Below, one piece after another: positions 1-64,000 of a stretch of DNA of 64,000 bases. The translations under genes and the position numbers were made by a program. How positions within the stretch are numbered: position 1 is the stretch's first letter; every line of letters starts with the position of its first letter. Source of the stretch: Cloeon dipterum (lineage: Eukaryota > Arthropoda > Insecta > Ephemeroptera > Baetidae). The notes below the pieces were generated by a model. It was not told the DNA's origin. It searched no databases and worked only from the letters and a program-made list of their open reading frames with translations. The stretch lies in the NCBI RefSeq assembly GCF_949628265.1, contig NC_088786.1:15376001-15440000 (forward strand). The letters are read 5' to 3'.

Positions 1-905
1 GGCAATTCACATTGTATTGCACGTGATCTCTATATGCCTCGTCTTCTTCCTGCCGGTCCCCGGATGTCCGACGTGAGTTTCACTTTTAAATGTAAATGTC
101 CGAAATAATCATCGCCATTTTCCCAAAGGGGCTATTTGGGACCTGGCGGTTTGAGCGAAGATAGGAAATACGAAAACTGCACTGGCGGCACGTTTGGATA
201 CATTAACAAATTGCTTATGAATGAGGCCAACATGGAGCAAAATCCGACAGCTAAAGCAGTTTATGAGGTCAATGCATTTGATCCCGAAGGATATTTCAGT
301 AGGTTAATTTGCAGATTTAATAAATTAATATTTGAGAGTTCAAAATTTCACGCTATCAACATGTATAAATCGTTGCAGGTAATTTGCCTTCCCTACTAAC
401 TGTCATTTTGGGCATCCAAGCTGGCGCAATTTTGGTCATATACAATGAATCCCGCGAAAGAATATATCGTTGGACCGTTTGGGGTGTCGGCTGCATCCTT
501 CTTGCTCTGATCTTGGAACTGACCGGCACATTCCCAATAAACAAGCAGCTATGGTAATCATTCATAGTCTCTTTTCTGAAGAGCGAAATATCGAAAATCT
601 TTCTTTTCAGGAGCACTTCATTCGCATTAATCACGGCAGGATTCGCTTTTTTGTTCTTGGCCGCATTTTACTGGCTAATCGATGTCAAGAAGTGTTGGAA
701 TGGTTTCCCTTTTGTCGAGCCTGGCGTCAACTGTCTGTTTATCTACATCGGCAGCAAACTGACCAACCACCTTTGGCCGTTCCACTGGAGGATTGGCCCC
801 ATGGACACCCACTTTATCCTGCTTGCAGACACCATATGGGCTTGCTGGTTGTGGCTACTGATTGCTAAATGGCTGTTCAAGCGCAACATAATTATCACTG
901 TTTAG
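1..905 (+). CDS. HGSNAT: Heparan-alpha-glucosaminide N-acetyltransferase, 3' part
   Basis: This is the C-terminal 236 codons of the lysosomal membrane enzyme that transfers acetyl from cytosolic acetyl-CoA to terminal glucosamine of heparan sulfate during its breakdown. Exons are 1-72, 129-298, 379-553 and 611-905, all with GT-AG introns and consistent phases; the stop is TAG at 903-905. Joined exons give the family signature PGCPTGYLGPGGLS followed by NCTGGTFGYINKLL, then DPEG and several hydrophobic membrane spans (around LPSLLTVILGIQAG, WGVGCILLALIL, FALITAGFAFLFLAAFYW and a last span near TIWACWLWLLIA). The order matches the C-terminal half of the human enzyme, including the motif VDVKxxWxGxPFxxPG. 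The 5' exons, with the catalytic histidine region, lie before the window. Base 1 belongs to a codon shared with upstream sequence. Confidence 0.95.
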
Positions 906-1061
906 GCGTTTAATTGTTAAAGTTGTTTTAATACTTTTTTATTTCTATGTGTAGTCCAGTCATGTCAGATCAAAAAATTATAGCTGCTTTTAACACTTTT
1001 ATCATTTGGAGTTACTATAGGTCATATCACTTTGTATCTCTATGTGTTTTTAAGTTTAAAG

Positions 1062-1084
1062 ATATATATATATATATATATATA
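1062..1084. repeat. (TA)n microsatellite
   Basis: Uninterrupted alternating A/T run of about 23 bases, in the likely 3' flank of HGSNAT. Confidence 0.95.
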
Positions 1085-1439
1085 CAATAATGTTTCTTGT
1101 AAGCTGTTCATAAATTCCAGTTATTGTTAAAAGTCAGCAGAGCATTATTTTTGAGTTTGATATTTGTACGTCGTGCTTTTAAATATATTAAACAAATAGT
1201 TAATGTTGCTGTTTAAATTTTCATAACTGTCAATTACGTCAATTCAAAGTGAATCAATTATATTATGTAGCCTGAGCCTGCTTTCTACTACCAAGTATAA
1301 TAGGCATTAAATTTTGCACCGAGATTAAGCAAAAAAGTGGATTGAGCCACCTTGCGAAATTATGAACAGTAAAAAATAATAGATTTTGGGTTTTTGAATT
1401 TACTTCCAGGTCTCTGTATCAGGATGCACCCCGAAAAGT

Positions 1440-1459
1440 GAGAGAGAGAGAGAGAGAGA
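1440..1459. repeat. (GA)n microsatellite
   Basis: Ten GA/AG units in a row. Confidence 0.9.
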
Positions 1460-3062
1460 TCGTTTCTAAAAAAATACATTATGAATCAGGGCAGAAGGCA
1501 CACATTACACATCTTGCTGTCACCGCAGATTATGCTTTTTATTTCCATTTATTATGAAATAATGTGCGCACGGTCCTCATAGGAGGACTGGCCCACGTTA
1601 CTACCCCTGACCGAGTCTTATTATTAAAACGATATAGACATGCGTTCCATGAAATCCATTCACACAAGCTACAAAAAGGTGCATTGGATGTATGTAATTC
1701 GGTACAATTATTGTGATGAGTTATGTGCATGCAAAAAGTCAAATAAAGATATTATATTATTATTACAAAGTCTGCAAGCTTTCGCAACCCTCCCAAATCC
1801 AAATGACCTCATCATTGCAATGCTAGAGTCAAATTTAGGCGTAAATCAGCCCGCACTCGACTCCCAAGCCCCAAACATCGCTCCGATTATCAAAATGCAA
1901 GTGCACAAGCCAACAGATTGGTTATTTTTCAAATCATCCTGTCAGTCCTTATTAGCTATGAAGCAATTAATTTTGCAACATTTAAAAAATGAAAATAGAT
2001 CGCGATAAGATTTTTAAATTAGACACAAAGTCTAATATCCTAATATCTGCAAGACAAATTACAGGCACGTGGAATTGTGACAGCCAAAAAAATCTCTAGA
2101 CAGCTGCAAGCTAGTAATAAGCTGAACAAGTGAGAAAATATGCATTTTCTCTATTGAGAATGCATGTTGACTGCATAATAATTGTAGAAATATTGGCAAT
2201 CAATATTATTTTAGAATCTCTGATCAGCTCATCCCGCTGGATACCAGCTCACCAGGTCTCAACAACAATGACCAATAAGAAAAATAAGAATGACAAGCTA
2301 AGAAAACCTTTGTTAGATAATCTGGGTTTTTAACGCATCCATTCCCTTAAAAAGCGTGTTTTTTAACTTTGATTTTAGATTGGGGTTTAAGTTCTTCATC
2401 TTGATTATCTTATATGTGTCTTGAAAATGACTTCTGCACGGTTAAATGTTTAACCAGCTATTTCAAAGTTTATGATGTGTGATTTATCTAAAACACCAAA
2501 ATTCAAATAAGTATAACAAATAATGCAATTTATTAATCATTTCATTTTACCTTAAATATGAAAAGCAAACACTTGAAGGAACATAAATAGCTTAGTTTCA
2601 CAGTATCAATAGTATCCAAAGACAACAAATTAATATGTGTTGAAATATCCGATTGATTGTTTTCTCTAACATCCATTACAATATCCGCTTGATAATCAAC
2701 TCTATCGGGCTGATGATTGGACACTCGTTCAAGTTCTATGATTAATTGTTAACATGTGTGGCAATATCCTGGTTGGAAAAATATTACTGCATTGAACAGC
2801 GAGTGTAAAAATAGAGTCAATCGACCAAAGTTGAAAAATGTAATGGAGAAAGAATAAATTTAAAGAGTTATATCTCCTTTCAGAGGGAATATCACAAATT
2901 CGTTGCCAGTCTCTTAAAAGACCATAGTGGTAGGTCACCATGTCAGAGAAACATTATATATGGTCTGCGGAAATAGAACTTAAAATTATTTTAGCGCAAA
3001 TGGAATTTCATACTATTCCATAGTGAAAAATTGACTGGCAGCGAAATGAGAAAAATAGCTAT

Positions 3063-6000
3063 CTAGTATCTTTCCAAAAACGCAAGCAACAGGGATATTA
3101 AAACGCTCAGCAAAGAATATCCCAGCGAGATTGAGGAACCATCACTTGTCAAAACCTTACTCGTCACCGGCTGCTCTTTGCATGGAATCACTCTTTTCAC
3201 CACTTTGAGCACACTTTCGACCACGTTTGCAGGTGTTGGGTCCTTGCACTCTTCCAAAACACGCACAACACACTTGACTGCGTCATCAAGATCCCTAAAA
3301 GCAGTTGTGTTAAGCAATCAGTGCACTGATCTAAGGTTTTCATTCAGGAACTTACTTGCACTGACTCTCGTCAAAAAGTATCAATGGCAAGTTGAAGTTG
3401 GAGAGGTCGGAAAAGTTAGCTTTGCTAAGAGGTTCTCCGTACTTGCCAAATGTATGGTTTAAGCATTTTTGGATTCCTTCTTGCTTTGACTCTAAGCACT
3501 CTGGACCACCCTCAGCAATGAACACTGAAAATTTGAATACTTATCAGTACATTGAATTTTTATTGTGGGTTACACCAAAACTAAGTCTGCTTGGCCTGAA
3601 TCTATTTTGGCAATGCCTTAAAACATTTTTTTAATTTTCTTTTTTATAAATAAAAAACTAGTTATTTTGAGAGAAAAAAATTAATAGTTAAAAAATTTAC
3701 AAAAATTGTCACTTTAGCAAGAATTATCAACAGATTATATCATTGAATGAAAATAATACTTTGAGTCCTTTTAGTTTAAATAGGGAGGCAGTTGTTAAAT
3801 ACACTAACTTAGGAAACTTTAAACTCCAGTACTTAACATTATTTATAATCACAACAGAAAATTTATCTGTGAACCAAACATGCACTTCAAAAAAGCTTTT
3901 CTAGTAGCGACATGCTTTGATTATTCTTACAGCGCTTACTTAGTCACCCCTGTTAAAACACTCACAAGCAATTCTATCGCCTTCTTTGAAGCAAGTGAAG
4001 TTGAGCAACGTGCTTGTAACGTTTAGAACAATGCTGGACACCTTCTTTTGGTCTTCAGCCAGACATCCTTCGATATCCTGGGTCAGTTGTTCTGTGCAAA
4101 CCATCAGATCAGGGGTTTTCCTACAGAAACAACATTTTAGCAATTTAGATTCTTCACGTCGAGCTTGAAATTTATTAGAAGTAAATCAATCTCAAAGGCA
4201 CACATACTTGCAGTACTTCTTGAATACTGTGTCTAGCTCTCCAGTTGGCTTGAGAGTCTCAATTTCTGTTTGCACGGCCGTGTAGTTGACCAACGACTGA
4301 ACGCAATCTATCATGGCTTGTTGCGCTTTCTGCCAGAAGAAACCAAATCAAAAACATTGATTGAGTACGACGGGTGTTATACACACCTTTCCTTTTTCTA
4401 CTGCTTCTTCTCCTCCATACTTTCGGCACTGCTCTTCAAAGGCTTTTTGCCCCTGTTCAAGAGATGGGGGAGTCGGTCCATCATAGCCCAATTCAGAGAG
4501 CTTGGAGTTGAGGTCATTTGGGTCCAATTCGCCGTGGACAGCTAGAGCAAATTCGGGCATTTCAATTAAAAGCTTATAAGGGTAATTATTACTATATTCC
4601 GACAAGTTGAAAGTACATTTTGCGAGTCAAAATGAGGTGCCATACATTGTCGTTAAGGCAATGTCATTAACGAAAAAAATGTGCATTGTACAATGTCCTA
4701 AAAATAATGTTCTAAATAGGGTTCCTCGACAATGTCCTGAAAACAAGAAATCAAGATACTGTCACGATCTCAAAGAAGGGATATCCAAGTTAATGTCTCT
4801 GGAAACTAGCCCTATAATAAATCACACTTGATTAAATTGAAATGAAGAGGAATATGTGACTTTGATTATTTTTAAATTTAATCCAAATATTGGTTTCAGA
4901 TTAGTTGTACAATGTCAGTTGAGCCTGTTGCCTAGGTTTCTTTGACTTTTCTCGCACCAATAGGTGTAACAATCAAAGTTCTTGAGGAAAAAGATGAAAA
5001 TAGGCAGACAGCGTTAGTTGCCGATAAAAACACACACACAAAATATTTATAAAAGTAATGCGACATATTATATAGCAATATCATCTCTCTTGAATAAAAT
5101 TAGTATAATATATAACTTCAAATGATAAAGAACATCATCTGTTTGGAAAAATGGTTTTCCGTGGTTTACAATGTAATTTTTAGGACATTGTCCGTTGGGT
5201 CATTGTAAGTTAGGACATTATACTGGCACCCGTCAAAATTTGTGAAACAAGGAGCTATTGTTCTTAATTTGAGCAGCCAGAATTACTCGAAAGTATTTTT
5301 AAATGGTTTTGGTCTAAAAATTGATGAGTTAAAACAAATAAACGATAAATCTGATATCGATTCTCCCCTATTTGTTAGACAGATTCAGGATTAACTGGGC
5401 CTTCCAAGAAATTTATTAAATCAAACATCAGTAAAAAAGTCAATAAATTTAAAGATATTTCTATAAAATTTAAGTCTAAATAGCAAAAGCAAATTTTCAG
5501 AACGTATGCCAATGGCGGCAAAAAAATAACTAGGAAAGAGCAGCTTTTAATTTTTCATTTGAATCTTATTTACATGTAAATAAGATTATTTACATGTAAA
5601 TAAGACTCAAATGAAAAAAATACAATTAACGTATGCTTTTTAGAGACAAAACTTTAAATTGTGAAAAATTGTTATGCTTTTAATTCCAACTGTGCCTCGC
5701 TAAAATATCAGATGGACAGAGTCTTTCGTAAGTTTCGTACCGTGAAGACAATCACTTCTTGGTCTGACCTAAATTTGCAATCTGAGTTTTTTTCCTGGAC
5801 TGAAAGTTTGAATTTTTATTATAACGTCCTGCTTTAAACCCGACACAGTTGAAAATAAATTATTAACAAATATTTGAATTAGGTGGTATAAAGTTCGTTT
5901 CAAGAAATCAAATCACAAGTTTGCCAAGCAAAATCAAGTAGTTGCTCGGTTCTCCCAAAAAGAGGCTCTGATTCTATTATTCACATGAGGAAGTCAAGAG

Positions 6001-7211
6001 TCACGTTGTTTACAAGTGACTCAGTTAATTCAACTAAATTGACAGCTCATCAGCTCGCAACCATTAAAAGCATCTGCAGAGCGCTGCTCTGATTGGCAAT
6101 AATAGGAAATTACTCTTAATGCGCCGCGATTCAATTGCGCAATTTGATTAACTAATTCAACTTGTGCGAGCTTTGCTCAGCAAAATGATGATTTATTTTA
6201 TTGAGAAGTGTTGAAATTTAAAATCTTAGAGCGTCGACTCAAAACAAGTTTCAATATCTACTTTACAGTTTTTCTCGATTAACAAACATTTTATTGTTAT
6301 CAGCTTTTACCAAGCAACACATCAATTCTGGGTTCTAAGATTAAACAAGGATATTGATTTATATTAAGTATGTCGTAATAAGAAAAAGATATTTAAATAA
6401 ATTTGTTTCACTAAATTGTGATATTTGAAATTAAGACAAAAATGGCAAATGATTTAAATTTGATTGAAATGGCAGTCTTAGAACTTCTTCTTCCAAAACT
6501 GGTGCTGTAGTTTTGTTTTTACTTCAAATCAAGGAAGGAACTTTTAAGGTGGATGATAAAGAATTTCAGGACATCAACGTGAGAAAATTATTTAAAACGT
6601 GACTCATTTTTTAGACTTTTATGTATATCAGTGAAAGCAATGATAACTCCTTTTAAACAAAGGCCACGACCTTTGGGCGACAAGACAGCCACGGAGAACC
6701 ACTTCTTGCGTTCTTGTCCATTAACATTTTTGTCTTTTGTGAGTGCGGAATGCAGAAAATCCCTGGACAGTAATCGATAAAAATTATTTTAGCTTCTCGG
6801 TCCCAGGCGTGCATAATATTAACCATTAAAATAAAGTTATGAGTGATATCTATAGTGTTAAGATCTTGCTCAAAAATGAACGAATAAGAACAGATTGATA
6901 ATATTTTTGTTAAAAGTTTCGTGGGTTTCGTGACGAAATCAGCCAAAGGTGAAAAATCTCGAGATTACGAACAAGCTTTCGATTGTGTCGCTTGAGCGGT
7001 GGCTGCGTGTCGGTAGCATCCGGGCAAATCAAAGACAATAATGACTTGACATTCTCCTGCTTTTGGGGACGAGGCCGGGCGTCGGCCGATATTGCGAACT
7101 GGACGGAAGCGTCTCCGAGCCAGATTGCCGATTGCACCGAGCTTACAATGCTAAATTATAGGAATACTAACCAGCGAAGACCAGGAGCAGCGCAACAATG
7201 AGTGTCTTCAT
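3063..7211 (-). CDS. Secreted 27-kDa hemolymph glycoprotein-like protein (DUF1397)
   Basis: Six coding exons on the minus strand, in transcript order: 7172-7211, 4387-4541, 4208-4329, 3966-4120, 3356-3524 and 3063-3294. They encode 290 residues. Exon 1 codes for the signal peptide MKTLIVALLLVFA; phase 1 splicing to exon 2 gives AVHGELDPNDL. The mature protein carries paired cysteines and the family phrases KPTGELDTVFKKYC, CLAEDQKKVSSIVLNVT, FTCFKEGDRIA and FIAEGGPEC, typical of the insect p27k/DUF1397 hemolymph proteins. Several N-glycosylation sequons (NYT, NVT, NFT, NHT, NFS) fit a secreted glycoprotein. Unusually, the C-terminus ends in a hydrophobic stretch (LLSVLISLLLAFL) after a small-residue patch (SDGSS), which resembles a GPI-anchor signal. 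Function in the family is poorly known. Intron 1 (4542-7171) is large and holds a transposon and a palindrome. Confidence 0.92.
4634..5231. mobile_element. Non-autonomous inverted-repeat DNA transposon (MITE) with 8-bp target duplication
   Basis: The 598-bp element starts GAGGTGCCATACATTG and, read from the other end, GGGTGCCAGTATAATG; similarity continues imperfectly for about 40 bases, giving terminal inverted repeats. It is flanked on both sides by the identical octamer GTCAAAAT (4626-4633 and 5232-5239), as expected of an 8-bp target-site duplication. Eight-base duplications are known for hAT and P superfamilies. Variants of ACAATGTCCTAA occur several times near both ends. There is no transposase frame, so the element must have depended on one elsewhere. 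It sits in intron 1 of the p27k gene, about 90 bases upstream of exon 2 in transcript order. Confidence 0.8.
5551..5618. repeat. Near-perfect 68-nt palindrome
   Basis: The two 34-base halves are reverse complements at 32 of 34 positions, with essentially no loop. The central part is built from two copies of TTATTTACATGTAAATAA, itself palindromic. The sequence could form a long hairpin or cruciform. It lies in intron 1 of the p27k gene, 320 bases from the MITE. Confidence 0.9.
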
Positions 7212-8141
7212 CTTGGCAGCTCTTAATTCAGTCTGGACATCATGTGGAAACTGGCAAGCTGCTCAATAACTCGTAACGCCAGTCTCTGCGACAACATGAA
7301 CCATCAGATGCTCAAGTTGAAGCTCCGCCTCTTTATCATAATGTGTGTAAATGGCATACATACCGCCGTACCGGTTTATTATTTCGGTGTAAATCTCATT
7401 GACTCCTCTTATAATAACATAATATTATATAATATGTGTGTTCAATTCAGAGCTTAGAATGATATGGACAGATAATGTTGAGTGAAATATATCTATGATG
7501 TACTTCATTATTTAAATAATATTATTCATTCGATGTTTTAAACGCATCGCCTATTTTATTTAACCGGTTGTGCTTTGGTCTAAAATATCTTTTTGCTACT
7601 TTGCTCACCGACAATGTGTATTTTTGCTGCCATCTAGGATTGATACTACTCACCTTATCTTATAATTATTTTACTTATTCTTATTGTTAGTCAATGGCGT
7701 CAATGCGGTCATTGGGAATTTTTTTATTGTTTCTCAGTGCATTTCTTAATTTCCATGAGACATGACATCAGTGCTGGCAAATTCTCACTGTCCGATGAGT
7801 GGAACAGATAAGCCATAAAATTGGCGCAACAGGATAAAGACCAGGCATTACGCGCGCCGATCGCCAGTGACAAAACACGGAAAGCCCCTTTGTGGCCTTT
7901 GTGCAGGCTGATATGATTATGCATCATCTGCATTTTATTTGACTCTCTTGCATTGCGATAATAATATGAGCCCACTCTGATTTGGGGGAATTTTTTCGGC
8001 AGTATTTTGCTGGTGTGCACATTTCCAGCATGCGTGAATTAATTTCGTTAATTTCTATTAGCGTTTCAATAAAGACGGTCTGGGGGCTGAGCTGGTCGGT
8101 TCTTTTCTGGACTGGGCTTCCTCCAATGAATCCCCATGTTC

Positions 8142-8170
8142 ATGCTATTCGTTCGCGATTTTATTGGGAC
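8142..8170 (+). repeat. Dispersed repeat, core of copy A
   Basis: The core here matches, at 25 of 29 bases, the reverse complement of 33192-33220, and less well that of 49041-49070. Similarity fades on both sides. The short length and three scattered copies suggest remains of a SINE or other short element. Confidence 0.5.
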
Positions 8171-9096
8171 ACGGAGTTTTCGCGAGTTGTGTGCTATCAG
8201 GGGGTCGTCCATCTCCAAAGAGATATGTTATATATATGTTGATATTAATAACCTATAAAAAATAGTGGAACAAATCTGTAGACTCACCTTTAGGATATTT
8301 TCTTAAATTCAGGTGACAATTTCGTATTAATTTGGCCATTTTTAAATCTTGCCCTCATATAAGATAAGATGATTATAGGAATCGACTTCATATTATTCCA
8401 CTCGTACAGTGTTGGAGTTAACTAAGTTAACCTGAAGTCGAGTCCTCTGGCCCTACACAATCTCTTATATTCAATTAAGAATATGTCCGGCTAAAATTTC
8501 CAGTTTATTTATGATTCTGTAATTTAGCGTTGCGGTCTTATATTAAATTTAAAACTTGATTGCAATAAAAACAATCGTAAGGATGAAAAATAAGATCAGG
8601 AATAACCCACAATTTACTATGGTACTTTTCAAATGCAATATTCATCTGTCGGGATAGTGGATGTTTATACCCATTTTGCTAAATTATCCTGGTCTCTACC
8701 ACTGTTAATAATTAATGGTAATATATTAATTTAATTTTGTCTTTTACAATGGTGGAGGATTCAGTCCTAAATTTAAAGTCATTTTGTTATAGCGAATATG
8801 AAGTAACTTTATTAATGGTAATTTATCGATTACATAATATGGGGTCATGCTTTTCTTAAGTTTAATTTCATATAATAAACTTTGTTACATTTTTTTCTTC
8901 AGTGGCGAACTATATATTCTTTCGCAACATTTTAATTGTTTCTCTCTCTCTCTTCCTCTTTGCTCTAGATTTAACTTTTCTTGAATTTAAGTTTTATCAA
9001 TATATATTCGTCTCACGCGAGTATGGTAACTTATTTACACGCAGCTGATATGCCAGAAACAGAGTCGTCGATTTTTCAATTTGCTTTTATTATTGA

Positions 9097-9957
9097 GTGG
9101 TGCGAACTTTTAAGGAACCAGCCCTCGCACACCACGTTTTTTCTCGTACCTTCGTTTTTGTTATTTACAGAAAAGACCAGGGATGGACCAAAAAATGCAA
9201 TACGCGTTCTACGACTCTTACGAAATTTTCTCTTTGTTTACGCATTCATTTTTCCAAACCATTATTTTTATTCGTCATTATTGCCTCGTTCTTTCATAAA
9301 ACTGCCATTACATGAAATAGGATATTTAACGGTTTTTACATATTATATTTTGTTATACGCTTCATCACTTTCGATTTTCACTTATGGAATTTAGCTAAAT
9401 GGATACATCAAGAGAAAACCGAAAAATTTATTGCAGCGGGAGCACGGGAAGTTGTTAAACGAAACAGCCAACTCGCATTGAAACGACGACAAGAAGTCCC
9501 TATTTATGAAAGACACTATACAGACTTAATTATAATTAAACGTGGATGATCATTATTGATGGAAACTATAATTATTATACGAATGAAATTGTACAGGCGG
9601 GGCAGTACTTTTTGTCACAAAAAGAATTTCCAAAAACTCTATTTACCATTGGAAGAAGTATTATTTCAGAAGACACTCCTTCAAAAAAGACCAGCAATAA
9701 GGTAGATTATAGATATTCGACTAGTACAGAGAGAATGAAATAAGATTAAAGCACACGTATTTCATACTTCAGGCCGTGTCGACGTTTTAAAAATATATCA
9801 CGTCAAAAGGAATGATCCTAACACCATCGAAAAAGATTCAAGAATGAAGAATCGCGTACTTTTGGATGTTTTGACGCCAAGAAACATTGGAAGCGAAGAA
9901 TCTTCACAAAAATACTCTTGAATTCAAAAGCATAAAATGCGCAAATGCTTGTTCTCG
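9097..9957 (+). pseudogene. Possible decayed coding block of unknown origin
   Basis: One frame runs from 9097 to the stop at 9547-9549 with a single stop (9313-9315). It includes the charged stretch LAKWIHQEKTEKFIAAGARE then VVKRNSQLALKRRQEV. A second frame follows at 9546-9743 and a third stretch, with KIYHVKRNDPNTIEKDSR, around 9790-9920. Base composition and the runs of lysine, glutamate and arginine look more like decayed coding sequence than random AT-rich DNA. I do not recognise a family. It may be a relic of a mobile element or of a viral insertion, or chance. Confidence 0.25.
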
Positions 9958-10658
9958 CACGTTTTTGTCGCATTCAAGGATATAATAAGTGTATAATATT
10001 ATTTTGTACACAGCACCGTTTCTGCTGAATCCAAAACGTTTGTAATATAATATTTTTCATAAGGTAATTACAACTCTGAGTGAGGCACAAGATCTACATT
10101 GAGAAGCCGTTTTATGAGTTATTAAATTTCCGAAATGCCCCATTTCAAGCATAACACATCCACTCTGGCACCCACGGAGTACAATAAAAATCTTGCACGC
10201 GCTCATAAATCCACAAACGACAGCCACACTAGCTCGTTGAATGATAAAACAAGCTTTTACTTCGATGCGCGGCTGTCCCAGTTTCCTCTAACTCATAGTG
10301 TAAAAGAACCTTGTAGTACAAGGGGTTCGCCATCGAATGACGAGTAATCAGCAGCGTAATAAAACAAAGCATCTAGATACCGTCTCCAAACGCGGAATCA
10401 CGGCTGAAGGCAGAGCACGCGTGTGTGTGTGCCTGCCTGCAGAGAGCGCATCAATTAATCTTAATGGAGGAAAGGGAGAGCGGCCATCCCTGGTTGAGAC
10501 CCGTAACCGTGCTCGTCCAGCACTCGCATCCGCCGACTCTCTTTCACTCGATCGTCCTCAACACCATTCGCGCACACGCAGACAGCTCTCGGTCGCCTCA
10601 AAAAAGCAGCAGCAGTCGGTCAGTCATCGCAGTCAGTCAGTCACTCGATGTGTGGGAT

Positions 10659-10694
10659 TTGTTTTGTTTGTTTGTTTGTTAGTTAGTTAGTTAC
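10659..10694. repeat. (TTTG)n/(TTAG)n microsatellite
   Basis: TTTG units change to TTAG units within one run, just past the Di-Ras stop codon in its probable 3' UTR. Confidence 0.85.
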
Positions 10695-10723
10695 TTTCGT
10701 TGTAGGCCGGGGGGCAGCCAGTC

Positions 10724-12554
10724 TCACATGACGCTGCACTTCTCCTTGATCTTGCTTGTCCCTTTGGCGCTGCGGTTCTTAGCGTCCAACTGAAGCGAAA
10801 TGGACCTGTTCTTCTCCATGTTGAGCAGTTCCTGCAAGGAAGAGCGCGGCCGTTAAAATAACAACAAAAGAGACGGCGCAACAAGTAAATAGGGACTCGA
10901 TCTGGCGGTATTTGAGCCTAAGACCGCGCGCTCTGGCCTTGGGGTTTTATGATTTTCTAGTTTGGCTATTATGATTTAGTTTTCCATTTTCCAGGGCAGT
11001 TAATTTATTCCAGAGCACCGCACGCTATATTATGCAGCTTGCGTGATTTTAGCGGGACATGACGAATTAAACGCTTTCCCTTTCACAGCGGGCATGCACG
11101 TGGGGATTGGGAGCAAAACACAATCATACTTGGAACAGCTCTTTGACGTTGTGATTGGTTTTGGCGGATGTCTCCATGTAGCTGCAACCCCAGCGCTGCG
11201 CCTGCGCCTCGCCCTCGGCCAGTGTGACCTCTCGGGTGGTCTCCTCGTCCACTTTGTTGCCCACCAACATAACGGGAATGCCGTCCAGACTGCCACCCTT
11301 GACCTCACACATGACCTCCCAGATGGGCCGCAGCTCCTCCAGCGACTGTCAGGAGGTCACAGAGAATACCAAGATGAACGCGTGCCCCTTGGAGATCGAG
11401 AGACGCTGCATCGCGGGGAACTGGTGCGAGCCTGTTGTATCTGTGATCTGCAGCGTGCAGATGTTTTTGTTGCAGCTGATCACCTGTGAATTGTTTAATT
11501 TATCAGTAAATTGCAATATATGTTACAAAAACCTTTTTGATATATTCTAAACGGTTGTAATTAAACATTAGCAAAGGCTATGAACTTAATTTTAATGTTC
11601 TAATTTAAAACAACAATATTACTTAGATAACTGGGGTTGCAAATTCCCAATTTTTATCAGAAGGTTAAAAATTATTAATGTACGCAATCTATGCAACTGG
11701 TGTATCCTGTTCGACTCACGGGTTGCATAATTTTTAAATGTGCAGGAGTCATAATTCTTTCCGCGGACTTCCGGAGGAGACAAAGTTCTTATCTAACTGC
11801 GGCTGTTATCATTTTCATGATTTTTGTCTTCTAGTTTGGCACTGAGTTGAAGACACGGCCAATTGTGGCGTCTGTAGTGGAAAAGTTGCAAAAAAGTGGG
11901 GTAATAAAAAGCAATGATCTCAGGCAAGAGCAGCCAACGCGTGCAGGTCCTGACTTGTTTATTTTCAGCAAATAATGTTTAAACGGCGGGCATAGTGTTT
12001 TCAGAGGCACTCGACCCACTTGTTGGATCGCGAGACAAAATGGAGTATAATAGTCCATAAACACGACGCTCAAATTAATATTCAGTGCCTTGTCAGGTGA
12101 AATTAATTGTGCCATCCGCTTTGGAGCGCGCGTGTCGCGTCTATATACGTAGTGAATGAAAGGTTGCGGTGAAAACGTACACCGTTAGAGCAAGTCGAAT
12201 GCTGATACACAATCGCTTCTGTCTGACACTATAGACGTAATAATGGATATTATTTCTGAATATTTCTTGATAAATTCTTTGGCGAAAGCAGCAGCTAATT
12301 ATCAGGGGCAAAAACAGAAGCAAAACAATGACACAGAGCGAGAAGATAAACATTTGATGATGCACTGCTCTCAAAAGTGCACACTCGAGCGCGAGCAAGG
12401 GGACGGACGTATTTACCTGTCTGTAAGTGTCTTCAATGGTTGGAATGTAGGACTCGCGAAAAGTGCCCTTGACGAATCGCAAGACGAGGGAACTTTTACC
12501 GACGCCACCTGCTCCGAAAACCACCACTCGGTAGTCGTTGCTTTGCTCAGGCAT
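10724..12554 (-). CDS. DIRAS2: Di-Ras family small GTPase, interrupted by an in-frame TGA
   Basis: Three coding exons on the minus strand: 12417-12554, 11130-11483 and 10724-10831, 199 sense positions plus the stop, the same length as vertebrate DIRAS2. The start [20 protein letters not shown] is almost identical to the vertebrate protein. Motifs seen: P-loop GAGGVGKSS, switch [10 protein letters not shown], the Di-Ras-specific DTTGSH in place of the Ras DTAGQE, NKVD, ETSAK, and C-terminal CSVM, a CAAX box for prenylation. Di-Ras proteins are plasma-membrane GTPases with little intrinsic GTPase activity. Codon 91 (11349-11351) is TGA where the family has arginine (TSRQSLEEL); the frame on both sides is intact and all splice sites are canonical. 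A likely 5' UTR intron ends at 12599. The break may be an inactivating mutation, an allele or a sequence error. Orthology to DIRAS1 versus DIRAS2 is not resolved. Confidence 0.9.
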
Positions 12555-12598
12555 TCTTGTGTCTTGTCTTTGTTGTGGGCTGACGGCGCTGCTGTTTC
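12555..12598 (-). other. 5' UTR segment of Di-Ras with upstream splice acceptor
   Basis: On the minus strand the sequence reads GCTTGGTGTTGCAG just before position 12598, a good acceptor with a T-rich tract. The 44 bases from 12598 to the ATG are therefore probably 5' UTR joined to a distal non-coding exon. Confidence 0.55.
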
Positions 12599-14407
12599 CT
12601 GCAACACCAAGCAAGCAACCTTAATCACCACTCGCGTGCTCATTAATTGCCCACTTCAGCCCACACCCGCGCTCTGCCGCACAAAGCAACGTCTCTCGCT
12701 CTCAAATTCGCGACGTTTCGAAATCCGCACTGCGCCTTAATTAAATTTGATCTGCTTCTCTATGAGGTAGTAGGTTCAAGGAAAGCTCTGAAGTTGCGTA
12801 ATGATGTTAAAGGAAAGAACGAGTTCACAATACGAGTTTTCCCGTCTGATGCGGTCGATGTTTTTCACGGAAAATTAATTGTTGGTTAATAATAATCATG
12901 AGATTTCAATTAATATTCATAATTTATAAAATATTTATTCCACCATACAAGGGTTTTATGAGTGCCATATATTTCTGAAAATATGAAGAAAGACAAATTT
13001 ATACATGTATAAGATTTTAAAATTGAAAAATTATAAAGATGGAAGTGGAAATTTCCCATTTGCTTTTAGGTCAGGATTAAATATTTAAAATTAAATGTGC
13101 AAGGAGAACAATCACGGAATCGATTGGAGCACTGGTTTGTATAGTTATTTCGGCTATTCCTAATAACACTCGTCAGCAAACCCTGGCCATTGAAATGCCC
13201 AACAGACTGACCATGAATATTTTCTAAGGGGCGAGCGTAGCTCATTGACACTCCTACCGATTGACTTTGTTTTTGTCTCCATTGCATTAATTACTAAAAT
13301 ATCCTCTTTTGACGGTGAGAGTTGCCATCCTTTGACGAGGCTTGGGATTAGCCGATATAGCTGTAGTGGTTGCGGAGCCGAGCTCCCACTCCTTTTTCAT
13401 TTTTAGTCTAGGGTATTGTTATTCATGATTGTTAGAAATTCGTTAATGCAACAGAGAGAGAGATTTTTAATTTAAATTGGTTTTCGTCGGACACACGAGC
13501 CAACAAGTCGCATCTTAAAAGTTCCGAGCGTTTAATTGTGAAGGACCCGGCTCAATCGGGTAAATTCTTTTCTAATTTTAAATTGTTCTTCAAGACAAAT
13601 CTCTTAAAATTGTCAATTCTAAGTCGTTTATCAATTTTGTTTAAAGGTCCTTGTAATCTGTTAGACTAAGTCGCCAAGTGACTGACGTTTATAAAAGAGA
13701 AGATTTGTTGAAGACCCCGCAAGGTTTCATTTCCACCTCCTACCCCCCAAATAGCTATACAAGCCAGTGCTTTTAATTTATGATGTGATTGTTCTCCTTG
13801 CAGTTTTTAAATTTCTCGTCTTGACCGTACATGCAAATACTGGAAAAAATCTAATTCCATCTTGGTAATGTTTCCAATTTTCAGTCAAGGCAAAATTCCA
13901 TACCCTCGCGCGCGAACTGGTAAAATTGGAATACTAACATCAAACTGGAATAAAAAAGAAAAACTGGTGCCTAACCATCGTGCACGAGGCCACAAATCAA
14001 AGAATCAAGTTCTTTGAAAAAATAAAGTTGTCTGGAGTTACAGAGTGGTTCTAAAAACAACCTGTTTAGATTACAATTGAGCCTCTCATTAAACAGAGAG
14101 TAATTTTATTCGAATTTCATCACTGCAATTGGTGATGTTCAGATAAGAGGCGATTAAAATTTTTGGAGCGCTGCCATTATGCAGAGCACGATCGGGCATT
14201 AATTTAACGGCAGCCAGTTGGGTTTCAACAGGAGGCTGTTCGCATTATGCACGATGTTGTTCGGTCTACACTCTTCTCGCCGTCAAACCAAACAGCCCGT
14301 GCCCGCCCCCGGTTGCGCGCTCGCTCTCTCTCAGCCCAGTAAATGCGCTTCTCGCGCGCGCGATCGTGCTAATCCGCAATATGCACCCAGCGCAGCGAGT
14401 GCCGTTT

Positions 14408-14415
14408 TGACGTCA
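14408..14415. promoter_or_regulatory. Consensus CRE/ATF site
   Basis: TGACGTCA, the full CREB/ATF palindrome, within a CpG-rich block. A match of eight bases may be chance, but the CpG context is typical of functional sites. Confidence 0.3.
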
Positions 14416-15138
14416 GCGGCTGCTCCAATTCATTAATACGTACATCGGCCTAATTTATTATTGGCCACTGGCGCAACTGCTGGAGCCCGCCACCGCACGC
14501 TGGGCTCAACTTTGTGAGCACGCGTTTGCATCCATCGCGAAAGCAAACAAAATTTGCACAACAGCCCCTTCTGCCGTGTTGTGCTACGTGGAGCAATAAT
14601 CGACGCCTGTATCAGTGAGGGGCGGCGTGTTTGCTTTGCGTGTACAACTCTTGGCGGCGGCGGCAGCAGCCACTTTCAGTTTCCACAGCTAGTACATACA
14701 CACCGACGCTGAGCTGCGCGAGAATCAATATTTTATTTTCCTACGCCCTTCAGATAATATGCATGGCGAACGACAAATTTAATTAAAAAATCACGTTCAC
14801 CATTGCCGAAAGACGCAGGCTGAGAATTGGGGGCGATAGTAATGGAAAACGTGACTCTTACAATCTATACAGAATGGAAAGTGTGTATGTGTAGGCTAAA
14901 AGGGTGGGAAAAGAGTTGAATATATTGGACAGGAGCCCTTTCTAGATAGAATTTGTAAGCTTTCACGCCACATGCACTCTTGAATTGTCAAACAACTTTG
15001 GGTTGGTTTACGATTTTTTAACAACTATGGTGTAGCTTTTGCATGCATGAGAAATGAATAACTGTAACTATCAATTATTAAATTTTAAATGCGTGAAAAT
15101 ACATATTAAAATAAGGGGAGCTAGGTTCTAAGGATAAC

Positions 15139-15161
15139 AGTGCAGAACCCGATTCAAAGGG
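15139..15161. repeat. 23-base dispersed repeat, copy 1
   Basis: The reverse complement of these 23 bases recurs exactly at 22780-22802. Flanking similarity is weak. Confidence 0.7.
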
Positions 15162-17472
15162 GTGAGTCCAACCATCAGTAAGCAAAAGAATTTGTCACTA
15201 CTTATTGTTGTAGAATAATTATTTTAGTTCTAGTAAATGATTGGTGTCCGATCGAATTGAAACTGTAAACCACTGTATCAATAAAATTCTCCAAAGAACT
15301 TGCCGGTCTCATTATTTCGCCATCTCTTATCCCCAAACATCCATTAAAAAAATTTATCCATGAAAACATTGTTCATTTGGTAATTACGAGAAAAATTTAC
15401 AAATTGTCTGTTTGCCTTGATTTGTTATTTTATCTAGCGTATATTTCAACTCATAAGCGAGCACAACTAACATCCAATAACTAAATTCAAAAAAATAGCT
15501 GTCAATTTAAAAAAACAATGGTTTGACTCTCCTTTCTCCAGTTTATTAATTAAAAAAAACCTTTAGAAACAATAGTTTTGAAGAAACTATCGGAAAAATA
15601 TTTGTGAATATAAATTCATTGAAACCATGCATGTCCAAATATTCATATAAAGTCTAATAAAAATTTCGAGGGCTTAGCGTACATCATTTTTCATTCCTTT
15701 ATATAAATTTCCCTGTGCAATTTATAAAGGGAGAATAATGGAATAAAAATGTTTTTTCTTCGCCGTTTATCGTAAACACACGGGGGCGATGATTTATGGA
15801 ATTTGGCAGGAAGGGAAGGAAAGGAGCGAGCGGCGCGACCTTGAACCTTCAAAGGAACCGCGCTTTGTTTTGAGGCAGCGTGCTGAATGCAGAGGACGGT
15901 ACAAGGTGCATCGATCCGGTGGGCACCGGTGACGCCAGCCGCCCCGAACACACCACCAGTGACCAACATGGCCCTTCGGCGCGCGCTCTCTACGCCGCCT
16001 CGCGCGCGCGGTCCGCGCACCGCTGCTGTGCAATTTCAGACGAGGGCACGCCGACAAATGTTTTGGCGCACAGTGCCCGGAATTTCGACCGGAATTCGGC
16101 GCCGGGCGTCGCGCTGTCGGGAAAAATGCCTAGAGTGCCTCTGGTGTGCTATTTCCCAGCTGGGTGTAGGGTGGAATTTCTCGGAACTAAAACTTTCACG
16201 ATCGGAGAGAAGCGAGTGCTGGCGTACGTGGGAAAATCGAGTTTGCGTTAACTCCATTCTCAAATCGACTGACGGCTCAGAGCGATGATATCGAGAGAGA
16301 ATCGAGAGCAAAAAGAGACTGATGCGGAAATTTGAGCGCATTGCACAACAGCTCAGATTAAAAAAAAACGTTAGATCGATTTATGAAAAAAATCACGCTT
16401 TCATTCCAGTTTCTTTTTTAAATTATAAAAATCGAACTTATACTAGATATGTTTCAAAACTTCTGACGTTCTGACCATTAATGAAAAATATAAAGGTTGT
16501 GTTTTGCCAAGGATTTCAATACATTTGATCAATTCATTTCCGTCTCCTTTCCCCCATTGGCAAAGCCTAAATTTTAGGATAGAATTAGAAATACTGGATA
16601 TTTTAAGCAAAAAAATAAATTAATTAAAAATAAATTAATAAATAAAATAAAAATAAATCTCCAGGCTGTGTTTGAATGTTTGTGTTTGTAACTATCTACC
16701 TATGAAATGAATTGTGTTGAAGGAAGATGCAACGTTAGCGCAATATCATTTTGTGTGCAAACGTAAATGGTGAAAGAAATAAGAAGAGAATCCAGCCAAT
16801 TTAGCTGTAACAGTTTTTCCTCGTGGGTATCGATTCCCGCTCACTTATGATCAGTGCCATATCGTGTGACTCTTATGAGGCCGCATTAATTCATCCGCAC
16901 ACCCTCGCAACCAACCAAGACGTGGCGTGGGCGAATAAATGTCACAGAGAGCCGCACATTTTCTGCAAAAGGTGGGTAGAAAAGTTTGGTCCACGACCTT
17001 GGCTCGAATGTACACTTGCTCTTTATTTACTTCTCACACAGCGTAAGGAGAGAGTTTTTTTTAGCAGTCGCAGTCTTTCGCAAACACACGGCTCAGCTCT
17101 CGGCTCGTCCGCTTGATTCGCCCCGCGAGAGTTGCACAGTGGAGGAAAGTATAAGCCTTTGATTCAGCAGCCTCTCGAGAAAGAAAAACGAGTGGTGTGC
17201 GCTCACAGCGAGCAGCTACACTCGACTTGGATTAAAAATTCATCCGCCACGCGACGACGGGTCAAGTGCGCATTTGTTATTCGCGCCAATTAGAAGTCGT
17301 CTTCCACGCGCGCACACACACACACATTGATTCGCCGCATCTTGCGCTGCTGCTGCTTGCTGTTGCTGCTGGCGAAGGGAAAAATAAGGAGGCGATAGGC
17401 CGTGCAGAAAAGATAAAGAGAAGGAGGAAGAAGGGGTGCGCGTGGGGCCAGGTGACGGAACCGAGCGGCGGG

Positions 17473-17490
17473 TTCTCTCTCTCTCTCTCC
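17473..17490. repeat. (CT)n microsatellite
   Basis: Short CT run inside a CpG-rich block. Confidence 0.8.
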
Positions 17491-20187
17491 GCGCGCGCTC
17501 TCGTTCCCTTTCTTGGCTATTGATTCGCGGCCAGGCCCAATATCAACAAGTTGTGCAGCTCATTTTTCATTCATTTGCAGCCGCGACGAGGAGAGAGCGC
17601 GGCCAGCGGCGGCACACAGCGTTTGCTGAATGTGATTACGGCTGTGTGTATCGCTGCAAGCGCTTAATTAGCCCCGCCGTGTGACAAGCCAATCAACTTT
17701 TAATTGGGCCTCGCGCTAAGCCGCCGCCGGCGACCCTGGAGCGTTTTATCCTCGCTACAGTGTGAATGTTGGCCCCCTCATTAGAGCTGGAGCGGTGGGT
17801 AAACACTTGGCGACGCCGTTCCCGTCCCTGCCCGTGCAGCTCTCGCTCTCCGGCAGCAAAATTGATATGTGCGTTCCGTGTTGCGGGTGCGGATTACCTT
17901 GAGCGGAAACGCAGCAGGCACGTTTGCTTTTTACGACCTTTGAACTTTCGGCCGGATGCTGCCTGCCGGAACCCAAACTTTGATTCACGAGCGCTGCGGG
18001 GCGAAAAAAAAGTTCTAGCGCAGCACAAAAGCACAAATTACAGACGTGTGTTGTTAACAGGCACGTTTCCACACATATTTACAGAAATGCATGCCTGCAT
18101 TTCCGTTCGTTCGTTGACCTCAAGGTGGAAAATGAGTGGACTCGGAAATCGATCCGTTGAAATTGAATAAATATTAGGTATTGGTTGAAACACTCCCAGG
18201 CTCTAAACATTGACGCAGGGGAATAAAAAGTGGTCGACGGCGACACGCGATCCTGACTTTTCGCTTCTTGTCAGGCAACTCACGGGCCACCGCTTCTCTT
18301 TTCGCAAAAACAACCTGCATTCCTCTTTGAAAAAGAGTCAACAAGGTTGCCCTGACTTCGGGCTCAAAACTGTTAGGAAGCACGTACCTTTCGAATCGGC
18401 CTGCATTTTGAGGACGGTTTTTGTTTCGTTGTCGATCCAGTGTTCGTTGCACGCACGTTTGTTCTGCAGGCGAGTCACTTGGCGAGTGCCCGGGCGATCC
18501 ATGCAGCCTCGCGAACCCAGCGACTCGATCGGAGGTCTCCGAAAACTCGTGGCAACCCTTCACCTTTAGCCCCATTCACAACTTCTCGTCAACGTCAACG
18601 CGCTTAACTAATAAAAACAAGCCGATTCTGCTAACTTTGCTCTCTGTCCTAAACTCAATTTACAGTGAATCGTGTCCTGACTTAAATAAACAAGAGACTC
18701 GCCGGTCCAACACAAAAAATATTCCCAGTTGCATGAAGTGAGCTTTTGCAAAAAATGTTTACCTCTTTTTTTAATCCGCTTGCTAAAGATTTGAGATTTT
18801 ACTCTCGTTTAATTGTGTCATCGGAAAAAGTGACCTACTTATATAACATATGTAGTGGACTGCTGTCGTGTCGAACCCCGCGATTTAATAAAAGGGAAAG
18901 AAAAAAGCGGTCACGCTAAGTCAGAGAAAATGATATTTGGTTTGTTTACCCTCTAAACACTGCTAAACAACCATCAGAAGCATTTTTATCGATATGACCG
19001 AAATAGAGATTATTTTTTCGATGTTTTTAAACCTCTGAATCGGTGTTATTTACAGACAAATTAAAACGAACCAAATGAAATGAAAAAATAGAAAAAATTT
19101 CAACAGTATGGTTCAAAATAAGAGTGACTTCATTTCCGAACAGATTTTGGAGTTAAACTGAATTTACATTCAACCCTCCCAGTTCCCACTTCATTCAAAT
19201 TGCATTAATAATTCCTTTCTTTCCTACCTGACTGAGCTTTTACGACCAAATGCCTTCCAGTCAGTAGAGTACGCGGCACCGGAGATGGGAAAAGTAGAAA
19301 AGAAAGTTTTTTACATATCGTTTTGTTCGAGCGAATTATCGACTCGAGCAGTTCTGGTCAACTTTTTTAATCGAATCCATTGTGTCATCCCTCTCAAGAG
19401 CGCAGCGGCAGCTATATTGAATTTTCAAAGCGGTGGTCTTAAATGACAGCAGTGCATCTCACAAGTGGCATATGCACCAGCAGTCTAATCATGTAATCGC
19501 GGCCGGTACGTCCCTAGCGCAGCTGCTGCATTGTTCGAGATAGCAGACAATTAACCCTGTTCCCTCCAAGCAAGAGGTTCTACAAATCAACGTCCGACCG
19601 ACGCCCAGGGAATAGGAAAACATTCCCACTTTGTTTTTCTTGTTGGCAGAAAAGTTTATGAGAGAGGAAATTTTCGCACGGCGGGCAACTTTTCGGCGGC
19701 AACCGATATATTTTTGTTGTTTTGACGCGGCTCAACGTCTTCTCGCGCCTCGTCTTTTGTCTCCAGTCTCCAATTTACGAGTCTTATTTCCAGAGCACAG
19801 CAGCAGCATCGCACAAAATATGAGTCAAGCACTTTCCTCTTTTTGTTATTTTCTCAAGGGTGCATAATGTTTTATTGCTGTATCGATTCATGCCCTCGAT
19901 ATTACGTTCTATGTATTTCTTGCGGGTGAGCAGTGTGCCACCCTTTGAGAGAATCACGCCTTCTCTTCGCCCTCAGAAGAAATAGAGTAAATGAACAGCT
20001 ATTCCGAAAACAAAGGCTCCACCCATGATCATAACTATGTATTCGGAAGAAATGAGCCCTAAAACTTCATCTGCACGCAGCTGCTGCGAATGAAACTCGA
20101 AGCTCATTTGCGTCGCTTTTAAGCAAGTTTAGTGGCTGTGCACGTAATTTGCTACTTGGCTAATTGCAAAAACGTGTCGCCTGAAAT

Positions 20188-20201
20188 AGAGAGAGAGAGA
20201 C

Positions 20202-20296
<95 letters not shown>
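20188..20296. repeat. Long (GA)n microsatellite
   Basis: About 109 bases of GA repeats with one interruption (CGC at 20201-20203). The open frame across it is an alternation of arginine and glutamate and is not a gene. Confidence 0.95.
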
Positions 20297-20299
<3 letters not shown>

Positions 20300-22779
20300 A
20301 ATCACGGGATGTTGGCTCTATTCAAAGCGGAATGGACTGCCGGTTTTTTCGCGATTATTAATAGATTGGAGCAAGAGAAATGCAGATATGGGTAATACGT
20401 CAGAGGAGTAATTGTGCGCAGCTCGGAATGAATTGCGGCTTTTGGCTCGGTGCCCGAAAACGGCCGCCTATGGCTAATTGCGAGTATCCCTACTCGCTCA
20501 CTTCATTTTGTGCGCAGGGCCACGCATACACACACGGTGGATGCTGTGGCCAGACAGAGCAAGGGGGGCATTACGCGCGTATAATCAGTCTGTAAACAAC
20601 AGCAGCAACAACACTTTGGCTCCGTTCAGCGACAATTAATCTGTCTCCTCACTAATGGTAGATGAGTTTCTTAATTGCTCAAGAAGCACTCCAACTTGCG
20701 CCAGCTTTAAATCCTGATTATTGAGATTAATTGCACGGCGAGCTCATAAAATGCACTCAGCTAGTTTAATGGTAATTGGCTGTGAGTGATTCTACCTTGG
20801 ACCATCATCAAGTTTTACCCACATCAACGTAACCTAACCGGTTTACTGTCAATATATTGAAATTTAATGTTGTTCACTGATTTTTCTGCTCAAATATTCC
20901 GCTTGATTAAATCTGTATAGCTTCCATTTTCTTTTGAAGCCGCAAGGTGGAGAGTATTTAAATTAAGGTTAACACTGGCCTCACATTAGCCATATAATGC
21001 ATGCAGAGGATTGGCTAATAATATCAGATGTATACACAAATATGCTTTCTCCAGCGAATGCCTTAGCAAAGCAATTTTTGAGCTCAGTCTCCTGTAAGCC
21101 ATAGGCCACCCGGCAACAAACGCCTGCGTGCATAATCTCTTAGGCAAACCCGCGCAGCATTAGCGCTCAAACGGTTGCATAACTAGATTAATCGTTTCAA
21201 AATCTCTTCATCTCGTGCGGAAATTCCAGAGCACAAATTGCTTCCGGTTGTAAAAGCCGTTTCGTCAGCCAATAATTATACGCCAGGGTAGAGAAGACTA
21301 GGCAAAAATCATTAGAGTTCTTGCGGTCACGTAGACCCCGCATTGGTACCAATCGCGCGATAAACGGCTGGCAAAATGCTGCTCGCCGTCGGGGTTTAAT
21401 CGACTGGCTTTCTGGCCGTGTGATTGCGAGTTCCTCCAACTTGAGGACTAGGCCACCAGAGAGAAGCAACACCCTCCACCCAAATCGATTTCCTGTCTGT
21501 GGTTGGAGACACCCCAGTGCTGCCATCTCGAGCAAGGGCGACAGACCCTTTTGATCCAGCAGAACACAAACGCCGCTTGCTAGAGGTCGGGCCGCTCGCT
21601 GCTTTCATTGATAAAAAAGTGCGTCGATTTCGCGAGCGAAAAAGCGGCTGCGTACCCTCCTTGCTCTCTTTTTGCCGTCTGATATCTTGCAACCCCGATT
21701 TATCTGAGATTTAATTACGCTGCGCTGCCACCCTACCATTTTTCACCATGTAATCTGACAGGGTGAAAAATGAAAGTTGTACCCATCAGATACCGAGAGG
21801 CTTAGGGAAAGAGATTAACATTAATCTGATTCCATTTTTTCCATTTACTTTGTGTTAAAATTCAATCTTGCAGTCTTTATTAAAATTGAACCGCAGTATC
21901 ACCTACGATTTCAGCCACGCACGCTGGTGACAGCGGTTTGTCAAGAACATTTAAAAATTTATATTAGTGTAATAATAAATATAGTCTACGATTTTTTTTA
22001 TTTTTCAATGATACTGGCGTTAACATTCACATGTGACGGTGTTTACTAAAGTACCAAACACCTGTACGGACCACCGATGCCATCGTTTTTATAAGTTTGA
22101 AGCAGAAACTCGAGTCTTTCGTACTGTTGCAAATTAAAATATTTACAAGAGACCATGTATAATTAACGAATAACGTGATCAGGGAAGTAAGTAGAGTCCT
22201 GGCACTCTCCAATAAAATTCTAACCATTTTAGTTCCTTATAAGGGCCCACCGACGTATCCTCTATGATCCCCTATACATATCGTTAGTGATCAGCTAGTA
22301 AAGCAAAATTGTTACACTATTATTGGAACATTACTTAGTTGGTAATGGTCTACCGCTAGAACATTGAGTCCAACTTACTCAGGTTGGTTTATTTCAAAGA
22401 GTTTTAGAGCTAGAATCGACAGTTGAAAATGCATTTGTTACACCATGGCCTCGATTTTGTAATGACTTTAGCTTGTATCTGTTTAAAAACCATCAGAATA
22501 GTAAAATAATTGTATGTTTCGTGTTCATCATCATGTTATTATTGTGCGTGATGTTATTATTTGTAATTTGATATTTTTGCTCTGAATCGAAGATTTAAAA
22601 ATATTGTAAGTGTTTTACAAAAACTTAATGGCAAGAACTTTATTTGAGCATAAATCTGTTGGATGTTTGGGGTTAGAGAAGGTAGAAATGATGAAGACCA
22701 ATGAATTCAGATGAAGAATTTTCATGGTGTATTGGTTTATACAGTTGAAATCTGATCGGACTCTAATCAAACACCAGAA

Positions 22780-22802
22780 CCCTTTGAATCGGGTTCTGCA
22801 CT
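22780..22802. repeat. 23-base dispersed repeat, copy 2
   Basis: This is the exact reverse complement of 15139-15161. Here the sequence also contains a short inverted repeat, AGAACCC and GGGTTCT around an 8-base loop. Confidence 0.7.
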
Positions 22803-23639
22803 TTTAAACGACCACGTCAGCACCGAGTGGCTGACGGGTGCAAACTGAACTCTTATTTTGAAATCATCTTTCTGCTGTTAAACAATAATGCAAAATTACA
22901 ATAATTAAAGCCGCTGACAATTTTTGGCTATCAACAAAAAGCAGGACCACGCTCCTGTACCGCTACAGATGCATATGGATTTATTTGGGGCATACCCTGC
23001 TCCTGCTGATACATAATAAACATATTTTTTCAAATTAAAAAAGTAACATTTACACTCAATTTATCTAAAAAATAAGTATGTATAGAATTAAGTATCATTG
23101 AGAAAGTTTGAAAATTAAACATAGAAGAGGCTTCAGAAGAAAGTTCACACTTCCAGGAAATGTATGCATGCTCCAAACTAAATTTATGCTAACTGCGTAT
23201 TTAAGAGGTTATAATTTTTCAAATTAAATTGGTTAATTGAACGTATTTCCTGTGAGAGTTTTGAATTGAATTATTCGCTATTGGTATACAAATGTCAAGG
23301 GTTAATTTTTCACGTGTCTATTTAGTCTCAACAAATTCTGATGAAACTGAGGGTTCCAATGTGCTTCAGTTTTATATACATATTAAGCTAATTGGAACCA
23401 ATTGAAACACACAGTTGTGTAAATAGAATTCTTGTTTATATCGGAATTGCACAAATTTTCTCCATCTAGAACATACGTGAAAATTTGCTCAGTATAAATT
23501 AAACACAAACGTTACTCCATAAGCAAACTCTGTTTTATTTGCACTCGATCTGTTTTGAAATTCCGAAAACATGCTTTTAATGCCAGAGTTTAAGCCAATT
23601 AGCAAAAGACGAAAGGTACACGCCTGAGCAAGTAAGCAA

Positions 23640-25130
23640 AACTTTCCTCATATAGGTCACGGGTGGAAACGCGAGGGGGGTGCTTCACCCGAAATTGCAT
23701 GTATTCGCCGTTTTGATTGATGCTCCGCCTGCCCGCCCACCCGCGCTCTCGGGAACTGCGTGTGCGGCTGGCATCGCACATGACACTTGACAAATTGTCT
23801 AGCCGAAGACGAAGCCGGCGAGCTAATGAAGCGGAATGACGTGCGGGCGGCCCCGGGACGCACCTACGCCTGCCAGCCGGCCGACCTTTGCGGCCCCCGC
23901 AGACGCGTGCGACGAGCCATGAGCGTGGGCGCCGCGTGCGTCAACGACGGCCAGGCAGACGGCATCAGCTGCGCGCGGGGTCAAATTTGCCGGTTGCTAT
24001 GGCGACATGCGAAAAGGACACGCGGCCCACGCAAGAGGCACGGCCCTCGTCGGCGTTCGCAAATGTCGACGGGTCGACACCCCCGTTCGGCCCGACGAAC
24101 AATCGGTGCGGATTCGCGTTGCGAATCGTGACGTCACACTCATTGATTGTTCAATGCGGCGGGTTCTGCTCTGTTATGGCCGCACACTTTCGCAACAAAA
24201 GCATTCTTCTGCGTAGGCACACTAACTCGGCGTCGGGCCGACGACGACGATCAGAATTTCTCGGAGTCGGTTGCCGAAAAACACAGCTCGGGTGGCTGAC
24301 AATGTCGACCAGGGTGAACCGACGGGGGACCGTGGGACGGGGCCGCGGGGCCCACGATGCTGGCAGTCGGCCAGATTTGTCAATCGATAGATTATCGATG
24401 GTCGCTAGGGTGGAGAGGCGTTTCGGCTGGTAACCGTCGAATTTCGGCGCGCCTGTCGCAAACGCCGCGCGGCAGACAGGTCAGGGTCGACAGGGACCGC
24501 ATCAAGTTGGGCGCACAGGGGGTTTCCCGCCGAAAAAAGTGGCAGAGAAAGGACGACGACACTCACCTGCTGGACCGGGCGAAGAAAGCGGCGATGGCAA
24601 CTGAGTAACAAATCACACTAAGTTCAACAATGAAAAAGATTGAGCCCGTAAAAAGTGAAAGCACGCTTAATGGCTAGTTATTGTCAGAGGGCCGTTTGTA
24701 CAATAACACACCCTCGGCACGAGACTCGCGGCCAGCGCGACTCGTCCGCGCGCAGATGACGTCCTCCTCGGTTGCCCGGAGCAACGTGCGAACCAGAAAA
24801 TCGCGTCAACTCACTGCTCGCTATTGATTTTGCCCCTAATGGCCCACGAATCAACGCCGCCCCCGCGCGTGCCCCGGCTCGGGGGTCCCCGGGGCTCCCG
24901 TCAAATGCCGCTGCAAATGGCAGGGCAAAGTGCGGCCGGCTGAAAAGTCACGGGGTCAAGCATGCCACTTCGTCGGTGGCCTCGGGCCCTTTTTGAATGG
25001 ACATACCGCGCCGCCGTGAATGAGATTCGCGTTCTCCGCGCTCTTTGAAGCTGCGGTGTCTGTTTTGTCTCGTCTGCCTGCCTGCGATCGCGCGGCCATG
25101 AAACGAGAGAAATGCTCTCTGCATGAATTA
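23640..25130 (-). promoter_or_regulatory. CpG-rich block, candidate distal promoter of Di-Ras
   Basis: The sharpest CpG-rich segment of the window. On the minus strand, a strong donor CAG|GTGAGT ends a possible exon at 24567 (GTGAGT at 24561-24566), which could join the acceptor before 12598 as a 5' UTR exon. A consensus CRE, TGACGTCA, lies at 24129-24136 and a partial one near 24755. The link to Di-Ras is inferred from orientation and splice signals only. Confidence 0.35.
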
Positions 25131-27887
25131 GCCCTGTTTCGCTAACTGTTTGCTAGCGTTTCATGTAATATGCATCAAAGTCCTTGCTAGCTTACTGCGG
25201 ACACCAGCAAGCGCCAGCTTTTGCGCTAGAATGCAATATGTGCCTCTCCTTTGGTGCTTTATTTTTGTTTTTCGCGCACCCCGTGCGCCCATTCAGCACC
25301 GAATGCCAAGAAACTTTTTGCGCTCGTTTTATGGCCTGCTCTTGGCATCGGCATCATGATAATGAATGGTATTAGAAGAGTGCCGGAAAATCAGCTTACT
25401 TTCTGCTTGTTATGTAATATGTGGCTAAAAACAAATAGGTCCACTTATTAATTAAAAATGTCTTTGTAAAAAATAACCCAATCCCTTATTACATCCATGT
25501 TGTTGTTTTAATTTGCTTATTTTTAAATAGCATAGCACAATTAGTGTTCGAAGCTAAAATTAACAGTAAAAATTTTCAATATTAACATTAATTGTTCATT
25601 ATTTGCAAAATAAAATATTCAGCAAAATTGATTTATATATAAATGAGAATTCAAAATTTAGTGTAATTAATTAATTGCAAGGCATTTTGTACACACGAGA
25701 ATTTCCACAAAATCAATAATAATTTAAAACAGTTATTTTAGTTAATTGGATGCACATTTCACAGAATAGTTTTTTGTTGCTAAAAAATGACCATACTTTT
25801 TAATTTTAAGAATGGTAATTCTGCTACTGAAAAATTTGTGAAATTATGTAAAAAATACACTGTTATAGAGTGGGAAGCATTGAAATGAAAATTATCTGAA
25901 TTACTTGTTTCATCGTTAAGCAAATAAATATAAAATATTACAAATGAACGGTCTATTTCGGTTTCACAATCAATCACAATTCACAATGTTTCCGGTCTTC
26001 CCATGTTTTGTCGATGCGCACAACGTTCGCATTTATTGTGTATATGCAGTTGGCTATTTTTGCAACGGGCACAAGCGAGGCACAGTCTCTTCGCCTTGAA
26101 TAGATTATTTGGACGTTATTGCAGCAGAAAAAGAGATATTTTCTCTTTGCTTTACTTTGTTTGTCTGCCAACAAGCTTTGGAAAATGAGAAGCACTTCAA
26201 GTGCTCTTGAAGGAGGCGAATGAACATCACACGGCACCAGTGTTTGACTGTTTTGTCCCCCCATCTAAACCACGTGTGCGCTTCACAAATCGATAAAATA
26301 CGAAATGATATCGCATACTGAAGTTTTAAGAACCAGATATATAGCAATCCTTTGAAGGAACGTGATGCGGTAAAATTAATATCATACTTATTAACTAAAA
26401 ATATCCAATGGCAACAGAAAAAGAATAATAAAAAATACAGATAAATTGTGAAGAATATCTGCTTGGCTATATAATTGACATAAGATATATGTATGTATTT
26501 AGGTTTTATGAACTGCAAATAAAAGGAGAACTCAAGAGATATATGTCAAAATCAGTAAAGAAAACCTCGATGATTCTTTTTTGTTTCACATATCTATATT
26601 TATATTTACGCTGTTTATAAAGAAACCAACATTTTCAAAGATTGGGCACAAAGTGTGTAAAGGTGGAGTGGAACGCGTTAAAAATATTTTTTTAACTCTT
26701 ATCACCATATTAGATGTATTCCTCTCATGCGCAAAAATATTTTACTAATTAATCGGAACTCATTGTCAGCCCGCAGCCTCCGTTGAGAACATGAAACTAT
26801 TTTTCCGTCTAGTATTTTTTTCGATTCAAAATTTTCGTTGTTTGAAATTCCTTCAATTGATGGAATTTTCACTGGGGCAATTTCTACAAGAGGGAGGCTG
26901 TGTCACAGTGAGAGTGACTAGCGAAGTTACAGGTTTCGGTTTTTGATTAGTGCTTCTCACCATGCACATCGATTACACTGCAGAATCCCTGAAATTCACT
27001 AAATGATAATTTATGCTACAAAAAAATCCCTAATATTATCTCCTATGTTATTTTTCATTATAAATATCATAATATGTGATATCCTGTTTTTGGGAAAATT
27101 AACTGAATATTGCATTTTAGCAGTATTTGCGTTATTTGTGAACGTGACAACGTGACGCAACAGCTCCATTACGAGTTACGAGACGAGGGTACGCAATGAC
27201 AAATATTTTTCTCTCCAATCAGTTGTATGTCACATGAGTCTTAAACTTATTTTAAAACATTGCGCCATTTTTATGAAAAATTCGCAAAATTATTATCCAC
27301 TTTTATAGCTGTAGAAAGTAATACATATCATCACAAAACTATTATCTAGTGATGTTTATTTTAAATATTTTGAAACAATTTTAGCTATAATGTGAGGGAA
27401 ATAATGGCAAGATACACATAAGAGTTATAATTCATATTGTATCATATTGAATGAATTAAATATTAATCAACTTGCAATTTGTACCAGAAATCTCGATTTG
27501 TATTAAGGTCAATTACAGTACACGACGAGTGATAGAAAAATATCGTTGAAATTTACAAAAAAATGTAATATGTGCAGCTTACCTATTTAGTGATTGAGGT
27601 TCTGCAGGCACCAAACATTGTTTTTAAGAGATAACAGAATAAAATAAATTAGTATATTTTGGCGATACAAATCGTTTAAGGCTCTCCAGTCGACCCTAAC
27701 TCGCTGTACTTGCAGATGAACTGGAAACTATTCTGACTGATTTGGCGCCAGTCCCAAGTCTACGTCCCCCTGGCGGTTCCAACGTGAAGTTATCTCCCCG
27801 TCGCCTCGACTGGCTGCGTGCTGTGTGCTTCCTCAACCTCAAGAGAGCGGCGAACGGCGAACCAAACAATTACCATTTCATTGCGGG

Positions 27888-30800
27888 ATGGAAAATTGTC
27901 GTGACGACACTGACGAAAACTATTCTTCAGACGATTCAGACAAAGTTGCCCCGAAAGATTTCATGCGTTCTTTACCGGACAGCGGCAAAAGGACGAGGGT
28001 AAATTTATTGTCATCTTCGGTTTTTATTCAAGTGCAAAATTCCCCGCCACTTATTCCTCGAGAATGAGAATTTTGCACATATCTTTTTCTTGATTTTTGC
28101 CTATTGTGAAATGGTCTAAAACGAAGTTCGTTTTGGATGAATTCATGGATATTTCACATACGGTTTACAGCCGTTCTAAAAGGCTTTTCAGTCTTATTAA
28201 CACTTATCAACTCCATAGCATATAAGCAGTCCTACAATGTTTGGAGCTGTCGATATAAATCTTGCAAACCTTTAACCACATGACGGATTTAAATTGATAT
28301 ACAATACAATTTTAAACATAGCAATTTTTCTCGTTGATTTATTTTGTCGCTCTTGGTTACTCTTGAAAAGCAAGGGACATGCATAAATTCGATTAAATTG
28401 TCTCGAGAGTTTTCGCTCTCCCATGGTAATTAAATATATGAAATTGATATTTTTATCGGTGAATATTACAGTCTTTTCCACGATAAACTCACACTTTGTG
28501 ATTATATTCGGTCGCAAACCTCCCAAAATATTTGTTTCCAACATAATTAGGGTACGACTTCATCATTTGTGCTGCAATATCGTTGAAATAAATCTGAATT
28601 GGGTGAATCGTATTTTGAAATGCGTTAAGGACGAATACGTGGTGGCTATTTTTTCGTTCTATGTCCAGTTTTTTGTTGATTTCTCCGTGTAAACTATCGT
28701 ATGAGAGTGCCAGGAAGATAATTTTACCTTCAATTTCATTCTGAAAGCTCTAATTAATTCACAATTTGTATAAATTAAGGGTATTTTTAATTCATTTTCA
28801 CAACAGCAGTGCTGCCACCTACCCTATTCCTGTCATATAATGCAATACACGCGATGCAATACAACAAACAGCAAATTTGTGCTCTCTTCTTTAATTTAAA
28901 AATGAATTAAAGCAAAGAAAGCGTCATTCAGACCCATTTTCATGGATTAAAAATATCTTTATAACATTTTTAAGCCCGTCCCTGGTCTAACCCTTTCTAA
29001 AGGATTTAAGCTTGTGCCTGCTTTAGATGCCTGCTTAGCAAACAAAATAATATAACGCCATAGCTTTTTATCATTTTTTTTCTACAGCAATTATTGCACC
29101 TTGCTGAATGAAATTAATGATTTCGATTAAATGAAGGTACGTTGCATAGCTTATTTTGGCGCTAGAAGAGTATTTTTGCGGTAATCATTTTGACGCAACT
29201 TAATTTGGGATGAAATAATGAGGTTTGCATTGCAAAGATAATCTGATCTGTAATTTTTATTATGTGTCACAATCAGTGTTGCATTAATCGCTTTAAAGAT
29301 TAAATAAGAGTGACCAACTTAATAATTATAGAGAATGCCCAATCGTGGTGGCAAAAAATTACTACCCTTTTAAATATCTTAAATTATAATCACTTTTGCA
29401 AAACATATTCCTCTCCTCGCCTTTCTAAAACTTGCACATGCCTGAATATTGGACACTATATTTTAGAAAGGTTACTTAGCAATCCCATCATTCGAGATCA
29501 CCATAAACCATTTTTCCACTCATACTCATCATAATGCTTGTAATCTTTTGTTTGCAGAAGGCTCGTCAAGTTTTTGACCCCTCAGACAACAACATTCCTA
29601 AGTCAAAAATGGGAAAGCGATCTTCACATCTGCTTCTACCAGGTCAACATCAATCGCTCGGCCGACCAGCAAAGATGCCACGACATGAGCCTCCCTCTTC
29701 ACCTGTTAGCTCAACCAAGTCGAGTCCGGAAAAAACCCCGCTGAAGGAGCCATGCCCACCAATGCCCACCTCGCCAGTCTCTACTCCCTCAACTACACCA
29801 ACTAAATTTGAGCCGTTGGGATGTGTCATCTGCTTGAAGGACACATCAAGCAAATCTCTTAGACTGATCCATTGCAAGATGAAGAACTGCAGCAATCAAG
29901 GTATGAAAGTATGACTCCACGCAGGTTGTGGTTAGTTAATTTTGAAATCATTTCAGTCCATCCCCTCTGCCTGAGGAACATGACCGACTTAACAATGGAG
30001 GCTCCTATGAAGCATGCTTTGAAGTGGCGTTGCATTCAGTGCAGAAAGTGCACCATCTGCTCCAAGAAAAGGGATCTTAGGATTGTAAGAATTTCAACCG
30101 TTAGTGCTTGCACAAAATAATTCTTTGGGCTAGAGTAAGTTTGGGAGCTTAATTTATACATCAAATGAGCCCAAAAAACTTAATGCCAAATCATCTTAAA
30201 CCTGGCCCAAATTGTCCTAGAAACTGTCATTATTGCCTGTTAATTCTTCACACCTTAGAGAAATGGTTGGTAGACTAATAATATTAGTACATATAACATT
30301 GTGCTTTAACATTTAAAGCATTTTTCCATTTTTTTAATGCATCTATTGCATAAATTGTTGGATTATCAAAATGGCTTTTGTCAGCATTCTTATCAAAAAT
30401 AGATGGTTCAGTCAAGTGTAAGCAGTCATTTTTACAGATTAAATTACTTTTTATTTTTTGATAGCCCCTTAAAACAATAGTATGCTTTGCTCTCGATCTG
30501 AAAAGGACATGAATGCACTTTCTTAAGGGAACTAAGATAATTGCAACCCCTGACACTATGATTTTTAAATGATGGGTTAATCTTTTCTTAAAACATATAA
30601 CCTAGCTGAGAAACTGTTGTAAACCCTTTTATTAACCTTTAAACAGACCAAAACTATTTATCTTTTGTTGAAAAAGCTAAGAAAGTTCCAATCCTTGCGA
30701 TTCTTTTCTATCTTAAAATTTTGTCTTATTTTATATTTATTTTTGCAATTTCTCCTTGTCTATAATCCTTTGGATTAAAAAATTGAAGGCCCATTTAAAC

Positions 30801-31386
30801 AAATTTTGTATCATACTTCTATGCAATCTGTTTTTTGCTTCTCAGTTTCCCAACGAGTGGATGGTGGTGTGTCATTCGTGCGATGAAACGTTCCACGCTC
30901 AGTGCCACTCCCCAGCACTGCTGAAAAAGCCTACTTCAAAGTGGAACTGCTACAGATGCACAGTAGACAAGGCGGTCAGTGCAGGTAGCAAGATTGTCCT
31001 GTATCCTGACGCTCCACCTCTCTCCATTGAATTGCCGAAAGGTAAAACAACGCCTAAACAACAAGTCAAATTGGTGACAAGTGTCTCAATTTTGAGATTT
31101 TGCAGAAGAGTCTGATCATATCGTGACCATGGAGAACAGTGTGGCTAATCCAGATGAGATTTGTGATGTGGTGGAGTGGACCTCATCTGACCTCTCGACT
31201 TACTTCAAAGACAAAGGTTTTGGGGAAGAAGCAAAGATTATAGAAGAACAGGAGGTTGACGGTAAAAGTCTCTTACTTATGTCCCGAATGGATGTCCTCA
31301 GAGGACTGAAACTCAAATTAGGCCCCGCCTTGTTAATGTACAACAACCACATTGTGGCCATGAAGGAAATCTACTTTAAAGTTTAA
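27888..31386 (+). CDS. Tandem PHD finger and SAM domain protein
   Basis: Five exons: 27888-27998, 29558-29900, 29957-30084, 30846-31041 and 31106-31386, giving 352 residues. After an acidic start (MENCRDDTDENYSSDDSDK) and a proline/serine-rich stretch with basic patches, residues ~126-255 form two consecutive PHD fingers: CVIC, CKMKNC, HPLC, CIQC, then CTIC, CHSC, HAQC, CYRC. All zinc ligands are present. The arrangement is that of the double PHD fingers of DPF, PHF10 and KAT6 proteins, which read acylated and unmodified histone H3 tails. Residues ~281-349 form a SAM domain (VVEWTSSDLSTYF, DGKSLLLM, LKLGPALLMY) very like that of SAMD1/atherin. It is presumably a nuclear histone reader that oligomerises or binds partners through SAM. 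The ATG at 27888 is the first in frame. I know no one-to-one named orthologue. Confidence 0.88.
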
Positions 31387-31517
31387 TATTTTGGTCATTT
31401 ACATGTTATCTGTCACTATTTAATTTCCTCAGCTAGACAGTTAATGTCAGATCTAATTCATTAAGTTTTTTCCTGTATGTGAACTGTAAAAATTTCATTC
31501 TTTCACTCACAGATTTC

Positions 31518-31523
31518 AATAAA
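31518..31523 (+). terminator. Polyadenylation signal of the PHD-SAM gene
   Basis: AATAAA 132 bases after the stop codon, the first such signal in the 3' flank. Confidence 0.7.
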
Positions 31524-31549
31524 AAATATTCAATTTGAGATCACAATAA

Positions 31550-31555
31550 TTTATT
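31550..31555 (-). terminator. Probable polyadenylation signal of the TMEM59-like gene
   Basis: TTTATT on the plus strand, AATAAA on the minus strand, about 440 bases past the TMEM59-like stop. It lies only 27 bases from the signal of the converging PHD-SAM gene. Confidence 0.5.
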
Positions 31556-31992
31556 TCAAAATGTCTTTACAAGCCAACCTAGAGTTATCTAAATTTGTAC
31601 ACTACGAGATCCATGGAAAGTATCATTAGTATGTATATCAGGAAACGGCAGCTCTTTCAGGGAGTTGGAAGTGAACTTTATTGAAAATCACTCTTTACTT
31701 TACTTGTGATATGGAGAAGCAGATTTTGTATTATTGTAGCATCAAAGTTATTCTGTAACCGTGTATCTTTTGTTTTTCTTACTAATTGAAAGATTTTACT
31801 GTCACAAAGATCAGCATTCTAATTTGGATCTTCTTGATCCACTATCATCTCTGAGGGGAAAAGGCCTTAAGCGGCCAGAAATTAATATTGTATCTAAGAA
31901 AGACAACCGTTCCGTAGGTTGTTATCTTGAAACCAATTAAATGAGATGAAGCAGCTTATACATTTCCAAGTGAAATAGCCTGCAAGATAGGA

Positions 31993-33906
31993 TTAGACGA
32001 GAGGCTCTTTTTTAGTTGGCAGCTCATCTGCTTCCTCGTCAAGAAGTAAAATTGCCTCCTTTTCCTCCAAAATCGCTGCCATTTTCATAGGCTCATAGCA
32101 CAGCCAGCCGGCAAGTAGGCCAGTAGCTAACCCAAGAAGCCCAAAGAACCATTTTGGCAGACCGTACTTATTCGACAGGCAGCCGAGAAGGTCTGAGGGT
32201 GGCTGCAAGGGTGTTTTGGGGGGTTGCGGCGGTGATGGCTGCTGCACCACGAAAACTGAGTCTTGAGACTCTTGTGAGGAGAAGAGGAGAGCAAACCGGG
32301 CTCTTCCGAGCATCGACGACAGTAGCGGCCCCAGGGACGCAAGGTCCCTAGCACTTTCTTGGAGGACTTCTTGTCGCAGACGTTCTTCCGCCCTTGCAGT
32401 GTCTCGAGCCATACGTGCACATCCCTGGTGACACGCGTAGCGTTCTTTGGTGTGGCAATAAGCTTCCATGCATGCTGCGGGAAAATAATGCATACTTATA
32501 AAATTTTATTTTCAATTTTATGAGCTGGCCTAGTAGTCCAAGAGCTATACCCAATTCTCAAAGCAAGCAGTTTGCGCGCAAAATGAGCAAAGTCGGTATT
32601 TCATATACTTTTTCGAAATTTCAAATAATGAACTAATGGCTAAACTCAGCGCGAAAATTAATTCAGGGTGGCCTGCTAATAGTGAAGTAAAAGAGCAGAA
32701 TTTCACTTTAAGAAATTACCATTTTTACTACAAAGGAAGTTTCATTTAATTGTTGAGAAGTTTAGTGAGCCTGAGTGTTACTTAATTTTTACCTCAAGAA
32801 TTTCACTATTGGCTGGACCCTTCTTAATTAATTTGCTTGCAAAGTTCAAATTCAAAATTTGATTTTACTGTGGATCAGCAGCGCAACTTTACCCCATACA
32901 TCCTCGCATCAAGAATACAAAAATTATTTTATATACAGGAAATATCAGACTATTGGTTCAATATTCGGAGAAAATTATTTGGCTGACTTTTTGTTAAGCA
33001 ATTTTGGTTTTTTTAAAATACATAAATTACCTATAGGTAATATAATTTCCACTATGTCCCTGAGCAACATATCATGTATACAGAAAATTCAGAAATGCCA
33101 AAATCGTGCAACAAATAGCTGAAATAAAATTGCTTTTTAGCACTGTGAAGTGCGCGCACTGTGCTGCACAAATGCTGAAACCTGACAATGAGTCCCAATA
33201 ACACCGCGAACGGATAACATACATATGTGGATTAGGCCGCACAGGGACCCAGCTCACTGAAGAGCCAATTTTTTGTAATAAATGTTCTTATTTGATGAAA
33301 TCTTTATTAATTATGTCTATGTATGTTGTACACCTTTGGTGTTGAATAAAGATTATCCAACTTTTATTTTTTGTTAAATATATTTTTACTTTAAGCCTTT
33401 TTATGTTAAACATTTTGCGCAAATCCCTTGAAAACGTTTGCCACTTTTAAATTTTATTCAAAATTTAAATATATATTTAGGATGTGAAGCTTCGCACACA
33501 CATTTCGTAAAAAATTGGATCAAGCGCTGCGATTTGGTCGACATGCTTACATGACTGACAAGATTCTTTGGAAGAGTTGAGCGGGTACTGTTGGTGCGGC
33601 TGATGCGGCTCTAGTCCTCCAAAGACTGCCTCGATTCCACCAACCCCGTGGGCACTGCTCACCAGTTCAAAGAATCGGCAACCCCGTTGACAAGCATCGC
33701 TCAGCTTAGCAACCTGACGTCAATCAAATATATCCTCACGACAAAAAAGTAATGGATTTGAAATTTACCGTGTTCTCGTTAAACTGCTGCAAACATGCCT
33801 CGCCACAATTTGCCTCTGCAGGAGCGGCTGCCGGCTCACAGGAAGCAAAAGTGGCCAGCGACGCTAGGCAATGCAGAGAAAATAGCAATACCCCCCAGCA
33901 GAACAT
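31993..33906 (-). CDS. TMEM59: TMEM59-like single-pass membrane protein
   Basis: Three exons on the minus strand: 33769-33906, 33551-33713 and 31993-32474, with consistent phases, encoding 260 residues. The N-terminus MFCWGVLLFSLHCLASLATF is a signal peptide. Cysteine-rich luminal segments follow: CGEACLQQF, CQRGCRFF, CQSSCMEAYC and YACHQGCARMA, the spacing seen in TMEM59, then a family phrase (LLFSSQESQDSVFVVQ) and one transmembrane span (FFGLLGLATGLLAGWLCY). A short acidic cytosolic tail ends in KKEPLV. Vertebrate TMEM59 is a Golgi/endosomal glycoprotein linked to glycosylation control and ATG16L1-dependent autophagy. This protein is shorter than the vertebrate one (about 320 residues), mainly in the linker before the membrane span and in the tail. 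I did not see a clear ATG16L1-binding motif. Intron 2 holds a dispersed repeat copy. Confidence 0.85.
33192..33220 (-). repeat. Dispersed repeat, core of copy B
   Basis: Matches copy A (8142-8170) at 25 of 29 bases in opposite orientation and copy C (49041-49070) in the same orientation. It lies in intron 2 of the TMEM59-like gene; similarity extends weakly towards 33255. Confidence 0.5.
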
Positions 33907-34323
33907 TATTACGTTGTAATTAAATGCTATCCACCTCAGTTAAAGTAGTTCTCATGTCTGTGCGACTGCTCCTTGTTTTGGTTTTTATCGATCTGGTTGA
34001 CGGTCTGGTCTGCAGAAGCAGCAACCAGATATAAATTCGATGGCAGGGGATGACTATACGTGATGCCAACATTACAAAATAAGGGGTTGCAGGGAGTTGC
34101 AATCACGCAAAGGGGGTAAAAGTTCTTTGAATTAAGATTAATTCATTTAACAACCCGCACCTTTTTCCAGCTCTCTTTTAATTCATTTGATTCAAATATT
34201 TTTCTCTTAGTATTTTTAAATTTTTATATTTAGTCGTGGTATTTGTTGGAAATAAATTCGATTATATTGTTTGGTGTTTTTTTTTATTCTTTTTTGATTC
34301 CTTATTACATATAGCCATGTTTC

Positions 34324-34329
34324 TTTATT
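34324..34329 (-). terminator. Probable polyadenylation signal of RCAN
   Basis: AATAAA on the minus strand, about 70 bases past the RCAN stop codon. Confidence 0.6.
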
Positions 34330-34400
34330 GAATATCTTATAACAACTAGATGTAATCTTCAACACAATAATTTTACAGCAATTCTCCAACAGCTATTGGA

Positions 34401-35710
34401 CTAGGTCTCAGGGCACCGGGTATGTTGGATTCGCATTCTTTGGGCTCCTGATTCTGCAGCTGCAGCTTCTTCTTCGCAGATGTGCACCACAATGCCTGGC
34501 TGACCGCCAGAAGGGGGATGCAACTCATGAGTTTCGCCTGGACTCAGAAAAAAAGAAAAATCAATCACGCAGTTTAAAAAATTAAGCAACTACTGAATAT
34601 TATAAAATTCTTACAACAAAATTTTGACTCTTCTACTCAATAGTTTTACCTTATTACACTTAAAAGATGCACGAAATAACACCAAGACTGACAGTATTAC
34701 CTGGAGAGAGATTAGCGATGGCAGCAAGAAGGTCGTAGTTGACAAGGGGATCCGCCTCGCCTTTCTGCTCCCATCCGTAGGGAGGCGACGCTGGGGGTGA
34801 GATCAGGAACTGTTTGGTTAGCGCCGGCGGCTGCAGGTGCTGGTCTTCCATGTCGATAGGCGACACTGGCTGTGCAAAATAACAGTTGATAGTACTGCTG
34901 CCTATTTTCGCCTGGTGCAACTCAATGCGCGCCCGGGCCGCCGCCGCTGGAGTTTTGAAGTTGACCCTCATCCGACGGAAGCTGCGGAAATACTGGAACG
35001 ATACCGTCTCACCATACTGGTTGAACAAGTTTTCTATGATTATCTGAAATCATAATCAAAATAGGCTCATTAGCACGCAATTCTTCAAATTTAGCCAGTT
35101 TTATTTATAGACTCAGCAAACGTTTACCATTTAATCAGTTAAGCTACATTACTGTTCATGATGCATAATGCGTAATTATTTTATAACCGCGGGTGAAGGA
35201 TGCCAGCCAACAATATTGTCACATTACTAGATAATTATTTATCAAAGACATAATATGATGCGCATAATGGCAATATTTATTTGACACTAGATATATTGTA
35301 TGTATACATACATCCCAAGTCAATTATTTTCAAAATGAGTACTCTTAAAATTTCATCACAGGGAAAAATGGCATTATACATATACATATTTTGGTCGTCC
35401 CCTTGCCTAGAAGAGTCCAAGTACGCCAAGTACAATAATACTAGCAGGAAATGGGTCATGAGTGGGCGGCCGTCGTTCGACCAACAAACGCCGAATACTT
35501 CACCTTCTCTTCGTCACTCTTGAATACGGCTGAATTTAGATTGGTCACGATCAGCGAGTTAGGAAGATCGTCGTCGTGGACAACGTCGTCTAGGCCGCGG
35601 ATGTCCTCGTCGTCGTGGTGCTCAAAGTTGGGGTGCGCATTTGGCAAACCGTCGGCCGCGTTGATGATGATGTCGGCCTCCATGGCCGATGCCGACTCTT
35701 CGCCTGCCAT
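34401..35710 (-). CDS. RCAN: Regulator of calcineurin (calcipressin, sarah)
   Basis: Three exons on the minus strand: 35504-35710, 34701-35043 and 34401-34537, encoding 228 residues. An acidic N-terminus (HHDDEDIRGLDDVVHDDDLP) leads into an RRM-like fold (NSLIVTNLNSAVF, IIIENLFNQYGETVSFQYF, RRMRVNFKTPAAAARAR). Then follow the calcineurin-binding signature FLISPPASPPYGW, with the serines phosphorylated in family members, and near the end a PxIxIT-type docking site (PGIVVHICE). RCANs bind calcineurin directly and inhibit or, depending on phosphorylation, support its phosphatase activity; the Drosophila orthologue sarah acts in egg activation. The start ATG at 35708-35710 is chosen because it begins the conserved acidic segment. 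The gene is head-to-head with REV3 across 266 bases. Confidence 0.95.
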
Positions 35711-35976
35711 CTCTGGATTGCCGACACACGCTCAAAGTACCATCGGCACCGACCTTAGACGACGACTCTGCACACAGAGACAGTCCGCAGGAGACCCTTT
35801 TGTTTATTGACAGCCACGCCCCTCTCTACCAATGACGTCATTGCTTTTTAGTAGTGTCAGTGCGGTGTGCACCAATCAGCGGTCACCTCTGTCAAATCTC
35901 TTGCATTCTTTTTGCCGCTGGTCCAGCACCGGTTGCACATGTCTGTGTTTATTTCGACATATTATTCGGCCCGACA
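35711..35976. promoter_or_regulatory. Shared bidirectional promoter of RCAN and REV3
   Basis: Only 266 bases separate the two start codons. The interval holds the 12-base palindrome AATGACGTCATT (35831-35842), a consensus ATF/CREB site, and two CCAAT boxes on the plus strand (35829-35833 and 35872-35876). No TATA box was seen on either side. It must also contain both 5' UTRs. Confidence 0.7.
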
Positions 35977-38900
35977 ATGGCACTATCCATTCGTCTGACA
36001 GTCTGCGATTTCTACTTGGCGCCGCCCAAAATCGGACTTGACCCAACCTTTAGCGAGTTCCGCGGCTCAGCTGTCACGCAAGTGCCAGTTTTGCGAATTT
36101 TCGGTTCCACTTGTACAGGTGACTCGCAATTTTTTTTCACACTTATCTCCTGATAACAGAAATCTCCGCAGGTTCCAAGGCATGCCTTCACGTGCATGGT
36201 GTCTTCCCGTACATGTATATTCCTTATGATGGTGTGGAAAATGCTCAGCAACAGCAATATTTGCTTGCCAATGCATTAGACAAGGCGATCAACATATCAT
36301 TTGGACAGACGAACTCAACTTCTAAACATGTATTTAAGATTGTCCTTGTCTCGGGAGTGTAAGTACATAATCCTCATTTTTCACTTGGTTTGCGCTCATT
36401 TTTCAGCTTGTGTTTGGGAATGCTAAACTTAAAAATAAAAGCTTGATCATCAGAAATAAAAAATTATATATCATATGTGATATATGTATTATAAAATCCT
36501 CATGAAAAGTACATTGAGGGTGTGCGATATTATAAAACATTTAAAACGTGTACATAAATTTATGAGGATAACAAAATTTCTGTAAATATGTATCTACCCT
36601 TTTTTAGAAAAAAGTAAATAATCTAAAATTTCAAAATCATAATATTGGGATAAACACTTCCAAGAAATGAAATGCATATAAATAAGTGAATTTCATCAAA
36701 ATTTTTAGACCTTTCTATGGGTACCATGAGAAGGAACACCAGTTTTTCAAAATATACCTCTACAACCCCAACCTGATCAAAAAGGCTGCTGAACTCCTCC
36801 ATAACGGATCCGTCTTGGGTCGAATGTTCCAACCCCATGAAGCCCACTTGCCATTTACCCTGCAGTTTATGATCGATTACAATCTACAAGGCATGCATAT
36901 GGTCAACTGCGCCAATCTGCAATACAGAACCAGCCAGGAGTCAAATCCTGATGATCCAGCTGACAGGAACCATTTACTTCAGAATGTAAAAGTGAGCTCT
37001 TGTGAAGTTGAAGCTGATGTCGTGGCTGAGGACATTCTGAACCGAATTAACAACAATTCTAGTAAACAGATTCCATTTATCCAAACTGCTGACCTTTTTT
37101 TTGTCAATTAGGCCAGGGTGTGGTGAATCCAGGGCTTGCTGCCTTGTGGGAAGATGAGCAGCAGCGTCGAAGGGACCAGGGAAGGGAAACTCAACCAACA
37201 CCTTTGACAACACAAACACGGAAACCATCTGGACCAAGTGTCAGTGAAGAGTTTCACAGATGCCGACTGTTCGAAAAACTGGCCAATGTGGTTCGATGAA
37301 GTAAATCTGTTTTGTTTGTTGTGTCTAAAACAAAGGCGTTTCAGGGGCAAGACAGCATATCCAGCAGTCAAAGCTCTTTTTTCTACCCTGCAGAAGCTCC
37401 AGAGGGGTTGATCAACGCATCATTCGTTGAGCAGCACAGCAGCAGGATGAGTGACGCGACTCTAACTCAACATTCCACTGAATTGTCAAATTCACAGCCA
37501 AGTGATATACTCAGTGCGTTTCTTACATTTATTTCAGTAAAGATCGGATATCATAAAAAAAATTGTAGTGAACACACTAGATGAAGAACTTTTGGACGTC
37601 TTGGATGCCTTAGCAAAATCACAAAAAGAGGATAATGTTGAGGTTGGTGCATTAGAAGAACAGACTGCCCAGGAACTGGGAGGTGCGTTGGTTTCTCTTG
37701 GAAAATGTCTGGTGATAATAGATTCAACATTTAAGATGTTGATGATGACGAGGAGGAGTCCAGAGAGATGTCTCAACCGTTCAATTCCACAACGTTTATT
37801 GACATTGATTCCTCGGATGATGATGAAAGCAATCAGAGCGTAACGTAATACACATTGTAGAAAAAAGATTCAAAATACATTGTAGATACCTAGTGATATA
37901 TTCGAAGATTCAACTGAGTTTGAAAATAAGTTGGCTCAACTTGATGGATCAGATGACAACCATAAACCTGATTCTCGCAGAAGAAGACTAGGTGTTAGGA
38001 GATGTTTGAGCAGGACCAATGCAAATCCAACACCAGATGATTGGCTGATGCAAGAGATCAATAACGTTCTAGAAAGGCCTCAAGAATTAGATCAATTTCA
38101 AGGGCAGTTGCATAATCTAGAGGATCTCATGATCCCAGAAGGCAACCTTGCTATGGAGTTGTTGAATGAGGAAGAGGAGACAAAAGATGTGCCTAATGCA
38201 ATTGCTCAGCCACAACCAGGATCATCTAAAACGGCAGGAAACAAACAAAAAGATTTAATTGATGAGTCTTTTAACACTGTCCAATCCCAATCTGGACCAT
38301 CTGAAACAAAAGCAAGTGTGAAAGAACAGCATTTAGGACCGACATCAGAGGAAAAAGAAGGCAAAGAGTAAATTTCAATTCAGATGATTTGACTTAACAA
38401 ATAAGAAATTATTTTTGTTTCAGGCCCGCTTTTGAAGTCACGGTGTCGAAGAAGACCCTTGGAACCTGCAGGGGTCGGAAAAAGGTGAGCTTCAGTGTTG
38501 CTGTTTCTGATGAGCTTGAGGTTGACAGTGAAAGCTTTGTCCTGGATGTCTGCGATCGCAAGCTGAATTTGTGCTTTGATGTCAACTCGCCAACTGCTCT
38601 TGAAACGAATGGAAGTGAGAAGCCAAAGGAAAAAATTGAGCTCAAGGAATGCTTTGTTCGATTGGAAAAACTGAAGCTGCCGTTAACTTCTAAGGCTCAG
38701 AACGTAGTAATGATGTCTCAAAATGCCAGTGATGAAACTGAGGATGGAGCCCAAGAGAATCATCAGAGTGTAGAAAATAGTGGAGCTGAAACACCTACAA
38801 TTGTCACAAATGTCAGAGTGTCCCATAGTTTGACAGAAGAAGCGGTAAATGTTATTAAAGAAGAGCACCAGCAATCCATCAATTCAAGTGGAGGTGTTAG

Positions 38901-41900
38901 GTCCATAACTACACTCTCAAATGATGTAATAGAAGACATGGTATTTATGAGCATAACTTGCAGCTTATATGTTGATAGAAATTACATCCCCCATAGGAGC
39001 CGTTACTTATCAGTGATGATGATGATGGTGACATTGTGCTGACTCAAGTTAACAAATCTCTCGAAAAGCTATTACAAAATGGTCCTTCAGAAAAAAATGA
39101 GCAGGTTATTCATGAGGCTTCAACTTTGAACCTCAACACCCAAGAATTCACTGAATCCAGTCAACACACCCCAAAGAAAAGAAGACTTTCGCTGTCTCTA
39201 ACACCTCTGAGTAAAAGAGAACGACGCTTTAAAAGGAGGGATAGAAGAAGAAAGTTGCAATATCAAGGTTTGCAGTAATTAATTTAAATTTAAAATATTT
39301 CCTTCATTACCATGAAAAATTTATAGGAATGACCATGAACGAGATTATGCTTATGAATTCACCTCAATCAAAAAACGGTTGCAGCCGAGCTAAAAAGGAA
39401 CCAGACAAGTACACAAAATCAAGCTCTGATGAATCCCAAGATGTTTCTGGAATGAAAAGTTTCTACAATTTTTCAATCCCTGCAAATAACATTCTCATTG
39501 AACCTGCGCAACCTCCACCCAAGAATCTTGAACTCTCCGAATACAGCTTTCAGGCGATCAAATTTCAGCCTCCATTCTACAGCGAGCCTGATGACGGAAA
39601 TCAGCCACTGTCCTCTGCTCCTTGTCATTTGCCTGATTACACCAGCTACTGGAAAACAACTGAGGATCTTGGTTTTGACAGCAAGGAGAAGAGAACTGTG
39701 ATCATAGAGCCTCTGCTACCTCCTCCAAAGCCAGAGCAGCTGTTGGCCACTGGTAATGTCAAGGAACCTACGCCTGATTTGTCTGAAATGGACAATCTTC
39801 AGCAGGCTAGAGCTGTTGTTCATGTAAGTAGTGTTTCATTTATGAAAATGATACGCTCATTTGATTATTTTTTTACTATTCTTAAAAAAAACTGAGAATA
39901 TTTATAGTTTTCTTAAAGAAATTTATTGATATCGACTCTTGAATAGTGTCATTCACATTTATTAATTTTTTGATCAGTCTTATGTATGCTGCAATGACTG
40001 ATTTTTTCATTTTTCCTTAGGTCCAATGTTTTTACCTTACAGATTATGAAATTTTGAGAAAAAAAGACTGGTTAACTTAAAATGAATAATAGCTTAATGA
40101 ATAAATATACAACAGTTAAATATTCACAGGAAAACCACTTAAACGTGATGCATTTGGAGGTACTGGCTGCCAGTCGTGGTAAATTGAATCCTGACCCTGA
40201 AGTAGATCCTGTATGTGCCATGTATTTCCTTGTTCATGGTGATAGAGGAGCTTATAGCAAGATGGGTGTAATAGCTGTGAGGTCAGATACTCATGCAACG
40301 GCTAACCTGTTGTCTCCAGAGATGAACAAGAAGTGCCAATATGTGGAAATAGTTCCTGACGAATTTGAGGCCTTATCAAAACTTGTTCATTTAGTGCAAA
40401 CTGAAAATCCAGACATTCTAATGGGATATGAAGTAAGTTCTAATCATTTTGTAAAAATCTTGTCTGCAATACCAAGAAATGTTATTAACCATGATATTTA
40501 TTGGTTGGATAAAGATTAGTTTTTTTATTATAATATATTGTGCTCATTTTGGCAGTGCAGATCTTGCAAAAGTCAGTGCCAAATATTTTGTTGTATTTCA
40601 TTTTTATAAATTTCATTCCAATAATTTATTAATGCTAGTAAATCGAGCGCTTTATATGAACATATCTTTGGTTTAGATTGAGATGCACTCATGGGGCTAC
40701 GTTGTCCAAAGAGCTGCCAGAATTGGACTGAATCTTCCCAATATTGTGTCGAGGGTACCAAAAACTGAAAGTCTTGAAGCTCGGCATATAGACGTGTCAC
40801 AAGGAGCCATAGTTGAGTATTCTGACTTAAAAATACCTGGTCGAGTAGTGCTCAACCTGTGGCGACTTCTGAGACACGAGGTTAAATTAACAATTAGTTT
40901 GATATTGTTTTTGCTCACACTCAGTTTTAGGTTGCCCTGCAAAACTATTCTTTGGAGAGCGTCTCTTTCCACTTGCTTCGGCAGCGGTTGCCACACCATC
41001 CAGAATCTTTACTGATGTCCTGGTGGGCGGAGACCAAACGCTGCTTCCTGGTGTCGACCCACCTGCTCACCAGATTGCTCACATGCCACCGCATTTTGTG
41101 CAACCTCGACTTGCTTGGTCGCACCTCTGAGCTGGCCAAGCTCTTTGGCATCCAATTTTCTGAAGTTTTGTCTCGTGGATCTCAATTCCGAGTCGAATCC
41201 ATGATGCTGCGCCTTGCTAAACCCCGAAACTTTGTCCCTGTTTCTCCTGCTGTCACTCAGAAGGCGATGATGAAGGCGCCGGAATGCATTGCTTTGGTCA
41301 TGGAGCCGCAGTCTTTGTTCTACGAGGACCCGGTGGCTGTGCTGGACTTCCAATCGCTCTATCCTTCTGTCATTATAGCTCACAACCTGTGTTTTTCCAC
41401 GTGCCTTGGTCGAGTAGAGTTACTGGGCAAGGACGATCCTTTCGAGTTTGGCTGCACTATTCTCAAGGCAAATATTAAATAATTTAACGTCAATTAAAAT
41501 GAAATCGCGAATTTGTTGTGAAGAAATAACGCCTTTGACATTTTTAGGTGGATCCAAGGAAACTTAAGAAACTGGAACCATTTGTAAGTCCAAACGGAGT
41601 GGCCTTTGTGCCGAAAAGCGTTCGACAAGGAATTCTGCCTGCAATGCTGTCTGAAATATTGGAAACCAGGCTGATGGTGAAGCAATCGCTCAAATTCAAC
41701 AAGAAAGATGAGACCCTTGCCAAGGTCCTTCACGCCAGACAGCTTGGGCTTAAACTTATTGCCAACGTCACCTATGGCTACACGGCTGCTAACTTCTCTG
41801 GTCGCATGCCTTGCATAGAGGTTGGCGACTCGGTGGTCTCTAAAGGCAGAGAAATATTGGAGAGGGCCATCTCCATGGTGAACCAAAACCAGCATGTCTG

Positions 41901-43185
41901 GGGAGGAGAAGTTGTCTATGGAGACACCGACTCCATGTTTGTGCTGTTTAGAGGGAAAACCAGGCAGGAGGCGTTTGACATTGCGGAGAAAATTGCAGAT
42001 GCCGTCACAAGAGACAATCCAAGCCCCGTGAAGTTGAAAATGGAAAAGGTTTACCAGCCGTGCATTTTGCAGGTGAGGTTCTGGATTTAATTATTATTCA
42101 AAAGTGTTTACCTAAATTTTATCAGACTAAAAAGCGGTACGTGGGCTTCATGTATGAGAGCAAACACCAAGAAGAACCGGTTTATGAAGCCAAGGGAATT
42201 GAAACCGTCCGAAGAGATGGATGCCCTGCAGTTTCGAAGGTAATTAAAAGTTATGGAATATCTTCAAAATATAGGCCCTTAAATGTTCAAATGAAAATCT
42301 AAAGTTCTACATTCTTGCTATCAATTAAAAATAAGATTTTCGAATAATCCTGTGAGTTCATACTGCCAAAGTGAAAATACGGATACTGTATAATATTTTT
42401 TAAATCCCCACTTTTAGCTTCTGGAAAAATGCCTCCGGATTCTCTTCACCACCAAAGACTTGAGCTTAGTGAAGAGTTACGCAATTGACTATTTCCAGCA
42501 AGTGCTTCTTGGCACAGTTTCCCTGCAAGACTTCATTTTTGCCAAAGAATTCCGCGGCCTCTCAGGGTACCGGCCTGGAGCGTGTGTGCCCGCCCTTGAA
42601 CTGGCTCGGCAGTGGGTCCGTGTGGACCGGCGAGCCGAGCCGCGCCGTAGCGAACGTGTCCCGTATGTGATCATTGCAGGGGCACCTGGACTGCCGCTGA
42701 TCCGACTTGTCCGCAGCCCACACCAGCTGCTCGACGATCCGGCGCTCAGACTAAACGCTGAGTACTACCTGACAAGGGCTCTGGTGCCTCCGTTGGCACG
42801 ATGCTTCAACCTGCTTGCGGTAGATGTGTCCGGCTGGCTGGCGGACATGCCGCGGAGAACTGTGGTTGGTCTTACAGGGAAAGGCTCAATTGCTCACTTC
42901 TTTGGAAGCTTAGAGTGTCCGATCTGCAGGAGTCAAACGCGGGCCGGCCTCTGTCAGGATTGCAAGATGCAGCCGCAGATGGCGGCTGTCTGCTTAGGAG
43001 AACTGGTGAGAGCGAGTGAAAGAGCTCGACAGGCAGTGGACGACCTCTGCGGCTCATGCTGCGGGAGGAGATTCGACCTTGAGTGTGATAGCCTTGCGTG
43101 TCCCGTCATGTACCGCAGGAGGAGGGATATTGCTGATGATGGAGTGTTCAAACTCAAGCAGTGCCTCCAAGATTTGAGTTTTTGA
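35977..43185 (+). CDS. REV3: DNA polymerase zeta catalytic subunit
   Basis: Family-B translesion polymerase subunit. Seventeen exons: 35977-36118, 36172-36358, 36709-37061, 37112-37287 (or 37290), 37345-37513, 37569-37682, 37736-37839, 37886-38367, 38424-38940, 38997-39267, 39327-39823, 40130-40432, 40677-40880, 40931-41467, 41548-42072, 42126-42239 and 42418-43185; about 1820 residues, shorter than human REV3L (3130). Seen in order: N-terminal domain (PFYGYHEKE, EDILNRI), a divergent acidic middle, two REV7-binding motifs in exon 11, an exonuclease-like domain (EIEMHSWGYVVQRAA), and polymerase motifs DFQSLYPSVI, KLIANVTYGYTAANFSGRMP and YGDTDSMF with its catalytic aspartates. The C-terminal zinc (CPIC, CQDC) and iron-sulfur (CGSCC, CDSLAC) cysteine modules are present. 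Many introns are about 50 nt. Intron 14 has a GC donor. The exon 4 donor is uncertain. Confidence 0.95.
39494..39727 (+). other. Two REV7-binding motifs in REV3 exon 11
   Basis: LIEPAQPPP (39494-39520) and IIEPLLPPP (39701-39727) both fit the known REV7/MAD2L2 binding consensus, two hydrophobic residues, any residue, P, three residues, PP. Human REV3L also has two such motifs in the same relative place, between the N-terminal region and the polymerase core. Confidence 0.75.
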
Positions 43186-43264
43186 TTCATTTTAAACCAA
43201 GACAATGAACTATTGTGCTTTTAACAGAAAACATTTATGAGCCTGATAATTGTGCGGTGCTTTC

Positions 43265-43270
43265 AATAAA
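43265..43270 (+). terminator. Polyadenylation signal of REV3
   Basis: AATAAA 80 bases after the stop codon. Confidence 0.75.
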
Positions 43271-43368
43271 GCTGATTTGTAACCTTTTAAAATACTGCGT
43301 TTTACTTTTAAATGTGTAATAATGTAGCAATGAAACGAAGGTTTTTGTTTTTTTGGCGCTTTCATGAA

Positions 43369-43374
43369 TTTATT
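43369..43374 (-). terminator. Possible polyadenylation signal of SYAP1
   Basis: AATAAA on the minus strand, about 770 bases past the SYAP1 stop; other A/T-rich candidates lie nearer (for example around 43440). REV3 and SYAP1 converge here. Confidence 0.35.
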
Positions 43375-43625
43375 TGTGGTATTTTTGTCTCTTGTACATG
43401 GATACCGAGATTTCTGCATGATATTAATTGATGTAGTTCCTTTATTGTTCTCATTATTGAGTTATAAGTACACAGACACATGGATATAGAATTGATTTCT
43501 AATCCTCAGTAACTATTCTTCAACTGATGGAGAGAGACACTGACTAAGTGGCTATTATTTATGCTTCTTTTTTATGCGCACACACTATTCAACATTGGAT
43601 AGATCCGTTTTAGTCAATCAATCAT

Positions 43626-43640
43626 CAATATATATATATA
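43626..43640. repeat. (TA)n microsatellite
   Basis: Short alternating A/T run in the probable SYAP1 3' UTR. Confidence 0.7.
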
Positions 43641-44146
43641 TTTTCTCATATTATTTAAGAGATTTAAAATGGCTATGATCAATATCCTTTTATAATTATT
43701 ATTATGTTCATATATACCATTATATTTTACAAAAGTCTTCATCAAACAAGAGGAATCGCTTGTTAAATCGGCTTGGTGCTTCATGTATATACAGACAGGA
43801 CAATAACAACAACAACAACGGTACAATATGGTTTGAAGTGGAATGCAAGAAACACCATCCTCTCCGTGCGTGTATTTCTTGTTGGGCGCCAAGTGCAGTG
43901 CGCCCCGCATTCAGACTGGGTATAAATATCGATAACTACCCTCCATACAGTGATACCTAGCACCCAAAGAAGAACTCGTCACAGAAAAAGAAGGAACGCT
44001 AAGTCAGTTATTCCTCTTGCATTATATTAATAATCGTGTCATTGAAATTTATACATACTCTCTGCTTTCAAAATTTTCATATTAATGAGATGCCGCGGAA
44101 TCACTTGTGAAAATATCACTGATAAAAATTAATGTCTTTGGAGGAG

Positions 44147-47100
44147 TTACTGCTGCAGCAGCTCGTCGGCTTCCGACTCCCAGTTGGCTGTCGACGCGTC
44201 GTCACCTGCCACCATCTCAAAGTCACTGAGCTCGGCCTGCAGTTCTCGTTCCCATTCGGCGGCAGCTGCAACTCCTCAATTGTTCAACCAAAAAACAAAC
44301 GCTCACATGCGGGGGAGAGAGAGAGAGAGAGTTTGAAGCAGAGAAACCGAATGAGAAAGGGACACTTGTGGGTCTGAGAGTGATATATATATTTTTTTAA
44401 TCCTTGGAATATTGTCTGCCCACCCCTGGCGAAATGAAAGTGGAGGGGTGCACAACATGCTATGGGATGTAGAGGAGTGGGTTTTCAAGAGTGAGGAGGA
44501 AGAGGCCTTTCTCGTCCTTAAGCTGCACATAACAGACAAAACATCAGAAAGACGCGTTAGTTTTTTCGACTCACTTGTGTCACTTGGTTAGTTAGCGTTA
44601 AAGAGTAGTTTAGATTCACCACCTACCTCGTCTCTTAATCGACTACTTGGTTATTTAGCAATATGTTATGACAACTACTTTGTTAAAGTGAAAGCAAAAT
44701 GAAGATGCAATAGGCTGTGGGGATTTGCTCTAATTTTAATGAATATTTTACTGCGGAATGCGATGCAAAAATAATAAACTGTTTAATGAGCTTTCCCGGC
44801 CAAAGCAAATAAACGTCATTTCATGCAATGCTCTCACAGGGGAGAAAATCACATGCAAGGTCATGGAATAGGGAATGAACCAACTTCCCTAGGGGCCAAA
44901 TTCTGAATAAATGAACATGAAACGCTAGGTACTTAGCAAACTTTGCAGGCAAACATGCCACAGTGGTGTAGCACAAAAGCAGCTATAGGTCAGCCTTTTC
45001 TGAGTGAGCCATTGCAGAGCGTGCTGAATTTCAATTTCAATGGCATCCAAGCACCTCTGCTCCGGCGGAAGCCAAAGATTAAAGGGAAGACAGAAAGTGC
45101 TCAGGACTGAGCTGGGAGGCGAGTTCAAATAGAACACTCACCTGGTGCTTCGTCTGCGACACCTAGCCTCCGGAGTTCTTGCAGCGCTTCCATCCTCTCC
45201 TGCTCGGTGGTTTGCACCTCATCCGAGACAAATGACTGCTCCTGCTCTAGGGGGGAGTGTTGAGGGATGGCTACGGGTTCAGGGGTAACTACGGGGCCAT
45301 GCAGTGAAAGACATCGATAGCTTTTAACTTTCGACAAACCTGTGTCAGCATCCAAACTTGAATTATTTCCACCCTCGCTTGCCAGTGAGGAGAGCTCGTT
45401 GCTCTGCTTGATCAGGCTCACCCGGTAGAAGTAATTCCTCCAGAAAGTTTCCTCATTCACTCTGCAAACAAGGAGGCAAAAAAAGTTGAGCAGCTTTTCA
45501 TGACGCTCCATCACAAAACCTACACTTTGGGCACGAGCTCGAACCGCATTTTCTCTAGCTCAGGGTCCTCAACCAGCAAGGCCTGCGCCACGGGGGTGAA
45601 AGTTTCATAGTCGAATTCAAAGGTCACCCCTGTTGGTGGTGCACGTACAAAACTCCGCCGGTCCTGAGGCGGAAACGAGTCAAATCAATATCAATATGAA
45701 TATGAATTGCGAGTTTTGGCGAAAAGCAACCAACCTGTGATAGGGACAAAATCTCCTCCTTGAGCTTCTCCTCGTTGGGGTATCCCACCCAAGGGGGGAC
45801 GGCAGCTTCCATGCTCTTCTGCTTGCTGTTGATGAAAGACTCCTGCTCCTTGTTGAACTCGCCCAAAATTGTCTGAAGCCAGAGAAAAGGGGTAATCAAA
45901 ACTTTAGCCAAGAAGCAACAGTTAATTGGCAAAGAACCAGTCTTTAGGAGGGAAAGCCGATGATTAGGCGGGCTCCGATAAACATAGGACGTGAGAGAGG
46001 AAAAATCTGCGCCCAAGACGACTCCTCTTTCCCGAAGCATTTTCAAAGAAAAAGCGAGAAGAATAATGTTTCCGGGATGTTATAATTCAATGAACCACTC
46101 CACTGGCTATATATAGCCAAAAAGACGCACGCTTTAACCAGTCTATACATTCCTATGGGAGAATTGGTATTTTCCGAGACCATTATTTCTTCGCACCAGC
46201 TACTTACTATTAAATAAAACTTGTTTATTCATTGCCAGAACCGCAAGATTTTAAAGATTCATCATATATGCTTTATGTTTGCAGGGGAAACAATTGCTGG
46301 CAATAATAAAATCTTGAAGAAGAAAAAACACGTAATGTCTTGCAAAAATAAGTAGACGCAAAATACAAGAAAATTGATTTTTTGTTTTAATGGAAATGTC
46401 CGATTAAATTTCTTTTGCAGCAACGTGTTCAGACATAGCATTTAGAGCGGGAGTACATCAATATTGCCATTGCTGGTAATCGAATAAGCGCCGCAAGACG
46501 CGGAACGAGGCGAACAGCAAAAATTGAATAAAATCACGTGTGCGAAACGGGCAGGGGCAAAGTGGAGCAGTGTGCGAGCGAGCGGCGGCGGGCAGATCGA
46601 TATGCAGTTGCAGATGTTGGTCGTGGCACCCACGCACTGCTCCGATCAATAATCCGCCACCCTATCTGCTCGCTCGATTCGGCCTCTCCGTTTTAAGCCC
46701 TTGAGCTGTCTCTGCTTTCAATCAAAAACAGCCCTTGAGTGAGTGTGCGGTCCAAAAAATCCGAAACAATGGGCCGACAACAAGAGCCGGCCGCCGACCT
46801 AATTAATAATGCGTGTAAATAATCAGGTGTGTGCGTGTTAAGTTGGCTGTTTAAACACGCGCCGGTCTTTCTGCCGTTCGACCCGTTTGTGGCCAATTTA
46901 CCATGGACAGAGACCAACTTTTATTACAGCCATTGGGAGCGCAGAAAATAAAATTTGACAGCAAACATGAAGAATTCTCTCGTCGCCTGGCCGTATTTCC
47001 TAGATTAAAAAAAACCCGGCAGACAACAAGACGTGGCTCGTTTCGCCTCGGCCCCAAAACAACTTCCATATTTCATTCAGGCTGGCTGCAACAGAAGCTG

Positions 47101-50100
47101 GGAAAAAATCGATGCCCCATGAAAGGAGTGTGCCAACTGACACACTTGCATAACAGCCAATGGACTCAATAGGTCACCCTGTGATTTCGCGACCATATAG
47201 TGTTCAACCCGAAAACGTAAAAATCTGATTGTGAGTTGCCTTGTTTTTACATAAAAAGAGCACAGAGCGAAAATCGGCGAAAACATTATGAAACTTAAAA
47301 CATTGTTCTGTTTCTCCGCAGCAGGTGTAACGAGATTGGTTGAACTGTATTAATAACTGATTGCAATGCGTAAATTTGTTGTTTACTTAATATACACGAA
47401 GTGTGTTGCATAATTAATTATGATTTTATGCCGTATTAGTTTTTAGCAGATTTTTTCAAATTTCTGAAGAATTCGTATGTTCTTTAAAATGCGTTTGCGG
47501 TCTGTGGATTTTACGGATTGATTAAAGAATTGGTTGATTCCGTACTTTTTGGACTGTAAATAAATGTGAAATAAACAAATAGAAACGTTGCGATTTTCTT
47601 CTGGTCGCACAACTTGTCGCGCGGAATAAGAAAACCAGGTCGGAGGAGGCAAAGCAGCTTTTCGTTTCACGCTTCGCTTGCTAAGGAATATGGAATTACG
47701 CGCCGAGCTCAACTTCTCGTCTGCTGAAGCTAACAGCAAGGGAAACTTATAGCTAGGGTGACGAAACAGGACTCGGCACTCACGTTCTTTTCGACAGTCT
47801 CCTTGATCTTGGCGCTGGCTTCGCTGACCTTAGCGCCCGCTTTGTTTACCGCCGAGTAGAAGAAGCTGCCGAAGGCCTTGGCTCCCTGCATCGCTTTTGT
47901 GCCCACAGCTGGAAATCAAGGGGTGGAAATCTGGTTTAATAACGCTAATTGGCCATTAAAGGTTTCAATAAGAATTGAATTTCAAGTTGCGGGGAAATAT
48001 CATCAAGTTTGGCGTCATGGTCGCAGGAAATGGGTCAATTTAAGAAAAATTGTCATTAAAATTATCTCAGTTGCACTGTTGAGTTCAGTGGCATGTGTGG
48101 AAAATGCACTGCGCAATAGCCCAGTTTCCTGTGCGGGCTGACAACGACCTGAATTTATCAGTTTGAAGGGCAGCCTGGCAACTGGAAATGCGACGTATAA
48201 GTGCGACGAAGGTAGGTAAGAAGTACTGTCAAGAAGGAAATGATTCTCCAGCAGCTGAAAAGCGTTAGGGAGCGCAAAGTCGGGAAAGACACACTCACCT
48301 GCTCCGGAGCCATCCTTAGCCTCTTCGCCCTCATTTTCCGACACCTGTGGCTCGCTGTCGGCACCGCCTGTGTCACTGCAAAGCAATTTTTGAATTAAAA
48401 AAAACTTGCCGACTGTCTTATCACCTGACTTTCAGAGAGCAGCTTGTTTTATGGTGATATTGTTTTTACTCGTATTAGCTGTGTTGTGCGCAATTCTTTT
48501 CAGTTGAATTTATAGAGTGAATACAAATTACCCAATTTATAATCCCTCCTCTGATATATTTTTTAATAAAATTTCAAAACACGATTATGACAACGTTCCC
48601 TTATTTACGCCATAACTTTGAACGAGTTTCAACTCCCTAGAATATGAATTTTAGACCCATCAAATTGATTATTCACAAAATTTGCCTGCTATATTATGTA
48701 ACAAATTTTCACCAATGCTACCAGCCACTTTTTAAAGAAGCCAATATTTTAAAAAACAGTTCCAGGACTCGTTACAGTGCTAGAAATTTTGAGCAAATTT
48801 GTTTAACCAAAGAGCGTACAAAAGCTACCCATTAACTTTGTGAATTTGTAATTAAATAATGCAACAATAGTGTATTGATCGCTATACCTAAAATGCTTAA
48901 TTTATTGCTTTGAAATGTGGCAAGTGAATTTTCATGGGCGCATCGCGGTGATATTGGTTAACTTCATCAGTTTTCTGCTAGCTTTGTTACTTTACTTTTT
49001 CTAACTTCTGCTCACTTCCTGTGGGCTGCGAGTTCCCCAAGTCCCTAAAACACCGCCGAGCGGATAACACTGGGCCAGAGTAGCTGCAGAGGAGCTAGGG
49101 CCGAATATGACCATCTTTTCGTCTCCTCTCAGCCTCTCTAGTCAGCATTGCTTTGAAGTCTGACAACTATTTGTTCTGATTTGTACATAATTTTTTTATG
49201 AATATGAAGTCATAAGTTTAGTAAAGACTGTAAAAACATCGCCAACAATAAGTCGTTAAAACCAAGAAGATTTCAAAATAAATAGGAACTAAAAAAATGA
49301 CCTGTAAATTTGAAATGTTGCGTCTGACAGAAATGAGCGGAATCGTAAAGTCTAGAATCATACAGCGATTACGTTTCGACGCCTGCGCTTTCGAAGCAAA
49401 AATTCACGAGGAATAGTTAGAGAAAATTAGAAATGTAACGCTCTTTGGTATCTCGATAAAGCTCAAACATTTTTCTATTTTTCACTTGAGTGACGAGGCG
49501 GAGAACTGCATAGTATATTGAGTGCAGTTTTTGTACACCGTCCAGTTTTGCGTGTGTGCAAAAAACCGCGAACAACATCTAATTTACTTCTAAACCACTT
49601 AACAGTCAAATCGCAAACTCAGCCTCCCACTTACAAGGCCAAACAAGACATTATTCCTTATTCACAGTTTGGCAAGCCGAGACACAAGAGGAAATCCACC
49701 CCGCGCTATCAAAACTTTTTTCAGACATCGCGGACACTTAATCGGTTCATGCAAAGTCGCATGCAGCCGGAACAACTGATATAAACTCTGTACAGTTCGT
49801 GAACGCTCGCACGCGCAATTGATTTTCCATTGGGCGGCAAAAAGCGAGTCGGGGGCGCTCAAGTTTTTGCTCTCTGACGATGGAGGCAATGGTGGTGAAC
49901 ATGATGATGACAGTTTTGATGCAGCATGAGTGAGGTGCAACTAAATTAGAGACATATAGAAAAAGACAGTTACCCCAAGTACCTAGAATTCTCATCATCC
50001 TCTTTGGGAGCAGCGGGGGCCGGCTCGGTGGGCTGTTGCAGGTGCTCGGGCGGATCGGGCACCACCTCCTCGCCGGTGGCGCGGCTCTTGACCGCCTGAA

Positions 50101-51526
50101 TGAGGCCGCCACCGGCGTTGGAGATCAGCCCGCTGCCGGCCCCCAGCCACGAACTCATCTGGCTCTTCACGTTGGTCAACATTTCCAACTTGCTGCCACC
50201 CTTGGTGGGGCTGAAATCAAGCACATTCCAACACACATCAGTCACAAAAGCCTAACGATAAACACCGACACCCTCTTTGTTAGCTATAATTCAATTAACG
50301 TTTCGTCCAATGTAGGCACGACTCGTAGAAAAATTGTGTGAATAGAGCAATCAATGGCGACTAAACATTTAGACGGGGTTATTGGACTTTGACTCATAAT
50401 CAGCTGATTTTAACGCTACACTTGATTTTTCGGCAAGCTATATCTGCATAAAATACGAATTTGCGCCTCAAGAGTGTCAAATTTTAATTTAAAATCTGTG
50501 TGTTTAGGCCCAAATTGTTTGTAATGATGGTGTTTGTGATTTGTAGCTTTGGAAATACAGGTAAGTATCGCCTATAAAGATGTTAAGTTTTGATTCTAAT
50601 ATCTTGCCTTCACGTAACTCAACTACTTACTGTAATATAGTTTACACGTCACATTTAAGAATGCTTTTGTGACTATTGGGAGCACAGATTAATTTTGTCC
50701 AATAAAAGATTATAGTACTATAAGATTATATAACGACATAATCTCTTCAACATTTTTCATGAAATCATTCGTCACCAGGGTATGAAATTTGACCTGATTG
50801 TTTTAGCTTGACTAAATAATTAGACTTAATGAAAACCACAAGGGAATAAAGGCTTTAGCTGAAAATATCGAAAATATAGCATGATGTGTTTTAATTTTCC
50901 GATGAACGTTAATTAGAAAATATTAGTAGTAAAACTCTATTTTTTTATTGATAAAAATTATTCAATAATTTGTTCCTCTTATAAAAAACCAATTTAAATC
51001 TGATATAAACCTCCAAAGGGCGCGGTTTGAACATTTATCAGCAAGCAGTTAAGTGGAATAATGCATAATCTTTTATCTCCGTGATCTCTCCCAGGGATTT
51101 ATACGTATTTGCATATTATGCTTTCCCTGATAGACGCATCCCGCGGGAAATAAGCACGTCATGCCTTTCTGCGAAAAGAGCAAGTACTTCACCTAAATCG
51201 TTAGCAATAATTCGACAACCCCTAGAACGATCCGCTTTTGGTCAACTGCAAAACTGCGCAATTAGGGCTTTAAAAGGCATGACAACACTTCCGTCAAGTG
51301 TAAGTGTACGTTAGAGCCCGTGAGGTGCCTACCTCATAAGTTTGCCCTCAGCATCGAGGACTGGCTCCGGCTCAGGGACCAGTTTTTCTTCCTTGATCGG
51401 GGAAGCAGGCTGTGGGGGCGGCTGCTCGCCCTCGACGCCAACCTCCTCGGGTTTTTTGCCGAAATAGCTGGTGAGGCCGGACACTTGGTTGGTGAGGCCG
51501 CTCGTGAGGCCCGAAAACATGGACAT
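44147..51526 (-). CDS. SYAP1: Synapse-associated protein 1 (SYAP1/Sap47), BSD domain
   Basis: Eight exons on the minus strand: 51333-51526, 49983-50210 (alternative end 49974), 48299-48375, 47784-47908, 45735-45872, 45524-45663, 45142-45461 and 44147-44265, encoding about 446 residues. The start MSMFSGLTSGLTNQVSGLTS and the alanine/lysine-rich segment KAFGSFFYSAVNKAGAKVSE are typical of the family. The BSD domain spans exons 5-7: VPPWVGYPNEEKLKEEILSL, FEFDYETFTPVAQALLVEDP, and FWRNYFYRVSLIKQS. The C-terminus has EWERELQAELSDFEMV. Drosophila Sap47 is a synaptic protein and mammalian SYAP1 has been linked to Akt signalling. Two in-frame methionines lie at the start (51526 and 51520); the first is used here. 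Introns are large; that at 45873-47783 contains a GC-rich block near 46480-46700, which could be an internal promoter. A (GA)n run lies in the last intron. Confidence 0.93.
44315..44331. repeat. (GA)n microsatellite
   Basis: Short GA run in the last SYAP1 intron. Confidence 0.85.
49041..49070 (-). repeat. Dispersed repeat, core of copy C
   Basis: Shares GTCCC, ACACCGC and CGGATAACA blocks in the same order with copy B (33192-33220). It lies in a SYAP1 intron between the exons at 48299-48375 and 49983-50210. Confidence 0.45.
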
Positions 51527-52506
51527 GGCGAAGCTCTAACTGGCCAGCGACGACTGGAAAGTCGAAAAGTACGTCGTCCTTCCGATCGAAGAGTCGTCTT
51601 CCTGCTGCTGCTGATATTGACGTTTGGCCAGCAGTGACATCTGCGGGAGGGTGGAGCTACTTTCTCCTCTGCCTACGTCATACTGGTGCCACTCGGAGCA
51701 GGGCGACAACTGTGGGATTGGTGTTGAACTATTGTCGGCCACCGCAATCGGTAATTCACAGACCGCCAGAGATCTTAAATTTTATAAATTGAATTTTGAA
51801 CAGATCTCATAGCTAATAACCTTAATACCAAATCAAATTCGTGAGAAAAAATGGAAGTTTATTTTCGAAATGTATGTTAAATATTAAATAATACTACATA
51901 CTTAAGCTCTGAAAAAAGAAAAAATGAATACATAAAATTATTATATGTTAAATCTATGACACACATTCAATAGACATAAAGCATTTAAAGAAAAAATTGT
52001 GGAAGGCTATAAAATTTAATGACATTTTGTATTGTTTAAATCCATCGAAAATAATGGGACCGGCTTGAGATACTTATATGCGATGATTAAAAAAATTACA
52101 ACACAGTCCAAATTAATTCATACGAAAAAATTATAAAATCAAATATGGTCTATGTGAGCTCTCATATTAGTAAAAATATGCTGACGATGGCCGTTTTCTA
52201 TTTATCTCTAATTGTGATAAACTCTTAAATTAAAAAAATTACGAAAAATCGTCATTCTTCACCAACATAAGTGTTTTAAACATAATATAATATGATAAAT
52301 GCAATTTTATAAAATTCTGTAGTCAAGTAAATTTTTCCTATTTTTATCACTGTATCCTGAAAAACCACACGAGAGGAATGACGAATACTTTTTCTGAGTC
52401 CAGGTTTCAGTTGGCAAGCGTGGTCGTTGTTCGCCACTACAAACAAAGATTGAAAGAGCGCCGAGCGCCCTGTTGCTTCTCGCTTTAGCCACCCCGAAGG
52501 GGCACT

Positions 52507-55500
52507 ATGGGGTGCTGTGGCGAACGACAGGAGAGCCCGGGAGTGAGACAGTGCACGGACGTCACTTTTCTTGTCATTTTCATCGTGTTCGTCTGCATTT
52601 TGGTCAGTGCCAAACCCTCGTTAGATGGGCGTGGTGGAAAACCGCGCTCACACATTAAAACTCGCTTTAGGATAAAAATAAGTTGGTCTTCATATCTCGA
52701 CGCTTATATTTGTTTTGTGAGTAGCTCTTCGTAGCAGCATTCGCTATCGTCTATGGCAACCCTCTCCTGCTGGCACACGGCTATGACAGTTTTGGCAACA
52801 TCTGCGGAAAGACCAACGAGGAGCAAGCCGGTGGTCTGGTGCTCTCTGGACTGGACATGACCCACCGACCGTAAGAGTAGCTTCTTCTTTTATAAATTAA
52901 TTATGCAAAATTGTTAAATTAAAATAAAGAAATATTCTTTACACAAGACATTTTGTAGAAAATTTTAAATTAATTATGGTGAAATTCTTCAATTAACTCA
53001 AATAATTAAAAGAGCACCATTCAATTTACAGCTATCTTTTTAATCTCGATGTGAGCCATGTGAATGAGTCAATCAAGATCTGTGTGAAGCAATGCCCAGA
53101 CAAAGAGCTCTCTGTGCTCGCCGATCTCAAGAAGTTTTATGAGGAAACAGGATCATCACTGTGCAGCTATAATTTCAACTTCTCACAGCTGGAGACAAGT
53201 ACTAAATTATCGCCTGAGGTAAGATTTTTTCTTTTGGTGCAAATTAAATTCAATGCTTAGTATATACTTTAAAATCTGCAAACAAATTTTTTAGGACCAA
53301 TTCAGCAGTCCCCTGGGGCCGTGTCCTTTGTTGCCTGTATTTCAAAGTGATCAAGTGCTAAACAGATGTGTGCCCTCAGCCAACTCTTCAGTTCCCACAG
53401 ATGTATTGCGTTCGTTCTACGAAATCCTCAACAGCCCTGCTGCTCTGGAGCAGCTTGTCGCTGATCTGTACCGAACGTGGCGCCTGATTTTTATCCTCTC
53501 GTTTGTGTCTTTCATGCTAGCCCTTGTCATGATTCTGCTGCTGAGCTTTGCCACGGCTGCAATTGCTGTTACCTTCACAGTTGTAGTCTCTGTGGCTAGT
53601 GTCGCCGGTACTCTCGCTCTCTGGTGGGCCTATTTGGAGACTAAGTGGCTGCTGGATGAGACTCCAATCGAGCAAATGCTTGAAGAGACTGCAACCAATG
53701 AACGGTGGCTGCTCATCTTGGCAGTTTTCGCTACTCTAGTGACTGTAGGCTCTACCTCTTTTCATAATTAAAGTCTCATAATTTATTCATTTCATTCTTT
53801 TAGCTGGTGCTGCTTTGTCTTGCCGCACATGTGGCCAAAAATGTGAAGACGTTGGCGGCCCTTTTCAAGGAAGCAAGTGGCTTTATCAAGGTGCGCACAG
53901 TTGAAATTGTAACTGGAAGTATATATTTTTGTTATCATTTGCTCACTCGTAGGCCCTCCCATCCTTGTACCTCCAGCCAATTATCACTGTAGCTGTTCTG
54001 TTGAGTCTTTTCTGCGCATGGATGTATGTGGTGCTGTGTTTGGCAACTGCTAGTAAGAATTTTTGTTGAGATTTTTGCTTTGGTGCTCATTTGGTGTATT
54101 TTAGCAACCCCTGAAGCGAGGCAGATAATTCTTTACACAGAGGACTCAAACATGACATCAGTAAATAGTAAGTAGAAGTGATTTTAAAAAACCTTGTAAT
54201 TATTTGTGTTTCATTAGCTGCTTTCTTCACAAACTGCAACTAAAAAAACGAACATTAGATAAGAAAATCTACATAATTTACAAAATATTTTGTTTCTAAA
54301 AAGTGGTTCAAGTTAATGACATGATAATACATGTCATAATTTTCTGATTAGGAAAGACTCACATTATCAAAAAAAAACCATATCGTCTTGGTGCCGTAAA
54401 AATTGCGCCCAGCAAAACAAACACCTAAATTTTAATTTTCATATTGATTGCTGCTCATTTCTTGCAACATTGAAATTTTAGTTTGTTTAGCTTTGCACAA
54501 TTTTTACGGCACGTCGATGATATGGGAAAGTAACTAGATTAACATGATAAATATGTCTGACACAAAATAAGTTTCATTCTATTCAAAACCAGAACTTGGA
54601 AAAAAAATCAAATAAAGTAGTAACACCTGAGCGATTTTCATTATCTTTTCGCAGAATTCACGTTACTGCAGTTTGTTGAGTTGTCGTGGGTTCGCTTCGG
54701 CTGGTGGATATACCTGATCGCCCTGGTGTGGGTGTCGGAACTAGTGCTCTCCTGCCAACAAATGACCTCGGCAGGGGCGTTGGTGGACTGGTATTTCCTC
54801 ACCAGTGGAAGACGAGATGGAGGCGCCCGACTCCTTCTCACCTCGGTGCGGCGCTTGGTGTGGTACCACCTGGGCTCAGTCGCCCTTGGCTCTCTGCTGA
54901 TCGCGCTCTTCAAGCTCCCCAGACTTGCGCTTCGGCTGCTAGGAATCAAGCAGAAGCCTCTGTGCTACGAGCGTGGCCTTCGATATGTTAACCACAACGC
55001 GTATGCTGTAATTGCCATCGAGGGGATTGACTTTTGTCCATCAGCAAGAGTGGTTGGTCTCAGAATTTGGAAATCTTAAAATTTTTACCTGCCAAACAAT
55101 AATTTGTCTTTGATTGATGAAAAGGCGTTAATTTACAAGAGGCTTAAAAAAACTTTGCTCTTCTGAAACTATTTCAAAACATTTTTAGATTCATTTTATA
55201 TTTTAATCTTTTAATTTCTCCTTGAAAATAATCAATTTTGTTGCAATAGCCTTATCTGGATTTCTCTTTTCCCCAAAAATAAAATTAATTTGCCTTGTAT
55301 TGATCTAGGAAAAATACTTTCTTCTCTTTACTTGTCACAAGTAATTCTTTCTGTCAAATTATAAAATAACTTGACGCACGGTAATTTATATTTTGACAGG
55401 CGTACCAAACCATGGAGAGCAATCGTCTGCACTTATCTCCCATCAATAGTACTGGTGATTGCTTCCTATTTTTGGGTGAGTACCATTAATTTAAAATAAT

Positions 55501-57022
55501 TTTGAATGAACTCTTTGTACTGACTGATGGGTCAAATCGTGCAAATCCAATTTCTGAAGTTAAGATGCGCATAAAACGGCCGAAATAACGTTTAGTTTCC
55601 CTCTCAAGTGACATTGTATATATAGCGATCTACTGAAAAATAAAATTCTTTGCAAATTTCCCTAGAAAATTAAATTTCAGAGAGAGTGATTTGCTGTTCA
55701 GCATTCTATTGTGACAATGTTATTCTCCTACATGTTCTGCTCATGTTCTCTTTAAATAATCCTGTCGCATTGTTTGTGATTGCGATGCTTGTATTTCATA
55801 AAGTAACTGCTAAAAAGCCACTGGCGAACAAATTAAACCTTTTTCTGCCGTCATCACAATCAGCGAGCAGCCTCTCTCATTTGAATTTTCACCAGGAGCT
55901 ACTTGCTGCCACGAATTACGAGTTGTCTCTCCATTCTTTTTGAGTGAACAAGTGCTTTGCACATAGCTCACGTTCTAAGCGACCCAGCATTTTGATCATT
56001 TGGGCTGATTTTGAGTGGTACGTGCCCGTAGGTAAGTGCTGCGTGACTGCCGTGGTGGGTTGCGTTGGTTTGCTGACGATGCGCCAAGACCCGCAGCTGC
56101 ACGTTTACGCCGTTCCTGTGCTGGTGCTGTGCGTCTTCTCTTTCTACGTCGCCCACTCGGTCTTCACCCTCTACGAGGTAATATACTTTATATTTTTCCA
56201 CTTGCCCTATCTGCCCGCCAGAATGAAATATGAAGCAATGCAATGCGCGACTCTGCGATATTGCTCAAGGCAAAACGTGAAAAAGTACACGCCTGGTTGA
56301 TCGAAATAATGAGCTTCTCTGACTTTTCAATTATCGTACATATTTTCGCTGGAATCAGCAGGAAACTTTGTAACTGTCGTGTTTACAAGAAAGTCGAGTC
56401 TTTTTTCTTTCTAAATGGACTGCCTATCTTTTGTAATGCAAATGCTTCGGATTAATGCATGCCGCCTTCAACCTCATGAATTTTCCGCAGACCCAAAACT
56501 TTGTTCATGTTAAATCGGTGCTTCCAGTGTTTTCAGTGAAAGCAACACCCCTGTCTACTTCTTAGAAAAGAATACCCTGTTCCTCTATGTTAATTATGGT
56601 AAACAGAACAACTAGCAAATTTGAATTTTCTAGGGCTTGGGTGTATTTTGAGAAATTATTTTTCACTTTTTTGTGTTACTTAAGGTTTTTATTTGTCGTT
56701 ACCGTTCTGATAATGTCTTCTTGACACGTAATTAATTCTGAAATTAAATTTTTAGACGAATATTAGGAGCATTGTAGCCATTTGTTTTATTATCTGGCAT
56801 TGAAGTATACTTAGATTTAGCAAATATATCAAAATGCAATCATTTTGAGATGGGAATGCCATTTCTCCGCAGATGGCTTTGGACTCCCTTTTTCTATGCG
56901 TGGCTGAAGATCAGGCTCTTAGTGTGGGATACCAGGCGTACCGACGGCCGCACATGGTGCAAGCTTTGACCACCCTTTGCGCGAAGAGCTCTACACAGCC
57001 AGAGAGTCAGCCCATGTTTTGA
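52507..57022 (+). CDS. SLC44A1: Choline transporter-like protein 1 (SLC44 family)
   Basis: Eleven exons: 52507-52602, 52725-52870, 53032-53218, 53295-53744, 53804-53890, 53953-54052, 54105-54167, 54655-55052, 55400-55475, 56032-56177 and 56873-57022, giving 632 residues. The protein begins MGCCGERQ, as human CTL1 (MGCC), with a possible myristoylation site. Then come a first membrane span, HGYDSFGNICG, a luminal loop with paired cysteines (CVKQCPDKEL, SLCSYNF), and several spans, including the family core ELVLSCQQMTSAGALVDWYF and VWYHLGSVALGSLLIALFKL. NHNAYAVIAIEGIDFCPSAR and TGDCFLFLGKCC lead to the last spans. SLC44 proteins are plasma-membrane and mitochondrial choline/ethanolamine carriers. 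Exon 2 was set to start at 52725 (LFVAAFAIVYG), which keeps phase 0 with the GTCAGT donor after 52602. Intron 7 contains a long hairpin. Confidence 0.94.
54378..54525. repeat. 148-bp imperfect inverted repeat (hairpin) in CTL1 intron 7
   Basis: The left arm from 54378 (CCATATCGTC, GTGCCGTAAAAATTG, AAACAAAC) pairs with the right arm ending at 54525; read backwards, the right arm gives CCATATCATC, GTGCCGTAAAAATTG, AAACAAAC in the same order and spacing. Arms are roughly 55-60 bases with a few mismatches, around a loop of some 30-40 bases. It may be a small inverted-repeat transposon or the stem of a processed small RNA. No clear target-site duplication was found. Confidence 0.75.
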
Positions 57023-60000
57023 ATACATTAAGTGCAATTTTATATAAGAGCTTTTATGAAAACGATGGACTGAAAGGATCGTCTTAGCTAGGGCAAGTTT
57101 GCTGTTTTATATTGTTGCTCTCACTACTTTTTAGTTGACAGATTGCTTTGCCATATTTTATCAATTTCATCAAGTGATCTTCATTTTATTGTTCAAAGGC
57201 TGACGAAGCCATATTTTATCGTGTTTGTACCATTCAGAGCATTTAGTTTCTTCGTCCTCAGCTACTGAAATGTTATCATTATCACATGGGCAAGTACTTA
57301 AATTTTTTGCAGTACACTTTTTTTTACTTTGTATCATTCGTTTGTTACTATGCATAAAATGCCATATTTTTACTATCGCTTAAATATCTAGTTTGACCTA
57401 TGAGAAACATGTCATATCGCAACAATACGAATTTGAGTAAATCTAAATTATAAACAGTTTGGTCGGATCTTGATTGTAAATTTCACTTAATATAATGACT
57501 TTAGAGCCAATCACTACATTTTCAAGTGTAAATTGTCAATTATCAAGGAAAAATCGGTGCCAATCATTCAGTTTCTGTGTTATGCAATTTGTAAACTGAG
57601 GTGCCATTGTTGGAGGACATGCTATATATTTTATACTTTGTGAAGCAGCGCTGTTAGAATGGAAAGTATTTACAGGGTAATTCATGTTTTGCAATATTCT
57701 GTATAAGATTTGTATTTTATTGTGATCGTTTAGTATGTATTTTTGTAACAGGTTCTGACTCTGACTCTAACGAGCGTTACGATGGCTTTATTTTTAGAGA
57801 ATTAAAACCAACCTGTTATTGTACATAAAAGTTGTGATTATTTTCTAAAATATTCCCTTTGGACAACTAATGAAATATTTTGGATGTGTAAATTATCGCC
57901 TTCGAATTAAATTGATTGCACCTATATCTGAACCAAAAGACAAGACGTGGATCTCATGCTTTTACCCTTTTAGTGCTATATCACATCTAATTGACAGTGT
58001 GACCAAGAAGCCTTCAGACTTCCTTCCAGGGGTAAAATTGCAAAATTTAAATGTTTTGGGCAGAGTTTACTTTTTCTTACCCAGCGTGGGTTCCAAGCTG
58101 CAATCCCTCTTGGATATTTTGACTTATTAATTATTCATAGTCGAAACATAATACTGTGCAACCGGCCGCAAAAACAAACAAATTAATAACAAGAAAAAAA
58201 TCATAACTTTATCATGTGTGTAACCAATAAAAATTTATTTGCAGTTGTCAGAAAAGTTTGACAAGATTTTTCAAATGACTTGCATATTCCTTCGCCAGAA
58301 AAAGTGGGTTGCCAATTTTTTTTGCATTTTGCCGAGGGGAGCAGAAAAATCTATTTGCAAGGAAAAGAGGAACCCACGCCATTTAACCCTATACTGCATG
58401 GCGGAGGCGAGTGAATGAAACCGCGGCAAGGGAGGGCGGTGCTGTGCCGCCGATTGATATTCCGCGGGCGTCGCCGAAAAAGCTGGCAGCGCGAGCCCCA
58501 GCTCCCTTTGCGCCACACGCGCGCTCAATTCTGCTCGCGTTTTCGCCCAGCAAATTGGCGCAGAATGAATGAAGGGACGCGTCGGGCCCGTCGTCGGCAG
58601 GGTCCCGCTCCGCCCACTGCACCCATTCACCACTACCGCTGAGCTGACTTGACTGACACTCGCACAGAACTGCCAAAACCGTGCTAGTGTAACGCGTCGA
58701 TCTGCCCTAAACCAATATTGCTATTCAAGCCGTTTACTTGCTTTTTCATTCAGGAGGCGCGTGGATATACCAACTCATCAACCCTTACATAACATGTTTT
58801 TTACCTTCCCGCGACTTACATTGATTAAAAAATTGCTCAAAGTGTTATGTTAAATTAGGAAGTTTCTTTGGCGTGAGAGCCCGCGACATTCAAGTTAAAT
58901 CAAGTCAAATTTTATTAAAATGGAAACTTTAGTATGAACACGAAAAGTGGATACCTAGAGACCAGGCAAAATGTGGGCGTTGATCAATAATATCCTTATT
59001 TATTTTGTCTTGTTAAATGTTTATTGTACTCATGAACTACAAAGTAACAATCAAAGAATATCATCAATTTAGATTACACGAACAAAGATAAAAAAATGAC
59101 TCCACAACGCGGAGAACAAATATTATGTTGGGTCAACCTAGTCTGTGCTGTATGTAAAATTACTAAATTAATTAAAAATCAAACAAACGCTTAATTGTTT
59201 TGCAGCCCCAAGAACAGGGAGAAGAATTTCGATGCGTTGTAGTCTTCCAATATATATGTGGAAGGCCATTCAAGGGTATACAAACCCTGTATGAAAAGGC
59301 GCTTCGGGCCGAAAACGGTTCTAGCCGTGGGTCGGCTGGAGGTGGGAATTAGTAGGCCGCGCTGTCACCTCGCAGGGCGCGTCCCTGGATGATTCTTGTT
59401 CTCGCATCAATATCTGTCTGGCCGCTCTGGCACCTAAGTAAATGACGAGGTCGGTGTGCCGAAGGTGCATGCATGTCAAAAGGCATCACGTTTTTCCCAT
59501 AAGTGTATCGCCCTGTTTCACATTCTGCCTAATTTTGTGATGTTTTCCTGCATCGCTGTGCACACTTCTAGTGTTTAGTATAGTTTTCATTAATTTTAAA
59601 CCATATTATACAAAAAAATATGAACTTTACAAAATTTTGTATCATAATTTTAGGATCAAAAACGTGTTTCTTTATTAAAAAGCACTCATCAATACCGAAC
59701 TAGCCCATATATAAAGGGCGTTGCGGGCATCGCCCGGCCGGTGCGCCCCCTTAATTTTTACATGGTCCTTATGGTGCCCCAAGGCCTCAATTACTCTAAT
59801 ATTATATCGCCTGATGGAAATTTCGACACTACTCCAGCCTTGAAAGCACTGTATGTAAATACAATTTTCTTGTTGTGTGCCGATGGAGGGTAGGATAATG
59901 AAACACACGTAAATATTTTCTAATGTTTTCTTTGGTTTGAAATTCAATATCACTTATTCACCATGCCTTAAAAGTTTGTTTGAAAAATATAAACTCATAC

Positions 60001-62447
60001 ATATTCATACTAATTAGAGGATTTAATCTTGAACTATTTCTTAACACACATTTGGCTGCACGTATTTTTGTACCACAAAACGTATCAATTTGAAGAAACG
60101 TAATTAACTATTGATTTAAGAGATGAAAGTTACATTTTTTTCTTCCATGCGTATACCTACTACAAATGCAATTAAAATCATTCAATTTCCAGCTTTAGAA
60201 ATTTTCCTCTTACGTAATATGGGCTTCTTAAAATAGAGAGAACCAGCGAACCATCATCAATACGCTGCTCAATCATCAAGTTGAAAAGAGACAAGTTTGC
60301 CAATATAAAAATACGCTTCAGCGCTGATAAACTTACCGGGAAATTCAATCTAATGAGAGCACAAAGGCTGCTGAGTCGTTACACGTTATCCGGCCCACCT
60401 CCGCGCAGCCAGGCCGCAACAATAGCTGTCGAGCTCGATTCCAGCAGCCTCTCGGTCGCTACCCGGCGTGATCAAAGGCTCAATTTGCACAAAGGTGCGT
60501 GTTCCGCCGCCCCGGGGTGTTCAGGATTTGATTCATTGCAAATCTCCCTCGTCTCCTCTCTCACGGCTTTTGTGTGTCTACGCGAAAAAAAAGAAGGGAC
60601 GAACAATTGTCCCCGCCGAACAGATGTGCGCGCTTGACCGAGTGTTTCATTTTGGCCGTTGGCCAAGGTCGTCCATTGACGACAAACGGCACAGTTGGTG
60701 ACCATCCGCGCGTGCAGCATCTGCAACCCGCACACTAAAATTTCACATATTCAGCAAGAAAATGTAATTTAATTATTTGGAAGGTATCGCTTTCCACGTC
60801 ATCAACTTTAGAACCAATCAATAACTTTATATGCTTGGGCGAGTAAAATAATCATGCGAATCATGCACAGTCCAGAGAAGTCACAGAGCCTTAAAGGAAC
60901 TGGACAACTTCTTAACAATTTTTAGTAACTAATCCATGATTTTTGTTTTTAGACATAATTTTCTGTAAAATGTTTGCTTTAAAATAAATTCCAGCCTCTA
61001 TTCTGCAACAATGAATTTATGAATTTTACAGCCTCTTTTCCCCGTAATCAAAGTATTGTTTTTAAATCCTAGTAAAATTTCCTTATCCTGCTCTAAAAGC
61101 GTTGGTTGATGTTTGAAAGCGCATCATTCGCTGAATTCTTAATATGATACGCATTTCCTTGGTGAGGCGGGGGAAACGAAATCTGATATTGGTTTTCTTA
61201 TGACGCAAAATTTTATTTCAGGCTGATGTAGTCATATGAGGATAAGTGATATTTTTGCAAATTGTATAAAATAACAATGAATAACGCAATCGGACTATTA
61301 AAACTTATGAAGTAGGTGTAATTCTATATCTTAAAAGCAACCCTCTACTTTTTTGCCGAGTCCATTGCACTTCTATCATGAGATTTCATGACGCAAAAAC
61401 TGAATTTTTGATGGAAATGGTTCTCCTAATGAGGAAAGGCTCATGTCTATTTTTGGAATAATTGTTGCATGCAATAAAAAAAATAATTTTGTAAATCCAT
61501 TTTACACCTGCTGGTACGATGGAAACAAGCATTAAATTATTGCAAAATTTAGCGGCTTTTAGTTCCAACTTTGAAACTTTTGAGATGCAAACCTACTCAA
61601 GCCATTTTACATGTTTAGAGATTATAAACTTCAATTTTGTTAATGGATAATTTGAGCTACCTTGACTATAAGCTATTACTGCAGTAATATCTTTGTATTG
61701 CAGAGAATGATAAATGGGCTTACTAATCGTCATGTTCAAACCCACGTTCAGCTCAAATATCATGGAAGCCTTGAGCGCATCCGCATCATCGTATAAAGTG
61801 TCTATTATATTGATCAAACACACTTGATGGATCATAAATAAATAATTCTGTTTGGAAGGATTGTGCTGCATGCTGCAAAAAATTGAACTTTGAACTTTCC
61901 CCTACATGAAGGATAATGACTTGCAGACGTTATGAAAATCCTGAGCACCAAGACTCTGTCTGTGCGCTTCTTGCAAAGTGCGCCATAAAAGCGCCCACTG
62001 AGAAAAATTGTAATACACAGGAGACGCGGCAGCCAACACAAGGCAATAGCCAAGCGGAGGACTAACTTATTATTTTTTGTGGTTTAGTATTGCACTCTCG
62101 GAAAAAAGAAAAAACTGACTGACGAAACTAGCTGTGGGGTCTTTTTTCTTTATTTGTACTGCGGCGTAGAGAGAGAGGTATCGTCGACGGGCAAACAAAC
62201 ACTTGCACACGCCAAGTGCATCCACTCTCGGGGACTGCGTCTTGAAGAGGCGGCCGCGTGGGAGCCGCTTCCGCAGGGGCTGCGGTCGGTCGAGCCACCC
62301 ACGCGGACAACGGTCACACCTTGCCGCCCCTGCGGGATTGCGGCTCCGTTTCGGCCGCCCCCGGCCACCAGCTTAGCGGGGCCGCCGTTTTGCGGCGCGC
62401 AGTCTTTTTGGCCCGTGACGGAGGTTGGCCGCAAAAAGCGGATGTAG

Positions 62448-62495
<48 letters not shown>

Positions 62496-62524
62496 TCTCT
62501 TTCTCTCTCTCTTTCTCTCTCTCT
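62448..62524. repeat. Poly-C and (CT)n microsatellite
   Basis: A run of about ten C followed by CT repeats with TTCTC interruptions. Open frames across it are low-complexity shadows. Confidence 0.95.
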
Positions 62525-63390
62525 TGTGTAAACGCCAAACGCTGACACAGTCATTTGAATATGTGCCTTTGCTATGCATACATATCTGCGCAGCACTCCA
62601 CCTACGTGTTTTTTTTCTGACGCACGGCCTTGGTAAATGCGGAGTCTCTTGGGATTTCTGAATGGAATAACGCATCGATTCATGTCTTGTGATAGAAAAA
62701 GCCTCTCCACACTGATTTATGGATCTGGTATTTTCATTGGAGTCAGTTTTATTTCCCAGTCAATATATTCCCCAGAAAATTAAATGAAGGCATGAATGCC
62801 ATTCATTCATGGCTCGTTCGATGCTTCGTATAGGAGCAAATTGTTAAAGATCACAAAGGATTCCGTATCTTGATTTTGTAGCAAGATTGAAAATCCAATA
62901 TGATGAGCATCAATTGAGAAATTTCTTTCTTAAAGTTCATTTGCTGGTTTTTGAATTGCTTTCGACCTTTTGAAAACTGCACTAAAGGAAATCAATAAAT
63001 ATGTTTTGAATTGCACATATGCTTGAACCTTTTAAGCGTTCGAAGTGGCCTATATACAGATGCAGTTGAAAGCTTTGAACTATCGCTGATATTTTGTATC
63101 CAATGCTGCCATTATTCACTCTGTCAGATGCTAAAAGTCAGTGGTGAAACAAAAGCGAATTAAGCAATTCATTATTGTCTTGAATTTTAATTTTGGCTAA
63201 AATAAAAGTAAAAATTGATTTCCAAAAGAAATAATGCATTTTTCGGTGAAGGATAAAAAAATTGTATGCATGATGTAATTTGTCGCATATTTTCTACAGT
63301 CATATTGTCTTCTTTCACTCAAAGGTAATCAGTTTAACAAATCTAACAAAAAAAGAATAAAACACACATCAATAGAAAGTATCAATATAA

Positions 63391-63570
63391 ATGTGGAGCT
63401 CGCCAAGGGTGCAGTACAGAGCGATACAATTTGTCATCGAACAACGACTGCCACTGCCAAGCGGCACTCAGCAGAAGTTGGTGCCAGAAATGCAGCGCTA
63501 CTACAATAAGTTGCTCTGCTTCTTCAAAAAGTGCGAACTGCAGTCACATGTGACGCAAGAGCGTGGGTGA
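63391..63570 (+). CDS. Short coding-like frame of unknown function
   Basis: ATG at 63391 to TGA at 63568-63570, 59 codons. The start MWSSPRVQYRAIQFVIEQRL and the later KLVPEMQRYYNKLLCFFKKC use charged and aromatic residues like a real helical protein segment, and the DNA is more GC-rich than its flanks. GTGATA right after CAAGAGCGTGG could be a donor, so this may be an exon of a gene that continues beyond the window, or a fragment of a mobile element. I do not recognise the family. Confidence 0.25.
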   Translation: MWSSPRVQYRAIQFVIEQRLPLPSGTQQKLVPEMQRYYNKLLCFFKKCELQSHVTQERG

Positions 63571-64000
63571 TACGGGCACAGGCCAAGTACAACCGCCAGT
63601 CACGTGAAGACTCTTTCTGGGCAACATGCCTTTCATTCAAGGTCGTAAAGCCCTGAAATGAGTCACTCTCAAGGTCTCGAGACCACTCGCTTTTTCTAAA
63701 ACCACATTTTGTGGTGATATATATAAGAGACAGATTATGAATGTTTCTATTTCCTTTGAATTTTTCATGGACCACCAAAGCTAATATAATGTTTTCTCTG
63801 ATTGTTTCTCTATGTTTACCAGAGGAATTATCAAAGGTCAATATAATATCCTAGATCAACATTGGGATACAATTTGCAAACGCAACCATTTGTGCAAACA
63901 CAACAGCCGCGCCCAAGCTTTGATGGTTTCAAATACTCACAGTATCAACTCAAACCCGCAGCCCACGCAAGCCGAAAATTTTGACGCAGTTTAGTGCGTT

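Follow-up and report, generated by a model that had tools for sequence, protein, structure and literature searches.

What does a single in-frame TGA mean in a gene that is otherwise intact and conserved? The question is raised by a Di-Ras GTPase gene of the mayfly Cloeon dipterum, which lies on the minus strand of the window (the whole stretch of DNA analyzed, 64,000 nucleotides). The gene comprises three exons, with GT-AG introns, and 199 codons (46 + 118 + 35). Exon 1 (12417..12554), which was delimited by translation, its splice site and a genome search, contains codons 1-46 with the start ATG at 12554, the P-loop and switch I. Exon 2 (11130..11483) contains codons 47-164 and encodes switch II, the in-frame TGA, NKVD and ETSAK; it was delimited by translation, its splice sites and a Pfam Ras match that runs through 1 TGA. 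Exon 3 (10724..10831), delimited by translation and its splice site, contains codons 165-199 with the C-terminal CSVM CAAX box and ends in a normal TGA stop (10724-10726). Intron 1 (11484..12416) and intron 2 (10832..11129), both GT-AG and likewise on the minus strand, are bounded by the donors CAG/GTAAAT and CAA/GTATGA and the acceptors CACAG/ and TTGCAG/.

The internal stop occupies codon 91 (11349..11351, minus strand), as placed by translation and by alignment to the structures 2gf0 and 2erx, and is flanked by GTG ACC TCC on its 5' side and CAG TCG CTG GAG on its 3' side. Where a Di-Ras gene should have an uninterrupted coding sequence, this one is broken at that codon. The protein motifs follow in their proper order, NKVDEE, METSAK and KEKCSVM, the last forming the C-terminus, and we saw no second lesion in the start, splice sites, frame, motifs or CAAX box. 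The first-pass annotation had described three exons with canonical splice sites, 199 codons and every motif through the CAAX box, interrupted only at codon 91, with NKVD, ETSAK and CSVM undamaged beyond it; the bases and their translation bear out each of these points. An open frame of 161 codons (window 11004-11486, plus strand) runs antisense to exon 2 and is probably a side effect of the high GC content of the coding strand.

With X written at codon 91, the predicted protein aligns with Di-Ras1 (2gf0) over residues 1-199, full length to the CAAX box (E 5.3e-92), and with Di-Ras2 (2erx) over residues 5-177 (E 3.4e-89); both alignments are unbroken apart from one-residue gaps. We take 2gf0 and 2erx to be the human Di-Ras1 and Di-Ras2 proteins. 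These two are the best matches among the solved relatives, ahead of Rap and Ras, with Rap2A far behind (E 7.4e-46). The mayfly protein can be aligned along its whole length with all G motifs, and differs from both relatives in the in-frame TGA. The 90 residues before the stop score 47.9 bits on their own against the small GTP-binding domain (cut-off 42.5), and the whole protein with X scores 75 bits. Di-Ras1 carries Lys at position 91 and Di-Ras2 carries Arg, so the earlier statement that the family has arginine at this codon stands for Di-Ras2 but not for Di-Ras1. Searches of two further collections returned no Di-Ras orthologue: among 75 candidate stretches in prokaryote genomes there was 1 relative, a GTPase with 24% identity from an archaeal assembly, and in viral contigs there was none among 5 candidates.

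Conservation was compared on the two sides of the stop. Before it, the mayfly protein is identical to Di-Ras1 at 81/86 positions (0.94) and to Di-Ras2 at 80/86 (0.93), while Di-Ras1 and Di-Ras2 agree with each other at 79/86 (0.92); 77 of the 79 positions common to those two are kept. After it, the corresponding values are 53/84 (0.63), 56/85 (0.66) and 60/84 (0.71), and 48 of the 60 common positions are kept. The back half is less conserved than the front half in all three pairwise comparisons. Judged from these alignments, the part after the stop appears to show no clear decay, and its identity, slightly below the Di-Ras1/Di-Ras2 level, is compatible with either ordinary divergence or a mild relaxation of constraint.

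Searching the whole genome (190,111,064 bases in 10 contigs, five of them of 33-43 Mb, with the window at G000:C1:15376001-15440000) with the protein gave 27 matches. Three are the near-identical Di-Ras exons (92, 96 and 95%), and the remaining 24 are only 28-48% identical; the search thus found neither a second Di-Ras nor a retrocopy nor an exon duplication, and a tandem exon 2 and an alternative haplotype contig were rejected on the same grounds. The best-scoring other match, on contig C4 (45% identical, E 3.5e-44), outscores the short Di-Ras exons 1 and 3. The search tallied 2 TGA at Di-Ras, one of which lies within the donor of intron 2 (GTA/TGA). On this evidence, Di-Ras appears to be single copy in the 190-Mb genome.

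To gauge assembly quality and how far stop codons are tolerated in general, we surveyed four families through Pfam matches at stated E-values. The matches listed, which are lower bounds, numbered at least 434 (Ras 128, protein kinase 139, mitochondrial carrier 82 and RRM 85), and 106 of those listed contained an internal stop (28, 57, 15 and 6, respectively). All 106 were translated, and 105 of the stops were judged by eye to fall at a match edge, a natural gene end or an intron-like insert; the only one of these 105 checked in the bases, locus L045, has a GTGAG donor at its stop. Among the matches listed, the Di-Ras TGA is the one stop that, by eye, lies within a conserved exon. Since the survey lists lower bounds and was judged by eye, a real stop hidden in an intron-like insert could have been missed. 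Of COX1, only a 46-residue fragment (L042, G000:C2:8963136-8963273) with an internal TGA and TAA was found, scoring 33.4 bits against a family cut-off of 34.8; it is perhaps mitochondrial DNA copied into the nucleus.

The stop itself needs only one C-to-T change at a CpG, from CGA to TGA. Of the Arg codons in the Di-Ras coding sequence, CGA and CGC are used most often (3 each), and exon 2 is mildly depleted in CpG (observed/expected 0.70 vs 0.93 for the window), which makes CGA to TGA an easy path; the depletion fits a CpG transition from CGA but would not prove it. The lack of further damage also bounds the age of any loss. An unconstrained copy without another disabling event would have a neutral divergence of at most about 0.03 substitutions per site (95%), a limit that counts other nonsense, start, splice and frameshift changes under assumed rates, with indels at 0.1 per substitution.

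The explanation we favor, with confidence slightly better than even, is that an otherwise functional, apparently sole Di-Ras gene acquired a nonsense mutation very recently in the haplotype that was assembled. If, as we infer, the base is real, the codon that preceded it was most likely the Arg codon CGA, converted to TGA by a C-to-T transition at the CpG, and the change is probably recent and allelic, the TGA allele most likely segregating in the species or heterozygous in the sequenced animal. Translation would stop after residue 90; the resulting fragment would lack two nucleotide-binding motifs, NKxD and SAK, together with the CAAX anchor. The TGA-bearing mRNA would be a likely target of nonsense-mediated decay. 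The product is accordingly expected to be non-functional and the allele probably loss-of-function. The absence of any other lesion and of clear decay after the stop supports this reading, as does the abundance of segregating premature stops in flies: 972 putative ones were reported in 819 genes across 162 Drosophila lines, 86% of them at under 2% frequency (PMC4271532). Several points count against a nonsense allele. The slightly lower conservation after the stop could be read as mild relaxation, and, as Di-Ras is apparently single copy, its loss would not be buffered by a close paralogue. By analogy with flies, old conserved genes rarely have common premature stops: 0.3% of the oldest fly genes are given as carrying moderate- or high-frequency premature stops (PMC4271532).

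The alternative that we rank second, although we consider it unlikely, is that the assembly consensus has a wrong base at the TGA and that the animal's Di-Ras is normal. A single wrong base would suffice, in a gene whose remainder is intact and which is conserved and without a second copy found. However, the assembly appears to be of good quality: by eye, the at least 434 matches listed contained no other stop in mid-exon, the window contains no N, and five contigs reach 33-43 Mb. The change also fits a typical CpG transition, whereas the consensus errors of long reads are mostly indels in homopolymers, a point that would count against a base error if the assembly was built from long reads. 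A recently fixed pseudogene, in which Di-Ras has been lost from the lineage and further lesions have yet to accumulate, we give only a slim chance. One disabling change in the sole copy found is in keeping with such a loss, as is the post-stop part, whose identity to Di-Ras1 and Di-Ras2 is slightly lower than theirs to each other, and the worm Di-Ras orthologue is non-essential. Against it, the coding sequence is without a clear sign of relaxed constraint and the gene is strongly conserved between the mayfly and Di-Ras1/2. Where a pseudogene would be recognized by several lesions or by decay, Di-Ras has one lesion and no clear decay after the stop; the several other disabling mutations by which the first-pass annotation would have known a plain pseudogene were looked for in Di-Ras, and only the one lesion is there.

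Could the stop instead be fixed and tolerated? Useful readthrough, with Arg, Trp or Cys inserted by near-cognate tRNAs to give full-length Di-Ras (a "pseudo-pseudogene"), is in our view improbable, and we give slightly less credence to the more specific proposal that the TGA is fixed and that neuronal UGA-C readthrough (Arg, Trp, Cys) sets the dose of full-length Di-Ras, with the 90-residue fragment as the main product. The generic leaky TGA-C context speaks for readthrough, as do a position 91 that is either K or R and may tolerate further residues, a post-stop part left intact in the sole copy found, and precedents in D. sechellia Ir75a and other fly receptors, in Drosophila neuron reporters and in insect SPS1-UGA. 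However, neither folding nor the downstream bases provide a local signal. Five stretches at the TGA folded no better than shuffled sequence (z -0.28 to +0.28), which indicates no structural element and leaves a structured readthrough element unsupported, and the downstream bases, CAGTCG, are neither CTA nor the GGG-UG[C/U] hexamer. None of the marks of programmed readthrough (UGA-CUA, the hexamer or a downstream structure) was thus found at this stop. Readthrough commonly gives little product, and we know of no example within the core of any Ras-family GTPase.

Repair or recoding at the RNA level, whether by A-to-I editing of UGA to UGG, by selenocysteine insertion or by splicing around the stop, is very improbable. 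The genome carries a tRNA-Sec gene (75.3 bits, anticodon TCA), so UGA recoding machinery probably exists, but position 91 is Lys/Arg, not Cys. An Rfam scan of the window at the gathering score gave no match, a scan for SECIS motifs over the 2 kb that follow gave 5 weak matches vs 5.45 in shuffled sequence, and none of the 5 had a fitting stem in a stem scan that was run without a positive control. Selenocysteine at the Di-Ras TGA was rejected on these grounds, the site having neither a 3' UTR SECIS nor a Sec/Cys position. Splicing escape is suggested by the segment GTGACCTCCTGACAG around the stop, which starts with GT, ends with AG and at 15 bases is a multiple of three; however, 15 bases is, to our knowledge, far below known animal introns. 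A-to-I editing, which would give Trp, is unlikely: the target A is preceded by G, the least favored neighbor of an A edited by ADAR. Among the options raised in the first-pass annotation, a very recent change, an allelic one and a sequencing error all fit the absence of a second lesion or clear decay and the single step from CGA to TGA; readthrough gained no support beyond the generic TGA-C context, and editing fared poorly.

For selD (selenophosphate synthetase), one gene only was found in the genome (L088 / L139, G000:C4), as 4 exon matches at one place, none alone over the family cut-off. It has an in-frame TGA near 4621539, presumably the Sec position, in the context FADLKG(stop)GCKVPQE, and the bases after this TGA are GGG TGC. 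The GGG-UG[C/U] hexamer is reported for insect SPS1-UGA and described as absent from insect SPS2 (PMC4561486). Despite the tRNA-Sec in the genome, no SECIS was found near selD by Rfam, motif scan or stem scan; because the stem scan was blank here as well as at Di-Ras, it has no positive control. selD may encode a selenoprotein whose SECIS escaped detection, or it may be decoded by readthrough. Elsewhere in the window, 8 of 10 stretches scanned with Pfam were over a cut-off, including calcipressin (34663-35049, minus strand), a choline transporter (54624-56297, plus strand), a BSD domain (45128-45559, minus strand) and BSMAP (31996-32505, minus strand); 53295-53768 matched Claudin_2 below the cut-off and 49973-50251 had no match. 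A family-B DNA polymerase, presumably REV3-like and with a C4 zinc finger, has exons at 40931-43182 on the plus strand.

As a nonsense allele, the Di-Ras stop would be ordinary. Readthrough, if true, would change how annotators handle conserved genes with one internal stop, and it is the only reading that would. A short, conserved and apparently single-copy gene with exactly one lesion makes a clean test case. One of the closest parallels is insect SPS1-UGA, which is described in Hymenoptera and some Paraneoptera as a conserved gene with an in-frame UGA, no SECIS and Arg at the site in relatives, all of which Di-Ras shares; SPS1-UGA differs in that it is reported to be conserved across species and to carry both the GGG-UG[C/U] hexamer and an overlapping RNA structure (PMC4561486); neither the hexamer nor such a structure was found at the Di-Ras TGA. 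The pseudo-pseudogenes D. sechellia Ir75a and other fly olfactory receptors resemble Di-Ras in having a premature stop in an otherwise intact animal reading frame, but these are receptors for which readthrough is reported from experiment (PMC5615767), whereas Di-Ras is a GTPase known here from its sequence. In Drosophila reporters, premature-stop readthrough is reported as highest in brain neurons (PMC7244557). Premature-stop readthrough thus occurs in insects, which makes low-level rescue of Di-Ras possible but unsupported. The segregating stops of the Drosophila Genetic Reference Panel share with Di-Ras a one-base nonsense change in a gene that is otherwise intact; old fly genes are reported there as least affected (PMC4271532), whereas Di-Ras is old, conserved and apparently single copy. 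Since premature stops segregate in numbers in flies, the stop in mayfly Di-Ras is unsurprising in kind and slightly unusual in its target.
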